Part shown: positions 1-64,000 of the stretch, in pieces | Layout: every line of letters begins with the position of its first letter | Position numbering within the stretch: the first letter of the stretch is position 1 | Source of the DNA: Muribaculaceae bacterium | GTDB lineage: Bacteria; Bacteroidota; Bacteroidia; Bacteroidales; Muribaculaceae | Assembly (NCBI GenBank): GCA_022509185.1 | Contig: JAFLTS010000003.1 | Span: 62,001-126,000, forward strand | Length of the DNA: 64,000 nucleotides | Direction of reading: 5' to 3' | Notes under the pieces: model-generated | The model's database searches: none | Seen by the model: the letters and a program-made list of their open reading frames with translations, nothing else | What the model was told of the DNA's origin: nothing | Position numbers and translations under genes: made by a program

Positions 1-1
1 C

Positions 2-3000
2 ACAAATCTATTGAACAAAGTTCCGACTATCAATGCTGTTTCTCCTTCAGCATTCAGAGTAAACGCCGAATTCGCAACACTTCTTCCTCAGAAACAGAAA
101 TCCGGCACAACTAAAGGCTCATCCTATATTGATGATTTCGAAGGTAGCCAGACAGGAGTAGACCTAAGGAATCCTTATTCATGGACTTTAGCCTCCACTC
201 CGTATGATCCGGGGCCTGATGCTCTGTTCCCGGAAGCGGGTCTTTCTAATAATGTGGATTATGGAAAAAATAGAGCACTGCTGGCCTGGAATTATATCGA
301 CAGATTCTGGACCCAGAAAAATTCCGACCTTATACCAGGTTATCTACGAAATGACTTGAAACAGCTTTCCAATCCTTATGTGAGGGAAGTAAGGGTAGAT
401 GAAATTTATCCGGGCCGTGACGTGCTTTACGGAGAATCCAATTATGTACAGACCTTGAACCTTTCCTTTTATCCAAAGGAGAGGGGTCCATATAACCTTG
501 ATGCCGAAAATATCGATGATCTGGGTAATCTTCTCAATCCACAGAAAAGATGGGGTGGCATCATGCGTAAAATGGATAATCCTAACTTTGAGCAGAATAA
601 TGTGGAATATCTTCAGTTCTGGCTCCTGGATCCTTTCCTTGATCCGGAGAATCCGAATGAAGAGGGGGGCGATCTGTATTTCAATTTCGGCGAGATCAGC
701 GAGGATATCCTGAAAGATGGAATGAAAAGTTATGAGAACGGTATTCCGGTAGACGGTAATTATAATTTCATCAAGGAGACTAATTGGGGGCGGGTATCAA
801 CGCAGACATCTCTTACCTATGCTTTCGAGAATTCCGAGAATGCCCGTGTGCTTCAGGATGTGGGACTCGACGGTCTTCCAAACGTAGATGAATATACATT
901 CAGCTCTTATGCGGAATATCTTGAAAAACTTAAAAACAAACTTCCGGCTACTACAATAGCGGACATGGAGGAGGATCCATTCTCACCAATGAATGACCCG
1001 GCAGGTGATAATTATCATTTCTATAGAAGTAATTACTATGATGATGTGAAAGCCGGCATTCTTGACCGTTATAAAAGATATAACGGAGTGGAAATGAACT
1101 CTCTTTCTCCGGATCAGAGTGATAATCCTTACTATCAGTCTTCAAGAAGTGTACCCGATGTGGAGGATATCAATCAGGATAATACCTTGAACGAATATGA
1201 GAGATATTTCGAATATAAGATATCTATCCGTCCGGAGGATCTTGTTGTAGGTCAAAATTATGTCACTGACAGAAGAGAGAAAGTGGTTACCACAAGAGAG
1301 GGCCCTGCTACCACCGTATGGTATCAATTTAAAATTCCTTTGAAGCAACCGGACAAAGTGGTGGGAGATATCAATGATTTCACTACAATAAGGTTTGCCA
1401 GAATTTTCATGACCGGATTTAAGGAAGTGACACATCTCAGGTTCGCCACTTTAGAACTTGTAAGGGGTGAATGGAGAAACTATGAATACAGCCTTACCAG
1501 CAGAAACGAAAGTCCGGCAGAGGGAGTTCTGGATATGTCGATAGTAAATATTGAGGAGAATGCAGGACGTGATCCCATAAACTATGTATTACCGCCGGAT
1601 GTGAGTCGCCAGCAGGATCCGGGTTCCACACAGGCCACACAACTTAACGAGCAATCCCTCCAGATGAAAGTTACGGGTCTTCAACCCGGAGATGCCCTGG
1701 GTGCTTATAAAAACACGCAGCTCGATCTACGTGTTTACAGGAGGATGCAAATGTGGGTACACGCGGAAGCATTAGTAAACGATGTAACAAATCTTCAGGA
1801 TAATGACCTTGCTATATTTATCCGGTTAGGTTCTGATATCAAAAACAACTATTATGAATATGAAGTGCCACTGGAGATAACTCCACCGGGATATTACAAC
1901 AATTATAATTATTCCGACAGGCAGAAGGTATGGCCGATCTCCAATTTCCTTGACTTTCCGTTTGAGGTCCTGACGAATATGAAGGTTGCTCGAAATCATG
2001 CTATGAGTTCTCACCAGGAAAATACAGGCTACGGTATTTTATATTCAGGCCCGGATCCCAATAATGAGAAGAATACAGTCAGTGTATTGGGAAACCCAAC
2101 TCTTAGCGATATCAGGACAATGGTTATCGGTATCAGAAACAAGAGTAACAGCGTGAAAGACGGGGTGATATGGGTTAATGAACTTAGAGTGACCGATTTC
2201 AATGAATACGGTGGCTGGGCAGCTAATGTGAATGCCAACCTCACTTTGAGTGATTTGGGTATGGTGAATTTCACAATGCATAAGGAAACTTCGGGTTTTG
2301 GAGGAGTTGACCAAGGGCTCACAAGCCGTAGACTTGATGATTATGACCAATATACTGTAGCAGTACAGGGAGACGTTGGAAAACTTTTGCCGGAAAAGGT
2401 GAAATTAAATGCGCCGGTGTATTATTCAAAGAGCAATGAAACCACTACACCACGATATAATCCCCTTGATCAGGATATACTCTTAAAAGATGCTCTCAAG
2501 GCAGCCACTACAAAACATGAAAAGGATTCAATCAAATCTTTTGCATTGACAAAATCTACTGTGGAAAGTTTCTCTGTGTCTAATTTCAGGTTTGATATCC
2601 AGAGTAAGAATCCGATGCCTTGGGATCCGGCCAATTTCCAATTATCTTTCTCATTTAATAAACAAAAAAACCTTGATCCTACAACGGAATATGAAAATAC
2701 CTTTGATTACCGTGGAAGTTTTCAATACAGTTACAGCCCTTATATAAAACCATGGAAACCCTTTGCTTTTGTATCCGGAAAGAGTAAATCTGCGAAGTTT
2801 ATCCGTGAATGGGGTATCAACTGGATGTTTAACAATCTGACTTTCTACACCAATATGACCCGTTATTATTACGAGGAACAGACGAGGAGTGAGGTTGACG
2901 TTAATTTCCAGTTACCCGTACAAGTGAGCAAGAATTTCTATTGGAACCGACAATTGAACCTTACCTGGAATCTCATTCCATCATTGAATTTTACCTTTGC

Positions 3001-5083
3001 TAGCAATACTACTGCAAGGATTGAAGAAACATTAGGGGCGGTGAACAGAAAACTTTTCCCGGATAAATATAAAGAATGGAGAGACACAGTATGGTCATCT
3101 ATAAAAAGTTTCGGAACCCCCTGGAATTACAATCAGACCTTCACCGGGTCTTATAAGGCACCTTTCAACAAGATACCGTTCCTTGACTATTTAACGGGTA
3201 GTGTGACTTATTCCTCTACTTACCAATGGGACAAAGGCGCTACTGTAGAAGATCTCTATATGGGGAATTCAATCCAGAATCAGACTTCATGGAATGCAGA
3301 TGCCAGATTGAATTTTGAGACTTTATATAATAAGAGTAATTATCTGAGGGATGTAAACCAACGGTTCTCGAAGTCTTCTAATAAAAGCATAAACAAAGGG
3401 GGGCGAAATACCCGTGGACCTACTTCCAAGAGAGTGGAAAAAGCAGTGACGTTATCACCGGACACTACAACCATGTTTAATCATAACCTGGGAACCAAGG
3501 AGATAAGGGTGACTGCTATCAAAGACGGTAAGGCAATGAAAATAGAGACAAGACCGGTAGATGAAAACACGGTAGAGATACTGACTAAAGGTAATGCCTC
3601 TATCAAATTGATAGTGAGGGAAGATAAGAAGGAACCCAAGAAATCTTTTACCAGAGATCTTGGAGAACACCTGCTACGCTTTTTAATGATGCCACGAAAT
3701 CTATCTTTCAGATGGAGAAGTTCTCATTCCCTGATGTTGCCTCAGTTCTCTCCGAATATAGGGGATATATTCGGTCAGAGCACGAGATATGGTGACGGCC
3801 TGGCACCAGGATTAGATTTTGCCTTTGGTTTCTATGACGAAAGTTACGTAGAAAGAGCCCTGGAACGTGACTGGCTTCTAACCGGCAACGACCTTACTTC
3901 ACCGGCTATCTGGAATAAAGGAAAAGAATTCAATTTTGAACTCACTCTTGAACCTATAAGAGGTCTAAAGATTATTCTTACGAGCAACCTTACCGATAAC
4001 CGGACACAACAAGTACAATTTATGTATGACAACATGCCTAAGAGTCTGAGTGGTTCTTATACTCGCACCCATGTGTCCTTACTAACCTCACTGCGTAACT
4101 CCAAAGCTTCCGACGGATATAATTCTGAGGCCTTCAATAAATTTTTAAGTTACATACCTATTATAAGAGACAGGGTAGAGGCTCAATATTCACATACTTT
4201 CTATCCTTCAACCGGCTTTATGCAGGATAGTCCCTTAGCAGGTACGCCATATAATCCGGCTCAGGGAAGCGTATTGGAAACCAGTTCCGATGTTCTTATT
4301 CCGGCGTTCATAGCGGCTTACAGCGGTTATAATCCCCACAAGGTCACCTTGAAGCATTTCGCCGGCCTGGAATCCATGAGACCAAACTGGAGAATAACCT
4401 ACGACGGATTTCTGCAGATGGGAAATATGAGTAAATATTTCAAGGCTTTCACTGTGAGCCATGCATATCAGTGCACATATTCTGTGGGAGGATATTCAAG
4501 TTATCTAAACTGGGTCGGACTAAACCCAGAAATGGGTTTCCTGATGGATGAACTGACACAGCAGCCAGTGCCATCCTCACCTTATAATATTTCATCGGTA
4601 GCAATTACAGAAAGGTTTGCTCCACTGATTGGAGTGAACATGACATTCTTCAATGATATAAGCCTCAATGCAGAATATCGTGACTCCCGGACCCTTAATC
4701 TAAATTCTGCTGCAGGTCAGGTAGTGGAAACTACAAGCCGGCAGATAACCATAGGAGCGGGCTGGAAGATTGCTGAATTCAACAAGGTGCTCAAGATAGG
4801 AGGAAAACAAACGGGAATAAGCAATGACTTATCGCTGAATCTTGATTTTTCAATGAGCAACAACCAGGCCTTGATAAGAAAAATTGAAACCGCTTACACA
4901 CAGGCAACAACAGGCACCGAGACTTTCTCGATTAACTTTATGGCAAGCTATCAGTTGAGCAGACGAATAACCCTTTCGGCTTTCTTTGACCATCAGATTA
5001 ACAATCCTTTAGTTTCAAACAGCTCTTATCCCACCACAAACTCTAATTACGGTATTGCGGTAAATGTTTCCCTGGCCAGATAG
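2..5083 (+). CDS. sprA: SprA, type IX secretion outer-membrane translocon (5' end outside window)
   Basis: This is the C-terminal 1,693 residues of SprA (Sov), the giant outer-membrane beta-barrel through which the type IX secretion system (T9SS) exports folded proteins. The frame is open to the left edge; the apparent TTG at 11 is an internal Leu codon (the preceding codons read T-N-L), so the start lies upstream. The fragment holds the family motif around YIDDFEGSQ near nt 130-170, long aromatic-rich beta-strand sequence throughout, and it ends in a strand-like AVNVSLAR. Family members are usually about 2,400 residues, so roughly 700 are missing. The 3' end is 13 nt from the convergent gene at 5097. 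With the plug gene at 13529 it shows that this organism has a T9SS. Identification is firm. Confidence 0.95.
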   Translation, partial: TNLLNKVPTINAVSPSAFRVNAEFATLLPQKQKSGTTKGSSYIDDFEGSQTGVDLRNPYSWTLASTPYDPGPDALFPEAGLSNNVDYGKNRALLAWNYIDRFWTQKNSDLIPGYLRNDLKQLSNPYVREVRVDEIYPGRDVLYGESNYVQTLNLSFYPKERGPYNLDAENIDDLGNLLNPQKRWGGIMRKMDNPNFEQNNVEYLQFWLLDPFLDPENPNEEGGDLYFNFGEISEDILKDGMKSYENGIPVDGNYNFIKETNWGRVSTQTSLTYAFENSENARVLQDVGLDGLPNVDEYTFSSYAEYLEKLKNKLPATTIADMEEDPFSPMNDPAGDNYHFYRSNYYDDVKAGILDRYKRYNGVEMNSLSPDQSDNPYYQSSRSVPDVEDINQDNTLNEYERYFEYKISIRPEDLVVGQNYVTDRREKVVTTREGPATTVWYQFKIPLKQPDKVVGDINDFTTIRFARIFMTGFKEVTHLRFATLELVRGEWRNYEYSLTSRNESPAEGVLDMSIVNIEENAGRDPINYVLPPDVSRQQDPGSTQATQLNEQSLQMKVTGLQPGDALGAYKNTQLDLRVYRRMQMWVHAEALVNDVTNLQDNDLAIFIRLGSDIKNNYYEYEVPLEITPPGYYNNYNYSDRQKVWPISNFLDFPFEVLTNMKVARNHAMSSHQENTGYGILYSGPDPNNEKNTVSVLGNPTLSDIRTMVIGIRNKSNSVKDGVIWVNELRVTDFNEYGGWAANVNANLTLSDLGMVNFTMHKETSGFGGVDQGLTSRRLDDYDQYTVAVQGDVGKLLPEKVKLNAPVYYSKSNETTTPRYNPLDQDILLKDALKAATTKHEKDSIKSFALTKSTVESFSVSNFRFDIQSKNPMPWDPANFQLSFSFNKQKNLDPTTEYENTFDYRGSFQYSYSPYIKPWKPFAFVSGKSKSAKFIREWGINWMFNNLTFYTNMTRYYYEEQTRSEVDVNFQLPVQVSKNFYWNRQLNLTWNLIPSLNFTFASNTTARIEETLGAVNRKLFPDKYKEWRDTVWSSIKSFGTPWNYNQTFTGSYKAPFNKIPFLDYLTGSVTYSSTYQWDKGATVEDLYMGNSIQNQTSWNADARLNFETLYNKSNYLRDVNQRFSKSSNKSINKGGRNTRGPTSKRVEKAVTLSPDTTTMFNHNLGTKEIRVTAIKDGKAMKIETRPVDENTVEILTKGNASIKLIVREDKKEPKKSFTRDLGEHLLRFLMMPRNLSFRWRSSHSLMLPQFSPNIGDIFGQSTRYGDGLAPGLDFAFGFYDESYVERALERDWLLTGNDLTSPAIWNKGKEFNFELTLEPIRGLKIILTSNLTDNRTQQVQFMYDNMPKSLSGSYTRTHVSLLTSLRNSKASDGYNSEAFNKFLSYIPIIRDRVEAQYSHTFYPSTGFMQDSPLAGTPYNPAQGSVLETSSDVLIPAFIAAYSGYNPHKVTLKHFAGLESMRPNWRITYDGFLQMGNMSKYFKAFTVSHAYQCTYSVGGYSSYLNWVGLNPEMGFLMDELTQQPVPSSPYNISSVAITERFAPLIGVNMTFFNDISLNAEYRDSRTLNLNSAAGQVVETTSRQITIGAGWKIAEFNKVLKIGGKQTGISNDLSLNLDFSMSNNQALIRKIETAYTQATTGTETFSINFMASYQLSRRITLSAFFDHQINNPLVSNSSYPTTNSNYGIAVNVSLAR

Positions 5084-5096
5084 CCAAACCTTCACT

Positions 5097-5906
5097 TCAG
5101 AAATTATCTACAATTTTTCGGTAATCGTCTGTGAGCCGGAAAGAATCAAACCAATCAGAGAATTTTTTATAGGAAACAGAATCCGAACTATTGAAGATCC
5201 ACACCTGAAATTGTGTGAAACTAACCGAACTGTCATAATGTATTCTTGGATTTTTTAATGCTAAATCTTTTGCCACTTTTTCATTTACAACCGCAAAAGG
5301 TATATCACCTGATGAGACTTTAAGACAAAGAAGTTCATCAGAAAGTTCGGGATCTTCAACAATATTTATCTCTCCGCCGATCTCTTCCGAAAGATTTCTG
5401 AGACGTTGGAGGGCAGAACTTCCTTCAGCCACATACACCGTTTTCCCATTAAGATCTAGAGAAGAATTCACAGCAGCATTTCCGGATACTGAATCTGTTA
5501 ATTGAACCAACACTAGGCGGTCAAGGAAGATGCTTTCGGATGTCTTATAATTCTTTCTCAGGTTATTGTCTAAAGGAAGGGAAGCCACGATATCAAAAGC
5601 TCCATCTGAAAGTTTTGAAAGGCCGTCGGAAGGCTGAGTGACAGGCCAAATTTTTATCGGGGTACCAGTTTCCAACGAGAATTCCTCAGCTATATCATGA
5701 TTAATTCCGGAAATTGAATCATCATAGAGATAATAGCTCGCAGGGCCATATAAGATTGCTATATCCAAGGTATCACCTTTTGAATAGCCTTCTACTCTCT
5801 GATAGGGAATTCGACCACAGTCTTTAGTTATTCCAATAACGAAAATAAAAATCAATGCCAACATTACGTAGGCAGCCATTCTTACATATTTAGAAGACGT
5901 AGACAT
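5097..5906 (-). CDS. Membrane-anchored periplasmic solute-binding-like protein (MltF N-terminal type)
   Basis: A 269-residue protein with one N-terminal membrane segment (about residues 8-27) followed by a bacterial extracellular solute-binding family 3 domain, like the N-terminal half of the lytic transglycosylase MltF but without a transglycosylase domain. Visible family features are the LDIAILYGP strand, the GINHDIAEEFS helix start, the FDIVASLPLDN segment and the LDLNGKTVYVAEGSS hinge. No lipobox precedes the Cys in the TKDCG segment, so the segment probably stays as an anchor. Its ATG overlaps the stop of the upstream porin gene by one base, so it is translated from the same mRNA as the porin, HMA and receptor genes. 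Ligand unknown; it may sense rather than transport, because no ABC permease is nearby. Confidence 0.7.
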   Translation of the reverse strand: MSTSSKYVRMAAYVMLALIFIFVIGITKDCGRIPYQRVEGYSKGDTLDIAILYGPASYYLYDDSISGINHDIAEEFSLETGTPIKIWPVTQPSDGLSKLSDGAFDIVASLPLDNNLRKNYKTSESIFLDRLVLVQLTDSVSGNAAVNSSLDLNGKTVYVAEGSSALQRLRNLSEEIGGEINIVEDPELSDELLCLKVSSGDIPFAVVNEKVAKDLALKNPRIHYDSSVSFTQFQVWIFNSSDSVSYKKFSDWFDSFRLTDDYRKIVDNF

Positions 5907-7951
5907 CAGTTTGTGAAATCAATCGATAACCCGAGTTCAAGACGTCTTGAGTTCATCGGATAATGTGGCATCAGGAAACTGTTGTTAGAGAACCATCCTT
6001 GATTCAGATGGCTGTATTGCAAGAAAAACCTTGTTTTGTAAAGCCTTACATTAGCATAAACACTTATAAAAGGATAATTGCCAACATATTGAGGACGGTT
6101 CCCTTGCACGTGGAAGCTCATTGTGGCCGGCTGATAGTTCAATGATTTATAAGCTGTATAATAATCGCAATCCACACCAAATTGCACTTTCAAAACTTTG
6201 AAAGCTATAAATTTAAGAAAGAGGTTGCTATAAATCGTTAGTTCAGGCAAAGGCAATATGTCGCTATTAGAAGTTTTCTGATAATAGATCGTATTGTTCC
6301 AATGAAGGATCCCTACCTTTAGTTCCTGGTTAAGACTTGCCGAGAAAACCTGAACATTCCCTCCATATTGTTGTGGCAATGAAGCATAATTGAAGTAAAC
6401 ATAGTTCTGGAGATTTTCCACTCCTACAGAGAGTGTTGTCTTGGTCCAGGGAATAAAGAGATTGCCTGCAACTTTATAACTTCTGGTCTTACCGAAATCA
6501 TTATTCCATACAAAATGATTAGAAATATATTGTTGAAGAAGGTAAGGTTGTGATAAATTCCAGAAATGTCCTTCAGCTGAAATTTTAATTGAGTCCTTTC
6601 TCACAGGAATCATGGTAGAAACCTGACCGTTAAGTTCGAGGTCGGCTGCTCCGTCCCCAATAAGGCCGAATTTCACATCAGCCGAATAACGGAGTATGTT
6701 TCCTTTGTCTTTTTGTAATCTGCCACCAACCCAAAGAAAATTTTTAGTTGCAGACTCCGGAACATAAACTCCTTCCGGGAGGGGATCGAGTTGATCAGCC
6801 GTTTCCGGATCAATAGGATTATAGAAAGTTGTTTGATGATATTTTTGAACCTGGTAAGAAACATAGGCCGACAATCCGAATTTTACCCATTTTCTGAACC
6901 CTTCTATTAGTTCGATACCTATAGAATTAGTCATCATGTTCATATAGGTGTTATCATTTGTTCCGGTAGGATTCAGAAATCGGTGTGCCCAGAATTCTTC
7001 GCCTTCAGTAAGATTATAATTATTAAAACCATGCCGATTGTGCTGAAGGTCGAAGGAATATATTATTTTAGCCAGAGGTACATATTCTTCTCTTGTGAGG
7101 GTATCATTTACAGCCACAGTTTTCCAATAACCCATCTTGTAAGCATGATCCATATAGAATTCATCGCCCGTCATACGTGACTGTGCCATGTTTAACCTTG
7201 TAGGAATGCTTTTGGAATTTATAGAAGTAACTCCTGCTTGTACCTGAGCCGGATCTGTGATATAAAGATCATTGGTTATGCCCCCGTTTTCTTTTAGAAC
7301 AGAGAAATAATTATTATAGAATGCTTGAGCTTCATACCGGTCGCCCAGATAATAGAAAGAGAGACCCCAGGAGAAATTTTTTACAGCCTGATTTTCATAA
7401 ACACCACGGGAGTGGAGGTATTGGACTTTACCCGCCACCCCGATTCTACGGTTTACATTTCCCATTAGGTCTACATTGAGAAGATCCTGATGGGTTTCCT
7501 TACTCCCGGCAAAATCATATTGCAAGATAGTGGATGGTACGTAAACGTTGTAGAATTTCTGTTTAGAGAAAGAGGGCAACCAAACATCGAGGGCATCCCG
7601 GAAGAAGAAAGTATAACGCGGCTGCCTCTCAAAGAATATCATGTTAATACCTTCAGACCCGAGGTTACCTGTTGTGACATAAGCATCCGACTGTTGAGAA
7701 GGAATAGATTTACGTTGGTAATTATAGGTAGCTGTATCAATTTTAGATTCAATATGGTCGCCTAATGGGAAAGTTAGAGTCCAGGCTGATCCTTCTTTAA
7801 TAGAATCTTTTTTAGCCGTAGCCTGTGGGGTGTTGTCTGAGAAATCCTTGGTATGGCGAGCATTATTTTGCGCCTCCATAAAAAAGGATCCACAGAAAAC
7901 ACAAAAGAAAAGAACGAGAAAAAGAAATTTTGTTCCTTTCAGTAACCTCAT
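5906..7951 (-). CDS. Putative outer-membrane porin
   Basis: A 681-residue exported protein with a signal peptide (residues 1-27, ending FMEAQ) and a long array of alternating aromatic/polar stretches typical of an outer-membrane beta-barrel. It ends in RRLELGLSIDFTN, whose penultimate strand resembles a Bam recognition signal. It resembles the Bacteroidetes putative porin family of about 650-700 residues (GDRYEAQAFYNN, EEFWAHRFLNP and similar stretches). It is third in the minus-strand operon, 24 nt after the metal-binding protein and overlapping the solute-binding gene by one base. Substrate is unknown. The linkage to a metal-type TonB receptor could mean an accessory outer-membrane pore, but that is inference. 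Confidence 0.75.
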   Translation of the reverse strand: MRLLKGTKFLFLVLFFCVFCGSFFMEAQNNARHTKDFSDNTPQATAKKDSIKEGSAWTLTFPLGDHIESKIDTATYNYQRKSIPSQQSDAYVTTGNLGSEGINMIFFERQPRYTFFFRDALDVWLPSFSKQKFYNVYVPSTILQYDFAGSKETHQDLLNVDLMGNVNRRIGVAGKVQYLHSRGVYENQAVKNFSWGLSFYYLGDRYEAQAFYNNYFSVLKENGGITNDLYITDPAQVQAGVTSINSKSIPTRLNMAQSRMTGDEFYMDHAYKMGYWKTVAVNDTLTREEYVPLAKIIYSFDLQHNRHGFNNYNLTEGEEFWAHRFLNPTGTNDNTYMNMMTNSIGIELIEGFRKWVKFGLSAYVSYQVQKYHQTTFYNPIDPETADQLDPLPEGVYVPESATKNFLWVGGRLQKDKGNILRYSADVKFGLIGDGAADLELNGQVSTMIPVRKDSIKISAEGHFWNLSQPYLLQQYISNHFVWNNDFGKTRSYKVAGNLFIPWTKTTLSVGVENLQNYVYFNYASLPQQYGGNVQVFSASLNQELKVGILHWNNTIYYQKTSNSDILPLPELTIYSNLFLKFIAFKVLKVQFGVDCDYYTAYKSLNYQPATMSFHVQGNRPQYVGNYPFISVYANVRLYKTRFFLQYSHLNQGWFSNNSFLMPHYPMNSRRLELGLSIDFTN

Positions 7952-7975
7952 AAATCAGAGGGATTAGAGGGAATA

Positions 7976-8293
7976 TTAATCTGTTGTTTCAGAAGATTTA
8001 TCTTCAGAGGAGATAACTTCCACCTGATACCCGATTTTTTGAAAAGCACTTTCTATTTTTTCAGGCGTGGTTTTATCAGCATCGTATTCTATGACTACTC
8101 TTTGCTCGGGTATATTTGTCTCAATTTTCTTCACACCTTTTTCAAACCGTAGATTGCCTTTGATCTTATTCTCACAATTCTGACAAGACATAGGAGGGTT
8201 GGTGGTGACGACAAGTTCCTGCATATCCTTAGCAAAAACCGATGCTGAGAAAAATAACGTTAAAGCGACTATTAATAATTTTTTCATTTTCAA
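7976..8293 (-). CDS. Exported heavy-metal-associated (HMA) domain protein
   Basis: A 105-residue protein with a signal peptide (residues 1-22, cut near VFA-KD) and one ferredoxin-like HMA domain. The metal site is M-S-C-Q-N-C with Cys37 and Cys40. The rest of the fold is visible: a KGVKKIETNIPEQRVVIEYD strand pair and PEKIESAFQKIGY helix. HMA domains with CxxC bind Cu(I), Zn(II) or similar soft metals. The signal peptide puts this one in the periplasm, whereas most relatives are cytoplasmic chaperones or ATPase domains. It follows the TonB-dependent receptor gene by 6 nt, so it most likely hands over or buffers the metal imported (or sensed) by that receptor. Metal identity cannot be read from sequence. 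Confidence 0.88.
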   Translation of the reverse strand: MKMKKLLIVALTLFFSASVFAKDMQELVVTTNPPMSCQNCENKIKGNLRFEKGVKKIETNIPEQRVVIEYDADKTTPEKIESAFQKIGYQVEVISSEDKSSETTD

Positions 8294-8299
8294 AATAAA

Positions 8300-10318
8300 T
8301 TAGAGTTTACCAAAATTGAATCTGACTCCGGCATATACCATGATTCCGTCAATAGGACCCCACACTAGTGTGGAATCGAAATCCGGGCCCCAGGGATCGG
8401 CAGATCCTATGATAGGATTTTTTTGACGATAGTTGGTTATATTTTCTGCTCCAACATAAATGGAAAAATGGCGAAACCATCTTGTGGCTTGAAAATTAAG
8501 AATTGGGTAGGTGGGGAAATTCTTATCCCACGACCACTCTCCATTTTCCATAAGGTAAGGTGCAGGCATTCTACCTTTACCGTTTAACTGCAAAGTTAAA
8601 TCAAATTGCCATATATCCATAGGGGTGGAATAAGAAACTGTGAACAAACCTTTCCATTTTGAGGTGAGGGGTTTTTCAAGAAGTTTCCCTTGATAAGTGG
8701 TTTTCACATCGTTAAGACGCCATGCAGCTGTTGCACTTAGACCAAAAGATGATTCATAATTTATTTCCACCTGGAAAGTGTGGGAAAAAGATTTGCCCTT
8801 AAGATTGCCGATTGTAAGTATATACGGCGTCTCATAATCAACGATTACCTGTCTATCGAAATGAGTGTAATAATATTCAGCTGAGAGTTTTATTGACTCG
8901 GCATTAATAGGGATGGTATAGTCTACATTGAAACCATAATTCCATGAAGCTTCCTGATTAAGGTTTTCCACAACCAAAGCCCGGGAAGAAGCTAAGAGAT
9001 AATTATATTCGGCCCAAGGGAAAACAGTGCGATAACCTTTCCCAACTGACGCCCTTATATTTAAAAACTGAATGGGAGTATAGCGGATGTTGAATCGGGG
9101 TGTGACAAACCATTTATACAGACTACTCCAATCCGCTCTTATCCCACCCATCAGTGTTAATTTTTCCTGTAGTTTCCAGGTATACTGCAAATATGCCCCA
9201 AAGGTATTTTCTCTGTCATGAATTTTATTGGGTGAAATAATTGAGGGATCCGATAAGACGTTTTGACCAAGAAAGTCATAATTATATGAAATTCCCGATG
9301 AGAAATTGTTTTGTTCATTAAAATCAGTTTCAAACATCAGCTGAGAATAGGCATTCCATTCTTTAACATCGTATCCCCTTAATCCATAAAGTGCGTCGAG
9401 GTAGTGATAAGAGCCATTAGTCATCCAAGCTATATTGGAATTTTTTTCTTTATCGATTATAAAGGCATGTTTCATATAAGCCTCGTAACGCTGGGTCTTC
9501 ATTGTGATTTTATAAAGATCCTCATTAACATGATGGCTTTCAAGCTGACCGGCAAGACTTTTTTCATTAATCAAACCTATTCCGGCGTGCATGATATAGG
9601 AAGGAGTGAAAAGATTCCATCGGTTCTGGAAATTAAACTGCCTGATATCAGGCATATCTGTAAAACCATCATGATTAGCGTCATGATTATAGAAACGGTC
9701 TTCAAAATGGCCCAAGACTTCAGTGTTAAGTGTAGGCGAAACATGGAAATTAGCATCCGCGTTTGCTTCAAGCTTTACGTTGGAATCAAAATAAGCATTT
9801 AGCACCAATCCTTCGGGATCCTGAGGTTTGAGGTATTCCACATCTATTTGTCCGGACATCGATTCGAATCCATTTTTTACTGTAGAACTGCCTTTAGAGA
9901 CACTGATACTTTTCATCCAGGGACCAGGTACATATCTGAGTGCGAAAGGCCTTGCGGCCCCACGGAAGTTGGGCATAGTTTCGGTAAGGAGCTGTACATA
10001 ATTTCCCGAAAGGCCCAGAAGTTTTATCTGCTTGGATCCTGTAGACGCATCATTATAGCTGACATCAACCGAAGGATTTGTGGTGAAACTTTCTCCTAAA
10101 TTACAACATGCAGCTCTGAAGAGTTCAGTCTGATTTATTCTAAATCCTATTTCCGGTCCTGAAAGTTTGGTTGTTCCGGCCTTCTTTTTTACCAATACAA
10201 AATCTTCAAGTTCACTCCATTCAATTGAGTCGGAAGGTAATTGAGCGTAAAGACGAAATTGGTAAAATAAAATCCCGTATATTATTAATAACCAATATTT
10301 AATAAGTACTTTTTTCAC
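8300..10318 (-). CDS. TonB-dependent outer-membrane receptor, probable metal uptake
   Basis: A 672-residue TonB-dependent receptor: signal peptide (1-25, ending RLYAQ), a short N-terminal region without the carboxypeptidase-like extension of SusC proteins, a plug domain (about 45-170; VDVSYNDAST, IKLLGLSGNYVQ, GSSTVKNGFESMSGQIDVEY) and a 22-strand-type barrel ending VYAGVRFNFGKL. The plug carries a Cys-Cys pair (Cys71-Cys72 in the A-A-C-C-N-L segment), unusual for a periplasm-facing domain and suggestive of soft-metal binding. The start is GTG at 10318; no in-frame ATG precedes the signal peptide. It leads an operon with the HMA protein, porin and solute-binding genes. Copper or another soft metal is the likely substrate, inferred from the HMA partner. 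Confidence 0.88.
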   Translation of the reverse strand: MKKVLIKYWLLIIYGILFYQFRLYAQLPSDSIEWSELEDFVLVKKKAGTTKLSGPEIGFRINQTELFRAACCNLGESFTTNPSVDVSYNDASTGSKQIKLLGLSGNYVQLLTETMPNFRGAARPFALRYVPGPWMKSISVSKGSSTVKNGFESMSGQIDVEYLKPQDPEGLVLNAYFDSNVKLEANADANFHVSPTLNTEVLGHFEDRFYNHDANHDGFTDMPDIRQFNFQNRWNLFTPSYIMHAGIGLINEKSLAGQLESHHVNEDLYKITMKTQRYEAYMKHAFIIDKEKNSNIAWMTNGSYHYLDALYGLRGYDVKEWNAYSQLMFETDFNEQNNFSSGISYNYDFLGQNVLSDPSIISPNKIHDRENTFGAYLQYTWKLQEKLTLMGGIRADWSSLYKWFVTPRFNIRYTPIQFLNIRASVGKGYRTVFPWAEYNYLLASSRALVVENLNQEASWNYGFNVDYTIPINAESIKLSAEYYYTHFDRQVIVDYETPYILTIGNLKGKSFSHTFQVEINYESSFGLSATAAWRLNDVKTTYQGKLLEKPLTSKWKGLFTVSYSTPMDIWQFDLTLQLNGKGRMPAPYLMENGEWSWDKNFPTYPILNFQATRWFRHFSIYVGAENITNYRQKNPIIGSADPWGPDFDSTLVWGPIDGIMVYAGVRFNFGKL

Positions 10319-10322
10319 TCTA

Positions 10323-10330
10323 CAAAGTTA
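10323..10330 (-). promoter_or_regulatory. -7 box TAACTTTG for the receptor operon
   Basis: On the minus strand TAACTTTG matches the Bacteroidetes -7 consensus TAnnTTTG. It ends only 4 nt before the GTG of the receptor gene, so its mRNA would be essentially leaderless. A second match, TAATTTTG at 10374-10381, would give a leader of about 50 nt; neither has a clear TTTG at the -33 spacing, so the choice is open. Confidence 0.4.
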
Positions 10331-10359
10331 ATATTTTTAAACGAGTTGAAATATGGACT

Positions 10360-10391
10360 TTTGAAGAGTTAACCAAAATTAATTATTTTTG
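10360..10391 (+). promoter_or_regulatory. Consensus Bacteroidetes promoter for the hydrolase/MurF-like/ung operon
   Basis: TTTG at 10360-10363, a 20-nt spacer, then TATTTTTG at 10384-10391 match the -33/-7 consensus exactly. Transcription would start near 10396, giving a leader of about 30 nt before the TTG at 10426. Confidence 0.7.
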
Positions 10392-10425
10392 CATTAAAAG
10401 GTAGACAGTAGTTTTTCGGAATAAA

Positions 10426-11208
10426 TTGGAACGGGATATAAAGATAGGGAAACAGAAAATTCATTATTCAGACAATGAAGTTTCGGGAGATCCGGTTGTA
10501 ATTTTGCATGGCTGGGGTTGTGACCACACCACAGTCCGTAGCATCTCAAAAATCTTAGATTCAGGGATGCGGGTGATAAGCATTGATTTACCCGGTTTCG
10601 GAAAATCCGATGAACCGGAAGAAGTATGGGGCACTGAAGATTATGCTGACCTGGTGTGGAGTATGGTAGAAAATCTTAATTTAAAAAATCCCTCTTTCAT
10701 AGGACATTCATTCGGAGGAAGAACGTCCATAAGCATTGCTTCAAGATATCCGGTAAAAAAACTTGTACTGGTTGATTCAGCCGGAATAACACCTGTAAGA
10801 ACAATTAGATATTATTATAAGGTTTATTCCTACAAGATGATAAAGAGACTTATTTTAAGTCTATATGGGGAAAAGAGGGGACGTGTAAAGCTGGAAAAAC
10901 AGTTACAAAAGAGAGGTTCATCAGATTACAATAGTTCAACACCAAAAATGCGTGCCATAATGAGCCGTTGTGTCAATGAAGATCTTCAAAAGATAATGCC
11001 CGCAATAAAAGCTCCAACCCTGTTGATATGGGGAGAAAATGATACAGCCACGCCTTTGAAAGATGCCCGGAAAATGGAGAAACTGATACCCGATGCTGGA
11101 CTTGTGAATTTCCCCAACTGTGGACATTATAGTTTTTTAGACAATCCTATTGGATTCAGAGCTGTGATTCAAGAATTTTTCAAGCCTGAACTTACCGATA
11201 AAAAATAA
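10426..11208 (+). CDS. Alpha/beta-fold hydrolase
   Basis: A 260-residue alpha/beta hydrolase with a complete catalytic triad: nucleophile Ser95 in G-H-S-F-G-G, acid Asp206 in W-G-E-N-D-T, and His234 in N-C-G-H-Y. The oxyanion HGWGCDH segment is at 28-34. There is no signal peptide, so it acts in the cytoplasm. The start is TTG, about 30 nt after the predicted transcription start; no in-frame ATG lies upstream. It is 2 nt before the MurF-like gene, so the two are translationally linked. Substrate unknown; linkage to a Mur-ligase homologue suggests an envelope precursor or a small ester or amide, which is inference from context only. Confidence 0.85.
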   Translation: MERDIKIGKQKIHYSDNEVSGDPVVILHGWGCDHTTVRSISKILDSGMRVISIDLPGFGKSDEPEEVWGTEDYADLVWSMVENLNLKNPSFIGHSFGGRTSISIASRYPVKKLVLVDSAGITPVRTIRYYYKVYSYKMIKRLILSLYGEKRGRVKLEKQLQKRGSSDYNSSTPKMRAIMSRCVNEDLQKIMPAIKAPTLLIWGENDTATPLKDARKMEKLIPDAGLVNFPNCGHYSFLDNPIGFRAVIQEFFKPELTDKK

Positions 11209-11210
11209 AG

Positions 11211-12815
11211 ATGACAGCGTATCTTATAGTAATCTATTCCATTTGTGGAATATATATGGTTTTGAATTTTAAGCATGATATCCACATGCTTCAACAAAAC
11301 AGCTACCGTATACCTCGCTATTGGAGATATCTATCACAAAATGATCTGAGCAGTGCATGGCGTCTAACGGATGTAGCCATGATTTTTCTCGCTATGTCAA
11401 GACTGCTGGACTTTCGGTTGGTGGTTTTTTTAGTGGCTTTACTTTCTCTATATAAGATAGGTTCTATATTTAGAAAGAAATATAAAAAACCACTTGTTTT
11501 TACCAAAAGAGTATGGAGGATTTATTCTGTAGCGACCTGTATCGGAACCGGCCTCTTTTTATGGGCTATATTTATTTTGGGATTTGAACCCGAAGCATGG
11601 AGTTATTATACGGGACCGACTCTGACTGTTAGCATATTATTGTTAATGACTATCTTTTCATGGTTTATTGTGATAGTGGCGGTAGTGATTCTAATGCCTA
11701 TAGAAAAAATAATAAACCAAAGATACTGGAAAGAGGCAAAAACAATTTTGGAGAATATGCCCGGACTTACGGTGATAGGAATAACGGGTTCTTATGGAAA
11801 AACGAGTACCAAGCATTTTTTAGAGAGAATCTTAAGCGAAAGGTTTGATGTGGCCATTACTCCCGGTTCTTACAATACTACCATGGGTGTAATAAGAACC
11901 GTAAGGGAAATACTTAAACCCTATAATAATATATTTATTTGTGAAATGGGGGCCAAACAGAAAGGTGATATTAATGAAATATGCAAACTTGTAAGTCCAA
12001 AGATCGGCATAGTTACAGCGGTTGGGCCTATGCACCTTGAAACTTTCAAAAGTATAGAAAACGTACAATCCACAAAGTTTGAATTGATAGACTCACTGCC
12101 ATCTGACGGACTTGCAGTGATTAACGATGATTTCGAATTCTGTAGAAACCGAGAAGTGGAAAATGTGAAATGTGAAAGATATTCCACAAAGCAAGACCAT
12201 ATAGGGAAGGTGAATTTCTGGGCGGAAGATATCAAATTCAGTCCGCAAGGCACAGAATTTACCGTAAAAGGTAAGGATGGTTCTGAAATGAAACTCACTA
12301 CCCGGCTTCTTGGTGAATGTAATATTTCAAATTTATTGGCTGCAGTGATTGTGGCAAAATATATGGGTCTTTCGGAAGACGAAATCAGAAGGGGAGTGGT
12401 ATCAATTGAGCCCGTTGAACATAGGTTAAGCATTAAACATACCCCGGGAGGAGTTACAATATTAGATGATGCCTTTAATTCTAACCCTGACGGTTCAAAA
12501 ATGGCTCTGGAGGTTTTAGGCGCTTTCAAAGGAGGGAAACGTATTGTAATCACACCGGGAATGATAGAACTCGGCAGACGTCAATACGAGTTGAATGAAA
12601 AATTTGGAGAGTATATTGCGGTTAATTGTGATATAGCCATAATAGTTGGGCACTATAATCGGGAGGCAATAACCTCAGGTATCAGGAAAGGAGAATTTAA
12701 AGGGAAGCTTTATGAAACCGATACCTTCGATGAAGCCCAGAAATTAGTGACTCCAATGTTGCAGAACGGTGATATATTATTATACGAAAACGATTTGCCG
12801 GATTCCTTTAAATAA
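11211..12815 (+). CDS. Membrane-anchored MurF-like Mur ligase
   Basis: A 534-residue protein with four predicted membrane segments (about 1-20, 55-82, 105-124, 138-165) in place of the normal MurF N-terminal UDP-binding domain. After these come a full Mur ligase central domain (P-loop G-I-T-G-S-Y-G-K-T-S at 190-199, Lys197; catalytic AVGPMHLETF and the STKFEL lysine region) and C-terminal domain (L-D-D-A-F-N-S-N-P at about 418-426, the MurF YNANP-type motif, then EPVEHRLS). Mur ligases join an amino acid or dipeptide to a UDP-MurNAc peptide using ATP. Here the membrane anchor suggests a lipid-linked or envelope substrate, or a different acceptor. All core motifs look active. It sits between a hydrolase and ung in one operon. 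Confidence 0.82.
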   Translation: MTAYLIVIYSICGIYMVLNFKHDIHMLQQNSYRIPRYWRYLSQNDLSSAWRLTDVAMIFLAMSRLLDFRLVVFLVALLSLYKIGSIFRKKYKKPLVFTKRVWRIYSVATCIGTGLFLWAIFILGFEPEAWSYYTGPTLTVSILLLMTIFSWFIVIVAVVILMPIEKIINQRYWKEAKTILENMPGLTVIGITGSYGKTSTKHFLERILSERFDVAITPGSYNTTMGVIRTVREILKPYNNIFICEMGAKQKGDINEICKLVSPKIGIVTAVGPMHLETFKSIENVQSTKFELIDSLPSDGLAVINDDFEFCRNREVENVKCERYSTKQDHIGKVNFWAEDIKFSPQGTEFTVKGKDGSEMKLTTRLLGECNISNLLAAVIVAKYMGLSEDEIRRGVVSIEPVEHRLSIKHTPGGVTILDDAFNSNPDGSKMALEVLGAFKGGKRIVITPGMIELGRRQYELNEKFGEYIAVNCDIAIIVGHYNREAITSGIRKGEFKGKLYETDTFDEAQKLVTPMLQNGDILLYENDLPDSFK

Positions 12816-12823
12816 AAGATTCA

Positions 12824-13495
12824 GTGAAAGATATAAAGATTGAAGAAGGCTGGAAAGGGGCTTTACAGGATGAGTTCCAGAAACCCTATTTTAATATTTT
12901 GACTGAAAAAGTAAGAGAAGAGTATAAAAATCCTAATTATAATATATATCCACCGGGAGGAAAAATTTTTGCGGCCTTCGATGAATGTCCATATGAAGAT
13001 GTAAAGGTGGTTATAATAGGACAGGATCCCTATCATGGTAAAGGGCAAGCTAACGGTTTATGCTTTTCCGTACCATCCGGTATAAAAATTCCACCTTCGC
13101 TGGTGAATATTTTTAAAGAGATAAATGAAGATACCGGAGCCCCCATCCCACAAGACGGAGATCTAAGCAGATGGGCAAAACAAGGGGTGTTATTATTGAA
13201 CTCTTCATTAACGGTTAGAGAAGGAATGGCTGCCTCTCATTCAGAAATAGGGTGGAAAGACTTTACTGATGCTGTGGTGGAAAAATTGAATAGGGAAAAA
13301 GATAATTTAGTATTTATCCTTTGGGGCAGTCATGCCATAAAAAAAGGAGAGAAAATAGATCGAAAAAAACATTTAGTCTTAACATCACCCCATCCTTCAC
13401 CCTTATCCGCACATAAAGGATTTTTCGGCAATCATCATTTCAGCAAGACAAACGACTATCTGATTGAGCATGGAAAAACTCCTATAAATTGGTGA
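12824..13495 (+). CDS. ung: Uracil-DNA glycosylase
   Basis: A 223-residue family 1 uracil-DNA glycosylase that excises uracil from DNA to start base-excision repair. The water-activating motif G-Q-D-P-Y-H-G is at 66-72 (Asp68), and the DNA-intercalating HPSPLSAHKGF loop lies near residue 190. VLLLNSSLTV carries the uracil-recognition Asn. Length is normal (about 220). The start is GTG at 12824, 8 nt after the MurF-like stop; there is no upstream ATG in frame. It is the last gene of the plus operon, with no functional link to the two genes before it. Its end faces the plug gene with 33 nt between, where I see no strong terminator. Confidence 0.96.
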   Translation: MKDIKIEEGWKGALQDEFQKPYFNILTEKVREEYKNPNYNIYPPGGKIFAAFDECPYEDVKVVIIGQDPYHGKGQANGLCFSVPSGIKIPPSLVNIFKEINEDTGAPIPQDGDLSRWAKQGVLLLNSSLTVREGMAASHSEIGWKDFTDAVVEKLNREKDNLVFILWGSHAIKKGEKIDRKKHLVLTSPHPSPLSAHKGFFGNHHFSKTNDYLIEHGKTPINW

Positions 13496-13528
13496 GATAA
13501 GGTTTTTATAGTTAATCTATAATCTATC

Positions 13529-14770
13529 CTAAAAAATCTGTGCAGTACCGATTAAGCGGTCACCTCTAGACCCGGGAGTGCGAAGGAAAACCTTTATCAG
13601 GTATTCATTACGTGTTTCATATTTATTTCCTTCGATTGCGCTGACTGATGGTGTTTTACCATTTTCCGGAATAACTACATATTGATAATTATAACTACCT
13701 TGTTTCAATGGAATGGAAGCATGGTATAAACCATCTTCCCAATCATATTCCAGAAGGTTGGACTTATCAAATCTGTGGTTAGTAAAATCTCCGTCGACAT
13801 AGATTTTACCAAACTGACGTTCTCCGGGATCTAAAGAAAAGTGAACCATAACATAGTCAGCCGAAAGATCCGGGTCAGTAGAATTATATTCATCTATTTT
13901 AAAGCGTCCGTGCTGTGTACTATCGAAGTTATATTCACGATGTTTTCTTGAGAAATCATTTTTGATCCAGGCATTCCATATTCCGTTTATGAATTTAACG
14001 GAATCCACATTCATTCCGGGGTAATCGGTCCGTACAGTTTCAAACCTTCTGTATTCATTGCCGGCTTCAAAAATCATATCAGGATTATGTTCAAATATCG
14101 CATGCCCTGCCTGTACCCTCAAAGGGTGTGATAACGTTTTTGTTGTTTCGGGCCTGTTGTTTTGCATAACCGTTACAATAAGATCCTGATAAGGATTAAT
14201 ATTAGGTAGATTTGAGAGATCTATATTAAGAAACAACTGTTGAAAATCGGAATTAACACCTTTATCGGTTTTAGTAGTGATGCCACCGGCTACAAAACTT
14301 AATTCTTCAGAAAGAGAAAATCTTGTTTGCAACAGGATATCATCGGGATCTTCTTCGGAAAAAACCTGCAAAAGATAATTCCCGGAAGCCAGAACCGGTA
14401 ATTGAGGATCAGGTAATTCGATGTTATAATTGACATAGTGAATATAGGTATTGTTAGAGTAGGCATAATCTTCGATCATGACCTCATTAAAACCATCAAT
14501 ATATTCGCTTTCCATCAACCGTGAAGGTTTCCAGTCTGAATTACAATGAATCAGCCTGTAACGAAGAAATAAAGGATCTTCCCCGATTATATCGAAGTTA
14601 ATGATTAGTCTGTCACTTGTAGCGTTCCTGATAATATCAGGAGCCATAAAATTATTGGGATTGTAAACCTTAAGTGATCTTACGTTAGGTTTAAAAATTT
14701 TTTGCCCGGTATCCTGGGCAAAAACACCCAGAAAACCGAGCAAAGATATAAAGATGATTAATAATCTCAA
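13529..14770 (-). CDS. Type IX secretion system plug protein (DUF5103)
   Basis: A 413-residue exported protein (signal peptide about 1-18, ending GVFAQ) with the DUF5103 signature: FKPNVRSLKVYNPNN, LIINFDIIGEDP, YRLIHCNSDWKPSRL, FNEVMIEDYAYSNNTYIHY. In characterised T9SS translocons the Plug protein closes the periplasmic end of the SprA barrel when no cargo is engaged. Its presence 8 kb from sprA confirms a working T9SS. The ATG overlaps by four bases the stop of the preceding T9SS-sorted protein gene, so the two are cotranslated. Length and motif order look complete. Confidence 0.9.
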   Translation of the reverse strand: MRLLIIFISLLGFLGVFAQDTGQKIFKPNVRSLKVYNPNNFMAPDIIRNATSDRLIINFDIIGEDPLFLRYRLIHCNSDWKPSRLMESEYIDGFNEVMIEDYAYSNNTYIHYVNYNIELPDPQLPVLASGNYLLQVFSEEDPDDILLQTRFSLSEELSFVAGGITTKTDKGVNSDFQQLFLNIDLSNLPNINPYQDLIVTVMQNNRPETTKTLSHPLRVQAGHAIFEHNPDMIFEAGNEYRRFETVRTDYPGMNVDSVKFINGIWNAWIKNDFSRKHREYNFDSTQHGRFKIDEYNSTDPDLSADYVMVHFSLDPGERQFGKIYVDGDFTNHRFDKSNLLEYDWEDGLYHASIPLKQGSYNYQYVVIPENGKTPSVSAIEGNKYETRNEYLIKVFLRTPGSRGDRLIGTAQIF

Positions 14771-16290
14771 TGTATAATTTTTATTGATTGATTTCCGGCT
14801 TTAATAATTAAAACACCTTTTGGAAGAGAGGATATGTCCAAAGTTGTTCCGTAATGTTGTGCCAATTTCTTTCCATTCAAATCATATACCTGAATTTGGG
14901 ATGGATTATTAACTAATACAAGATTTCCTTGAACCAATAAACCTCCATTATCAGCTTCTATAGAATCTATACCTGCATTCTTTGAATAAAGGCTTACGTA
15001 GCCATATAGGAGATTAACGGAGACTGCAAGGTCACCTCCTGTCCAGTTTGGAATAACCCAATCTGCTTCACTTCCATAAACGAAAGGTACTTGCGGGGAA
15101 ATACCGGGATACACCACTACATTATTGCCTGTTGGAGAGTAAGCTCCTAAAACCAAATCTTCTGTACCTGAAGAATAAATATGGAAAGTAAAATTAGAAG
15201 ATTCCACTTCAGGAAGGTTAAAATTTCCGGAATAAGTATAATCACCTTGTGGTGTCAATACTAATTCATCAGAAATATATAATTGCTCGGGAGCATCAGG
15301 TATATTTGCTTCAAATTCTTCAGAAGTCACGCATTTGAATTCCGGAGATGAGCCGGCCGGCACAAGCAAATAAGCAGTGTTTGCAGGAATATATTTTATA
15401 TCAGCAGTAACAAAGCCTAAGGAACCGTCGGCACAATTACCAAGTACTCTCATGGTTTGCGGATCATATGCAACCTGATTTGAGACATTGTTAAATTTAT
15501 AGTCAAAGTAAACACCTTTTAAGACATTACCAGGTAATTCCTTAGCACTTTGAATTATCTGCATTTTATTATCAGAAGTGCTTTTACCAGCACATTGAAT
15601 AACAACAGGAGCAGAAGCCGGAACGCCGTCTGTAATTTCCACCAGTTCCACCATGCCAAATCCTACTCTTGCTGCATAATATGCTTTGACATTTTCAGAA
15701 TAGGGAGTATAGGCAAAAGAAGCATAAACCGAAGAATAAAGTTGGCCATCTGCTTCTACAGTAGGAGCTGCTCCAAAGAAATTATCAGAATTTACATTCA
15801 CAGGAATAAAGAACCATTTCATGAAATTAGGATATTTCTTAAGGTCTTGAATAGTAGCATCTCCTGTCTCCTGATCCGTCAAAAGATTACCATCACCTAT
15901 ATATTTAGTGATATTCTGATAAGTACCCCAAATTCTATAAAGCGATTGTCCGTTAGCACTTCCATCTGCACCAATATTGATAGGAGTATCCACGAGTTTG
16001 CTTAAGGTGGTGCCTTGAGCGGAAATATCGCATTGAGCTCCTGAAATTGGAGTGATATAGACTATAGAAGCCGGGTCGGAAAGAATCTCTTCAGTATTGT
16101 TAGTGAGGTAAAGTGCATGGAGATCGGCCGAACCGGCTACAAAGTCAACACTTCCCTTATTATCCACTAATGCGGCCCATCTTGAAGAGCCATAATTTTT
16201 AACCCGATAATAACCACTGCCATTAATATCGGCATAACAAGTAAATGTCAGGGCAACGAGTCCTAAAGAAAGTATAAATTTTTTCATCAT
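14767..16290 (-). CDS. Secreted protein with type IX C-terminal sorting domain
   Basis: A 507-residue protein with a signal peptide (1-20, ending TFTCYA). The N-terminal region begins GYYRVKNYGSSRW, a pattern like the carbohydrate-lectin or repeat regions of many Muribaculaceae surface proteins. The central region is uncharacterised. The last about 75 residues form a T9SS type A sorting domain: SIEADNGGLLVQ, then IQVYDLNGKKL, LDISSLPKGVLIIKAGNQ. The protein should therefore pass through SprA and be attached to the surface or released. It is the first gene of a two-gene unit with the plug protein, overlapping it by four bases. I do not recognise an enzyme domain; adhesion or glycan binding is a guess. 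Confidence 0.8.
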   Translation of the reverse strand: MMKKFILSLGLVALTFTCYADINGSGYYRVKNYGSSRWAALVDNKGSVDFVAGSADLHALYLTNNTEEILSDPASIVYITPISGAQCDISAQGTTLSKLVDTPINIGADGSANGQSLYRIWGTYQNITKYIGDGNLLTDQETGDATIQDLKKYPNFMKWFFIPVNVNSDNFFGAAPTVEADGQLYSSVYASFAYTPYSENVKAYYAARVGFGMVELVEITDGVPASAPVVIQCAGKSTSDNKMQIIQSAKELPGNVLKGVYFDYKFNNVSNQVAYDPQTMRVLGNCADGSLGFVTADIKYIPANTAYLLVPAGSSPEFKCVTSEEFEANIPDAPEQLYISDELVLTPQGDYTYSGNFNLPEVESSNFTFHIYSSGTEDLVLGAYSPTGNNVVVYPGISPQVPFVYGSEADWVIPNWTGGDLAVSVNLLYGYVSLYSKNAGIDSIEADNGGLLVQGNLVLVNNPSQIQVYDLNGKKLAQHYGTTLDISSLPKGVLIIKAGNQSIKIIH

Positions 16291-16313
16291 TCACATTTTT
16301 ATGGAATTTCGCG

Positions 16314-16321
16314 CAAATTTA
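16314..16321 (-). promoter_or_regulatory. -7 box TAAATTTG upstream of the sorted protein/plug unit
   Basis: Minus-strand TAAATTTG matches TAnnTTTG 23 nt before the ATG at 16290. No good TTTG is seen 19-21 nt further upstream. Confidence 0.45.
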
Positions 16322-16413
16322 CTTAATATTGAGTTTGGAATCATCATTTAATTGGTTAATTATTGAAAAAAGAGTCTTATTCTTCTTTCCTGTCATTAAC
16401 AGAATAAACTTTT

Positions 16414-17571
16414 ATGACTTTTTCCAAAGGATTATACATTCATATTCCCTATTGCAGACATAAATGCCTGTATTGTGATTTTTATACGGGTGGTGAAAGA
16501 ATTGCAGAATGGGAGGTATATTTAAAATCCATAATAAATGAACTTAATATAAGAAAAGATGAAAATCCTGGACTTTGGACAACTATTTATTTAGGAGGAG
16601 GAACACCATCATTAATTCCGGAAAAACAATTTGAGTTTCTGATCCATGAAATTAACAAGGTACTTAATGTAAGTTCTTGGTTAGAATTTACCATAGAAGT
16701 AAATCCTGAAGATGTAACCCCGGAAAAAATAATTTCTTGGAAAAAAAGTGGTGTAACCAGGGTTAGTGTAGGAGTGCAAAGTTTGAATGACAAAGAACTT
16801 AAAGTAATAGGGAGAAAACATACCGGAGATGAAGCCCGAAACGCTTTAATAAAACTACAAGAAAATTTTGGCAACATTTCAATTGATATAATGTCAGGAT
16901 TGCCGGGACAGACAGAAAAAAGTTATATAGACACTCTAAATGAGATTATAAAGATAAAACCCCAACACATTTCCTCTTATACATTGATGCTTGAAGAAAA
17001 TACTGCAATGACTCATTTGGTAGATAGAGGGAATATCAAATTACCGGACGAAGATTTGAGTCTGAAATTAATGGAAATGACTTCAAAAATTTTGAAAGAA
17101 CAAGGTTATATACATTATGAAATTTCCAATTATTCATTGCCGGGCATGGAATCCCGACATAATCTTTCTTATTGGGAAGGGAAACCTTACCTCGGGCTGG
17201 GGCCGGGAGCCCATTCATATGACGGATCCTCAATAAGGAGATGGAATCCAAATGACTTAAAAGGATATATCAGGTTTTATAAAGAAAAGGCATTATTAAA
17301 CCCCGGAAAAAGTGAAAAAGTTTTTTTTGAAGAAGAAGATCTCTCTGAAAAGGAAGAAAGAGAGGAATATATCCTAACAAGATTGCGGACCTCCAAAGGA
17401 ATTTCAATTATAGAATTCGGGGAAAAATTCGGAGAGGATGAATTAAAAAACCTTCTTCAAAAATCTCTAATGTTTGAAAACTCCGGAGATATGAAGAAGG
17501 ATAATGATTTTATAAGTCTCACTGAGAAAGGTATTCTCGTGAGTGATAGTATTTTTACCAGTCTGATATAG
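16414..17571 (+). CDS. hemW: HemW, radical SAM heme chaperone
   Basis: A 385-residue radical SAM protein. The cluster motif is C-R-H-K-C-L-Y-C (Cys14, Cys18, Cys21) in the HemW context LYIHIPYC, with YLGGGTPS (SAM glycine motif) and SVGVQSLNDKELK downstream. HemW, once called a coproporphyrinogen III oxidase (HemN-like), binds heme and hands it to respiratory proteins; the Cys-x3-Cys-x2-Cys form without a fourth Cys fits HemW rather than HemN. The C-terminal HemN_C domain (EEYILTRLRTSKGI) is present. It is single, with the rhodanese gene convergent 9 nt away. I see no consensus promoter in the 123 nt to the divergent gene. Confidence 0.92.
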   Translation: MTFSKGLYIHIPYCRHKCLYCDFYTGGERIAEWEVYLKSIINELNIRKDENPGLWTTIYLGGGTPSLIPEKQFEFLIHEINKVLNVSSWLEFTIEVNPEDVTPEKIISWKKSGVTRVSVGVQSLNDKELKVIGRKHTGDEARNALIKLQENFGNISIDIMSGLPGQTEKSYIDTLNEIIKIKPQHISSYTLMLEENTAMTHLVDRGNIKLPDEDLSLKLMEMTSKILKEQGYIHYEISNYSLPGMESRHNLSYWEGKPYLGLGPGAHSYDGSSIRRWNPNDLKGYIRFYKEKALLNPGKSEKVFFEEEDLSEKEEREEYILTRLRTSKGISIIEFGEKFGEDELKNLLQKSLMFENSGDMKKDNDFISLTEKGILVSDSIFTSLI

Positions 17572-17580
17572 TAAAAATTC

Positions 17581-17883
17581 TTAAACGGTTGGCAAACCGG
17601 CAGCAATCCAGGAAGTGATTCCGTTATCAAGATTAATCACTTTATACCCCAAATCTGTAAGCTTTTGAGCAGCCATTGCGCTTCGTTTTCCTGTGTTACA
17701 ATAAACAGCGATGGTTTCGTTTTTCGGCAGCTGTTTTTCAGCTTCTTTATCAAAATCCGGATCAGTGACATCAAGATGATTTGCTCCTTCAATATGAGTT
17801 TTTTCAAAGTCAGCCAAAGGGCGAACATCCAAAAGATAAACACCCGGTTTTTTTATGGCTTCTGCAAATTCCGTAGGGTTCAT
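17581..17883 (-). CDS. Single-domain rhodanese
   Basis: A 100-residue rhodanese-like sulfurtransferase made of one domain: GVYLLDVRPLADFEKTHIEGA (start of the domain) and the active loop C-N-T-G-K-R-S with catalytic Cys62. Such proteins carry persulfide sulfur in the cytoplasm. I choose the ATG at 17883, because the frame upstream (to 17928) adds only an AT-rich hydrophobic stretch unlike the family N-terminus; if that start were used, it would act as a signal-like extension. It is monocistronic and convergent with hemW. Partner unknown. Confidence 0.88.
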   Translation of the reverse strand: MNPTEFAEAIKKPGVYLLDVRPLADFEKTHIEGANHLDVTDPDFDKEAEKQLPKNETIAVYCNTGKRSAMAAQKLTDLGYKVINLDNGITSWIAAGLPTV

Positions 17884-17996
17884 AGCAATAATTATTAATA
17901 AGTTAAACTTAAATATATAACATTTCAAATGAGATAATTACTTATTAAAAAAAATTAAATTGAAAAAATAATATGTTCTTATAAATTGAAAAGAGG

Positions 17997-18004
17997 TAAT
18001 TTTG
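17997..18004 (+). promoter_or_regulatory. -7 box TAATTTTG for the amidase-like/GT/DUF4922/permease operon
   Basis: TAATTTTG matches TAnnTTTG 19 nt before the ATG at 18024. The -33 region is AT-rich without a clear TTTG. Confidence 0.45.
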
Positions 18005-18023
18005 CTTTCCCTAACTTTAGAAT

Positions 18024-21000
18024 ATGAAAATAAACAGAAAATTTCTATTTGTATTTACAGCTATATTAATTACAATGCTTACATTTGGGGTAGCAGATAA
18101 TTATGCTGCCACTAAAAAAACAAAAGCAAAAACCACGGCGACAACAAAAAAGAAAACTACAGGTAGTTCTAAGAGAAAAACAACAAAAAAGACTACAAGA
18201 AAGAAGAATACTACAAAGAAAAAAACGACTGCTAAAGCAGAAACTAAGAAACCTGAGGAGATACCACAAAATGATTCCCTTACGCTTAGGATAAATTCAG
18301 GAATTTTGGAATGGATACCTGAGGCTATGAATCCGGGTGGCTTGCGGGTCAATAGTGTCAAGGCAGATAAAGGATCACGAAGTGCCAAGATATTTTTGAA
18401 TGAGAATTTTACTTATCTTCCGGTAACAAAAGATCTGATAAAAGATCTAACGGAAGAATCTGAAAAACTGATGCCCGATTCTCTATCCGGTTATCAATTA
18501 TCTTTGTATGTAGGAGACAAACCATTATCTTACTTTATTACCACAATAGACAAACTCCCGGCAGAATACCGAAAGAATCCACCTTTTGTAATAGAAGCTG
18601 AGCCTTTAGCCAAAGCAAAAGACGGAATGACCGGAGATATAATCGCAATGTGGGCCAGCCATGGACGTTACTTCAAACCGGGATCAAGTGCCTGGTATTG
18701 GCAAAGACCTCAATTATTTCAGGTCACAGAAGACACTCATACTATGAGTTATGTGCTTCCCTATGTTGTACCCATGATTGAAAACGCCGGTGGATATGTA
18801 CTTCTCCCACGGGAAAGAAATATAAATAAAAATGAGGTTATAGTAGATAACGACACTAATCCGGAAGGAGAAATTTACTCTCAACCTTATTATAAGGAGA
18901 AAACCGGCAAGGAAAAATGGGAGACGGGAGATGAAGAAGGATTTATATATGATCTTCCGGATTTCAGAGATACGGAAAATCCTTTTGAGAACGGCACCTA
19001 TCGTCAAACCACAACCATCACAGGTGGAAAAGAATCTTTAGCTGCCTGGTATGCCGACATACCTGAAGATGGAGAATATGCAATATATGTAAGCTATAAA
19101 ACTTTACCCAACTCCACGGAGGATGCCCGTTATCTTGTGAATTTTTCAGGAGGCTCGAAAGAATTCCGTGTAAATCAAAAAATGGGAGGAGGCACCTGGA
19201 TCTATTTAGGAACCTTTCCCTTAGAGGCCGGTTATTCCGATGAAGAACCGGTGGTAGTGTTGAGCAATCTGTCATCAAAAGCAGGTAACATTGTTACTGC
19301 AGATGCAGTAAAAATAGGGGGTGGAATGGGTAATATTGCCAGAAGCGACAGTCGTACAGACATTTTTATAGATCCATCTACTCCGGAAGAATATGACATC
19401 AGTTACCTTTCAGGAATAGAGGAAGATGGTTCTGAAGAATCATTGGAAGCACTTGCTGAATTTAATACTAAATTACAAGGTGCCAAAAAAGCGGCTGAAA
19501 ACGGGTATAAACCCTATTTTTCAACCTCGGGATTACCAAGATATCTTGAAGGTGCAAGATATTGGCTACAATGGGCCGGTTTCCCGGAAGAGGTTTATTC
19601 TCCTTATCATGGAACTGATGATTATAAGGATGATTATACATCACGCGGTTTATGGGTGAATTATCTTGCCGGAGGTTCTCGGGTCTTACCTGACAGTAAA
19701 GGACTTAATATACCTATAGACGTTGCAATGGCACTTCATTCAGACGCCGGGAAAAAAGCAGATGATTCATTTATAGGAACCTTGGGAATTTATTTCACCA
19801 ATAATGGAGATTACTACAAAGACGGCACTCCACGCACCAATTCCCGGGCTCTAACGGATATGCTTTTGCGACAGATTACAATGGACATAAGACAGACATG
19901 GGAGCCGGAGTGGACAAGAAGAGCCATGTGGGACAAGACATATGTAGAAGCAAGAGTCCCTGAAGTGCCTACTTCCCTGGTGGAATTTATGAGCCATCAA
20001 AATTATGCCGATATGAAATATGCATTGGATCCGGCTTTCCGTTTTACTGTTAGCCGATCCATTTATAAAGCTATCGGAAGATTTATTGCTGAAAGGAAAG
20101 ACAGAAAATTTGTGGTGCAGCCTTTGCCTGTAAAGGATTTTTCAATAGAAAGAGTTAAGAAAGGCACCTACAAACTATCCTGGCAGATCACCCATGATAA
20201 ACTTGAACCCACTGCAGAACCGGAAAAATACATTATAATGGAAAGGAGCGGTGATGAACTTGGTTTTCATAAGGTGGGAGAAACTAATGCAAGGCATTAT
20301 ACAGTGAAAGTGAATGATAATCAAATTCACTCTTTTAAGATTATAGCCGCTAATGATGGTGGTTTATCATTTCCATCTGAAATTCTGGCTTTAAAGGAAG
20401 GCGGAGATAACCCTGTATTAATAATAAACGGTTTTACAAGGGTAAGTGCGCCTGCAAGTGCAAGTTATGGCGATGAAGCAGGATTTTATGCCATAAATGA
20501 TTTCGGTGTCCCTCATATCAGAGATATTTCCTTTATAGGATATCAAACTGAATACAGAAGAAGCGCAGGAGAAAATTTCGGAAGAAGTAACGGTGATTAT
20601 GCCTCTCAGGTTATTGCGGGAAATACTTTTGATTTCCCTTATATACATGGAAAATCGATTTCTTCTGCCGGAAAGGGATTCATTTCCTCAAGCGTTGGAG
20701 CTGTGGAAAATGGAACTGTCAATTTAAAAGACTTTAAAGTTATAGACTTGATTTTAGGTAAGCAGAAGATGTCTTCCACCGGATTTGGAAGTTCGGGCTT
20801 AAAATACACAGCATTTCCAACGGTCCTACAAAATAAATTGCGGGAATTTGTGAAGGATGGTGGAGACCTTCTTGTTAGTGGAACCTATATAGCCAGCGAT
20901 TTATTTGATGACAGAGCTCCGTCAGGAAGCAAGGCATTTGCTCGGGAAGTTTTGGGAATTGAGAAGAGTGACGGACCTCGTACGGAAACCGGGTCGGTAA

Positions 21001-21263
21001 AAATATCATCGAATTCTTTCAAGACAAACAATTTGTATTATTCCAATTCACTTAATGAAAAGAATTATATTGTAGAAAATCCGGACATTCTTTCAGTCTC
21101 CGGTAATGGAGAAGTTATATTCAGGTATTCAGATACCTCGTTACCTGCGGGCACAATAAAGAAAAACGGTAAAAGCAGCGTAATAGTAAGTGCCATACCT
21201 TTTGAAAGTATAAATGAGTCTTACAGAGATAAGTTAATGAAAGATTTTCTCGACAATCTATAA
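18024..21263 (+). CDS. Exported amidase_3-like protein with golvesin-like insertion and Fn3 region
   Basis: A 1,079-residue exported protein of the type often labelled golvesin-domain or xanthan-lyase protein. A signal peptide (about 1-29) is followed by a Lys/Thr-rich linker (about 31-78). The catalytic region resembles an N-acetylmuramoyl-L-alanine amidase_3 fold split by an insertion: M-W-A-S-H-G-R-Y-F (His213) and, after the insert, A-L-H-S-D-A-G (His572) and P-T-S-L-V-E-F (Glu654), positions expected for zinc ligands and the catalytic Glu. The insert (about 330-435) is a beta-rich golvesin-like domain (YAIYVSYKTLPNSTEDARY). A fibronectin III-like segment (about 700-790) and an uncharacterised C-terminal domain follow. 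It heads an operon with a glycosyltransferase, DUF4922 protein and AmpG-like permease. Amidase activity is inference; xanthan lyase naming is likely misleading. Confidence 0.72.
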   Translation: MKINRKFLFVFTAILITMLTFGVADNYAATKKTKAKTTATTKKKTTGSSKRKTTKKTTRKKNTTKKKTTAKAETKKPEEIPQNDSLTLRINSGILEWIPEAMNPGGLRVNSVKADKGSRSAKIFLNENFTYLPVTKDLIKDLTEESEKLMPDSLSGYQLSLYVGDKPLSYFITTIDKLPAEYRKNPPFVIEAEPLAKAKDGMTGDIIAMWASHGRYFKPGSSAWYWQRPQLFQVTEDTHTMSYVLPYVVPMIENAGGYVLLPRERNINKNEVIVDNDTNPEGEIYSQPYYKEKTGKEKWETGDEEGFIYDLPDFRDTENPFENGTYRQTTTITGGKESLAAWYADIPEDGEYAIYVSYKTLPNSTEDARYLVNFSGGSKEFRVNQKMGGGTWIYLGTFPLEAGYSDEEPVVVLSNLSSKAGNIVTADAVKIGGGMGNIARSDSRTDIFIDPSTPEEYDISYLSGIEEDGSEESLEALAEFNTKLQGAKKAAENGYKPYFSTSGLPRYLEGARYWLQWAGFPEEVYSPYHGTDDYKDDYTSRGLWVNYLAGGSRVLPDSKGLNIPIDVAMALHSDAGKKADDSFIGTLGIYFTNNGDYYKDGTPRTNSRALTDMLLRQITMDIRQTWEPEWTRRAMWDKTYVEARVPEVPTSLVEFMSHQNYADMKYALDPAFRFTVSRSIYKAIGRFIAERKDRKFVVQPLPVKDFSIERVKKGTYKLSWQITHDKLEPTAEPEKYIIMERSGDELGFHKVGETNARHYTVKVNDNQIHSFKIIAANDGGLSFPSEILALKEGGDNPVLIINGFTRVSAPASASYGDEAGFYAINDFGVPHIRDISFIGYQTEYRRSAGENFGRSNGDYASQVIAGNTFDFPYIHGKSISSAGKGFISSSVGAVENGTVNLKDFKVIDLILGKQKMSSTGFGSSGLKYTAFPTVLQNKLREFVKDGGDLLVSGTYIASDLFDDRAPSGSKAFAREVLGIEKSDGPRTETGSVKISSNSFKTNNLYYSNSLNEKNYIVENPDILSVSGNGEVIFRYSDTSLPAGTIKKNGKSSVIVSAIPFESINESYRDKLMKDFLDNL

Positions 21264-21265
21264 AA

Positions 21266-22603
21266 ATGAAAATAATAAGATTTAAAGATATAATTGGTTT
21301 AAGAGATGAAATCTTAGGTAGCGGACTGGAACAATTTGTAGTTATACAACTTGATGACCGGGAAATTACTTTAGATGACAATTATTTTCATAGGATGGAG
21401 GAAGTGGCTTCAGATGCCGATTCATCAATTACTTACTGTCATTACCGAGAAGAGCATGACGGGAAGATCACACTTCATCCGGTTATAGATTATCAATTTG
21501 GATCAGTTAGGGACGATTTTGATTTCGGACCCTTAGTGATGCTTAATATTGCGGATGCACTGGCAGCATCTGAAGAAATGATAGAAACGACAGATTACCA
21601 AATAGACGGTGGTTGGTATGAATTAAGATTAAGAATGTCTGTTGGTCGTACTATAGCTGCCATTCCCGAGTATCTTTACACCGTAAAAAAAAGAGACTTC
21701 AGGAAAAGTGGTGAGAAGCAACACGATTATGTAAATCCCAGGAATGTGATGTATCAAGCTCATATGGAAAGGGTATTTACTGATTTTCTGATTGCTTCGG
21801 GAGGGATGGTAAATCCTTCTACCATATATACTGCCAAAGAAGATCCTTCTTTCCCGGTGGAGGCATCTATCATTATTCCGGTGAGAAACAGGGTTAATAC
21901 TGTGGGAGATGCAGTTAAATCAGCATTATCCCAAAACACACCTTATAGTTTCAATGTCATCGTAGTAGATAATCAAAGCACGGATGGTACCCGTGAACTT
22001 CTTGAATCAATTGAAGATCCGAAGCTGATACTCATAAAGGTGGATGAAAAGGAAAATCTGGGAATAGGAGGCTGCTGGAATAAAGCAGTGTTATCGGATT
22101 TATGTGGGAAATATGCGGTGCAACTGGATTCTGACGATGTTTATTCTGACACTCATACGCTTGATAAAATAATAAGCAAATTTCACAATGAAGAATGTGG
22201 GATGGTTGTTGGTTCTTATATGTTGACGGATTTTGAACTAAATCCGATTCCACCGGGAGTAATAGACCATAAGGAATGGACTGATTTGAACGGAGCTAAC
22301 AACGCGTTGCGTATAAATGGGTTCGGAGCTCCAAGAGCCTTTTATACCCCTATACTCAGAAATGTACTTTTCCCTAATGTGAGTTACGGGGAAGATTATG
22401 CAGTGGCACTTAGGATTAGCAGAGATTATACTTTGGGAAGAATTTATGAACCAATTTATTATTGCAGACGTTGGAGCGGCAACAGTGATGCTGATTTGTC
22501 GATAGAATTAACCAACAAACATAATGAATATAAAGATTTCGTAAGATCGGTAGAACTAATAGCCAGGATAAGAGCCAACATGGAGAAAGGGGGGAGAGAT
22601 TGA
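21266..22603 (+). CDS. Glycosyltransferase, tandem GT-A folds (family 2 C-terminal half)
   Basis: A 445-residue cytoplasmic protein. The C-terminal half (from about 198) is a family 2 glycosyltransferase: EASIIIPVRNRVNTV, VVDNQSTDGTRE and the metal site L-D-S-D-D (Asp288, Asp290, Asp291), then GYGEDYAV-like acceptor region at about 375. The N-terminal 195 residues look like a second, shorter GT-A-like unit (FVVIQLDDREITLDDNY), which I would not have expected in a plain GT2. It begins 2 nt after the amidase-like gene and its stop overlaps the TTG start of the DUF4922 gene. Donor and acceptor are unknown. Confidence 0.78.
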   Translation: MKIIRFKDIIGLRDEILGSGLEQFVVIQLDDREITLDDNYFHRMEEVASDADSSITYCHYREEHDGKITLHPVIDYQFGSVRDDFDFGPLVMLNIADALAASEEMIETTDYQIDGGWYELRLRMSVGRTIAAIPEYLYTVKKRDFRKSGEKQHDYVNPRNVMYQAHMERVFTDFLIASGGMVNPSTIYTAKEDPSFPVEASIIIPVRNRVNTVGDAVKSALSQNTPYSFNVIVVDNQSTDGTRELLESIEDPKLILIKVDEKENLGIGGCWNKAVLSDLCGKYAVQLDSDDVYSDTHTLDKIISKFHNEECGMVVGSYMLTDFELNPIPPGVIDHKEWTDLNGANNALRINGFGAPRAFYTPILRNVLFPNVSYGEDYAVALRISRDYTLGRIYEPIYYCRRWSGNSDADLSIELTNKHNEYKDFVRSVELIARIRANMEKGGRD

Positions 22604-23412
22604 TACCTGATTTTCTATCGGAATTTCATAAAGCCCAGTTGGAAGAGTGGCCTCTCGCCAGACAAAACTACGAATCCCTGAAGGAAGTAAAGAAAAAAAA
22701 GATTAGAATCGGTGATATTGATGGATTTGTACATTTTAATCCTCATAGAGCAGGCTCGACATTAGCTAAAACCGATAAATCTTCTATATTAAACCGCCCA
22801 TGTTTTCTATGTAAGGAAAACCGCACCCGGGAACAAAAAAGCATAGAGATTATTCCAGATCATGAACTATTAGTTAATCCTTATCCCATACTGCCATATC
22901 ATTTCACTATTGCCGGTCTAAAACATGAAACCCAAAAATTGGAAATATCAGTTGCACTTTCTTTAGCAGAAAACCTGCCGGGAATGTTAGTATTTTACAA
23001 TGGGACAGGAGCAGGTGCTTCTGCCCCTGACCACAAGCATTTTCAGTGTGTCCCTATTGAAGAGTTGCCATTGATTAAAAAGATTTCTTATCATTTAAAG
23101 CGTGGAGTAAATATCGCCTTACCTTACCGGATACTTACTGATTCAAAAAAAATACAAGAAATTCAAACGCAGGTAAGTTTAAATGCTTATTTTTGGAAAT
23201 CTGAAGATGATGAAATATTGTGTTTCGCTATACCACGCAGGGCTCACCGACCTAAGTCTTTTTTTATGGACCCTCCTATGCGTAGAGCGGTAAGTCCCGG
23301 CGCTTTAGATATGGCAGGAATTATAGTAACTCCTATGGAGGAAGATTTTAAGTTATTGCAGGAAGAGGAAATCGAGGAAATTTTAAGGGAAGTAGGTTTT
23401 CCGAATGAATAA
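22600..23412 (+). CDS. DUF4922 protein, HIT-superfamily nucleotidyltransferase/phosphorylase-like
   Basis: A 270-residue protein of the DUF4922 family, related to Ap4A phosphorylase and to GDP-sugar or ADP-glucose phosphorylases. The active site reads H-K-H-F-Q (His145, His147, Gln149) preceded by G-A-G-A-S-A-P-D. A Cys pair C-F-L-C (68-71) begins a likely zinc site. These enzymes usually split a nucleotide-sugar or dinucleotide by phosphate. TTG at 22600 overlaps the GT stop (TTGA) and sits just before the IPDFLSEF sequence, so it is the natural start. Overlap on both sides ties its production to the glycosyltransferase and the permease, suggesting a shared sugar-salvage pathway; the substrate is unknown. 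Confidence 0.8.
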   Translation: MIPDFLSEFHKAQLEEWPLARQNYESLKEVKKKKIRIGDIDGFVHFNPHRAGSTLAKTDKSSILNRPCFLCKENRTREQKSIEIIPDHELLVNPYPILPYHFTIAGLKHETQKLEISVALSLAENLPGMLVFYNGTGAGASAPDHKHFQCVPIEELPLIKKISYHLKRGVNIALPYRILTDSKKIQEIQTQVSLNAYFWKSEDDEILCFAIPRRAHRPKSFFMDPPMRRAVSPGALDMAGIIVTPMEEDFKLLQEEEIEEILREVGFPNE

Positions 23413-24799
23413 AATTACAAGGACTCAAAAGACACCATGGTTTTGGATACCCACTCTATATATAGCGGAAGGGTTACCATATTTTGCTGTCAATACCCTT
23501 ACTGTTATAATGTACACCAATATGGGAGTAGGACTTTCAGACATGGCTTTTTTTACAGGGTGGCTTTATCTTCCATGGGTTATAAAACCCTTTTGGAGCC
23601 CTTTTATAGATTTATTTAAGACAAAGCGGTGGTGGATACTTTCAATGCAATTTCTAATGGCTTTAGGAATGGCAGGAGTGGCACTCTTTTTGCCGGGAAG
23701 TCACTTTTTTACAATGACTTTGATTTTTTTCTGGCTTACAGCCTTTTTTTCTGCCACTCATGATGTTAGTGCCGACGGATTATATTTATTGGCTCTGGAT
23801 TCCCACCAACAGGCTTCTTTTGTTGGGGTTAGATCTACCTTTTACAGAATTGCAAGTATAGCAGGTCAAGGCGGTTTAGTATTACTTGCCGGATTACTGG
23901 AAACTAAGCTGGGTGATATACCGGGAGCCTGGGCTTATATATTCGGTATCTTATCTTTTTTCTTTCTATTGTTGTCGGTCTATCATTTTTTTACACTGCC
24001 GAGAACAGATTCCGATACTTCTATAAAAGGTGTAACCCGACACACTGTAATAAAAGATTTCTTTAAGACTTTTGGTACCTTTTTTCAAAAGAAAGATATA
24101 CTGGTTGCCTTGACATTCATTCTGTTATACAGATTTCCTGAGGCCCTATGCATAAAAATAATCCAACCTTTTCTGTTAGCATCTAGAGATACCGGAGGAC
24201 TGGGACTAACTACTGCAGAGGCTGGTTTTGTAAACGGTACCATAGGAGTAATAGGACTTTTACTCGGTGGAATAGCAGGAGGTGTGGCGATATCACGCAG
24301 CGGTTTAAAGAAACTTTTATTTCCAATGGCTGCATCCTTAACTTTACCCTGTATTTTTTATTGTCTGCTTGCAATGTTTCAACCCATAGGGCTGCATTTT
24401 ATCTCCACAGCTGTTTTTATAGAACAGTTTGGCTACGGATTCGGTTTCTCAGCTTATATGATGTATCTTTTATATTTTAGTAAAGGAGAAAGTGCCACAA
24501 GTCATTATGCTTTCTGCACAGCTTTTATGGCTATCGGCATGATGGTTCCAGGTATGTTTGCCGGTGACATAATAGAAGCGATAGACAAATATGAATTTTT
24601 TGCTACGGGTATTAATCAAGGTTATATTAATTTTTTCTGGCTTGTGGTTTTGACCTCAACTCTTACTTTTCTGGTTTGTGCCTTTGTAAAAATAGATCCA
24701 ACCTTTGGAAAGAAGAGTAAAGAAATCAAAGAATTTAAAACGGATCTTGTAGATGGTCAAGAATTTCAGCCGGTCGTGTCACAACAAAATCAGCGTTAG
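23405..24799 (+). CDS. AmpG-like MFS permease
   Basis: A 464-residue major facilitator with about 12 membrane segments. The N-terminus (FWIPTLYIAEGLPYF, then VIKPFWSPFIDLF) and ATHDVSADG segment are typical of the AmpG/acetyl-CoA transporter-like group, which in other bacteria brings anhydro-muropeptides into the cytoplasm. It overlaps the DUF4922 gene by 8 nt. Together with the amidase-like exported protein at the head of the operon, this fits envelope-sugar or muropeptide recovery (inference). Its last 65 nt overlap the convergent phosphatase gene, an unusually long tail-to-tail overlap. Confidence 0.85.
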   Translation: MNKITRTQKTPWFWIPTLYIAEGLPYFAVNTLTVIMYTNMGVGLSDMAFFTGWLYLPWVIKPFWSPFIDLFKTKRWWILSMQFLMALGMAGVALFLPGSHFFTMTLIFFWLTAFFSATHDVSADGLYLLALDSHQQASFVGVRSTFYRIASIAGQGGLVLLAGLLETKLGDIPGAWAYIFGILSFFFLLLSVYHFFTLPRTDSDTSIKGVTRHTVIKDFFKTFGTFFQKKDILVALTFILLYRFPEALCIKIIQPFLLASRDTGGLGLTTAEAGFVNGTIGVIGLLLGGIAGGVAISRSGLKKLLFPMAASLTLPCIFYCLLAMFQPIGLHFISTAVFIEQFGYGFGFSAYMMYLLYFSKGESATSHYAFCTAFMAIGMMVPGMFAGDIIEAIDKYEFFATGINQGYINFFWLVVLTSTLTFLVCAFVKIDPTFGKKSKEIKEFKTDLVDGQEFQPVVSQQNQR

Positions 24800-25388
24800 C
24801 CATTCTTAATTCAGCCGCAGACCTGAATCCCCAGGAAACTCCTATAGATTCAACACAAGCACGTTTAGCGCATTCAATATCTACACCGGAATCTCCAATA
24901 TAGAGAACTTCTTTTTTTGCTACCGGATATTTTTCGAGGATAGAAAAAATAATTGAAGGGTCGGGTTTACGATGTCGACCTTCTTTTTGACCTTCCACAG
25001 CTACGAAATCAAACTGAGGGAAGCATCCTGAAATTATTTTATCGGTTGCTTCCTGATATTTGTTTGAAGCAACTGCAAGAGCCACACCTTGATTTTTGAG
25101 ATTTTCAAGAAGTTCAAGAATTCCCGGATAAGGTTTTGTTGTGTCAAGACAATGTTCGTTGTAGTAGCTTTTAAAATACTCGAGCATTTTATCGATCGTT
25201 TCTTCATCAGCATCTTGTTGTGCCCTTTTCATCAGGTTACGCACACCGTTACCTACCATATATGCATACGCCTGAATAGGATGTGTGGCAAAGCCCATTT
25301 TTTCAAGTGCATAATTACAAGCTTTCCCTAAATCGCTAATAGTATTAAGTAAAGTACCGTCAAGATCAAAAATAGCCAGTTTTTTCAT
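24735..25388 (-). CDS. gph: HAD-family phosphatase, phosphoglycolate phosphatase-like
   Basis: A 217-residue HAD hydrolase with all four motifs: F-D-L-D-G-T-L at the N-terminus (nucleophile and acid Asp), ASNKYQ with the motif II Ser, a Lys in GQKEGRHRKPDP, and YIGDSGVDIECAKRA. The cap is the helical C1 type of phosphoglycolate phosphatase. I choose the ATG at 25388, giving MKKLAIFDLDG, rather than the one at 25406 that adds MVILFN and lies within the end of the upstream gene. It starts 1 nt after the TamL-like stop, so the two are cotranscribed. The exact substrate cannot be set; the symbol is by homology. Confidence 0.82.
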   Translation of the reverse strand: MKKLAIFDLDGTLLNTISDLGKACNYALEKMGFATHPIQAYAYMVGNGVRNLMKRAQQDADEETIDKMLEYFKSYYNEHCLDTTKPYPGILELLENLKNQGVALAVASNKYQEATDKIISGCFPQFDFVAVEGQKEGRHRKPDPSIIFSILEKYPVAKKEVLYIGDSGVDIECAKRACVESIGVSWGFRSAAELRMANADFVVTRPAEILDHLQDPF

Positions 25389-25389
25389 A

Positions 25390-27732
25390 TTAAAAAGGAT
25401 AACCAATTGAAAAATGGAAAGAGGAATCCCGGTGCCAATTCGGATGAATCAAAGGCCAGGGTTGTTGTCCTCGTGCCGGATTATGAGCTTTCATTCCCAT
25501 GTCGAATCGCACCAGGAAATAAGAGAAATCAAATCTTAAACCTACACCATATGCTGCCGCAAGTTGTTTATAAAATTTGTTGAATTTAAACATGCCTCCA
25601 GGTTGATTAGGGTAATCATGTATGGTCCAAATATTTCCGGCATCAATAAAAGCTGCAAATTCGATCACCCAAAAAAGTTTGGTTCGCATTTCTGTACTCA
25701 GAATCAAGCGTATATCACCGCATTGATTAATAAAGTCGCTCACAGAATTATTCCCGGGGAAATTTCCGGGGCCTAATGTTCTTACATCCCATCCTCTCAC
25801 ACCATTAGCTCCTCCGCCATAAAAACGTTTTTCAAAGGGAAGAATAGTAGAATTGCCATAAGGAAATCCGAGTCCAAATCCGGCGTGAAAAGCCAGAGAA
25901 TTTCTATTGTCGAAAATATGAAGGAATGCATAATCAGTATTTATCTTAAAATACTGTGAATAATAAATTCCAAAAAGTTTATAGGGATCCTGACTCACAT
26001 GGGAGCGTGGACGAAACAACATATTCAGAAGATAAAGCAGATTGCCTGCCGTTTCAAAATTTGCCCTTATCGTATAAATGTTTTTTTGGAAAGTCACATC
26101 CCAAGGTGTTATTTCTTTTTTGTTGGTGTGATAAAAAGTAAACCCCATCCTCATTATGAAATGGTCTTCATAACTATATTTCAACAGTGGATTGTCCGGT
26201 GCAATATTGTTAATGAAATCAATGGTGCTCTCTGGAAGATATACATAATTTATATCTATTGGAGTGAAGAGATAAACATTCTTATTTCTTCTGTGAACCC
26301 ATCTGTAAGACCAACCGGCAGTAGAGATAATCCGGGTATATTCTGGACGTTCCTGATAAGACATACTGAAGGAGAGCTCTGACGTAGCATTTACTTTTCT
26401 CTTAAAAGAATCCTTAAGGAAAGGTGCTTTGAACTTAGGGAATGTAAGGCCGAGATCTAAAGAATATTCCATATATCGGTCATGAATAAGGCCTTCCAGA
26501 TTTCCACTCAGAGATTCATATGCCCCTCTGAGTTTAGTGGTAAGAGTTTCCGAACCTTTGCCAATATTTCTATGAGTATAGGTAACAGAGGCTGCTACCC
26601 CTAAATCCCCTTCCGAATTAGTTCCTTCTACTTCAAAAGACACTGACTGACTTTTGGCCGGAGTCAAAAGTATATAGGTGTCAAGATAATTTTTGCCATC
26701 CAGGTTTCCTGTTGGCACAAAGACTATATTTATAAATTTTAGAATGCTTAATCGGGATAAGGAACTATAAGTGCGATCTACGTTGTTTTGATTATAAGGT
26801 GAGTCAATACGAATGAAACAATTCTCAAATAATACACTTGGTCGGAGATAAGATTTTTTAGAACTGTAGATTTCAAGATCCTTATAAACTTCATAGGGTT
26901 CGGTTTTTATTATTTCAAAAGCTGATTCACCTTTAGAAGGATCAAAATCTGTGATAACTCTAATAGAATTTATATAATATCTCTCATGTGTGAGCACAGT
27001 GGAATTATTCTGACTATAAGGAGGATTAATCTTTAGTGTAAGATTCACTTTATTTGATCCTGAAGTGGTGTCGGCATTGTAAGTAACAAAGTCTTTGCTA
27101 AATCCATAGAAACCTTGATTTTTAAATATGCTGGCGATACGCTCGCGTTGTGTTTCAAGAACACTTCTGTCCAAAGGTATTCCCGGTCTTACAATAAATT
27201 GATTGGAATCAGCCATAACCAGGTTTCTGAATTCTTCATTAGGGAATTCGAAGTCAATAGAATCAACCATATATTGTATACCGGGTTCCACAATATAATT
27301 GACTCTAATTTTTCTTTTCTTATCGTTTCTGACAGTATCGGCATTAGCTTTGGCATAAAGAAATCCTTTATTTACCATAGCTTTCTCAAGTTGGTCAATA
27401 CTTGCTTCCATTAGCAAGGAATCATATACCACAGGAGGTTCTCCCAATTTTCTCACCCATTTATTCCACCAGTTAGTGGAATCATTACCACTAAGATTAT
27501 AAATTCCAAGCCTAAATTTGATGCTCCAAAGCATCTTATGATTAGGAGTTTGTCTTACATAAGCATTTAATTCTGAAACATTCACACGTTTCAGAGAATC
27601 ATTAACCTCTATATTCACTTTATCAAGGAGATAATCTCCTTGCTGCACATGCTTAGCACTGTTGCAGGCCCCTAAGAGAAGCAAAAGCAAAAAGGAAAAA
27701 AATAAAAGGATATATAAACGGTGAAAATTCAA
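25390..27732 (-). CDS. TamL-like lipidated Omp85/BamA-family outer-membrane protein
   Basis: A 780-residue Omp85-family protein. A lipobox L-G-A-C puts the lipidated Cys at position 23, unlike BamA. It has POTRA-type repeats (about 40-330; VNYIVEPGIQYMVDSIDF, IKTEPYEV) and a C-terminal 16-strand barrel (about 390-780) with the lid-lock motif region G-F-P-Y-G-N then RFYGGGANGVRGWDVRTLGPG, ending SFHFSIGYPF with a terminal Phe. Lipidated TamA homologues (TamL) are known from Bacteroidetes such as Flavobacterium and help place outer-membrane proteins. No TamB gene is adjacent here; a HAD phosphatase follows at once. Confidence 0.87.
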   Translation of the reverse strand: MNFHRLYILLFFSFLLLLLLGACNSAKHVQQGDYLLDKVNIEVNDSLKRVNVSELNAYVRQTPNHKMLWSIKFRLGIYNLSGNDSTNWWNKWVRKLGEPPVVYDSLLMEASIDQLEKAMVNKGFLYAKANADTVRNDKKRKIRVNYIVEPGIQYMVDSIDFEFPNEEFRNLVMADSNQFIVRPGIPLDRSVLETQRERIASIFKNQGFYGFSKDFVTYNADTTSGSNKVNLTLKINPPYSQNNSTVLTHERYYINSIRVITDFDPSKGESAFEIIKTEPYEVYKDLEIYSSKKSYLRPSVLFENCFIRIDSPYNQNNVDRTYSSLSRLSILKFINIVFVPTGNLDGKNYLDTYILLTPAKSQSVSFEVEGTNSEGDLGVAASVTYTHRNIGKGSETLTTKLRGAYESLSGNLEGLIHDRYMEYSLDLGLTFPKFKAPFLKDSFKRKVNATSELSFSMSYQERPEYTRIISTAGWSYRWVHRRNKNVYLFTPIDINYVYLPESTIDFINNIAPDNPLLKYSYEDHFIMRMGFTFYHTNKKEITPWDVTFQKNIYTIRANFETAGNLLYLLNMLFRPRSHVSQDPYKLFGIYYSQYFKINTDYAFLHIFDNRNSLAFHAGFGLGFPYGNSTILPFEKRFYGGGANGVRGWDVRTLGPGNFPGNNSVSDFINQCGDIRLILSTEMRTKLFWVIEFAAFIDAGNIWTIHDYPNQPGGMFKFNKFYKQLAAAYGVGLRFDFSYFLVRFDMGMKAHNPARGQQPWPLIHPNWHRDSSFHFSIGYPF

Positions 27733-27758
27733 GAGATTTTACGTGATTTTCAAGTAAG

Positions 27759-27766
27759 CAAATTTA
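27759..27766 (-). promoter_or_regulatory. -7 box TAAATTTG for the TamL-like gene
   Basis: Minus-strand TAAATTTG matches TAnnTTTG 26 nt before the ATG at 27732. No clear -33 TTTG is seen. Confidence 0.4.
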
Positions 27767-27825
27767 GTAAATTTTTAGTAACTTTACACCGACACACCCT
27801 AGGGCATCTCATCAAAAGGATCAGC

Positions 27826-28626
27826 ATGCAAGCATATTTAGAAAAGAAATATTTTTTATCGGCAAGTGATGCCAATGCGGAAGGAGAGCTGTCTCTTACA
27901 TCATTGACCGCCAATATAATAGATATAGCGACTGAACATGCCAATACACTTGGCATTGGCAATCCTGCCATGAAAGATATGAATGCCGGATGGATCTTGT
28001 CTCGGATCACGATAGATATGCAATCCACTCCTAAAGTTAATACAACCTACATATTGAAGACTTGGATAGAAGATTTCAATCGTCATTATTCAGCCCGATG
28101 TTTCAGTATAAGAGGAGAGGATGATAAAATTTATGGTTATTGTCGCACAATATGGCTGGTGATAGATGCTGAAAGCCATAAAAATCTTGGCCTTTCTCAT
28201 TTCTCACTGCCGCAGGAAACCATATTGGGAGAGAAAGCTCCGATACCCCTTCAGGAAAAACATTTTCCTATATTGGATCAAAATTCGGAAGAAGACAGAA
28301 CGAAGACTATTCGAGCCAATCACCCTGCGTTTAATTATATATTCAGGTATTGTGATCTTGATTTCTATAGACATGTAAATACGATTCGGTATGTGTCTTT
28401 ATTATTGAATCAGTTCACTCTTAAAGAGCATGATGAAACCAGGGTTTGTCGGATGGAACTCTCTTTTTTACATGAGGCTTGCTATGGAATGTCTACTGTT
28501 TTATTAAGATCTGACTCCGATGAAGATCCCTTGTTGTCATCTTTCCAACTTTCGGATGAATCAACGGGCCAGGCATTATTGTTTGCAAGAATAAAAAGAA
28601 TGCATGCCCATGGAAGAGATAAATAA
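27826..28626 (+). CDS. Acyl-ACP thioesterase
   Basis: A 266-residue double-hotdog acyl-acyl carrier protein thioesterase that releases free fatty acid from ACP. The first hotdog holds the hydrophobic SLTANIIDIATEHANTLGIG helix region and GWILSRITIDM; the second holds FRYCDLDFYRHVNTIRYV with the catalytic-type Asp/Asn/His set. A longer frame reaches a GTG at 27721, but that would overlap the divergent TamL gene and its promoter; the ATG at 27826 gives the family N-terminus (MQAYLEKKYFLS). It overlaps the following Fur-type gene by 23 nt. Confidence 0.87.
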   Translation: MQAYLEKKYFLSASDANAEGELSLTSLTANIIDIATEHANTLGIGNPAMKDMNAGWILSRITIDMQSTPKVNTTYILKTWIEDFNRHYSARCFSIRGEDDKIYGYCRTIWLVIDAESHKNLGLSHFSLPQETILGEKAPIPLQEKHFPILDQNSEEDRTKTIRANHPAFNYIFRYCDLDFYRHVNTIRYVSLLLNQFTLKEHDETRVCRMELSFLHEACYGMSTVLLRSDSDEDPLLSSFQLSDESTGQALLFARIKRMHAHGRDK

Positions 28627-29023
28627 AATATTAAAAGTTTCAGATATTTCTCCTACTCCGATTAGAATTCTTGTGTATCGTTGCTTACGAGAGTCTGTCA
28701 CACCGATATCTCTGACTGATATTGAAATAGCCTTAGACACGGTGGACAAGTCTACTATTTCCAGGACACTTAATTTATTTAAGAATCATCATCTTATACA
28801 TTCTTTTAATGATGGGTCAGGTTCAGTGAAATATGAACTTTGTAAGTGCAGTGATGAATTCCATGATGATGAACATGTTCATTTCAGGTGCGAACAATGT
28901 GGGTTAACCATATGTCTCCCTACTGTGCGAGTGCCGCGGGTAAAGATTCCTGAAGGTTATAAGATAAAGGATATTAATTATGTAATAACGGGAGTTTGCA
29001 ACCGTTGCAACAACAGTCGATAA
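28604..29023 (+). CDS. Fur-family transcriptional regulator
   Basis: A 139-residue Fur-superfamily repressor: N-terminal winged helix (TPIRILVYRCLRE, DKSTISRTLNLFKNHHLI) and C-terminal dimerisation domain with a structural zinc site of two Cys pairs (Cys96/Cys99 in F-R-C-E-Q-C-G; Cys132/Cys135 in V-C-N-R-C) and the His91/His93 pair in EHVHF. Fur, Zur and PerR cannot be told apart from this alone; Zur is possible. ATG at 28604 (a second at 28610 is equally good) lies inside the thioesterase gene, so its translation is coupled to it. It may regulate metal genes such as those at 8-10 kb or 34-37 kb, which is inference. Confidence 0.85.
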   Translation: MPMEEINKILKVSDISPTPIRILVYRCLRESVTPISLTDIEIALDTVDKSTISRTLNLFKNHHLIHSFNDGSGSVKYELCKCSDEFHDDEHVHFRCEQCGLTICLPTVRVPRVKIPEGYKIKDINYVITGVCNRCNNSR

Positions 29024-29029
29024 AAAATT

Positions 29030-29443
29030 ATGCAGACCCCTGTTTTCAAATATTCCAAAGCTTGGTTTATAGCCTCCGCCGTATTGACCATTCCCTTATT
29101 AATTGATATTTGTACGGCTTGTCATTTATTTTCCTTATGGATAGCATGGCTGTTATTTTTTCTGATATGTATTATCTCGATTATAAGATTAATACATGCT
29201 TTCGCGCAGCATTTATATAAATTTGCCTGGGGATTGATAGGACAATTATTACTTGGAGCGGGAGTTCTGATATTTTTCCAATTATCCTATAATAAGGTTA
29301 TAGAGACTCCGGTAAGTCATCCTGTCACTCCGGCAGTAGTAAATATCCAGGATCCTTTATTAAATCTGGATTCAGTTCATAAATCTGATCAGAAGAAGAA
29401 TCAGGATATAAAAGAAAGAGAGGTAAGAAATAATCGGAAATGA
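29030..29443 (+). CDS. Small membrane protein of unknown function
   Basis: A 137-residue protein with three likely membrane segments (about 13-30, 34-52 and 66-86) and a polar, Lys-rich C-terminal tail (about 105-137). I do not recognise a family. It begins 6 nt after the Fur-type regulator stop, so it is in the same operon as that gene and the thioesterase. A short C-T-A-C-H group (29-33) at the end of the first segment could bind metal or heme, but two Cys and one His alone are weak evidence. It could be the target or partner of the regulator. Confidence 0.65.
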   Translation: MQTPVFKYSKAWFIASAVLTIPLLIDICTACHLFSLWIAWLLFFLICIISIIRLIHAFAQHLYKFAWGLIGQLLLGAGVLIFFQLSYNKVIETPVSHPVTPAVVNIQDPLLNLDSVHKSDQKKNQDIKEREVRNNRK

Positions 29444-29458
29444 ACATGCTCTTCATAA

Positions 29459-29489
29459 TTTGAAAATCTCAATAAATAATTTAAATTTG
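29459..29489 (+). promoter_or_regulatory. Consensus Bacteroidetes promoter for the serC operon
   Basis: TTTG at 29459-29462, a 19-nt spacer and TAAATTTG at 29482-29489 match the full -33/-7 consensus. The leader to the serC ATG is about 33 nt. Confidence 0.72.
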
Positions 29490-29527
29490 CTAAAAATAAA
29501 ACCTAAAAATCAAATAAACGTAATATT

Positions 29528-30598
29528 ATGAAAAAACACAATTTTTATGCCGGCCCGAGCATAATGAGTCAATTCACAATTGAAGAGACTGCCAAGGCAG
29601 TGAAAGATTTTGCTGATATGGGTCTGTCGATTCTTGAGATATCTCACAGAAGTAAACAATTTCAGGCAGTAATGGATGAAACTGTTGCCTTATTCAAAGA
29701 GCTTCTTGAAATTCCTGAAGGCTACAGTGTATTGTTCCTTGGTGGAGGTGCCAGCTTGCAGTTTGCTATGGTTCCGATGAATATGCTCATTCATAAAGCT
29801 GCTTATCTTGATACAGGCGTATGGGCCAGCAAAGCTATAAAGGAGGCCAAACTTTTTGGTGAAGTGGATGTTGTAGCCTCATCAAAAGACAGAAACTACA
29901 ACTATATACCGAGAGATTACACAGTTCCAAAGGATGTAGATTATTTCCATTATACTTCAAATAATACCATTTATGGTACTGAGATCCGCAAAGATCCGGA
30001 AGTGGGAGTAAGAATGATTGCTGATATGAGCTCAGACATTTTCAGCCGTCCTGTAGACGTGGCTAAATACGATCTTATTTACGGAGGGGCACAGAAAAAT
30101 CTTGCACCTGCAGGAGTAACTTTTGTTATCGTTAAAGATGATACTTTAGGGAAAGCTGACAGAGTTATACCTACAATGTTGAACTATGAAACCCATGTAA
30201 AGAAGGGCTCTATGTTTAACACGCCTCCTGTATTACCCATATTCTCTGCTTTACAGACCTTGAAATATTATAAACAACTTGGTGGCGTGAAGGTGATAGA
30301 GAAGATGGATATGGATAAAGCTGAAGTACTATATAATGCAATAGATTCCAGCAAGATGTTTGTAGCAACAGTTCCTAATCATGAAGACCGTTCCATCATG
30401 AACGTATGCTTTGTTATGAAACCTGAATACAAAGATCTTGAAAAAGACTTCATAGACTTTGCCACAGAAAGAGGAATGATGGGAATCAAGGGACATCGGG
30501 ATGTTGGAGGTTTCCGAGCTTCTCTCTATAATGCGCTTCCTATGGAAAGTGTGAAGGCTCTTGTTGACGTAATGAAGGAATTCGAATCTAAACATTAA
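29528..30598 (+). CDS. serC: Phosphoserine aminotransferase
   Basis: A 356-residue class V aminotransferase that makes 3-phosphoserine from 3-phosphohydroxypyruvate (serine synthesis) and takes part in pyridoxal phosphate synthesis. The PLP-binding Lys190 is in [20 protein letters not shown] and the N-terminal [11 protein letters not shown] are family signatures. Length is normal (about 360). It has its own consensus promoter and lies 12 nt before serA, so the first two steps of serine synthesis are coexpressed. Confidence 0.96.
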
Positions 30599-30610
30599 TC
30601 AGAAAGAGCT

Positions 30611-31528
30611 ATGAAAATTCTTGTTTTTACTGAGAAACCGTTTGCACCTGCTGCCGTGAAAGCCATTCAAAATGTGATTGATGCAGCCGGAGCTGATATG
30701 ATACTTGTTGAAAAGGGAACTAAGGAAGATTTGCTAAAATCAGTAAAGGAAGCCGATGGTTTGATCGTGAGAAGTGATATAGTTGACGCTGATGTAATAA
30801 ACCATGCCCCGAATTTAAGAGTAATAGTAAGAGCGGGCGCAGGTTATGACAATATAGATCTTCAGGCAGCTACAAACCATGGAATCTGTGTAATGAATAC
30901 TCCGGGTCAAAATTCAAATGCCGTGGCTGAATTGGTATTCGGAATGATTGTAATGATGTGCCGTAACAAATATAACGGCACCTCTGGCTGCGAGCTTAAA
31001 GGAAAATCTTTAGGTATCTACGCTTTCGGTCAGGTAGGAAGGAATGTAGCTCGAATTGCAGCAGGTTTTGGTATGGAAATCAAAGCTTTAGATGTTTTTG
31101 TGCCTGATGAGGTAATGATAGAGCAAGGAGTAACCCCTGTGCATGATGTAAAGGAACTTTTTTCTCAGAATGATTTTGTTTCTTTACATATTCCGGCAAC
31201 TCCGGAGACACGCAATTCCATAGGTTATGATTTAGTTGTAAGCATGCCAAAGAATGGTGTTTTGGTTAATACAGCAAGAAAGGAAGTGATAGACGAGGCC
31301 GGATTATTGAAGGCACTTTTGGAACGTCCGGATCTTAGATATGTCTCCGATATCAAGCCTGCAAATGCTGAGGAGTTTGAAAAACTTTGTGCAGACAGAG
31401 TATTTTTTACACCGAAAAAAATGGGAGCTCAGACAGCTGAAGCCAATTTTAATGCGGGTGTAGCTGCAGCAGAACAAGCTATTGCATATCTACGCGACGG
31501 TTGGAATAAATACCAGGTGAATAAATAA
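30611..31528 (+). CDS. serA: D-3-phosphoglycerate dehydrogenase, short form with Lys at the catalytic His site
   Basis: A 305-residue NAD-dependent 2-hydroxyacid dehydrogenase that starts serine synthesis. It lacks the regulatory ACT domain (type III form). The Rossmann [11 protein letters not shown] segment (about 142-152) and [10 protein letters not shown] (about 218-227) are clear. Where typical enzymes have Pro-His before the GA-S-T segment, this has T-P-K-K-M-G-A-Q-T, with Lys in place of the catalytic His. Lys-type enzymes are known (for example the Entamoeba type IIIK enzyme), and I recall this sequence as normal for Bacteroidales. It overlaps the engB start by one base (the final A of its stop is the first base of the engB ATG). 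Confidence 0.92.
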
Positions 31529-32133
31529 TGCAGATTCGAAACGCCACTTATAAGATCAGCAGTCCGACAGCAAGGCAATGTCCTGAAACTAATGTTCCGG
31601 AATATGCCTTTATTGGAAGGTCGAATGTAGGTAAATCTTCTTTGATTAATTTATTGACCAAAAAAGGATTGGCTAAGACCTCTCAAAAACCGGGTAAAAC
31701 CATGCTCATAAATCATTATGAGATTAACAACGGAGAATTCTATATAGTGGATTTACCGGGATATGGTTATGCTTCAAGGGGTAAGGAACAAAGAGATGCT
31801 TTTGCAACGATGATTAAGGATTATATTCTTAATCGACAACAAATGACTCTTCTATTTGTGCTTCTTGATATCCGGCATGATCCGCAAAAAATTGATGTGG
31901 AGTTTCTTAAATGGCTCGGAGAAAATAGTGTTCCTTTTGCAATTGTGTTTACCAAGGCTGATAAAATAGGACCTGTAGCTGCTCAAAATAAAGTGGAAGA
32001 ATACAAGAAGTTTTTGATGAAAGACTGGGAGGAATTGCCTCCCGTCTTCATCACTTCTTCGGAAGATAAAAGGGGGAAAGAAGATCTCCTTGATTATATT
32101 GAGAGTATAAATAAAGAAATATGTCAAAAATAG
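31528..32133 (+). CDS. engB: EngB/YsxC ribosome biogenesis GTPase
   Basis: A 201-residue GTPase of the EngB (YihA/YsxC) family that helps assemble the large ribosomal subunit. GTP-binding motifs are G1 [10 protein letters not shown]3 D-L-P-G-Y-G-Y, and G4 F-T-K-A-D; G5 is VFITSSE. Length is normal. ATG at 31528 overlaps the serA stop, and its end overlaps rpiB by 13 nt, so this is a tight operon of otherwise unrelated functions. Confidence 0.96.
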
Positions 32134-32582
32134 CCATTGTATCGGATCACGCCGGATATGAATTAAAGGAATATCTCAAACCTTTTATCGAAAAATTGGG
32201 ATATGAAGTAGTAGACTTCGGCACTTATTCTCCGGAATCATGTGATTATCCGGATTTTGCTCATCCGGCAGCCACAGCTTTAGAGGAGGGTAAAGTGAAC
32301 CTGGGAATTGGTATGTGTGGTTCAGGTAATGGAATGCAAATTACTTTGAATAAACATCAAGGAGTTAGAGCAGCCTTGTGTTGGCTTCCTGAATTAGCAA
32401 AATTAGCCAAAGAACATAATGATGCTAATTTCCTTGTTCTTCCCGCTCGATTTATCACTAAAGAAGAAGCTCAGATTATAGTTGAAACATATTTGAACTC
32501 CACTTTTGAAGGAGGCAGGCATGCAAGGCGTGTAAAAAAAATTCCTTTGAATATTTCTGTGGAAGGAGAAGTTATGGGATGA
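32121..32582 (+). CDS. rpiB: Ribose-5-phosphate isomerase B
   Basis: A 153-residue RpiB/LacAB isomerase interconverting ribose 5-phosphate and ribulose 5-phosphate in the pentose phosphate pathway. It shows [14 protein letters not shown] at the start, [10 protein letters not shown], and the active-site G-M-C-G-S-G-N-G-M (Cys about 72). N-terminus begins inside engB (13-nt overlap), and its stop overlaps folB by four bases, so translation is coupled. It is the usual short RpiB form. Confidence 0.95.
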
Positions 32583-32932
32583 AATATGAGATCAAACTGA
32601 AAGATCTTCGTTTTTATGCCTATCATGGTGTAATGGAAGAAGAGAAACGGATTGGTAATGAATTTAGAGTTTCAGCTACCGTTGCTATTCCATGTAGCTC
32701 CACAATAGAAACTGATAACATCAGCAACACTCTTTCTTATGTTTCATTATATGAAATAATTAATGAATCAATGCAAGAAAGCCGCAATTTATTGGAAAGA
32801 GTTGCTTACGATATTGTAAATAAAATAAAGGAAAGGTTTAAAGAGGTAGAAGGAGGAAAGATAGAGATCGAAAAAGTTCATCCTCCGATTCCGGGGATGT
32901 TGGGAAGCGCCTCTGTAGTTTTAGAATTTTAA
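32579..32932 (+). CDS. folB: Dihydroneopterin aldolase
   Basis: A 117-residue dihydroneopterin aldolase of folate synthesis. Signature regions are the N-terminal KDLRFYAYHGVMEEE (with active-site Tyr and Glu), FRVSATVAI, and the C-terminal KVHPPIPG with the catalytic-type Lys. Length is typical for FolB. The ATG overlaps the rpiB stop (ATGA). It is the last gene of the serC operon and is followed by the separately transcribed tRNA gene. Confidence 0.95.
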   Translation: MKYEIKLKDLRFYAYHGVMEEEKRIGNEFRVSATVAIPCSSTIETDNISNTLSYVSLYEIINESMQESRNLLERVAYDIVNKIKERFKEVEGGKIEIEKVHPPIPGMLGSASVVLEF

Positions 32933-32958
32933 TCCTTATAAAAATATTCTCAAAATAT

Positions 32959-32990
32959 TTTGAATAGGTGAAAAATTCTCATTAACTTTG
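32959..32990 (+). promoter_or_regulatory. Consensus Bacteroidetes promoter of the tRNA-Arg gene
   Basis: TTTG at 32959-32962, a 20-nt spacer and TAACTTTG at 32983-32990 match the full consensus, with the tRNA 5' end 30 nt further down. Confidence 0.78.
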
Positions 32991-33020
32991 CACACGCAAA
33001 AGAGGGAAAACCTCATACAT

Positions 33021-33094
33021 GGTTCCTTAGCTCAACTGAATAGAGCATCTGACTACGGATCAGAAGGTTACAGGTTTGAATCCTGTAGGAATCA
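33021..33094 (+). tRNA. tRNA-Arg (anticodon ACG)
   Basis: A full cloverleaf of 74 nt without encoded CCA: acceptor GGTTCCT/AGGAATC (one G-U pair), D stem GCTC/GAGC, anticodon stem TCTGA/TCAGA with loop CTACGGA (anticodon ACG at 33055-33057), five-base variable loop, T stem ACAGG/CCTGT, discriminator A. The ACG anticodon is normally edited to ICG by TadA and reads CGU, CGC and CGA. The D loop has G18-A19 instead of G18-G19, and the T loop is TTTGAAT instead of TTCGAAT (position 56 is U), so the usual G19-C56 tertiary pair would be A19-U56. It has its own promoter and terminator and no clustered tRNAs. Confidence 0.95.
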
Positions 33095-33100
33095 CAGAAT

Positions 33101-33130
33101 AAGCGCCTGAATTTCAGGCGCTTATTTTTT
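33101..33130 (+). terminator. Intrinsic terminator after tRNA-Arg
   Basis: A 10-bp perfect stem (33101-33110 with 33114-33123, GC-rich core GCGCCTGA), 3-nt loop, and a T-run at 33125-33131. It ends the tRNA transcript 6 nt after the mature 3' end. Confidence 0.88.
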
Positions 33131-33151
33131 TGTACTGGGTTTTTATTTTAG

Positions 33152-33206
33152 AAATAGTATAAATAGTATAAATTTTAAGTACGACCCTTACTGTAATTAT
33201 AAGGGT
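33152..33206. repeat. Direct repeat and inverted repeat in the intergenic region
   Basis: AATAGTATA occurs twice in tandem spacing near 33152-33170. ACCCTTA (33184-33190) and TAAGGGT (33200-33206) form an inverted repeat with a 9-nt loop, about 120 nt before the -7 box at 33326. It could be a regulator site or a weak hairpin; the remainder of 33132-33325 shows no gene or riboswitch that I recognise. Confidence 0.3.
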
Positions 33207-33325
33207 ATTTGAATCTAAAATAATTCGTTGCTATTTTTTATTGTTTGTTAGATAGTTGTCTTCAAATTTTTGATAAAAAAAATTTAAAATGCTCAAACTT
33301 CCAGACGTTTAATGTCATTTTAGAT

Positions 33326-33333
33326 TAATTTTG
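33326..33333 (+). promoter_or_regulatory. -7 box TAATTTTG next to the start codon of the flavin/Fe-S gene
   Basis: TAATTTTG matches TAnnTTTG and ends 5 nt before the ATG at 33339, so the mRNA would have almost no leader. No TTTG is visible at the -33 spacing, and no other -7 match lies in the gap up to the tRNA. Confidence 0.45.
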
Positions 33334-33338
33334 CATGA

Positions 33339-34436
33339 ATGAAAAAGGAGAAGATAGACAGGAATTTAAAGATAAGACAATTTATAAGTTTTTTAGCCTG
33401 CCTGATGTTGATGTTGGTAGTGCCCATTTGGCGCGACCATAGGATCATAGGTATAGATCTGGGGCTTAATGATAGAGAAGAGATTCCGGCCACATTAACA
33501 AAAACAGAAGACGGTTTAATAATAAATACAACAGAGATAGGAAAAGAATACATAGGTTACGGAGGTCAGACACCTATAGAAATAATTCTTAAAGATGATA
33601 AAATTGAAAAAATAAAAATATTACCTAATCAAGAAACACCTGAATTTTTGGGGGCGGTTAAAAACAGTGATCTTTTAGACAGATTAATGGGATTAACATT
33701 ATCCGAAGCCATAGTCTATCCGTTAGACGGAGTAAGTGGTGCAACCTATACTTCTGATGCAATTATAAACAATATTCGAGTAGGCTTACAATATGGATTG
33801 AACGAAGAGGGCGAAATCGCAAAAATAACGGTTGCCCAGGAAAAGATTACCCTTAAATTTTATATCACCATAATAGTAATTTTGGCAGGAGGAATTATTC
33901 CTTTATTTTATAAAGATAAACGATATAGAACCCTACAGTTGATATTAAATATATTATTGTTAGGGTTTTGGGGTGGGACTTTTATTTCGTATTCTCAAAT
34001 GACTTCTTTTTTGTCAAATGGTATAACGCAAGTGGCCTTGATTCCAGTTGCCCTCATGTTGATAGCAGCTTTTATATATCCTTGGTTTGGTAAAAACAAT
34101 TATTATTGTCTTTGGATGTGTCCTTACGGATCTATTCAGGAACTGGCTGGAAAATGTGTTAAAATCAAGATAAAACTCAATCCTAAACTCATCAAATATT
34201 TAGGATATTTCCGAGATTGTCTTTGGTTTATTCTAATGTGGTTGTTATGGACAGGTTTGTGGTTTGACTGGATGGGTTATGAACCCTTTGCGGCGTTCTT
34301 TTTTACAGATGCGTCAGCTGTTGTGTTGGGAATAGCGGGAGGATTTTTATTATTGTCATTTTTTATTAACCGTCCATATTGCCGTTTTGTATGTCCTACC
34401 GGTTCATTATTCAAACTTGCAGAAGGTTCGCGTTGA
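33339..34436 (+). CDS. Flavin-binding, NosR-like membrane electron-transfer protein
   Basis: A 365-residue inner-membrane protein. After an N-terminal membrane anchor (about 13-30) comes an FMN-binding domain outside the cytoplasm with the covalent flavin motif D-G-V-S-G-A-T (130-136; Thr136 would carry FMN, added by ApbE elsewhere). Then come about five membrane segments (from about 172) with two cytoplasm-side C-x3-C-P motifs, C-L-W-M-C-P-Y-G and C-R-F-V-C-P-T-G, as in the membrane part of NosR/NapH-type proteins. The terminal ferredoxin clusters of NosR are absent. Such proteins pass electrons across the membrane to extracytoplasmic acceptors. It lies 104 nt upstream of a cobalt/nickel transporter with its own promoter, so linkage is suggestive only. 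Confidence 0.83.
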   Translation: MKKEKIDRNLKIRQFISFLACLMLMLVVPIWRDHRIIGIDLGLNDREEIPATLTKTEDGLIINTTEIGKEYIGYGGQTPIEIILKDDKIEKIKILPNQETPEFLGAVKNSDLLDRLMGLTLSEAIVYPLDGVSGATYTSDAIINNIRVGLQYGLNEEGEIAKITVAQEKITLKFYITIIVILAGGIIPLFYKDKRYRTLQLILNILLLGFWGGTFISYSQMTSFLSNGITQVALIPVALMLIAAFIYPWFGKNNYYCLWMCPYGSIQELAGKCVKIKIKLNPKLIKYLGYFRDCLWFILMWLLWTGLWFDWMGYEPFAAFFFTDASAVVLGIAGGFLLLSFFINRPYCRFVCPTGSLFKLAEGSR

Positions 34437-34500
34437 AATTTAAATATTAAAATTATTAATAGATTTCCAATTTTATATCACTGAAATAAAAGTAATATTG

Positions 34501-34534
34501 TAATTATTTTTACTTATATTTGCAAAAATAATTA
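34501..34534. promoter_or_regulatory. 11-bp inverted repeat over the -7 box of the metal transporter operon
   Basis: TAATTATTTTT (34501-34511) and AAAAATAATTA (34524-34534) are perfect inverted arms with a 12-nt centre that holds the -7 box TATATTTG (34515-34522). A dimeric repressor bound here would block the promoter. The ATG of the CbiM-type gene is 6 nt beyond the second arm. The site looks like a Fur-superfamily or NikR-type metal operator by position; the protein is unknown. Confidence 0.6.
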
Positions 34535-34540
34535 AGAAAT

Positions 34541-35488
34541 ATGCATGCATCTGACGCATTAATGTCTCCGATGGTAGCTTCAATAGCGGGAGTGGTATCT
34601 GCAGTGCTTATTGGAGTTTCTTCAAATAAGATTAAATCTGAACATCGTCAAGATATTGTGCCTTTAATGGGCGTAATGGGAGCATTTGTATTTGCTGCCC
34701 AAATGATTAATTTTACTATACCGGGAACCGGTTCAAGTGGTCACTTAATAGGAGGCATCCTCTTGTCGGCTCTAATGGGTCCCTGGTGTGGATTTATCAC
34801 ACTATGTTCTATCCTCATAATCCAGTGTCTGATATTTGCTGACGGAGGATTAATGGCCTTAGGTTGTAATATACTTAATATGGCAGCAACCTCATGTCTC
34901 ATAGCCTATCCTTTGTTATATAAACCCATAGCAGGAAAAAGCCAGAAACCGGGCAGAATAGTTGCTGCGGCAATAATTTCATCGATTTTTGCATTAGAAC
35001 TTGGAGCTTTCGGCGTAACTCTAGAAACTGAACTTTCAGGAGTGACTCTTCTGCCATTTTCAAAATTCCTTACTTTCATGCTCCCCATACATTTTGTGAT
35101 AGGTGCGATTGAGGGTATAGTGACATCAGCCTTAATTCTTTTTATTTTCCGTTATCGCAAAAGTATGCTTCAATCCCATATTGAAAAAGAAACGAAGGAA
35201 AATAAAGGAAGCCTCAAAATGGTATTATTAGTTTTCGGAATCTTTGCATTAATATTAGGGGGCGCTTTTTCAATTCTAGCTTCTGAATTTCCTGATGGTC
35301 TTGAGTGGGCCATAATGAAAGTAACGGGAGATGCTATGATGGAGGCAGAAACCCCGGCCATGGCCATTATGCCCGATTATGATTCCAATTTTGCCGGTAT
35401 AATCGGTTCTATTATCGTCATGATATTCTTATGGGGAATTTCTTCTTTGCTCTTAAACAGATTTAGAAAACCTGTTAAAGAAAGATGA
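34541..35488 (+). CDS. cbiM: CbiM/NikM-type metal-binding component of an ECF transporter, with PDGLE domain
   Basis: A 315-residue membrane protein, the substrate-binding (S) component of a cobalt or nickel energy-coupling factor transporter. The N-terminus M-H-A-S-D-A-L-M gives His2, which in CbiM/NikM coordinates the metal with the free amino group, so the ATG at 34541 must be the start. About six membrane segments follow, plus a C-terminal CbiN-like extension with the F-P-D-G-L-E-W motif (PDGLE) and a last membrane segment (about 285-305). It overlaps the T-component gene by 4 nt. Cobalt (for B12) and nickel cannot be told apart from the sequence. Confidence 0.9.
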   Translation: MHASDALMSPMVASIAGVVSAVLIGVSSNKIKSEHRQDIVPLMGVMGAFVFAAQMINFTIPGTGSSGHLIGGILLSALMGPWCGFITLCSILIIQCLIFADGGLMALGCNILNMAATSCLIAYPLLYKPIAGKSQKPGRIVAAAIISSIFALELGAFGVTLETELSGVTLLPFSKFLTFMLPIHFVIGAIEGIVTSALILFIFRYRKSMLQSHIEKETKENKGSLKMVLLVFGIFALILGGAFSILASEFPDGLEWAIMKVTGDAMMEAETPAMAIMPDYDSNFAGIIGSIIVMIFLWGISSLLLNRFRKPVKER

Positions 35489-36282
35489 AATTAGAAAAGG
35501 CATTAATTTTATTACACAGCAATCAAAGTGCTCGGGAAGAATCCGTTTTTACATCCAGGATTACTTCCAGGTCAATGCTATTGGTGACGATACTTTATCT
35601 TTTATTTCTTTTATCCCTTCCATTAGGTCGTCCTTCGGAGTTGATATGGTTTGCGTTATATCCCATTGTCATGTCGCCTCTTATTTCACAGCCTTATCAA
35701 AAAATTTTTATTAACTCCCTATATATCCTCCCTTTTATAATTCTGATAGGAATTTTTAATCCTATCTATGATACAAGTGAGGCTTTTAGAATCGGCACTT
35801 ATAAAATATCCAAAGGCTGGGTAATATTTTTTTCACTAATTATCAGAGGCCTTCTTTCAATGCAAGCCTTGATAATACTCATAAAGTCTACAGGTTTTAT
35901 TGAAATATGCAATTCTTTATATAAACTTAGGTGTCCGAAGATAATCACTTGTCAGCTTTTAATGCTTTACAGGTATATAGGGTTGTTCATAGCAGAAGGC
36001 ATAAATATCCGGCGTTCTGTTGAGTCAAGAGGTTATGGAAAAAAATCCTATTCTGTAAAAATATGGGCCACTATTATAGGCTCGATGCTGATAAGGACTT
36101 ATGAACGCTCGAAAAGAATACATAATTCTATGTTGTCTCGTGGATTTCAAGGATTTCTTCCAATGGGAGAGATGCGTAACTGGAGCAGCTTAGACACATT
36201 ATTTTTATTTGGGTGGTGCCTGGTTTTTATCCTTTTGAGAAGCTTTGATATCTCTTCTATAATGTTTTCGAAGTTTATTTAA
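35485..36282 (+). CDS. cbiQ: CbiQ/EcfT transmembrane component of ECF transporter
   Basis: A 265-residue integral membrane T component that couples the ATPase to CbiM. After four or five hydrophobic segments (about 30-130) come the two cytoplasmic coupling motifs S-R-G-Y (in VESRGYGKK) and S-R-G-F (in MLSRGFQGF), the hallmark of EcfT/CbiQ for engaging the ATPase. The last hydrophobic segment is near the C-terminus. ATG overlaps the cbiM stop by four bases and it is 6 nt ahead of cbiO. Length is normal. Confidence 0.92.
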   Translation: MKLEKALILLHSNQSAREESVFTSRITSRSMLLVTILYLLFLLSLPLGRPSELIWFALYPIVMSPLISQPYQKIFINSLYILPFIILIGIFNPIYDTSEAFRIGTYKISKGWVIFFSLIIRGLLSMQALIILIKSTGFIEICNSLYKLRCPKIITCQLLMLYRYIGLFIAEGINIRRSVESRGYGKKSYSVKIWATIIGSMLIRTYERSKRIHNSMLSRGFQGFLPMGEMRNWSSLDTLFLFGWCLVFILLRSFDISSIMFSKFI

Positions 36283-36288
36283 TTCTTA

Positions 36289-36969
36289 ATGCTACTAAGT
36301 TTTAAAAATGTATTTTTTTCCTATGATTCAAAAAAAGATGTATTGAAGAATATATCTTTTGAAGTAAAGGATGGTGAAAAGATAGCACTTCTTGGATTAA
36401 ACGGCTCCGGAAAATCTACATTGATGCTACATATGAACGGCATACTTCTACCTTCAAAGGGGGAAGTGAAATTTAAAAACATCGATACCCGTGATAAAAA
36501 TATCATAGAAATCAGGAAAGGGGTAGGAATAGTATTTCAGAATCCCGACGATCAATTATTTATGCCTACGGTAAAGGATGATGTTGCTTTCGGGCCTCGT
36601 AATATGAATATCCGTGAAGAAGAGGTCTCTCTCAGGGTAGAAAATGCCTTAAAAGCTACCAATACTTTTGATCTTGCTAATTCTTCACCTTTAGATTTAT
36701 CCGGAGGTCAAAAGAAATCAGTTTCAATAGCCACAATTTTATCCATGAGTCCGGAATTGATTGTTATGGATGAGCCCACCTCCGGATTGGATTATGAGGC
36801 TACAGAAAATTTTAAAGATATAGTGAGAAGCTTTGAACAAAGTTATATTATTTCCACTCATGATATAGAATTAGCGAAAGAATTATGTGAAAGAGCCATC
36901 ATATTAGATAAAGGGGAAATAATTTATGACGGATCAATTAAAGAGATTAATTATCCACCGGAGAAATAA
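36289..36969 (+). CDS. cbiO: CbiO/EcfA ATP-binding component of ECF transporter
   Basis: A 226-residue ABC ATPase, somewhat short of the usual 250-280 residues of EcfA/CbiO. Motifs: Walker A G-L-N-G-S-G-K-S-T, Q-loop VFQNPDDQLF (the QNPDDQ typical of CbiO/EcfA), signature L-S-G-G-Q-K-K, Walker B LIVMDEPTSGLD, and switch His in ISTHD. It gives energy to the CbiMQ metal transporter, and only one ATPase gene is present, so a homodimer is expected. The missing part is the C-terminal tail. Its stop is followed by 56 nt before umuD with no clear terminator. Confidence 0.93.
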   Translation: MLLSFKNVFFSYDSKKDVLKNISFEVKDGEKIALLGLNGSGKSTLMLHMNGILLPSKGEVKFKNIDTRDKNIIEIRKGVGIVFQNPDDQLFMPTVKDDVAFGPRNMNIREEEVSLRVENALKATNTFDLANSSPLDLSGGQKKSVSIATILSMSPELIVMDEPTSGLDYEATENFKDIVRSFEQSYIISTHDIELAKELCERAIILDKGEIIYDGSIKEINYPPEK

Positions 36970-37025
36970 TTTTTTTTATTTGGCTACGTTTTAATTTAAC
37001 TCAACAATCAATCGAAACCTGAGGA

Positions 37026-37463
37026 ATGAAAGAGTTAGAAATATATAGTGGAGATTATAGCACTATACTCCCTTTACAATATGCTGATGCAGGTATCTTT
37101 GCCGGCTTCCCGAGTCCGGCGCAGGATTATATGGATCGCACTTTGGATTTTAATCGGGAGATTATCCGTCATCCGGCAGCCACTTTTTATGCAAAAGTAG
37201 TAGGACAATCCATGGAGGGTGCCGGGATAGATACCGGAGATATTATAGTAGTAGACAGGGCTTTGGAACCACGAAACGGAGACATTGTAGTGGCCTGTTT
37301 AAATGGTGAATTTACTTTGAAATATATCGATTTAAGTAAAAAAGATAAAGGTATTATCTGCCTGAGGCCGGATAATGACAAGTATGAGCCGATTTATTTG
37401 CATGAAGGAGATGAACTAATAGTGTGGGGAGTAGTGAGCAGTGTGATAAAACGTTTCAGATAA
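37026..37463 (+). CDS. umuD: UmuD-like self-cleaving S24 peptidase
   Basis: A 145-residue LexA/UmuD-family protein. Catalytic Ser62 (G-Q-S-M-E-G) and Lys99 (F-T-L-K-Y) and a plausible cleavage site Ala26-Gly27 (I-F-A-G-F-P-S-P) are present. Length and N-terminus fit UmuD, the DNA polymerase V subunit that is activated by RecA-driven self-cleavage. No umuC gene follows; a terminator and a convergent gene do. In most Bacteroidales I know, umuC is next to umuD. No SOS box can be recognised. It may still partner with a UmuC elsewhere. The start ATG lies in the normal position for the family. Confidence 0.9.
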   Translation: MKELEIYSGDYSTILPLQYADAGIFAGFPSPAQDYMDRTLDFNREIIRHPAATFYAKVVGQSMEGAGIDTGDIIVVDRALEPRNGDIVVACLNGEFTLKYIDLSKKDKGIICLRPDNDKYEPIYLHEGDELIVWGVVSSVIKRFR

Positions 37464-37513
37464 TTAATCTCAACCTTATCTTATAAATTAGTTGAAAAAG
37501 AGGGAAAGAATAA

Positions 37514-37549
37514 AAAAGTAAAAAGAGCAATTTTGCTCTTTTTACTTTT
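37514..37549. terminator. Bidirectional terminator between umuD and the wHTH gene
   Basis: A 17-bp stem (37514-37530 with 37533-37549), A-rich on one arm and T-rich on the other with a GAGCAA/TTGCTC core, between convergent genes. Either strand yields a hairpin flanked by U-rich sequence. Confidence 0.72.
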
Positions 37550-37578
37550 ATAAGGATGAGAGATTTCTCTTATAATTG

Positions 37579-37785
37579 TTAAACCAGAGAAACAGCTATT
37601 TCCTCATCGTTCATCGCGATGACAATTTTACCTTCTCTACCGAGCCAACCAAGCGCAGCCATAATTTCATCTTTTTTGAGCTTAGTGGCTTTTTTCAATT
37701 CTTTCAGACCAAGGATATGAGTGTCTGACTTTTCCAGTGCCTGGTATACTTCACCAGCCCAAGTACCTATTGATTCAATGTTCAT
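37579..37785 (-). CDS. Small winged helix-turn-helix protein (DUF2582-like)
   Basis: A 68-residue protein with one winged helix: helix 1 about 6-18, GLKELKKATKLKKDEIMAAL (turn and recognition helix) and LGREGKIVIAMND wing. It belongs to the small DUF2582-type family common in Bacteroidales. The ATG lies 90 nt downstream of a -7 box, and no other gene is in the unit. The role is unknown; basic recognition helix and short size fit a DNA-binding protein with a second partner. Confidence 0.85.
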   Translation of the reverse strand: MNIESIGTWAGEVYQALEKSDTHILGLKELKKATKLKKDEIMAALGWLGREGKIVIAMNDEEIAVSLV

Positions 37786-37874
37786 TACCTTAAAATTTAT
37801 TAGTTTAACTTTTCTTTTTTCTAAATTTTTGGAAGATTTAATAACTCCCTTTTACAATATAACGAATTTCAGCG

Positions 37875-37882
37875 CAAAAGTA
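37875..37882 (-). promoter_or_regulatory. -7 box TACTTTTG for the wHTH gene
   Basis: Minus-strand TACTTTTG matches TAnnTTTG; it gives a leader of about 85 nt before the ATG at 37785. The -33 region is AT-rich without TTTG. Confidence 0.45.
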
Positions 37883-37940
37883 CTTATTAATTTTGAAAAA
37901 AATGTTGTTTTTTTCTCATTTTAGCCTGGAAATGTTATGT

Positions 37941-39269
37941 TTAATGACAAGAACTTTCAAATTCACCGTCAGGTAAAGTGGTTTTAACTATATCTCCGGG
38001 CTTTATATTTCTGACAGATTTTATTGCTTTACCATTGATTCGTGTGATAGAATAACCTCTTAGTAAAGTATTTTTGGGATCAAGAATCTTAACTAAAGAT
38101 TCTAAATTATAAATCTTTTGATTATTTTTTTCAATTACCGATGAAATTGCATTAAATAATAATGTTTTATAATTATCGAACCGCATAATTTCTTTTTCGA
38201 TCCTTGCCTGTGTCACTAAGGGCAATTTCATGGAAATATTTTTAAGTTTATTTTCATTGAAAGCCATTCTTCTTAACACCAATTGAGGTATTAAGGTATG
38301 AATTGAACTTAATCTTCTTTCTTCACCTCGGATGGCTTCAGTAGAATATATCCTTAATCGATCGGCAATTGATATAATCCTATCAAAGGCAAATCTTAAT
38401 TGATCTATAAAGAAACCCGCAACAGCAGTAGGAGTCTTCAAACTTATGTTAGCAATTTCATCTAACACATTACGGTCTCTTTCATGGCCAATTCCAACAA
38501 CCACAGGTAATGGGAAAGTAGCTACTGCTCTGGCCAGTTCATAATCATCAAATCCGTTTAAATCAGTTGTAGCTCCTCCACCTCTTACGATAGCCACGCA
38601 ATCCCATTGTGTCAGTGAAGAATAAATTTTATTTAAAGCATGTCTGATTGATACAGATACATTTTCTCCCTGCATAACACAAGGGAAGAGTACCGGATAA
38701 AACACAAAACCTTCAGAATTTCCAAGAAGATGATTGATGAAATCACCGTAACCAGCCGCTCCTTGAGCCGAAATCACTGCTATACGCTGAGGTGCTTGTG
38801 GGAAAAGTAGGGATTTGTTATGTTCAGCAATTCCTTCTTTTTTAAGACGAAAAAGAATTTCCCTACGAATTCTTTCCATATCCCCCATTGTGTAGGAGGG
38901 ATCAATATCAATTATATTAAAAGAGAGGCCATATATAGAATGATGTGTCGCACTTCCTTTTATCAAAGCTTTTATCCCATTGGAAATTTCGCGTTGTGTA
39001 GCAGCTAAAAATTTCTGTCGAAGTTGGATAAAAGAATTGCGCCATATATTAGCCCTTAATTTTGCTATAGTCTGACCGTTTTCATTTTTTTCTATTAATT
39101 CCATATAGCAATGGCCACCTGCCACTCTAACATCGCTTAGTTCTGCGGTGATCCATACGCCTGCTAAATCCGGAGACGACGCCACGGTATTTGTGATAGC
39201 AGCTGTAAATTTGCTCAAAGGAATTCCTAAAGGGAAATCATTCGTATTATCAAATAGATTTCGAGTCAT
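37941..39269 (-). CDS. xseA: Exodeoxyribonuclease VII large subunit
   Basis: A 442-residue XseA: N-terminal OB fold (GVWITAELSDVRVAGGHCYMEL), central nuclease domain (VISAQGAAGYGDF, IVRGGGATTDLNGFDDYELA, VVGIGHERDRNVLDEIAN) and C-terminal coiled-coil and tail (GYSITRINGKAIKSV). It forms exonuclease VII with XseB and degrades single-stranded DNA. The xseB gene is not adjacent but 5.3 kb away behind pyrB. It lies 4 nt after the DUF4831 gene and is last in its operon. The length is normal for a Bacteroidales XseA. Confidence 0.95.
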   Translation of the reverse strand: MTRNLFDNTNDFPLGIPLSKFTAAITNTVASSPDLAGVWITAELSDVRVAGGHCYMELIEKNENGQTIAKLRANIWRNSFIQLRQKFLAATQREISNGIKALIKGSATHHSIYGLSFNIIDIDPSYTMGDMERIRREILFRLKKEGIAEHNKSLLFPQAPQRIAVISAQGAAGYGDFINHLLGNSEGFVFYPVLFPCVMQGENVSVSIRHALNKIYSSLTQWDCVAIVRGGGATTDLNGFDDYELARAVATFPLPVVVGIGHERDRNVLDEIANISLKTPTAVAGFFIDQLRFAFDRIISIADRLRIYSTEAIRGEERRLSSIHTLIPQLVLRRMAFNENKLKNISMKLPLVTQARIEKEIMRFDNYKTLLFNAISSVIEKNNQKIYNLESLVKILDPKNTLLRGYSITRINGKAIKSVRNIKPGDIVKTTLPDGEFESSCH

Positions 39270-39273
39270 AAAA

Positions 39274-40344
39274 TTATTTTTGAGTACCTAATTCCACCAA
39301 TGCCCCAGTCGTGGGGTCAAAGAGAGCATAGGATGGCTCCTTTTTATCGGTGAAAAGAGTTGGATTCAATCCAAACAAAAATCCAAACTGACTCATGGGA
39401 AAAACTTGCTGAAACAATTCTTTCCCTCCAAAAGAAAGAGAAACTTCGGCTAATCCCGGAATACAGTACATAACTGCATCTTTAGGTAATTTTTTTTCTT
39501 CACCTTTAGCATCTACAGGGACGGTAGGTTCTTCAACAACTTTTAAGGAGAGATATAAAGGATCGCCGGAATAATCATCAGCATTTACCAGGCCGTCGGA
39601 AAGACTTAATCTGCAAACCACACTTTTGCCTTCCTCTTCGGGAATGATATAGAAAGATTTCACAGTTCTTTCTTTCCAGGAAGATCCTTTAAAAGCATTT
39701 GTCAAGGCCTGTTCCTGTTTATCTAAATTCTCCAGCATAATTTCCAGCTGTCTTCCATCAGTTGGCATAGTTTCTGCGGTTCCTCTTGTTAATGAAATTT
39801 TAGCCTCCCTAATTTCTGTAAGTTCCTCAGCCAATAATTGAGCCTGTTTATAAGAAGATTGAGCTGATATAAAATCCTCATTCATAAATTCAAGGTACTC
39901 TTTACCGGTGGTCCTGTTTCCTTCAATAGCAATTACTGATATTTCTTCTTCCGATATTTCCAAGGGTTCCTTGTTAATCGAAAGCAGCATACCATCTTCG
40001 GCTACTCCTATAAATGTGGTCGCACCGGGTTTTAGTTGCATGAGAAACCGATTCTGATCATCAGGTGCTCCGAAAGGAGTAATTTTCACAGTCTCTATAT
40101 CCCATTCCGTAGAGTTTTCTGAAATTACGTTGGAATCGGAGGTGAAAATTTTTGAATATTTAAAAAATGGTGCAGCCACTTCAGTTTTTTTAACCGCAAC
40201 CACATCGATTTTAAACCCCGTGAGAGGTAAAGAATATACTAAACCATATTCGTTATGTTTCTCGGCTGTGAGAAGTTTTGTCTGTTGGGCTTGTATGCCC
40301 AAGAAAGAACCTAGAAATATCAATGAAAAAAAGAAAGATTTCAT
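39274..40344 (-). CDS. DUF4831 family exported protein
   Basis: A 356-residue protein with a signal peptide (1-19, ending GIQAQ) of the Bacteroidales DUF4831 family. The mature part begins with a YGLVYSLPLTGFKIDVVAVK strand and continues in beta-rich sequence with a helical segment at about 155-210 containing an EELTEIREAKISLTRG stretch. Its function is not known. It is between nnr (9 nt upstream) and xseA (4 nt downstream) and so is cotranscribed with both. Complete in length; no lipobox. Confidence 0.8.
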   Translation of the reverse strand: MKSFFFSLIFLGSFLGIQAQQTKLLTAEKHNEYGLVYSLPLTGFKIDVVAVKKTEVAAPFFKYSKIFTSDSNVISENSTEWDIETVKITPFGAPDDQNRFLMQLKPGATTFIGVAEDGMLLSINKEPLEISEEEISVIAIEGNRTTGKEYLEFMNEDFISAQSSYKQAQLLAEELTEIREAKISLTRGTAETMPTDGRQLEIMLENLDKQEQALTNAFKGSSWKERTVKSFYIIPEEEGKSVVCRLSLSDGLVNADDYSGDPLYLSLKVVEEPTVPVDAKGEEKKLPKDAVMYCIPGLAEVSLSFGGKELFQQVFPMSQFGFLFGLNPTLFTDKKEPSYALFDPTTGALVELGTQK

Positions 40345-40353
40345 AACGAATAA

Positions 40354-41874
40354 TTATTTTCTTGAAGTTAAGTTTTTAATAGCAAGAGCACAATAATCTG
40401 CGATTTCAGATGCCAAGACACCATATTCCCCCCACTTTTCAGCAGCAAGGTCACCTGCCAGTCCATGCACGAACACGCCTACTGTGGCAGCTTGTTCAGG
40501 TCTAAGTCCTTGAGCCATAAAGGCGGAAATCACACCTGTCAATACATCGCCGGCTCCGGCAGTAGCCATTCCGGGATTTCCTGTTGAATTAAAATATACA
40601 CGTCCTGTTGGCCTGATAGTTGCTGTGAAATGCCCTTTCAGCACTATTATGATATTATAATATTTGGCCATTTCAATAGCTTTTCTAAGACGGTCTTCAT
40701 TACCTGTATGATCACCGAAAATTCTATCGAATTCACCGATATGAGGAGTTATAATTGAATTAGCTGGGAGAAGGCTTAATAAATGAGGTCTTTTAGCTAT
40801 ACAATTCAAAGCATCGGCATCAACGATAATCGGGCTTTTATAACTTTTAAATAAATTTTCCAAAGCATCTACAGTCCTATCATTAACTCCCAATCCCGGA
40901 CCTACTGCAATTGCTTGATGGTTATGATGAACAGTCATGTCTGAAATGAAATTTTCATTTCTATCCGGTTCGAAAAGAGCTTCAGGCACGCAGGTCTGGA
41001 TAATAGGGAGTGAAATCCTGGCGCTGTGTACTGTTACCAAACCTACTCCACTTCTCAGTGCTCCTTTAGCTGCCAAAACAGCTGCTCCGGTCATCCCAAT
41101 ACTCCCCGCAAAAATTAAGGCAGAACCATAGTCACGTTTCCCGGTAAAATTAGCACGTTGTTTAATAAGAGGTCGAACAGTGCGTTGTTCCACCAACATA
41201 AAGTCTACCGGAATTCCTTTAATTTTAGTCTCATCCAGTTCAATATCAAGCAACTTCCATTCACCAATGACATCCTGGTTTTCCTCGAAAAAGAAAGAAA
41301 GACGCGGGAACTGAAAAGTAAGAGTAAGATCGGCATGAACCATGTCACGGCGACTCACATTATCATTCCATTCCCCGGAGAGCCCCGTGGGCACATCAAT
41401 AGCTACAATATAAGCTTCAGAATCATTGATATAGTTAACTAATGTAAGAAATCCTTTTTGCAACGGGCCCTTAAGGCCACTACCGAAGAGACCGTCAATT
41501 ACAACATCTTTTTCACTTAATTCAGGCGGAGTAAAATCTTTGGTTACTTCTATAAAGTTAATACCTTCTATATCAGACAAGAGCTTTCTTTCTTCATTAC
41601 AATCATGACTAAGTTTACCCATAACATTAAATAGGAAAACTTCAATTTTTTTGTAACCTTGTTCGAAGAGAAGGCGAGCCACAGCAAGGGCATCTCCACC
41701 ATTATTGCCCGGCCCTGCAAAAATAACAAATCTCTGGGTAGGATGAAACTTAGATACTAATTCGCAACAAACAGCTGAAGCAGCCCTTTCCATTAGTTCA
41801 AGGGATGTGATACCTTGGCTCTCACATGTGGCTTTATCTATTTCTCTGATGAGTTCTGAGCTAAATATTTTCAT
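40354..41874 (-). CDS. nnr: Bifunctional NAD(P)H-hydrate epimerase/dehydratase
   Basis: A 506-residue two-domain repair enzyme. The N-terminal epimerase (YjeF_N, 1-215; FAGPGNNGGDALAVAR, VIDGLFGSGL, IVAIDVPTGLSG) and the C-terminal ADP-dependent dehydratase (about 225-506; YGSALIFAGSIGMTGA, AVGPGLG, NSTGNPGMATAGAGDVLTG) are both intact. The pair converts damaged NAD(P)H hydrates back to NAD(P)H. It is the first gene of a three-gene unit. The ATG is only 4 nt from a -7 box, so the mRNA may be nearly leaderless. Confidence 0.95.
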   Translation of the reverse strand: MKIFSSELIREIDKATCESQGITSLELMERAASAVCCELVSKFHPTQRFVIFAGPGNNGGDALAVARLLFEQGYKKIEVFLFNVMGKLSHDCNEERKLLSDIEGINFIEVTKDFTPPELSEKDVVIDGLFGSGLKGPLQKGFLTLVNYINDSEAYIVAIDVPTGLSGEWNDNVSRRDMVHADLTLTFQFPRLSFFFEENQDVIGEWKLLDIELDETKIKGIPVDFMLVEQRTVRPLIKQRANFTGKRDYGSALIFAGSIGMTGAAVLAAKGALRSGVGLVTVHSARISLPIIQTCVPEALFEPDRNENFISDMTVHHNHQAIAVGPGLGVNDRTVDALENLFKSYKSPIIVDADALNCIAKRPHLLSLLPANSIITPHIGEFDRIFGDHTGNEDRLRKAIEMAKYYNIIIVLKGHFTATIRPTGRVYFNSTGNPGMATAGAGDVLTGVISAFMAQGLRPEQAATVGVFVHGLAGDLAAEKWGEYGVLASEIADYCALAIKNLTSRK

Positions 41875-41878
41875 ATTG

Positions 41879-41886
41879 CAAAATTA
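41879..41886 (-). promoter_or_regulatory. -7 box TAATTTTG beside the nnr start codon
   Basis: Minus-strand TAATTTTG ends 4 nt before the nnr ATG (41874). No other -7 match is seen on this strand in the intergenic gap, and no TTTG lies at the -33 spacing. Confidence 0.45.
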
Positions 41887-41936
41887 ATAATAAATTCATT
41901 TTTCATCTATTAGGTAATGGAAACAAATATTAAGAT

Positions 41937-41953
41937 GAATAAAAATTTTATTC
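41937..41953. repeat. Perfect inverted repeat between nnr and murF-alr
   Basis: GAATAAAA and TTTTATTC are separated by a single A. The palindrome lies 63 nt upstream of the nnr start codon; it could be an operator or be a chance AT-rich palindrome. Nothing else stands out in 41875-42031. Confidence 0.25.
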
Positions 41954-42031
41954 AGAAGAGAAAGGATAAAAGAGGTACATTTTAGATCGAAATAAAAAGA
42001 GACTCTAAGTCTTAATTATTGTAATATTTGT

Positions 42032-42039
42032 TAATTTTG
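42032..42039 (+). promoter_or_regulatory. -7 box TAATTTTG for murF-alr; sets the start codon
   Basis: TAATTTTG matches TAnnTTTG. Its last base is the first base of a GTG at 42039 that starts the longest frame, so transcription would begin after that codon; the next in-frame GTG at 42060 is the likely start. Confidence 0.5.
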
Positions 42040-42059
42040 TGTCTTTATACTCTACTTTC

Positions 42060-44552
42060 GTGAAAATTAAAGATCTAATAAAGATTTTAGGAGTAAAATT
42101 TAGTAATAAACTCCTTTTGAAAATAAATAATGAGGAAGCTGAAATTGATATTTTACTAACTGACTCAAGAAACCATTTCAAACCCGACTCTACGTTGTTT
42201 TTTGCGATAAAAACCGAGGGTGGTAATGATGGGCATAAGTATATTGCCGACTTATATAAGAGGGGTGTAAGAAATTTTATAGTAGAAAAACTACCTGAAG
42301 AAATTCCATTTGAAGGCGTAAATTTTATTGTAGTCCCTGACACTATAGAAGCATTGACCGAAGTAGGAAAAATCCACCGAAACAGGGCCAAAAAAATAGT
42401 GGCTTTAACGGGAAGTAGAGGGAAGACAACCTTGAAAGAGATAATTTTTCAATTGCTAGAACCTTACAGAAAGATATCCAGATCGCCTCGAAGTTTTAAT
42501 TCAAGAATAGGAGTCCCTCTGTCTTTATGGCAAATCTCTGCAGATACTGATCTTGCGGTTATAGAAGCGGGTATTTCAGGGAGAGGCCAAATGCAGAGAA
42601 TGGCAGAATTAATAGGTCCTGATATTGTGATTTTCAATAATATAGGAGATGCTCATTCTCAAGGGTTTTCCTCTATGAAAGAAAAAGCGAGGGAAAAGAG
42701 TAAACTGGCGCAATATGAAACAGTGAAAACTATCATTTTCCCATATGACAATAAGTTAATTTCTGATGAAATATCTTTTTTAAGAGGAAGTAAACAATTG
42801 ATAGGTTGGTCCGAGACAAATCCCGAAGCCGATCTTTATATTAAATCAATTAGAATAAATTCTGAAAGTAAAAGGAAAATATTTTATAAATACAGAAATA
42901 TAGAAGGGAATTTTGTAACTAATCTCAGTCATGATTATAGTTTGGAGAATGTGGCAGCTGCCTTGGCTCTTATTATTGAAGAGGGTTTGAATATTGAAGA
43001 AATAGAACATCAGTTTGCCAGACTTCAAGATATTAGTACGCGCCTGAATGTATCTGATGGAATTAATGGATGTTCAGTGATACTGGATTCATATACAAGT
43101 GACCTAAGTTCCTTGCTTCCTGCCATTGATTTCATGAAAAGAAGAAAAATGCCTTCTCAAAGTCTTACCTTAATATTAAGTGATCTTCAACATGAAGTGA
43201 AAGACGAGAAAAAGATGTATAAAGAAATTGCAGCTTTGGTAGAGGATACCGGAATAAACAAATTTATAGGAATTGGAGAGATGATGACTAAAAATAAAAG
43301 TTTATTTCCTTTGGGTTCGCAATTTTTTAAAGACACTAAAACCTTCCTGGAAAAGTTTTCTTTATCTGATTTTAACGAAGAGATAATTTTGCTTAAGGGA
43401 TCACCGGGATATAATTTTGAATTAATTGACCGTCAACTTGAAATAAAGACCCATGAAACAGTGCTTGAGGTAAACCTTGATTCAATTCTATCTAACTACA
43501 ATTATTTTCGAAGCAAGGTGCCACCCCAAACAGGCATGATAGCAATGGTAAAAGCTTCAGGATATGGGGCCGGGAGTTATGAAATTGCCAAAACTCTGCA
43601 GGATGCGGGAGCAGCTTACCTGGCGGTTGCGGCCCTTGACGAAGGATTAGAGTTACGGAGAAAGGGGATAGTGATGCCAATAATGATAATGAATCCCAAA
43701 GCTGCTAATTACAGAGCTTTGTTCCGTCACAACCTTGAGCCCGTGGTTTATTCTTTTTCTATGTTAGATATTTTGATAGAAGAGGCCGAAAAATACGGTG
43801 ACGAGGAATATCCGGTACATTTGAAACTTGATACCGGAATGCATAGGATGGGATTTGAAGAAAAAGACATTCCTGAACTTGTGAAAAGACTTTCGGGCAA
43901 TACCAAAGTAAGAGTGGCATCTGTATTCTCACATTTAGCCACTGCCGATTGTTTAGACATGGATGCCTATACCCATAGGCAGTTAGAGAGGTTTGAAAAA
44001 ATGACCGATTACCTTAAGGAAGGATTGAGATATAAGCTCAAACTACATATTTTAAATAGTGCGGGAATTCTTCGTTTTCCGGAATATCATTATGATTATG
44101 TTAGGTTAGGAATAGGCTTATACGGGGCTAACACATTACCTTCCTTTATTGAGAAACCATTGGCTGTGGTTTCTACCCTCCGTAGTGTTATAATCTGCAT
44201 ACGTGAAATAGAAGGAGACGATGCAGTTGGATACGCAAGAAAAGGACAGATAACCGGGAAAACCCGTGTGGCCACAATCCCAATCGGTTATGCCGACGGT
44301 TTGAACAGGAGATTGGGGAATGGTTCTTTAAAGGTTTGGATAAATGGAAAAATGGCACCCACAATTGGAAATATTTGTATGGATGCCACAATGATAGATG
44401 TCACCGGAATTGAATGTAAAGAAGGGGATCCGGTTGAGATTTTTGGAGAAAAAGTAAGTCTGCAATCTTTGGCAGATAGCCTTGATACAATCCCTTATGA
44501 AATCTTAACCTGGGTATCACCCCGAGTAAAGAGGATTTATTACCGGGAATAA
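42060..44552 (+). CDS. Bifunctional MurF-type ligase / alanine racemase
   Basis: An 830-residue fusion common in Bacteroidetes. The N-terminal half (about 1-450) resembles MurF: P-loop T-G-S-R-G-K-T-T, NIGDAHSQGF and a Lys in KEKSKLAQ, but the motif read as YNANP in MurF is S-Y-T-S-D-L-S-S here, so ligase activity may be weak or lost. The C-terminal half (about 455-830) is a full alanine racemase with the PLP Lys in A-M-V-K-A-S-G-Y-G, catalytic Tyr in V-G-Y-A-R-K-G, and GNICMDATMIDV. It supplies D-alanine for peptidoglycan. The GTG at 42060 is chosen because the -7 box overlaps the GTG at 42039 and the family begins at KIKDLIKILG. Its 3' end is 6 nt from convergent xseB. Confidence 0.9.
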   Translation: MKIKDLIKILGVKFSNKLLLKINNEEAEIDILLTDSRNHFKPDSTLFFAIKTEGGNDGHKYIADLYKRGVRNFIVEKLPEEIPFEGVNFIVVPDTIEALTEVGKIHRNRAKKIVALTGSRGKTTLKEIIFQLLEPYRKISRSPRSFNSRIGVPLSLWQISADTDLAVIEAGISGRGQMQRMAELIGPDIVIFNNIGDAHSQGFSSMKEKAREKSKLAQYETVKTIIFPYDNKLISDEISFLRGSKQLIGWSETNPEADLYIKSIRINSESKRKIFYKYRNIEGNFVTNLSHDYSLENVAAALALIIEEGLNIEEIEHQFARLQDISTRLNVSDGINGCSVILDSYTSDLSSLLPAIDFMKRRKMPSQSLTLILSDLQHEVKDEKKMYKEIAALVEDTGINKFIGIGEMMTKNKSLFPLGSQFFKDTKTFLEKFSLSDFNEEIILLKGSPGYNFELIDRQLEIKTHETVLEVNLDSILSNYNYFRSKVPPQTGMIAMVKASGYGAGSYEIAKTLQDAGAAYLAVAALDEGLELRRKGIVMPIMIMNPKAANYRALFRHNLEPVVYSFSMLDILIEEAEKYGDEEYPVHLKLDTGMHRMGFEEKDIPELVKRLSGNTKVRVASVFSHLATADCLDMDAYTHRQLERFEKMTDYLKEGLRYKLKLHILNSAGILRFPEYHYDYVRLGIGLYGANTLPSFIEKPLAVVSTLRSVIICIREIEGDDAVGYARKGQITGKTRVATIPIGYADGLNRRLGNGSLKVWINGKMAPTIGNICMDATMIDVTGIECKEGDPVEIFGEKVSLQSLADSLDTIPYEILTWVSPRVKRIYYRE

Positions 44553-44558
44553 AAATCT

Positions 44559-44756
44559 TTATTGAATATTACCCAAAGTTTCAATACACTTCTTTACTTC
44601 TTCATCAGTAGAGAAAAGTTTCTCCTTGCAATATTTTATAAGTTCCGCAGCTCTTTTAGTATAATCCGCAAGAGCATCTATATCACAATTATCACTTTGC
44701 ATTTTAGCCACAATAGCTTCAAGCTCCTGCATTGCTTTAGTATAGGTGAGCTCCAT
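44559..44756 (-). CDS. xseB: Exodeoxyribonuclease VII small subunit
   Basis: A 65-residue XseB: helical pair MELTYTKAMQELEAIVAKMQ and LADYTKRAAELIKYCKEKL, the family pattern. It binds XseA to form exonuclease VII. It lies 29 nt after the pyrB stop and 6 nt before the end of murF-alr, so it is either last in the pyrimidine operon or has a promoter too weak to recognise. Separation from xseA (37941-39269) is unusual, since these genes are often adjacent. Confidence 0.93.
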   Translation of the reverse strand: MELTYTKAMQELEAIVAKMQSDNCDIDALADYTKRAAELIKYCKEKLFSTDEEVKKCIETLGNIQ

Positions 44757-44785
44757 AAAGAATTGACATGAAAAAGATTAAGGAT

Positions 44786-45880
44786 TTATTTAAGTGGTTT
44801 GGATTCACAATACAGGCATCTCCATTCATCAGGCTTGTCGTGAGCCGGACGGAAAATACTTTCAACGCCTGTTTCCATATTTGAAATACAACGTTTGTTA
44901 CGGCAAATGAATTTACCCTTCACAGCATCTTTCGGAATTAAATCTGAATTCTTTTGAGGATCTTTAGCCCATTCCAGTAATTTAGAAATAAGAGCCATTC
45001 TTACGAATTTCCCATTTTCTACCTGACGGAAATAAGCGGCTCTTGGATCTGAATCTACGTCAGTGCTTATTTCATTAACTCTGGGAAGAGGATGGAGTAT
45101 ACACATATCAGGTTTTGCTTTCTTTAGCTTTTCTGCATCTAGTACAAAGAAATCTTTAACTCTATCATATTCATCTTCATCAAGAAATCTTTCTTTCTGT
45201 ACCCGAGTCATATACAAGACGTCGAGGTCTCCGATTACAGGATCTATAGAATCTACTTCCACATATGGCACACCATTCATGTCACACACTTCCTGTTTCA
45301 TATAATCGGGTAGACGCAATTGCTCCGGTGCAATCAAAACAACCTTGATACCTTCGTATCTTGATAAAGCTTTAATAAGGGAATGAACCGTTCTGCCAAA
45401 TTTCAGATCACCACAGAAACCAATTGTAATATTGTCGATTCTTCCAAGTTCACGTTTAATTGTGAGAAGGTCGGTGAGAGTTTGTGTAGGATGACTATGG
45501 CTTCCATCCCCTGCATTAATAACAGGTATTTTAGAATTTAAGGCTGCCACTGTAGCTGCTCCTTCTTCAAAATGCCTCATGGCTATAATATCGGCAAAAC
45601 AGTTTATAACCTTTGTGGTATCAGCACAAGTTTCTCCTTTACTGACTGAAGAACTTTTTGCATCGGCAAATCCCAGAACATTACCTCCAAGTTCCATCAT
45701 TGCCGCTGTAAAGCTTAACCGAGTACGAGTTGATGGTTCATAAAACAGAGTGGCAAGTTTTTTCCCTTTGCATACTTCACTATATTTCTCCCGGTTTTCT
45801 ATTATATCCTGGCCGAGAGCTAAAATATCTTCCAATTCTTCTTTAGAAAGATCAGTAGGGTCTATTAAATGTTTTGCCAT
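44786..45880 (-). CDS. pyrB: Aspartate carbamoyltransferase with fused PyrI-like zinc domain
   Basis: A 364-residue protein. Residues 1-303 are a full ATCase catalytic chain: Y-E-P-S-T-R-T-R carbamoyl-phosphate loop, H-P-T-Q-T-L motif and H-P-L-P-R-V-N. Residues about 304-364 add a segment with Cys326, Cys331, Cys355 and Cys358 spaced C-x4-C-x23-C-x2-C, which is the same spacing as the four zinc ligands of the E. coli PyrI regulatory chain, in a PyrI-like context ([13 protein letters not shown]). The nucleotide-binding allosteric domain (about 100 residues) of PyrI is absent, and no pyrI is in the window. This enzyme makes carbamoyl aspartate in UMP synthesis. The fused zinc domain may hold catalytic chains together; loss of CTP/ATP control is expected (inference). 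It overlaps pyrE by 16 nt. Confidence 0.93.
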
Positions 45881-46500
45881 GACGGATCTGAGGGATTAGA
45901 CATGAATTTTTTTAATTTATTTTCTTCTTCTGTGGAAATATACTTTTCAGCAACCGCTACATTACAAAGTGTATCAAAGTTTGTGAGCGAATAATTGGTA
46001 ACTTCAGCTTCTTTTAATCTTTGCAAACCTTTTTCCATTCCATAGGTGAAGATACTGACTACACCGAGAACAATAGCACCGGCCTCTCGAAGTGCCTCTA
46101 CAACTTCTATACAACTGCCTGCTGTAGAAATTAAATCTTCAATAACCACTACCTTCTGACCTTTTTCAAGTTTTCCCTCGATTCGGTTTCCTCTTCCATG
46201 ATCCTTATTTCCACCTCTGACATATCCCATAGGGAGATTTAATATCCAGGCTGCAATTGCAGCGTGTGCAATACCTGCTGTACTTGTACCCATCAGAACT
46301 TCTACCTCCGGAAATTTTTCTTTAACAGTAGAGGCAATGCTCTCTTCTACAATTTTTCGAGCCTCAGGATCAGAGAGGATCAAGCGATTGTCACAATATA
46401 TGGGGCTCTTGATTCCACTTGCCCAAGTGAAAGGATTTCCAGGACGAAGGAAAACAGCTTTTATTCTAAGCAGTTGTTTGGCAATTTCAGTATCATTCAT
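45865..46500 (-). CDS. pyrE: Orotate phosphoribosyltransferase
   Basis: A 211-residue type I phosphoribosyltransferase that joins orotate and PRPP into OMP. The PRPP-binding motif reads [13 protein letters not shown], with the flexible loop [14 protein letters not shown] upstream. The N-terminal [27 protein letters not shown] is typical of PyrE. Gap to pyrF is 21 nt, and its end overlaps pyrB by 16 nt. Length is normal. Confidence 0.95.
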
Positions 46501-46521
46501 ATTATTAGAAGAATCAAAATA

Positions 46522-47262
46522 TTAAATAAAATTTGAAGGATTGTAATTAAATTCCTCAGGAGCAAGGAAATCAGATACACATTTATTATATGCTTCCAGA
46601 GGATCACTGGCAGCAGTAATAGGACGTCCCACAACAATAAAATCAGAACCTAAAACTCTTGCCATTGCAGGATCCGTTATTCTTTTCTGATCATCCACAG
46701 CTGAGTCTTTGAATCTTATTCCGGGAGTCACTGTGAGAAATTGAGGTCCGCATGCCTGTTTAACTTTGGCTACTTCCAAAGGTGAGCATACTACTCCATC
46801 TAATCCTGCTTTCATTGCATTTGTTGCATAATGAGCGATCGTTTCATCTATAGGATTATCAATTAGAAGCTGAGATTTCATGGCCTCTTCAGATGTTGAG
46901 GTAAGTTGTGTTACAGCAATAAGCAATGGAGCAGATCCATCAGGTCGAGTAAGACCTTCTTTGGCTGCCATCATCATTTCTATAGTGCCGGCTGCATGTA
47001 CATTCACCATGTCTACATCAAGGTTAGAAAGTACTTTCATAGCTTTCTTAACTGTATTAGGAATGTCGTGTAATTTAAGATCCAGAAAAATTTTAAACCC
47101 TCTTTTTTTAAGTTCTCTTACAATTTCAGGTCCAGCAGCATAGAAAAGCTCCATTCCAATTTTCAAGAATGGCTTAGGCTCAACTTCTTTGAACTTGTCT
47201 AAAAATTTATAACATTCCTCAGCAGAAGAAAAATCACAAGCAATAATCACATCTTTTTTCAT
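46522..47262 (-). CDS. pyrF: Orotidine 5'-phosphate decarboxylase (short, type 1 form)
   Basis: A 246-residue OMP decarboxylase making UMP. The catalytic array is visible: D in [11 protein letters not shown], Lys in [11 protein letters not shown], and the D-L-K-L-H-D-I-P core; later GVVCSP and TPGIRF. This is the short type 1 PyrF found in Firmicutes and enterobacteria; many Bacteroides use a longer (about 270) form. Its ATG overlaps the pyrD stop by four bases. The arrangement after pyrK-pyrD is the same as in Bacillus pyr operons. Confidence 0.95.
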
Positions 47263-48179
47263 GGCTGTCTTAAAATTTTTAATGAAGAGATTCCAAGCCT
47301 TCGCATCAGGGAAGGTAGTTCATAAATAATTTCCATACATGCGTATGGGTTTATGAGGTTAGCTGTGCCTACTTCAACGACACTGGCACCAGCTATTATC
47401 ATTTCAACTACATCTTCTGCCGTAGAAACGCCTCCACATCCTATTATTGGAATATCCGGGAATGCCTGATGCACCTGATATATCATTCTTAGGGCTATCG
47501 GGAAAACTGCAGGTCCCGAAAAACCACCCATAAGATTGGCTATTATTGGTTTTCGAGTCTTTATATCAAATCTCATACCTAATAGAGTGTTTATCAGGCA
47601 TAACCCGTCAGCTCCGTTATGAACGGCAGCTTCAGCCATAGCCACAATATCGGTGACGTTAGGAGTAAGTTTTACAAACAGTGGAATTGTACAAACTTTT
47701 TTAACTTCTTTAACAAGTTCTCCAAGAATTCCCGGATCAGTTCCGAAAGATATTCCTCCGCCATGTACATTGGGGCAACTGACATTCAGTTCAATAAATC
47801 CAACTTGAGGTTCATTTGTGATTTTAGTACAACATTTAACGTATTCCTCCACTGAGAAACCGCTTATATTGGCAATAATGGGTTGGTGGAAAACTTCGCG
47901 AAGTTTAGGTAATTCACGTGCAATCACCGCATCCACTCCGGGGTTTTGAAGGCCTACGCAATTGATCATTCCGGAATAACATTCAGCTACCCGAGGTAAA
48001 GGATTCCCGAATCTTGCATTAAGAGTGGTGCCTTTAAAGGAAATTGAGCCTAAGATATCAATAGGATAGTATTGATTCATTTCATACCCATATCCAAAAC
48101 ATCCTGAAGCAGGAATTACGGGATTCTGGAGTGTAACCCCGCAAAGATCCATACTTAGATCCATTCTATTTATTTCCAT
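47259..48179 (-). CDS. pyrD: Dihydroorotate dehydrogenase, class 1B catalytic subunit
   Basis: A 306-residue class 1 dihydroorotate dehydrogenase (PyrDB) with FMN. Signatures are the [12 protein letters not shown] start region, [14 protein letters not shown] (catalytic Cys), and [10 protein letters not shown], then [13 protein letters not shown]. With the PyrK subunit next to it this forms the NAD-dependent 1B enzyme, suited to an anaerobe. The ATG overlaps the pyrK stop by 10 nt. Length normal. Confidence 0.95.
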
Positions 48180-48922
48180 ATAAGCTCACTTTTTTTGAAT
48201 ACAGGTCCTTCTTTACATATTCTTTTCGATCCCTTAATGGTTTCCAAAGAGCAACACATACAAGCCCCGAAACCGCAGCCCATTCTACACTCGAGACTCA
48301 TTTGTCCTTCAGTAGGTAGCATGGAAAGACTTTTTAACATGGGTAGGGGACCACAGGCATAAAAATAATCATATTTAAGTTCTTTCTCCTTAATTACATC
48401 TGTAACGAAACCTTTTGTGCCGGTAGTACCATCCAACGTGGCTATATAAGTGACAAGTCCCATGTCTCTCATATCTTTTTCCATTCCCCATGAATCTTTA
48501 GCTGTATTATACCCTAAAACTACCTGGGGTCTGAGTCCGTTCTCAATGAGGTCGTAAGCCAGTTGCAAAAGAGGAGCCGCACCTATTCCTCCACCAAGGA
48601 GAATGGGTTTTTTAATATCCGAAGGAATGGAGAATCCATTCCCTAGGCCTACCAGAATATTAAGTTCCTCTCCCGGTTTCATTTTAGATAAGATAAATGT
48701 ACCTTCTCCCACTACATTGTATAATAGATGTAACCCTTTTTCTCTTGTGAAATATCGGGAAACGGAAATAGGCCTTCTTAGAAATTTGCCTGGAATAGAT
48801 ATATTTACAAACTGTCCGGGAGCCGTGATTAAAGCTACTTCCCCTTTGAGTCGAAGAAACCATGTTCTTGGTCCAACCTGACGGTTTTCTTCAATAAGAA
48901 AAATTTTATTTATATCCTTCAT
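48170..48922 (-). CDS. pyrK: Dihydroorotate dehydrogenase electron-transfer subunit
   Basis: A 250-residue ferredoxin-reductase type protein with FAD (FLRRPISVSRYF), NAD-binding (LGGGIGAAPLLQLAYDL), and a C-terminal [2Fe-2S] cluster: C-R-M-G-C-G-F-G-A-C-M-C-C and a later Cys in RICKEGPVF. It passes electrons from PyrD flavin to NAD. It begins 1 nt after the carB stop. In class 1B enzymes this subunit is required. Confidence 0.95.
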   Translation of the reverse strand: MKDINKIFLIEENRQVGPRTWFLRLKGEVALITAPGQFVNISIPGKFLRRPISVSRYFTREKGLHLLYNVVGEGTFILSKMKPGEELNILVGLGNGFSIPSDIKKPILLGGGIGAAPLLQLAYDLIENGLRPQVVLGYNTAKDSWGMEKDMRDMGLVTYIATLDGTTGTKGFVTDVIKEKELKYDYFYACGPLPMLKSLSMLPTEGQMSLECRMGCGFGACMCCSLETIKGSKRICKEGPVFKKSELIWK

Positions 48923-48923
48923 A

Positions 48924-51900
48924 TTAATCTTCGTCGATGGTGGATACTTTCATTGTGATATCTTCAAGAACATCCAACAATACTTCCACGGTTTCCAGAG
49001 AAGTAAATACTGTTATATTATTATCCACGGCAGCCCGACGAATATGATAACCATCCTTATGAGAATGGTCAGCCCCCAGTTCCATAGTGTTAATAACGTA
49101 ACTTACATGGCCTTGTCGCAGAGATTTCATAATATCATCAGAGCCTTCACTGAGTTTTTTCATCAGTCGGGTTCTGACACCGTTTTTACGTAAAAATTCA
49201 GCGGTACCTCTTGTAGCTTCAATATTAAAGCCAAGACCATAAAAACGTTTAATGAGTGGAAGAGCTCTTTGTTTATCATTATCGCCTATGGTTACAAAGA
49301 CTGTGCCGTAATTAGATACTGTCATTCCGGAGGCTTGCAATGATTTATAAAGAGCACGTTTTAGAGATCGGTCATAACCAATTGCTTCTCCTGTTGATTT
49401 CATTTCCGGAGAAAGATAAGAATCCATTCCTCTCAATTTTGAAAAAGAAAAAGCCGGAGTCTTAACAAACCAACGTTTCTTCTCTTCGGGATAGAGTTGT
49501 GTTATACCTTGTTGTTTAAGGCTTTCTCCCAACATTACCCGGGTAGCAATAGGAGCAAGTGGTTTCCCTGTAGCTTTAGAAATAAATGGCACGGTGCGGG
49601 AAGATCTTGGATTCACTTCAATCACGAATACTTCATCATTGGGATCCACAATAAACTGAATATTGTAAAGACCTTTTATTCCTATTTCCTTTCCGAGTTT
49701 CACCGTATAATCCAAGATGGTATCTTTTACTTTTTGAGAGACACTGAAAGTAGGATATACACTCATGGAATCCCCGGAATGCACTCCGGTGTGTTCCACA
49801 TGTTCCATAATCCCGGGAACAAAAACATCTTCACCATCACAGACTGCATCTACCTCGAGTTCTTTACCCATAATATACCTGTCAACTAAGACAGGGTGTT
49901 CATCGTTGATTTCCACAGCTTCCTGGAGATACTTTCTGAGTTGATCTTCATGACTCACTATTTGCATAGCTCTTCCTCCAAGAACAAAACTGGGACGCAC
50001 TAATACAGGGTAACCTATTTTATTAGCTGCTTCTACCCCTTGTTCTATTGTTGTTACGGCCATACCCTTAGGTCGGGGTATACCAAGCTTTTCCATTATA
50101 GCTTCAAAACAACCTCTATCTTCAGCATTACGTATTGCATCGATATCAGTTCCAATAATTGGTGCCCCGAGTTCCGCGAGCCTTTCAGCGAGATTTATTG
50201 CCGTCTGGCCTCCTAAAGTTACAATGACTCCATCCGGTTTCTCATGATCAAGCACGTTCATAACGTCTTCCACCGTCAAAGGTTCAAAATACAACTTATC
50301 GCTGGTGGTATGGTCTGTTGAAACAGTTTCAGGATTATTATTTATTACAATAGCTTCGTATCCGGCATTTCTAATAGACCATATGGCGTGAACAGTAGAA
50401 TAATCAAATTCTACTCCCTGACCTATACGTATAGGTCCCGAACCCAATACCACGATTTTTTTCTTTTTGGAGGGTATAGATTCGTTTTCAGAATCGTAGG
50501 TGGAATAGAAATAATCTGTGGTGGAATGGAATTCCGCACCACAAGAGTCAATCATTTTATAAACAGGCTTGATATTATTTTTAATTCTGATTTTTCTTAC
50601 CTCATCTTCAGATATTTTCCAACATTGTGAGATAAACTTATCGGAAAAACCATAAGACTTAGCTGTTTTTAGTATATCAATATCATTAGGGTTAGCCTTT
50701 ACTTTCTTTTCTATATCCAGAATGTTCTTTATTTTATCGAGGAAGAACATGTCAATTTTGGTACGATTATAAATATGCCCGGCATCTACATCTCTCCAAA
50801 GTAGTTCAGCCAATGCATATAGACGGTCGTCTGTCGGAGTCTTTATATAATCAAGCAATTCTTCTGTTGAAAAAGAATCGAATTTAGGCAAATATAAATG
50901 GCAAACTCCGGTTTCGAGAGATCTTACTGCTTTCAGCAAGGATTCTTCGAAGTTTCTTCCAATACTCATAACTTCACCGGTAGCCTTCATTTGAGTTCCG
51001 AGTTGATTGGAAGCATCAGCAAATTTATCGAATGGGAATCTTGCAATTTTAGTGACGACATAATCCAAAGTTGGTTCAAAACTTGCCGGAATGTGTCCAA
51101 GATTAATTTCATCCAGATGTAGTCCAACAGCAATTTTTGCACTTACTCTTGCAATTGGGTAACCGGATGCTTTCGATGCCAAAGCCGAAGATCTGGATAC
51201 TCTCGGATTCACCTCAATAAGATAATAATCAAAAGAAAGAGGATCCAATGCAAACTGCACATTGCATCCACCTTCAATCTTTAAGGCCCTGATCAGCTTT
51301 AAAGCGCTGTCTCTCAATAACTGGTATTCCTTATTAGAAAGGGTTTGAGAGGGAGCTACCACAATAGAGTCGCCGGTATGGACACCAACGGGATCAAAAT
51401 TTTCCATTGAACAGATGGCGATTACAGTATCATTTGCATCCCTCATCACTTCAAATTCAATTTCCTTAAACCCTTTGATACTTTTCTCTACGAGCACCTG
51501 GTTCACCGGAGACAGATCGAGAGCAGTCCTCATTAAATCTCTTAATTCCTCTTCATTATCGGCGAATCCTCCTCCCGTTCCTCCGAGTGTGAATGCAGGA
51601 CGTAAAATAACAGGGTAGCCGATCTTTGATGCAATTTCCACTCCTTTTTCTATCGAGTCTGCCACATCGCTGGGTAAAACCGGTTCATTTATAGATTCAC
51701 ATAACTCTTTAAATTTTTCCCGGTCTTCAGCCATTTCAATAGAATCGAAAGAAGTACCTAAAATTTCTACCCCACATTCTTCAAGTATGCCTTTTTTTGC
51801 TAATTGTACTGCGAGGTTAAGACCGGTTTGGCCACCAAGACCGGGAACAATAGCATCGGGCCGTTCATATCTTACGATTTTTGCCACATATTCCAGAGTA

Positions 51901-52106
51901 AGGGGCTCCATATATACCTTGTGAGCAATTTCAGGATCTGTCATTATGGTAGCTGGATTAGAATTAACCAGCACCACTTCATAACCTTCCTCTTTAAGAG
52001 CTGCACAAGCCTGTGTTCCGGCGTAATCAAATTCAGCTGCTTGTCCCACAACGATAGGACCGGAACCGATCACCATTATCTTTTTTATATCTTTTCTTTT
52101 TGGCAT
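48924..52106 (-). CDS. carB: Carbamoyl-phosphate synthase large subunit
   Basis: A 1,060-residue CarB with two homologous ATP-grasp halves (about 1-400 and 550-935), each with an IMVIGSGPIVVGQ-type start, plus an MGS-like regulatory domain at the C-terminus (about 940-1060; VFVTIGDNDKQRALPL and a RGTAEFLRKNGV). In well-studied enzymes this C-terminal domain binds UMP, ornithine or IMP. It uses ammonia from CarA to make carbamoyl phosphate. It is 3 nt from carA; no internal break is seen. Only one carAB pair is in the window, so arginine and pyrimidine synthesis may share it. Confidence 0.97.
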   Translation of the reverse strand: MPKRKDIKKIMVIGSGPIVVGQAAEFDYAGTQACAALKEEGYEVVLVNSNPATIMTDPEIAHKVYMEPLTLEYVAKIVRYERPDAIVPGLGGQTGLNLAVQLAKKGILEECGVEILGTSFDSIEMAEDREKFKELCESINEPVLPSDVADSIEKGVEIASKIGYPVILRPAFTLGGTGGGFADNEEELRDLMRTALDLSPVNQVLVEKSIKGFKEIEFEVMRDANDTVIAICSMENFDPVGVHTGDSIVVAPSQTLSNKEYQLLRDSALKLIRALKIEGGCNVQFALDPLSFDYYLIEVNPRVSRSSALASKASGYPIARVSAKIAVGLHLDEINLGHIPASFEPTLDYVVTKIARFPFDKFADASNQLGTQMKATGEVMSIGRNFEESLLKAVRSLETGVCHLYLPKFDSFSTEELLDYIKTPTDDRLYALAELLWRDVDAGHIYNRTKIDMFFLDKIKNILDIEKKVKANPNDIDILKTAKSYGFSDKFISQCWKISEDEVRKIRIKNNIKPVYKMIDSCGAEFHSTTDYFYSTYDSENESIPSKKKKIVVLGSGPIRIGQGVEFDYSTVHAIWSIRNAGYEAIVINNNPETVSTDHTTSDKLYFEPLTVEDVMNVLDHEKPDGVIVTLGGQTAINLAERLAELGAPIIGTDIDAIRNAEDRGCFEAIMEKLGIPRPKGMAVTTIEQGVEAANKIGYPVLVRPSFVLGGRAMQIVSHEDQLRKYLQEAVEINDEHPVLVDRYIMGKELEVDAVCDGEDVFVPGIMEHVEHTGVHSGDSMSVYPTFSVSQKVKDTILDYTVKLGKEIGIKGLYNIQFIVDPNDEVFVIEVNPRSSRTVPFISKATGKPLAPIATRVMLGESLKQQGITQLYPEEKKRWFVKTPAFSFSKLRGMDSYLSPEMKSTGEAIGYDRSLKRALYKSLQASGMTVSNYGTVFVTIGDNDKQRALPLIKRFYGLGFNIEATRGTAEFLRKNGVRTRLMKKLSEGSDDIMKSLRQGHVSYVINTMELGADHSHKDGYHIRRAAVDNNITVFTSLETVEVLLDVLEDITMKVSTIDED

Positions 52107-52109
52107 ATC

Positions 52110-53204
52110 TCAGATTTGTTTCTCAGTATTAGGAATCATGTTAATAAAACGGTCGAAGAGATAAATGGTGTCTTGAGGTCCTGGAGCACTTTCAGGATGG
52201 AATTGGACTGAAATAACCTTTTCTTTTTCACATTCCAGACCTTCCACGGTGCCATCAAGAAGATTTATATGAGTAACTGATAAAGGTGTCTGATCTACAG
52301 ATTCTTTATCAACAGCATAACCATGGTTTTGAGCTGTAATTAATACTTTCCCTGTTTTCAGTTCTTTAACCGGATGGTTTCCACCTCTATGTCCGGGATT
52401 AATCTCACATATCTTGGCTCCATAAGCAAGGGCAAGCAGTTGATGACCAAGACAAATACCAAACATTGGCACTTTCCCACGAAGTTTTTTTAGAGTTTCA
52501 ATCACCTCTGGCACATCTTCCGGAGACCCGGGACCATTTGAAATGAGAACTCCGTCAGGCTTAAAATCAAGAATCTGTTCTGCTGTAGTGTTCCAGGGCA
52601 CCACCGTGACATTACAACCATGATGATTTAAGTTTCTGACCATATTCAGCTTCATGCCACAATCAATTGCAACTATATCGTATTTGCAATTGGTGGTTCT
52701 GGCGAACCATCTTTTTCTACAACTAACTTTACTTACGAGATCTTTAGGTCTTGGCTGAGCTTTAATTTTAGCAACAGCTTCTTCAACAGGTGTATCTTCG
52801 TTTGTGATAATTGCTCTCATGCCGTTTGCATCACGAAGAATTCGAGTTAACATGCGAGTATCGATACCGCTGATACCCGGAATCTCATTTTCTTCCAATA
52901 CTTCTGCCAAGGTTTTAGTGTATCTGAAGTTTGAGGGTGAATCGTTGTTTTCTTTAACAATCATACCACCTATAGAAGGAAACTTTGTTTCATAATCCTC
53001 GTCGGTAATTCCGTAATTACCTATCAAAGGATATGTCATTACAATAATCTGATCGGCATAAGACGGATCAGATAATATCTCCTGATAACCTACCATCGAA
53101 GTATTAAACACGAGTTCTCCAACTCTTTCTTCGTTAGAAGCGAAACCGATACCACGGAATTCGCGTCCATCTTCAAGCACAAGTTTTTTAGGGACGTTAT
53201 TCAT
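52110..53204 (-). CDS. carA: Carbamoyl-phosphate synthase small subunit
   Basis: A 364-residue glutamine amidotransferase subunit. The N-terminal domain (LVLEDGREFRGIGF; NTSMVGYQEILSDPSY) and the class I GATase domain with the catalytic Cys in F-G-I-C-L-G-H-Q and the His/Glu pair in VQFHPESAPG are all intact. It frees ammonia from glutamine and channels it to CarB. Its ATG overlaps the pyrC stop (ATGA-type, 4 nt). Confidence 0.97.
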   Translation of the reverse strand: MNNVPKKLVLEDGREFRGIGFASNEERVGELVFNTSMVGYQEILSDPSYADQIIVMTYPLIGNYGITDEDYETKFPSIGGMIVKENNDSPSNFRYTKTLAEVLEENEIPGISGIDTRMLTRILRDANGMRAIITNEDTPVEEAVAKIKAQPRPKDLVSKVSCRKRWFARTTNCKYDIVAIDCGMKLNMVRNLNHHGCNVTVVPWNTTAEQILDFKPDGVLISNGPGSPEDVPEVIETLKKLRGKVPMFGICLGHQLLALAYGAKICEINPGHRGGNHPVKELKTGKVLITAQNHGYAVDKESVDQTPLSVTHINLLDGTVEGLECEKEKVISVQFHPESAPGPQDTIYLFDRFINMIPNTEKQI

Positions 53205-54484
53205 AGTAGTGCGTTAAAAACGGGTTTGCCGTTATATATCGTCATTAGAATCTTACTTTTCAATTCGAGACCCTCATAGGGAGTGGCTTTACCTAAAGAT
53301 TTGAAATTCTCAGGATCTACAATGAAAGAATCATTGATATCTATCACGGTAATATTGGCCTCATTACCAGTCTCAATAGTATCTTGAGGAAGATGCAGAA
53401 TTTTTCTCGGATTCAAAGCCATAACTTTGATTAAATGTTGCAAAGACATTAATCCTGAAGACACCATGGTAGTGTAAACAGCCGGGAAAGCTGTTTCAAG
53501 TCCTACTACACCCATAGCGCTTTTTTGTAGTCCACGGCTCTTTTCTTTCATTGAATGGGGTGCATGATCAGTTGCAATTACATCAATTGTTCCGTCAATC
53601 AATCCCTCACGTAAAGCCTCACGGTCTTCAATACCGCGGATAGGTGGGTTCATTTTAAATCTGCCTTCATCTTTAAGGTCCTGATCGCTGAAGGTGAGAT
53701 AGTGAGGCCCGGTTTCACAAGTCACGTCAATACCATTCTTTTTTGCTTGTCTTACCAATTCTACACTTTCTTTGGTTGAGATATGACAAATATGCAGACG
53801 GCATCCGGTTTCTTCCGCGAGAATAATATCTCTTTCAACTTCTTTCCATTCTGATTCCGATGAAATGCCGGGGTGACCATATTTTTTTGCGTAAGTGCCT
53901 TTATGGATATAACCTCCTTCCAGTAAAGATTCTACTTCACAATGTGCAGCCAGGATTTTTCCTGTTTTAGAAATTCTTTCCATGGCTTTCTTCATTATAT
54001 CCAGGTTCTGCACGCCCGAACCATCATCAGAAAAGCCTGCAACAAAAGGAGCCAGAGCCTCGTAATCCACTAATTCTTTTCCCATACGTCCTTTAGTAAT
54101 AGCGGCGAAGGGAATTACTTGAACATGAGCATCCCGCCTGATTATATCCAACTGAATTTTTAGATTTTCAATTGAATCCGGAGTGGGATTTAGATTTGGC
54201 ATAGTACAAACAGTGGAAAAACCGCCGGCAGCCGCAGCTAAAGAACCTGCATTAATGGTTTCTTTATATGAGAAACCTGGTTCCCTGAGATGCACATGCA
54301 TATCCACCAAAGAGGGGATTACAATTTTCCCTGTTAAATCATAAGATGGATAAGAATCAGCTTTAGGCTTTGAATCTGAAAGGATTTTAATTATTCCTTC
54401 GGATATAAAAATATTTTTCTCAACAAAATCATTGTTGCAAAATATTTTTGCATTCAAGAGCCAGAAAGATTTCAAATCAGTCAT
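53201..54484 (-). CDS. pyrC: Dihydroorotase
   Basis: A 427-residue type I dihydroorotase. The metal site begins with D-M-H-V-H-L-R-E-P-G (His-x-His), with HCEVESLLEGG and ATDHAPHSMKE later. It closes carbamoyl aspartate into dihydroorotate. It is the first gene of the UMP operon; the ATG at 54484 comes 5 nt after the U-run of an intrinsic terminator (54489-54526), so nearly all its mRNA must come from reading through that terminator. There is no room for another promoter between terminator and gene. Confidence 0.95.
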   Translation of the reverse strand: MTDLKSFWLLNAKIFCNNDFVEKNIFISEGIIKILSDSKPKADSYPSYDLTGKIVIPSLVDMHVHLREPGFSYKETINAGSLAAAAGGFSTVCTMPNLNPTPDSIENLKIQLDIIRRDAHVQVIPFAAITKGRMGKELVDYEALAPFVAGFSDDGSGVQNLDIMKKAMERISKTGKILAAHCEVESLLEGGYIHKGTYAKKYGHPGISSESEWKEVERDIILAEETGCRLHICHISTKESVELVRQAKKNGIDVTCETGPHYLTFSDQDLKDEGRFKMNPPIRGIEDREALREGLIDGTIDVIATDHAPHSMKEKSRGLQKSAMGVVGLETAFPAVYTTMVSSGLMSLQHLIKVMALNPRKILHLPQDTIETGNEANITVIDINDSFIVDPENFKSLGKATPYEGLELKSKILMTIYNGKPVFNALL

Positions 54485-54488
54485 AATT

Positions 54489-54526
54489 CAAAAAACAAAA
54501 AAGCAACTCTAAAAATGAGTTGCCTT
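54489..54526 (-). terminator. Attenuator terminator immediately before pyrC
   Basis: On the minus strand GCAACTC and GAGTTGC pair (54517-54523 with 54503-54509; extended by G-U and A-U pairs to about 10 bp), followed by a T-rich run (TTTTGTTTTTTG, 54500-54489). It ends 4 nt before the pyrC ATG, so it must be passed for the operon to be expressed. Confidence 0.82.
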
Positions 54527-54629
54527 AAAAAATTGAAAAAATTGTAACGTCACGGAATGAAATTCCGTTTTCGGCTGCCTGTAAGCAAGATCCTTGCAGG
54601 AAATGGTGACGTTGACAATTTGTTGTCAT
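54525..54629 (-). CDS. Possible leader peptide of the pyr operon (34 codons)
   Basis: An ATG at 54627-54629, about 11 nt after the predicted transcription start, opens a 34-codon frame that runs through the whole folded leader and stops (TAA, 54525-54527) right at the foot of the terminator stem. Its last codons come from two U-runs (ACA-AUU-UUU-UCA-AUU-UUU). In E. coli pyrBI a leader peptide ending in U-rich sequence lets a trailing ribosome block the terminator when UTP is low. A 34-codon frame can occur by chance, so coding is unproven; it is too short for ordinary gene finding. Confidence 0.35.
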   Translation of the reverse strand: MTTNCQRHHFLQGSCLQAAENGISFRDVTIFSIF

Positions 54630-54644
54630 CCCTCTAATTTTATG

Positions 54645-54676
54645 CAAAGATAACAAAAAATCATTATTACCACAAA
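54645..54676 (-). promoter_or_regulatory. Consensus Bacteroidetes promoter of the pyr operon
   Basis: On the minus strand TTTG (54676-54673), a 20-nt spacer and TATCTTTG (54652-54645) match the full consensus. Transcription would start near 54640, 11 nt before the possible leader ATG. Confidence 0.78.
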
Positions 54677-54715
54677 AGCATCTTGGCAAGTTTCCATTAA
54701 TTGGGGAATTTTAAG

Positions 54716-54796
54716 TATTTTTGTAAAAGCAAGGATATATATTTTTCCCAAATATTGGAATAGATCATAAAACCTAATTAAATAAACTGGTTTATT
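54716..54796 (+). promoter_or_regulatory. -7 box TATTTTTG and hairpin upstream of the symporter
   Basis: TATTTTTG at 54716-54723 matches TAnnTTTG and gives a leader of about 78 nt before 54808. AATAAAC/GTTTATT with a 2-nt loop at 54781-54796 could be a regulator site. The whole gap 54485-54807 (323 nt) otherwise holds only the pyr leader and promoter. Confidence 0.38.
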
Positions 54797-54807
54797 ATAA
54801 TACTTTT

Positions 54808-56001
54808 ATGAAATTTAAGAAACCTAATCTATTAGTATTAATAATTTTAGCTATTTTATCAGGAACATTATGCGGATGGTTTTTCAACGAGAGCTTAACA
54901 CGGATTTTTATAACCTTCAATAGCATATTCAGCAATTTTTTAGGCTTTTGTATCCCTCTTATAATTATAGGTTTTGTAACACCGGCGATTTCAGAATTAG
55001 GATCGAAAGCAGGAAAGTTATTATTAGTCACAGTAACTTTAGCCTATGCCGCAACTTTGGGAGCCGGTTTCTTAAGTTATTTTGTTAGCGATACTTTTTT
55101 CCCGACCTTATTGGAGGGCCAGAACTTAATTTCTGACACTGAAATGGCAAAGGAACTCCCTCCTTATTTCACTATCAATATGCCGGCAGTGATAGATATC
55201 ATGTCTGCATTGGTTTTATCTTTTGTTGTATGTATTGGTCTTACTCAGATAAAATCTTCTACTAGTACTATAAAGAGGGCCACAGAAGAGTTCCGGGAAA
55301 TAATTTCCTTAATAATCGCAAAAATTATTGTGCCTCTTTTACCGATTTATATCTTCGGTATTTTTGTAAAGATGTCTTTCACAGGTGAAGTTAATTCTAT
55401 ATTGCTGGCGTTTTCTAAAGTAATACTGGTGATTTTCGCATTACATTTATTTTGGTTATTGTTTTTATATTCCATTGGTGCACTTTTTTCTAAAGGAGAA
55501 AAAAATCCATTTAAATTATTAGGAACGATGTTGCCGGCATATTTTACTGCATTAGGCACCTCCTCCTCAGCCGCCACTATACCTGTGACCCTCAGACAAA
55601 CTATAAAAATGGGTGTAGATAAAGATATAGCGGGTTTTACCGTACCGTTGTGTGCCACTATTGATCTTTCAGGAAGTGCATTGAAAATAGTTGCTTGTTC
55701 GATAGCATTAATGATGTTGAAAGATATACCTTATGATTTTGGTTTATTTGCTTATTTTGTGTCAATGATGGGTATAGCCTTGGTTGCAGCACCCGGTGTA
55801 CCAGGCGGTTCAATTATGGCAGCGTTGGGATTATTGACTTCTATATTAGGGTTTTCTGATAGTGATTGTGGATTGATGATAGCATTATATATAGCAATGG
55901 ATAGTTTCGGCACAGCTTGTAATGTTACGGGGGATGGAGCTTTATCTCTTATAATCAACAGATTTTATCCGTCAGATAAAACTGAGGCAGCAATTGTTTA
56001 A
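54808..56001 (+). CDS. Dicarboxylate/amino acid:cation symporter
   Basis: A 397-residue transporter of the glutamate/dicarboxylate sodium- or proton-symporter family. The family core is clear: the serine-rich hairpin G-T-S-S-S-A-A-T-I-P-V, GFTVPLCATIDLSGSALK, and the C-terminal cation/substrate motif DSFGTACNVTGDGA. About eight membrane helices plus two hairpins are expected. It starts a plus unit with lipA 9 nt downstream. Glutamate, aspartate, serine or a dicarboxylate are possible; I cannot choose. Confidence 0.88.
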   Translation: MKFKKPNLLVLIILAILSGTLCGWFFNESLTRIFITFNSIFSNFLGFCIPLIIIGFVTPAISELGSKAGKLLLVTVTLAYAATLGAGFLSYFVSDTFFPTLLEGQNLISDTEMAKELPPYFTINMPAVIDIMSALVLSFVVCIGLTQIKSSTSTIKRATEEFREIISLIIAKIIVPLLPIYIFGIFVKMSFTGEVNSILLAFSKVILVIFALHLFWLLFLYSIGALFSKGEKNPFKLLGTMLPAYFTALGTSSSAATIPVTLRQTIKMGVDKDIAGFTVPLCATIDLSGSALKIVACSIALMMLKDIPYDFGLFAYFVSMMGIALVAAPGVPGGSIMAALGLLTSILGFSDSDCGLMIALYIAMDSFGTACNVTGDGALSLIINRFYPSDKTEAAIV

Positions 56002-56010
56002 GAATTGATA

Positions 56011-56862
56011 ATGGAGGAAAAAATAATACGAAAACCTGAATGGCTTAAAGTGAAATTGCCACGTGGTTTTAAGGCTACACAAGTATTAGGATGTTTAAAT
56101 GAGAGAAATTTAAATACTATATGTAGTAGTGGGATGTGTCCTAATAAAGGAGAGTGCTGGAGTAATGGCACAGCAACTTTTATGATAGGAGGACAAATCT
56201 GTACCCGTAACTGTAAGTTTTGTAATGTTAAAAGCGGGAAACCTCTTCCCATAGATTCGAAAGAGATTCAGAATATTATAAAAAGTATTCAAGAATTAAA
56301 ACTGAAGCATGTAGTAATAACTTCTGTAGATAGGGATGACTTAGATGATTTTGGAGCTTCTCATTGGATAAATATGGCTCATGCTGTAAAGAAAGAATGT
56401 CCCGGTGTGAGTATGGAACTATTAGTTCCTGATTTCAGAGGAAGAACTGATCTTCTTGAAGGAATAATCGAATGTAAGCCAGAAGTCATATCCCATAATA
56501 TGGAAACTGTGAGGCGTCTGACCCCAGAAGTGAGAAGTGTAGCAACTTATGATACGTCGCTGAAAATAATCAGACATATTTCAGATAAAGGAATCAGATC
56601 AAAATCGGGGATAATGTTAGGTTTAGGAGAAACACGTGAAGAGGTGCTTGAAACTATGGACGATTTGTTGAAAAATGGTTGTGAGGTCATGACCATAGGT
56701 CAATATCTACAACCTTCAAGACAGCATTATGCCGTAAAGGAATATATACATCCGGATATATTTGCGGAATATGGTGAAATAGGACGTAAAAAAGGGTTCA
56801 AACATATCGAGAGCCATCCTTTGGTAAGATCAAGCTATCATGCAGAAAGACATGTTAACTGA
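56011..56862 (+). CDS. lipA: Lipoyl synthase
   Basis: A 283-residue radical SAM lipoyl synthase that inserts two sulfurs into octanoyl chains on lipoyl proteins. Both clusters are complete: auxiliary Cys38, Cys43, Cys49 (C-x4-C-x5-C) and SAM Cys64, Cys68, Cys71 (C-T-R-N-C-K-F-C); the C-terminal Ser in the RSSYHAE segment is the final auxiliary ligand. A TTG at 56005 reads only two codons further upstream, so the ATG at 56011 is preferred. It is followed 19 nt later by lipB. Confidence 0.96.
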   Translation: MEEKIIRKPEWLKVKLPRGFKATQVLGCLNERNLNTICSSGMCPNKGECWSNGTATFMIGGQICTRNCKFCNVKSGKPLPIDSKEIQNIIKSIQELKLKHVVITSVDRDDLDDFGASHWINMAHAVKKECPGVSMELLVPDFRGRTDLLEGIIECKPEVISHNMETVRRLTPEVRSVATYDTSLKIIRHISDKGIRSKSGIMLGLGETREEVLETMDDLLKNGCEVMTIGQYLQPSRQHYAVKEYIHPDIFAEYGEIGRKKGFKHIESHPLVRSSYHAERHVN

Positions 56863-56881
56863 ATAAACCTCCCTTACAAAA

Positions 56882-57601
56882 ATGAAAAATATAAGGGTTT
56901 TGGATTTCGGAATCCAAGATTATAAAGAAGTTTTGAAATTACAGGAGAGGTGCTTTGAAAAACTTGTGCAAGGTAAAAAAGAAGGTTTTACAGAAGACGA
57001 ATATTTGTTGTTAGGAGAGCATCCATCTGTCATCACTTTAGGAAGAAAGGCACAAGAATCCAATATCCTGGTTTCTCCGGATAGCTTAAATAAGTTTGGT
57101 ATAGAGGTTTTTCATATAGGCAGAGGAGGTGATGTAACGTATCATGCACCTGGACAATTGATTGTCTATCCTATTATTGACCTGGATCGGCATAAATTAG
57201 GAGTAAAGGATTATATCTACTTATTGGAAGAATGTGTGATACAATTACTTAAATATTACAGCATAGAAGGAAGCCGCATAGAAGGTGCCACAGGAGTGTG
57301 GATAGGGAAAGGGACTCATAATGAAAGGAAAATATGTGCCATGGGCATCAAGTGCTCAAGATATTGCACAATGCATGGACTTGCCTTAAATGTTAATACC
57401 GACTTACAAGGCTTTTCATTGATAAATCCCTGTGGTTTTCAAGACAAGGGTGTTACATCTATAAAGGAAGAAACGGGAAAGGAATTTAATATTAAAAGAA
57501 TTAAGAATGATTTCTTACATATCTTCTTCAGCCTCATATTCCCGTTCGAGAAAATTCTTGACTTCACGGAAAAGCTGGGAAGCGAAAACGAAATCATTTA
57601 A
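56882..57601 (+). CDS. lipB: Octanoyltransferase
   Basis: A 239-residue octanoyl-ACP:protein N-octanoyltransferase. Family signatures are GRGGDVTYHAPGQLIVYPI, ICAMGIKCSRY (catalytic Lys in G-I-K), MHGLALNVNTDL, and INPCGFQDKGVTS with the catalytic-type Cys. It prepares octanoyl-lipoyl domains for LipA. Its last 87 nt overlap tail-to-tail the end of the transporter ATPase gene. The distal 25 residues rich in Phe and Leu lie inside that overlap. Confidence 0.95.
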   Translation: MKNIRVLDFGIQDYKEVLKLQERCFEKLVQGKKEGFTEDEYLLLGEHPSVITLGRKAQESNILVSPDSLNKFGIEVFHIGRGGDVTYHAPGQLIVYPIIDLDRHKLGVKDYIYLLEECVIQLLKYYSIEGSRIEGATGVWIGKGTHNERKICAMGIKCSRYCTMHGLALNVNTDLQGFSLINPCGFQDKGVTSIKEETGKEFNIKRIKNDFLHIFFSLIFPFEKILDFTEKLGSENEII

Positions 57602-58297
57602 TGACTGACTTTTACTTCTAAAAATATTTTTATCATTTCCTACCCAGTCACAATGGCCTTTATTAATAAAGATAATTTTTTCTCCTATACCGAGCACTGA
57701 ATTCATATCATGAGTATTTATGATTGTTGTGATCTGATACTCATGTGTGATATCACTAAGAAGTTCATCAATTAAAATAGAAGTTTTGGGATCAAGACCT
57801 GAGTTAGGTTCATCACAGAAAAGGTATTTTGGGTTAAGAGCTATTGCTCTGGCTATAGCTACACGTTTCTGCATACCTCCTGAAATTTCAGAAGGGAATT
57901 TATTATCAGCATTAGAAAGGCCAACACGGTGAATACAGAACTGTGCTCTATCAAGTTGTTCTTCATGAGAAAGCGGACTGAACATTTTCAAGGGAAACAT
58001 AACGTTTCCTAACACTGTTTCATTGTCAAAAAGAGCCGATCCCTGAAATAAAACACCGATTTCCATTCTCAATTTTCTTTTTTCCTGGGCACTCATAGAA
58101 CGGAAACGTCGGCCATCGTAAAGAATAGAACCTTCTTCAGGAGTAAGTAAACCAATCAGACATTTCATAAAAACTGTCTTACCCGATCCACTTTGACCTA
58201 TAATAAGATTTGTTTTGCCGGTCTCAAAAGTTGCTGAAATATCATACAATACCCTTTGCCCGTCAAACCATTTTGAAATATTCTTTGCCTCTATCAT
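57515..58297 (-). CDS. mlaF: MlaF-like ABC transporter ATP-binding protein
   Basis: A 260-residue ABC ATPase with Walker A G-Q-S-G-S-G-K-T, signature E-I-S-G-G-M-Q-K-R, and Walker B YLFCDEPNSGLDP, the MlaF-type form (VGLSNADNKFPSEISGGMQKRVAIARA). With the MlaE-type permease upstream it moves phospholipids between membranes to keep outer-membrane asymmetry. No MCE (MlaD) gene is in the unit. Its C-terminus overlaps lipB by 87 nt. It begins 9 nt after the permease stop. Confidence 0.88.
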   Translation of the reverse strand: MIEAKNISKWFDGQRVLYDISATFETGKTNLIIGQSGSGKTVFMKCLIGLLTPEEGSILYDGRRFRSMSAQEKRKLRMEIGVLFQGSALFDNETVLGNVMFPLKMFSPLSHEEQLDRAQFCIHRVGLSNADNKFPSEISGGMQKRVAIARAIALNPKYLFCDEPNSGLDPKTSILIDELLSDITHEYQITTIINTHDMNSVLGIGEKIIFINKGHCDWVGNDKNIFRSKSQSLNDFVFASQLFREVKNFLEREYEAEEDM

Positions 58298-58306
58298 AAG
58301 GTGAAA

Positions 58307-59053
58307 TTATTGAAGCAGTAGTTTAGTAAGGATTACGTCGAAAAAAAGAATAAGAATAGAACTGGAAACTACTGCTTTGGTACTTGCCTGGCCTACTTCT
58401 AATGCACCTCCTTTAACGAAATATCCGTAGAAGGCAGAAACACTGGCAATAATATATGCAAAAATCACAGTTTTGATTATACCATACCATACATACCATT
58501 CGTTGAAAAAACTCTGAATTCCAAAGACATAATCTTCAACCGAGATCATAGTGGTGAATTCAGCAATAATCCATCCTCCTACAAGACCCACAAACATTGA
58601 AAGAATACATAATACCGGTACGAAGAAAACAAAACCTATGATTTTAGGCAAAACTACGAAATTAGCTGAATTAATACCCATAATATCCAGAGCATCAATT
58701 TGTTCAGTGACTCTCATAGTTCCAATTTCTGATGCTATATTACTACCTACTTTACCAGCAAGTATAAGGCACATCATTGTAGAAGAGAATTCCAGAAGTA
58801 GAATTTCTCGAGTAGCCAAACCTGTGGAGTATGAAGGGATAAGAGGAGATACTATGTTAATGGTCATTTGTATGGTAATTACCGCGCCAATGAAAAGCGA
58901 AATAATAATTACCAGAGGAATGGAATCAACGCCTAATTTGTTAATTTCAAAAACCAGACGCTTAAAAAATTCTTTCCATTTATCAGGAGCTCTGAAAACC
59001 TGAGCGATGAAAATGCAGTATTTACCGAAAGAGGCTATTGAATTAATAAACAT
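58307..59053 (-). CDS. mlaE: MlaE family ABC permease
   Basis: A 248-residue permease with five or six membrane segments. Family features: KLGVDSIPLVIIISLFIGAV near the N-terminus, REILLLEFSSTMMCLILAGKVGSNIASEIGTMRVTEQIDALDIMGI, and the C-terminal FYGYFVKGGALEVGQASTKAVVSSS. It forms the inner-membrane channel of the Mla-type lipid transporter with MlaF. It is divergent from udk, with a -7 box at 59094-59101 (41-nt leader). Confidence 0.9.
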   Translation of the reverse strand: MFINSIASFGKYCIFIAQVFRAPDKWKEFFKRLVFEINKLGVDSIPLVIIISLFIGAVITIQMTINIVSPLIPSYSTGLATREILLLEFSSTMMCLILAGKVGSNIASEIGTMRVTEQIDALDIMGINSANFVVLPKIIGFVFFVPVLCILSMFVGLVGGWIIAEFTTMISVEDYVFGIQSFFNEWYVWYGIIKTVIFAYIIASVSAFYGYFVKGGALEVGQASTKAVVSSSILILFFDVILTKLLLQ

Positions 59054-59093
59054 TATCTTACGGATAAAAAATAAAAAGCGATCATCCGGGAGG

Positions 59094-59122
59094 CAAAGTT
59101 AATAAAAATTTGGCTAAATTTG
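59094..59122. promoter_or_regulatory. Divergent -7 boxes for mlaE (minus) and udk (plus)
   Basis: Minus-strand TAACTTTG at 59094-59101 faces mlaE. Plus-strand TAAATTTG at 59115-59122 faces udk. The plus box overlaps the TTG at 59120 that opens the longest udk frame, so the ATG at 59138 is the likely start. No clear -33 TTTG for either. Confidence 0.48.
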
Positions 59123-59137
59123 CGTAAAAGAAGAATT

Positions 59138-59776
59138 ATGCTGATAATCGGAATAGCGGGAGGAACGGGTTCGGGGAAAACCACAGTTGTGAAAAAGATA
59201 ATAGAATCTTTGCCCAAAGATGAGGTTACCGTAATTCCACAAGATTGTTATTATAATGATAACGGAGACATTCCTTTGGAGGAACGATTAAAAATGAATT
59301 ATGATGAACCGGCCTCAATTGAATGGACTTTACTATGCCAACATCTGATGCAGCTGAAATCAGGCAAAAGCATTGATCGCCCGAGTTATGATTTTCTCAC
59401 CTGTTCACGGTTACCGGAAAGAGTTAAACTGGCACCAAGAGATGTAGTGGTAGTAGAAGGAATATTGGTTTTATGCGACAAGCCTTTAAGGGATATGATG
59501 GATGTTAAGGTGTTTGTAGATGCTGATGCCGATGAAAGATTAATCCGGGTGATAGAACGCGACTGTATTGAAAGAGGAAGAACCCCTCAAATGGTAATAG
59601 ATCGATACAGAGAGACCCTTAAACCAATGCACGAATTATATATAGAACCTTCCAAAAGATATGCTGATTTAATCGTTCCTCAAGGAGGGAATAATAATGT
59701 TGCAATCATGTTGCTTACAGATTATATAAGATCACTTCTAAGCAATGGGGTAAATCATATTAAAGTGAAGAGATGA
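59138..59776 (+). CDS. udk: Uridine kinase
   Basis: A 212-residue uridine/cytidine kinase. The P-loop G-G-T-G-S-G-K-T-T (Lys14) starts near the N-terminus, followed by [25 protein letters not shown] and a lid with [12 protein letters not shown]. It salvages uridine to UMP. The start at 59138 is chosen because the TTG at 59120 lies in the -7 box. It overlaps lptB by 4 nt. The UMP synthesis operon is only about 5 kb away, but no direct link is evident. Confidence 0.93.
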
Positions 59777-60705
59777 ATCTCAAAAGATTATTCAGAAAGA
59801 GGGAAGAAAATTTACTTACACATAGGGAGGCTGAAAATATTGAAAGGAAAATGGCAGATTCCCCTTTGCCTGATATGCAGGTTTTAGATATCAGGGAAGA
59901 TATAGAAGAAAAAGGAGATAGGGAACAAATAAAAATACAGGAAAATATAGAGGTTCCCGAAAGAGGTGTATTAAGGACCGAAGGACTTGTGAAACGTTAT
60001 GGTAAAAGGACAGTTGTAAACCATGTATCTATCAATGTGAAACAAGGAGAAATTGTGGGCCTTCTCGGACCCAATGGGGCAGGTAAAACCACAACTTTTT
60101 ATATGACCACCGGTCTGATCACACCAAACGAAGGAAAAATTTTTCTTAATACTAAAGATATAACAAGTTTCCCGGTATATAAAAGGGCTCAATTAGGCAT
60201 TGGGTATCTTGCTCAGGAGGCTTCAGTTTTTAGAAAACTTACAGTTGAAGATAATATACGGGCAGTCTTGGAAATGACTCCCACTACAAAAGAATATCAG
60301 AAATTAAAACTGGAAAGTCTAATAAAAGAATTCAGACTACAGGAGGTGAGGAAAAATTATGGCGACCGCCTTTCAGGAGGGGAAAGAAGAAGGACTGAAA
60401 TAGCACGTTGTCTCGCTATAAATCCAAGGTTTATAATGTTAGATGAGCCATTTGCAGGTGTAGACCCGATAGCAGTGGAAGATATTCAGGAAGTGGTTTA
60501 TCGGCTAAAGGAAAAAAATATTGGAATTTTAATAACTGACCATAATGCTCCGGAAACATTGAGTATAACAGATAGAGCTTATCTTCTTTTTGAAGGTAAA
60601 ATTCTGTTTCAAGGCACTAGTGAAGAATTGGCTGAAAATCCGGTAGTAAGAGAAAAATATCTTGGTAGAAATTTCGTTTTCAGAAGAAAGAAGTTTAATG
60701 ACTGA
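59773..60705 (+). CDS. lptB: LptB, lipopolysaccharide export ATPase, with N-terminal extension
   Basis: A 310-residue ABC ATPase of the LPS transport system. Walker A is G-P-N-G-A-G-K-T-T, signature L-S-G-G-E-R-R-R, Walker [12 protein letters not shown], switch His in TDHNAPETL; the [23 protein letters not shown]-terminus is typical of LptB. Normal length is about 240, and here about 65 charged residues precede the domain start (about residue 66, [13 protein letters not shown]), with no in-frame ATG near that point except at residues 27 and 36. The extension may be real or the start may be later. It overlaps the CPBP gene by 8 nt. Confidence 0.92.
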
Positions 60706-61636
60706 ACCTAATCCCATAATAAAGAATTTAAGAGAATCCACAGGAATCCGGATTGCAATATTATTCGGATCATTTTTTGTATTCCTATTGTTTTGTTCCG
60801 TGGCCGGTTATTTAATTAATAATGCTCCAGGGAGTGAACGTAGTCATTTATTGATAATGTCTTCACTTCAATGTATCCTTGCTTTTTGTTTACCGGCTGT
60901 GTTAGTGGCAAAATTTTCAAACAATGATTGGATAAAATGGCTTGAAATCGACAGAAAACCAAAGATAAAATCCTTTCTGGGAATTATAGTTTTATATATT
61001 ATTTCACTTCCCGCAATGGAATGGTTGATTGAATGGAATTCGAGTTTGCATTTACCTGAATCAATGTCTGGAATCGAATCCCAATTAAGGGCTTGGGAGG
61101 AATCTGCAGAATCAACCACCCAAATGCTCCTTGACTCTCATGGATGGTTATCAGTTTTAGTTGGGGTATGTGTAATTGGAATATTAACCGGTTTCTCAGA
61201 AGAATTATTTTTTAGGGGAGGATTGCAAGGTATTTTTACAAGAAGTGCGATAAATAAAAATGCAGCGGTATGGATGGCTGCTATGATTTTCAGTTTAATG
61301 CATTTTCAATTTTTCGGTTTCTTACCGCGCTTGCTTATGGGTGCTTTTTTCGGATACCTTTTACTTTGGACTCGAAGCATCTGGGTCCCTGCATTCGCCC
61401 ATATATTAAATAACAGCATTGTGGTAATAAGTTCATACCTTACTGGAAATTCGGAAGATAGTATACTCGAATTGAACGAAATGCCTACATTTTTGAATGG
61501 GTCAGTTTCTGCCTGCATCAGCTTAATTTTGACAATATTATTTTTTATCTACCTAAGAGATATATTATTTAAAACTTCTAAAGAAGAAGAGAAGGGATGG
61601 CAAAGAAGTCAGCTTCCGGTGTCTACAGAGAGGTGA
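60698..61636 (+). CDS. CPBP-family intramembrane protease/bacteriocin-resistance-like protein
   Basis: A 312-residue membrane protein of the CPBP (CAAX protease/bacteriocin-processing, Abi) family. The three active-site motifs are present: E-E-L-F-F-R-G, S-L-M-H-F-Q, and A-H-I-L-N-N, in about seven membrane segments. The ATG at 60698 fits better than one at 60662, which lies within lptB and adds the charged [12 protein letters not shown]. It overlaps holA by 40 nt. Its substrate is unknown; similar genes protect against peptides or process prenylated proteins. Confidence 0.85.
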
Positions 61637-62637
61637 TTGATACCATTAGAAAAGGGAAATTTCATCCTATATATCTCCTTATGGGAGATGAAGATTATTA
61701 TATCGACAAGTTGACAGAAGCAATTGAAGAAAATATATTAAAAGAGGAAGAGAAAGACTTTAATTCTGCAACTTATTATGGAGCTGATACAGAAATAAGA
61801 CAAGTGATTTCACGAGCCCAGCAACTACCCTTAATGTGTGAAAGACAGGTTGTGTATCTGAAAGAGGCTCAAGCAATGCAAAATGCAAAAAGGGAGCTTG
61901 AGAAGCTCGTCTCCTATGTAAATCATATTAATCCCACTACCGTTTTAGTTATAACCTATAAGAACGAAAGTTTAGGAACTTCTTCTCAACTGGTAAAATC
62001 TATTGAGAAATCGGGGGGAATAGTGTTTAGAAGCGACCGTTTAAAAGATTATCAACTGATGGGTCCCTTAAGTGACTATTGTAAGGAGAAAAATCTTGAA
62101 ATAGATGAAAAAAGTCTGAATTTACTTTGTGAATATATAGGTTCGCCTTTATCGAAACTTTTCGGAGAAGTTGACAAACTTGGAGTATCTGCGGGCTCAG
62201 GACGAAAGATTACACCGGATCTGATAGAAGACATAATAGGAATATCTAAGGAATACAACAGCTTTGAATTAACTAAAGCCATATCCATAAGGGATTATCT
62301 TCAGGCTATGAAAATTATAACTCATTTCTCAAGAAATCCCAAGCAGAATCCCGGCATAGTTGTGGCTGCTACATTGTTTAATTATTTTTCCAAACTTTTT
62401 ATTGCCGCAGTATGTCGTGATAAAAGTGATATGAATCTCATGGCAGAATTGGATTTAAAGACTGTTTATGCACTTTCAGATTATAAAAATGGGTTAAGAA
62501 ATTATAAAGCAGGCACAATAGATGCAATTCTCCATGCCATTCGGAATTATGATGTGATGAGTAAAGGTGTTGGCTCAAATCAAAATGAATATGAATTATT
62601 AAAAGATCTTATTTTTAAGATTTTTACTTTACGTTAA
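61597..62637 (+). CDS. holA: DNA polymerase III delta subunit
   Basis: A 346-residue HolA: PIYLLMGDEDYYIDKLTEAI at the start, FRSDRLKDYQLMGPLSDYC middle, and the FELTKAISIRDYLQAMKII helical region of the C-terminal domain. It opens the sliding clamp as part of the clamp loader. The ATG (61597) lies 40 nt inside the CPBP frame, and the next gene begins 1 nt after its stop. Length is normal. Confidence 0.93.
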   Translation: MAKKSASGVYREVIDTIRKGKFHPIYLLMGDEDYYIDKLTEAIEENILKEEEKDFNSATYYGADTEIRQVISRAQQLPLMCERQVVYLKEAQAMQNAKRELEKLVSYVNHINPTTVLVITYKNESLGTSSQLVKSIEKSGGIVFRSDRLKDYQLMGPLSDYCKEKNLEIDEKSLNLLCEYIGSPLSKLFGEVDKLGVSAGSGRKITPDLIEDIIGISKEYNSFELTKAISIRDYLQAMKIITHFSRNPKQNPGIVVAATLFNYFSKLFIAAVCRDKSDMNLMAELDLKTVYALSDYKNGLRNYKAGTIDAILHAIRNYDVMSKGVGSNQNEYELLKDLIFKIFTLR

Positions 62638-62638
62638 T

Positions 62639-63433
62639 ATGGTTTTTTATTTTTCAGGTACCGGTAATACTACTTTTGTTGCCACAACATTATCTAACTT
62701 CTTAAATATTCCGCTCCGGTTTATTCCAGAAACTGAAATTTCCACTTTAGATATTCCTTCTGAAAGAATTTTGATAGTTTTCCCTGTGTATTCTTGGGGA
62801 GTTCCACCTTTGGTTTCCAAGTTTATAAAGGATTTAGGAAAAGATTTTTGGGAAAAAGTAAAAGCCAAAGATTTAAGCGTGGACTGTGTCATGACTTGTG
62901 GAGATGAAGTAGCATTGGCACCTGAAATGATAACAAAAGACTTATGGAACCAAGGAATTGAACTTACATCTATCTGGAGTGTAATCATGCCCAATAATTA
63001 CGTCCTGTTGCCAGGGTTTGATGTTGATCCCATAGAAGTGGAAAAAAGTAAACTTGCTGCTTGTGAAGGTAGAATATTAGAGATAGCTCAAGCTTTAAAT
63101 CGTGGAGAAAAAAGAATAGACGTTACTCGGGGAAAGATAGCATGGCTAAAATCTCGTATTGTTTTTCCATTATTTAAGAAATGGGGTATATTCCCTAAAA
63201 ATTGGCATTATTCAGACTCATGCATTAGTTGTGGTAAATGTGCTAATATTTGTCCTTTAATCAATGTAAAAATGGAAAACGGTCACCCTAAATGGGGCAA
63301 CCGTTGTTGTTCCTGCCTGGGTTGTTACCATGTATGTCCGGTACATGCTGTGGAATATGGTAAGGAAACTCAGAAAAAAGGTCAATACTTGTTTCCTCTT
63401 AAAAAAATTTCGTTACGGAATTGTCATAAGTAA
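62639..63433 (+). CDS. EFR1-family flavodoxin/ferredoxin
   Basis: A 264-residue protein with an N-terminal flavodoxin-like domain (VFYFSGTGNTTFVATTL phosphate loop, VFPVYSWGVPPLV) and a C-terminal pair of [4Fe-4S] clusters: C-I-S-C-G-K-C-A-N-I-C-P and C-C-S-C-L-G-C-Y-H-V-C-P. It should carry electrons between flavin and clusters in the cytoplasm. It starts 1 nt after holA; partner enzyme unknown. Its end overlaps by 35 nt the convergent small gene. Identification of the family is sound, the physiological role is not known. Confidence 0.88.
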   Translation: MVFYFSGTGNTTFVATTLSNFLNIPLRFIPETEISTLDIPSERILIVFPVYSWGVPPLVSKFIKDLGKDFWEKVKAKDLSVDCVMTCGDEVALAPEMITKDLWNQGIELTSIWSVIMPNNYVLLPGFDVDPIEVEKSKLAACEGRILEIAQALNRGEKRIDVTRGKIAWLKSRIVFPLFKKWGIFPKNWHYSDSCISCGKCANICPLINVKMENGHPKWGNRCCSCLGCYHVCPVHAVEYGKETQKKGQYLFPLKKISLRNCHK

Positions 63434-63899
63434 TGGCAACCGGGCCGTTACCTATATCTACTAAAGAAAAAGCCACCTTCTTATTATCATCCAGGAATAC
63501 CAGTATATCTTGATATTTCTGGCCTTTAAAGGTTTTGCCATCAGATGTTGCTTGCCATTCATCGCCTTTCTTGTCTACAGTAAGTTGATGTCCCGGATAA
63601 TTGGAAATTTCATATTTCCCAGGTTGAATCACTTTAAAATCCGTGGCAGCTATCTGTTCTGGAATAAATGCATGTAATCCGGGAGAATATTCTACTTTAT
63701 ACCAGCCCGGAGTGCGTTGGGAAGTTGCAAATACCATTCCTGGAATAACCGCTACGTCATCGTTATTCTGATTTACGGTGATATATTTTGCATTTGCTTC
63801 ATCATAGACATTCCCATTTTTAGAAATGGCTATATAATTTTGTGCATAGACCACCGAGGAGATAGCCATGAAGAGTAAAAAGGAGAGGATTTTTTTCAT
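63399..63899 (-). CDS. Small exported protein of unknown function
   Basis: A 166-residue protein with a signal peptide (1-19, ending VVYAQ). The mature region is beta-rich: VYDEANAKYITVNQNN, WYKVEYSPGLHAFIPEQIA, which looks like a bacterial SH3-type fold, and a second half PGKYEISNYPGHQLTVDK resembling a lipocalin- or beta-sheet domain. I do not recognise a named family. It is 18 nt after the stop of the alaS-like partial gene, so it is read from the same transcript. Its end overlaps EFR1 by 35 nt. Confidence 0.7.
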   Translation of the reverse strand: MKKILSFLLFMAISSVVYAQNYIAISKNGNVYDEANAKYITVNQNNDDVAVIPGMVFATSQRTPGWYKVEYSPGLHAFIPEQIAATDFKVIQPGKYEISNYPGHQLTVDKKGDEWQATSDGKTFKGQKYQDILVFLDDNKKVAFSLVDIGNGPVAITYDNSVTKFF

Positions 63900-63917
63900 A
63901 AATAACAGTATTATAAT

Positions 63918-64000
63918 TTATTTGGTAACTGATTCTAAAATTTTATCGAAAGCGGCTGATAGACCTTCAATATCTTTACCGCCGGCCTGAGCAAAGAATG
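63918..64000 (-). CDS. alaS: Alanyl-tRNA synthetase C-terminus (5' part outside window)
   Basis: On the minus strand an open frame enters from the right edge and ends at TAA (63918-63920), giving the last about 26 residues, with F-F-A-Q-A-G-G-K-D-I-E-G-L. This pattern (QxFFATAGGK-like) is the C-terminal DHHA1-type end of alanyl-tRNA synthetase in Bacteroidales. It is too short for certainty. No start is inside the window. The frame is missed by minimum-length gene finding. Confidence 0.6.
   Translation of the reverse strand, partial: FFAQAGGKDIEGLSAAFDKILESVTK

What the first reader, a model, noticed from the sequence alone, without database searches (positions are those of the whole stretch)
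54489..54676. Candidate UTP-sensing attenuator in front of an entire UMP operon
Seen directly: a consensus promoter, about 11 nt later an ATG frame of 34 codons that ends in two U-runs, its stop codon abutting an intrinsic terminator, and pyrC 4 nt beyond the U-run. No other promoter fits between. This is the arrangement used by E. coli pyrBI (leader translation and U-tract pausing decide whether a terminator forms). It is not something I know to be described in Bacteroidetes, which generally lack PyrR-type control. Low UTP would let the ribosome catch up and block the terminator. The alternative is a riboswitch or a stand-alone small RNA.
Basis: partly seen in the sequence, partly recalled or inferred. 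Interest (0 to 1): 0.78.

Follow-up and report, generated by a model that had tools for sequence, protein, structure and literature searches.

The report
Pyrimidine operon attenuator, pyrBI-like, in Muribaculaceae
In front of a complete pyrimidine-making operon of a gut bacterium sits a short translated leader with a built-in stop signal whose layout, kept in relatives although the sequence changes, resembles the UTP-sensing switch known from E. coli, so the cell probably makes pyrimidines mainly when UTP runs low.

Summary
On the minus strand lie a Bacteroidetes-type promoter, a 34-codon ORF (54629-54525), a hairpin, a U6 run and an intrinsic terminator that starts at the stop codon; pyrC follows 5 nt beyond the U tail. 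The operon covers all UMP steps: pyrC-carA-carB-pyrK-pyrD-pyrF-pyrE-pyrB. Comparison supports a translated attenuator. 22 window-type operons occur in 21 of 111 same-genus genomes; all 22 have a leader ORF reaching a terminator, and 21 also have a hairpin and a U-rich tract. Leader letters drift (16 comparable leaders: mean 44% nt identity, minimum 20%), yet ATG-to-U-run stays 82-90 nt, and frame 0 has no stop in 21 of 21 leaders (38 and 26 stops in the other frames). Amino acids are not detectably conserved beyond their nucleotides, no antiterminator is shared by the set, no Rfam family matches, and PyrR is absent (0 of 111). E. coli pyrL has the same order of parts without sequence similarity. 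Best reading: pyrBI-like, UTP-sensitive, translation-coupled attenuation of the whole pathway. UTP dependence is inferred; against it, one window-type operon and a sister leader type lack the U-run.

The parts
54645..54676 (-). Promoter: TTTG, 20 nt, TATCTTTG (Bacteroidetes-type -33/-7)
   Evidence: Read from sequence. TAnnTTTG within 40 nt upstream of the ATG in 18 of 21 leaders, and with one mismatch in a nineteenth. The other two follow a tRNA-Cys gene. The start site is not mapped.
54525..54629 (-). Leader ORF, 34 codons plus TAA: MTTNCQRHHFLQGSCLQAAENGISFRDVTIFSIF
   Evidence: Frame open to the U-run in 21 of 21 related leaders; stop-free column shuffles only 97 of 20000 (7 type A leaders) and 235 of 20000 (7 type B leaders).
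54552..54568 (-). Hairpin ACGGAAU-UUC-AUUCCGU ahead of the U-run (proposed pause hairpin)
   Evidence: Fold; a hairpin is predicted at this place in 21 of 21 leaders, 12 of 21 at p<=0.05 against shuffles, mean z -2.11. Covariation within alignments is slight, but the second G228 copy keeps the hairpin with different letters.
54536..54541 (-). U6 run, proposed UTP-sensitive pause site, 88 nt after the ATG
   Evidence: Run of 5 or more at ATG+80..98 in 19 of 21 leaders, 1.67 expected from shuffles.
54500..54526 (-). Intrinsic terminator stem-loop; U-rich tail runs to about 54490
   Evidence: stem present in the consensus folds of 8 type A and 10 type B leaders; ATG-to-terminator 100-114 nt in 21 leaders.
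53201..54484 (-). pyrC, dihydroorotase, first gene of the UMP operon
   Evidence: TIGR00857 396 bits, above cut-off.
44786..53204 (-). carA, carB, pyrK, pyrD, pyrF, pyrE, pyrB: rest of the UMP operon
   Evidence: pyrK below curated cut-offs, the other five scanned above one. pyrB is the only aspartate carbamoyltransferase over cut-off in the genome.

Best explanation
A pyrBI-like, UTP-sensitive, translation-coupled transcription attenuator that sets expression of the whole UMP pathway. Proposed steps: (1) RNA polymerase starts about 10 nt before the ATG and a ribosome loads at once on the leader ORF (inferred). (2) About 88 nt past the ATG the polymerase meets a hairpin followed by U5-7. At low UTP it pauses there, perhaps helped by the hairpin at its RNA exit (anatomy shown; pausing inferred). 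(3) During the pause the ribosome closes up behind it. When the polymerase moves on, the ribosome translates to the end of the ORF, at or inside the terminator, and its footprint blocks the 5' arm, so transcription runs into pyrC and the operon (geometry shown; event inferred). (4) At high UTP the polymerase does not wait, the terminator forms and transcription stops. Spacing, open frame, hairpin and U-run matter; the peptide probably does not.
For: A profile of 11 leader peptides searched in six frames over 111 genomes gave 18 clear leaders (E<=2.8e-5): 14 directly upstream of pyrC, 3 upstream of carA, 1 cut by a contig end. 11 of the 18 were in the profile; all 7 new ones lie upstream of pyrC (5) or carA (2). 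By operon place alone, 3 more that the profile had missed fit the plan, two of them at the extremes of the spacing. Near-fixed distances with mean 44% nt identity. No frame-0 stop in 21 leaders against 38 and 26 in the other frames. Peptide not conserved beyond its nucleotides (z 1.2 and 0.8). U-run kept although its codon phase differs between subtypes, so nucleotides rather than Phe codons seem selected. No PyrR and no Rfam element at gathering score. E. coli pyrL has the same order: hairpin, short gap, U5, terminator inside the ORF, gene.
Against: No measurement of UTP, pausing or translation. One of 22 window-type operons (G370) has a 24-codon ORF abutting a terminator but no T run longer than 3 in it; one leader has UUAUUU and one only U4. 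A sister operon type (17 genomes; 14 leaders examined) has the ORF-at-terminator layout without any U-run, so the layout does not require UTP sensing. Five type A leaders share AATTG(TC) or GATTG near the start that could pair with the terminator 5' arm (5-7 pairs; shuffles reach this in 6-66% of cases), so an antiterminator in that subgroup is not excluded. Hairpin covariation in the alignments is slight, and 9 of 21 hairpins are not significant alone. A paper found that the E. coli pyrL pause it studied is not hairpin-stabilised (PMC9291695, passages). Shared ancestry makes counts non-independent, and the amino-acid test has low power.
Confidence: 0.7

Rival explanations
1. Translation-coupled attenuator that answers to something other than UTP: overall translation capacity, another nucleotide, or a nascent-peptide signal. 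The ribosome still decides the terminator, but the U-run is only a pause that times it.
For: The sister type D leaders (17-codon ORF with its stop 6 nt before the terminator in 12 of 14 leaders examined) and G370 have no U-run.
Against: The U-run is kept near a fixed distance in 19 of 21 leaders, on pyrimidine genes wherever the next gene is on the contig. The peptide is not detectably conserved and the NG motif is lost in the second G228 leader, which speaks against a nascent-peptide sensor.
Confidence: 0.17
2. A ligand- or protein-binding structured leader (riboswitch-like). In type A a long-range helix (AAATTGTCAACG with CGTTACAATTT) could close a three-way junction ahead of the terminator; the ORF would be incidental.
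For: Window fold z -3.84; 7 of 9 type A leaders tested keep at least 6 of 7 pairs of the long-range helix, and its second block shows some covariation (permutation p 0.017).
Against: The helix is absent from G025 and weak in G367. RNAalifold on 8 type A and 10 type B leaders gives no shared structure beyond hairpin and terminator. No Rfam family at gathering score (only sub-gathering matches). The open frame, with 38 and 26 stops in the other frames, would be unexplained.
Confidence: 0.08
3. No regulation by the leader: a constitutive terminator that makes a small RNA or lowers expression, with a chance ORF.
For: The single-sequence terminator scan is at chance level; no expression data.
Against: Near-fixed geometry and open frame in 21 leaders, with down to 20% nt identity among 16 of them; upstream of the same operon in 17 of 18 profile hits, the other being cut by a contig end.
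Confidence: 0.05

Closest known systems
E. coli pyrBI (pyrL) UTP-sensitive attenuator
   Same: Order of parts measured side by side: early ATG, hairpin, short gap (10 nt from the 6-bp stem, 7 nt if two outer pairs are counted; 10-11 nt in the window), U-run of 5 or more inside the ORF, intrinsic terminator inside or at the end of the ORF, then a pyrimidine gene.
   Different: No sequence similarity (no alignment at E<=100). E. coli ATG-to-U-run 60 nt and U-run-to-terminator 28 nt, here 82-90 and 15-24. First gene pyrC or carA, and the whole UMP pathway follows. The stop codon begins 2-11 nt before the terminator arm in 9 of 21 leaders, whereas pyrL reads through. In type B the predicted hairpin touches the U-run.
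PyrR-dependent attenuation (Bacillus and relatives)
   Same: Terminator ahead of pyr genes (recalled).
   Different: PyrR in 0 of 111 genus genomes at E<=1e-10, with 6 of 14 control genomes positive; no PyrR RNA element in the window at Rfam gathering score.
Amino-acid leader-peptide attenuators (trp, his, leu)
   Same: Translated leader ORF and terminator.
   Different: No run of regulatory codons seen by eye, and no antiterminator shared by the set (a candidate in five type A leaders); target is a nucleotide pathway.
Leader-peptide attenuation reported or suggested in Bacteroidota
   Same: Short ORFs in 5' UTRs suggested as attenuators in B. thetaiotaomicron (PMC7366714, passages) and, for amino-acid operons, in Flavobacterium (PMC9723704, passages).
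   Different: The passages I saw do not link attenuation to pyrimidine genes; the Flavobacterium paper names PyrE only in a promoter table.

Membership tests
pyrBI-type UTP-sensitive attenuator | Short leader ORF kept open up to or into the terminator | tested here: met
   21 of 21 leaders without frame-0 stop up to the U-run; the stop begins 2-11 nt before the terminator arm in 9 and inside or after it in 12. A 22nd leader (G370) also abuts its terminator.
pyrBI-type UTP-sensitive attenuator | U-rich tract in the ORF upstream of the terminator | tested here: met
   U of 5 or more in 19 of 21 leaders; one UUAUUU, one U4. Absent in the 22nd (G370).
pyrBI-type UTP-sensitive attenuator | Pyrimidine biosynthetic gene directly downstream | tested here: met
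   17 of 18 profile hits upstream of pyrC or carA; the other is cut by a contig end.
pyrBI-type UTP-sensitive attenuator | No alternative antiterminator needed (recalled feature) | tested here: inconclusive
   No single leader beats shuffles at 5% (fractions 0.06-1.00, 21 leaders), but five type A leaders have their best complement at the same place, AATTG(TC) or GATTG.
pyrBI-type UTP-sensitive attenuator | UTP-dependent RNA polymerase pausing and readthrough that depends on leader translation | not testable with these tools
   Needs in vitro transcription and reporter work.
pyrBI-type UTP-sensitive attenuator | Sequence homology to pyrL (not strictly defining) | tested here: not met
   No local alignment at E<=100; the likeness is of design only.
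PyrR-dependent attenuator | PyrR protein encoded | tested here: not met
   0 of 111 genus genomes; own genome best 23.7 bits against a cut-off of 138. Own genome is 88% complete.
PyrR-dependent attenuator | PyrR-binding RNA element | tested here: not met
   The only Rfam match at gathering score in the window is a tRNA elsewhere.
Amino-acid leader-peptide attenuator | Mutually exclusive antiterminator hairpin | tested here: inconclusive
   None shared by the 21 leaders; a weak candidate in five type A leaders.
Nascent-peptide arrest leader | Peptide sequence under selection | tested here: not met
   Amino-acid similarity z 1.2 (7 of 8 profile-found type A leaders) and 0.8 (7 of 10 type B leaders) against 97 and 235 stop-free column shuffles, so low power; NG motif lost in the second G228 leader.

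The most novel reading that the evidence does not exclude
The leader is a kinetic ruler: selection keeps only the distances (ATG to U-run about 88 nt, U-run to terminator about 17 nt), an open frame, a hairpin and a U-run, while letters and peptide drift freely. It arose independently of the E. coli system on a UMP operon that this one Muribaculaceae genus may have acquired laterally, with no PyrR, and it controls the complete pathway from one site. Its working would show tight transcription-translation coupling in Bacteroidota.
Probability: 0.4. Interest if true: 0.72.

Novelty: new member of a known kind. Interest (0 to 1): 0.6.

Why it matters
UTP-sensing attenuation is known to me chiefly from enterobacteria (recalled). 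A second, non-homologous case in another phylum would be convergent evolution of a regulator-free switch, and would place control of the entire UMP pathway at one leader. It also offers a direct test of whether ribosomes trail RNA polymerase closely in Bacteroidota, because the proposed switch cannot work otherwise. The set of 21 diverged leaders with near-fixed spacing is ready-made material for such tests.

Tried and rejected
Rfam at permissive threshold gave only sub-gathering matches: GcvB 25.7 bits against 42, Bp1_738 24.3 against 45 and weaker ones, rejected as chance. DNA search of 61 relatives found a full-length match only in G008 and a partial one in G016; the rest looked like AT-rich noise. 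Family-wide peptide search: the real leaders went down to E 2.5e-4 (G265); four weaker hits that I viewed (G079, G166, G192, G216) did not look like leaders, and the others were not viewed. Weak genus hits L176-L182 (7 of 25 matches) were dropped before counting; five of the seven were viewed, L179 and L182 were not. A BLOSUM test with a stop penalty favours frame 0 in type A and in the 60-nt type B leaders, but not in the 3 leaders before carA; one search shows that this comes from absent stops, and the synonymous fraction is not significantly raised. An antiterminator shared by all leaders was not found. The long-range helix in type A is kept only as a minor possibility. Rfam on 20 of the 80 loci (19 with Firmicutes-type titles, 1 Tidjanibacter) found one tRNA and no PyrR element, so what a presumed donor used is unknown. 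No tree was built for the lateral-transfer idea. Literature: 9 searches of the held PMC library; none of the listings showed a pyrimidine attenuator in Bacteroidota, but most subscription papers are not held, and the review I looked for was not held. Passages, not whole texts, were read in 6 papers.

Full report
WHAT IS THERE. The feature is on the minus strand. Promoter TTTG-N20-TATCTTTG (54676-54645), ATG at 54629, 34 codons, TAA at 54527-54525, a terminator stem at 54526-54500 with a U-rich tail, and pyrC from 54484. The ORF holds a hairpin (54568-54552), then U6 (54541-54536), then a second U6 beside the stop. The operon is pyrC, carA, carB, pyrK, pyrD, pyrF, pyrE, pyrB, so every UMP step is covered (pyrK scores below the curated cut-offs); the only aspartate carbamoyltransferase over cut-off in the genome is this pyrB. 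No Rfam family reaches its gathering score here.

RELATED LEADERS. The window probably lies in a Muribaculaceae genome, as judged from relatives whose contig lengths equal those of titled records. Reading upstream of pyrC in relatives showed similar leaders, and a family-wide profile search added five more. A profile of 11 leader peptides, searched in six frames over 111 same-genus genomes, gave 18 clear leaders at E 2.8e-5 or better: 14 directly upstream of pyrC, 3 between pyrC and carA, 1 cut off by a contig end. Eleven of the 18 were in the profile; the 7 new ones lie upstream of pyrC (5) or carA (2). To lessen choice by peptide, I searched carA in the same 111 genomes. 21 genomes have a window-type carA (75-100% identical), with 22 operons because G228 has two; 17 more have a 59-64% type. 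In G025 and G279 the leader and carA lie on different contigs, so that link is inferred. Three further leaders of the window kind were found by place (G367, G274, second copy of G228). The 22nd operon (G370) has a 24-codon ORF that abuts a terminator but no T run longer than 3. In a family-wide sample of 397 genomes the carA match (E<=1e-145, both types together) occurs in 28, all in 1 of 30 genera.

GEOMETRY KEPT, SEQUENCE LOST. In the 21 leaders ATG to U-run is 82-90 nt (mean 88.2, sd 1.8), U-run to terminator 15-24 nt, ATG to terminator 100-114 nt. Sixteen of the 21, those with equal length up to the hairpin, share 44% of bases on average, minimum 20%, maximum 82%. Frame 0 has no stop before the U-run in any of the 21; the +1 frame has 38 stops (20 leaders) and the +2 frame 26 (17 leaders). 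Shuffling alignment columns of codons 2-20 gave stop-free sets in 97 of 20000 trials (7 of 8 type A leaders) and 235 of 20000 (7 of 10 type B leaders). Against such stop-free shuffles the amino acids are not better conserved (z 1.2 and 0.8), though power is low. So the open frame is kept and the peptide apparently is not. In 9 of 21 the stop codon begins 2-11 nt before the terminator arm; in 12 of 21 the ORF runs into or through the terminator.

HAIRPIN AND U-RUN. U-runs of 5 or more occur at ATG+80..98 in 19 of 21 leaders, 1.67 expected from dinucleotide shuffles; the other two have UUAUUU and U4. The run sits in a different codon phase in type A and in most of type B, so it is not kept for Phe codons. 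A hairpin is predicted before it in 21 of 21; 12 of 21 are better than shuffles at p<=0.05, mean z -2.11, while a control stretch (from codon 2) has z between -0.74 and 1.17. Type A hairpins (CGGAA/UUCCG) end 10-11 nt before the U-run. In type B the fold favours a longer hairpin (GGAAG/CUUCC) that touches it. Covariation within the alignments is slight, but in the second G228 copy the hairpin persists with other letters, CGAGG/CCUCG.

COMPARISON WITH E. COLI pyrL. The K-12 leader was fetched and measured in the same way: ATG, a 6-bp stem ending at +50 (+53 with two outer pairs), U5 at +60, terminator arm at +88 inside a 44-codon ORF, then pyrB. The order matches and the hairpin-to-U gap is similar. 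The absolute distances differ and there is no sequence similarity. In pyrBI, tight coupling across the leader prevents the terminator (PMC5021804, passages); low UTP as the cause of pausing is recalled. One study did not find hairpin stabilisation of the pyrL pause it observed (PMC9291695, passages), so I do not treat the hairpin as a defining part.

ALTERNATIVES. PyrR: 0 of 111 genomes, 6 of 14 controls positive. Antiterminator: none shared by the set, but five type A leaders carry AATTG(TC) or GATTG at one place that could pair with the terminator arm; single-leader shuffle fractions there are 0.06-0.66. Riboswitch: no fold shared by A and B beyond hairpin and terminator. A type A long-range helix between the start region and the U tract is kept in 7 of 9 leaders tested, with mild covariation (p 0.017); it could close the start site once the polymerase has passed, sharpening the decision, but this is speculation. 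The strongest caution is the sister operons: of 14 type D leaders examined (of 17 operons; the other three are cut by contig ends), 12 have a 17-codon ORF whose stop lies 6 nt before the terminator, a thirteenth (15 codons) stops 12 nt before, and in the fourteenth (L214) the script picked a wrong ATG, the 17-codon ORF being confirmed; outside that misread stretch the longest T run between ATG and terminator is 2. The layout therefore exists without a U-run, and what type D senses is open.

VERDICT. A translated, terminator-controlling leader ahead of the whole UMP operon: very likely. UTP sensing by U-run pausing: probable (0.7), untested. It works like pyrBI attenuation in design and shows no homology to it.

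Noticed in passing
L202, L203, L205-L210, L213-L215, L042, L043, L047 (14 of 17 same-genus operons with 59-64% carA): A second leader family (type D): ATG soon after the -7 box, 17-codon ORF with its stop 6 nt before a strong terminator in 12 of 14, ATG-to-terminator 57 nt in 13 of 14, a hairpin with compensatory changes at the stop codon, and no U-run. What it senses is unknown.
   Followed up: partly
L041, L044, L045: A third leader type before pyrC in other relatives, read by eye: short ORF, AGTCT/AGACT hairpin, a GATTTTA-like stretch, then a GAGGC terminator.
   Followed up: no
G367 (L197) shows the same tRNA 3' part by eye, cut by the contig end and not found by ARAGORN.
   Followed up: partly
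L201 (G228): Two divergent copies of the UMP operon start (pyrC and carA) lie back to back around a tRNA-Cys gene, each with its own diverged leader.
   Followed up: partly
window 44786-54484: The UMP operon may have been acquired laterally: titled PyrC relatives are mostly Firmicutes MAGs besides Muribaculaceae and other Bacteroidota (80 loci), no pyrC match at 1e-60 in 24 genomes of other families of the order, and carA matches at 1e-145 in only 1 of 30 genera of the family. No tree was made.
   Followed up: partly
window 54629-54525, type A leaders: Possible long-range helix between codons 3-7 and the U tract (AAATTGTCAACG with CGTTACAATTT) with mild covariation; the same AATTG stretch could also pair with the terminator arm.
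   Followed up: partly
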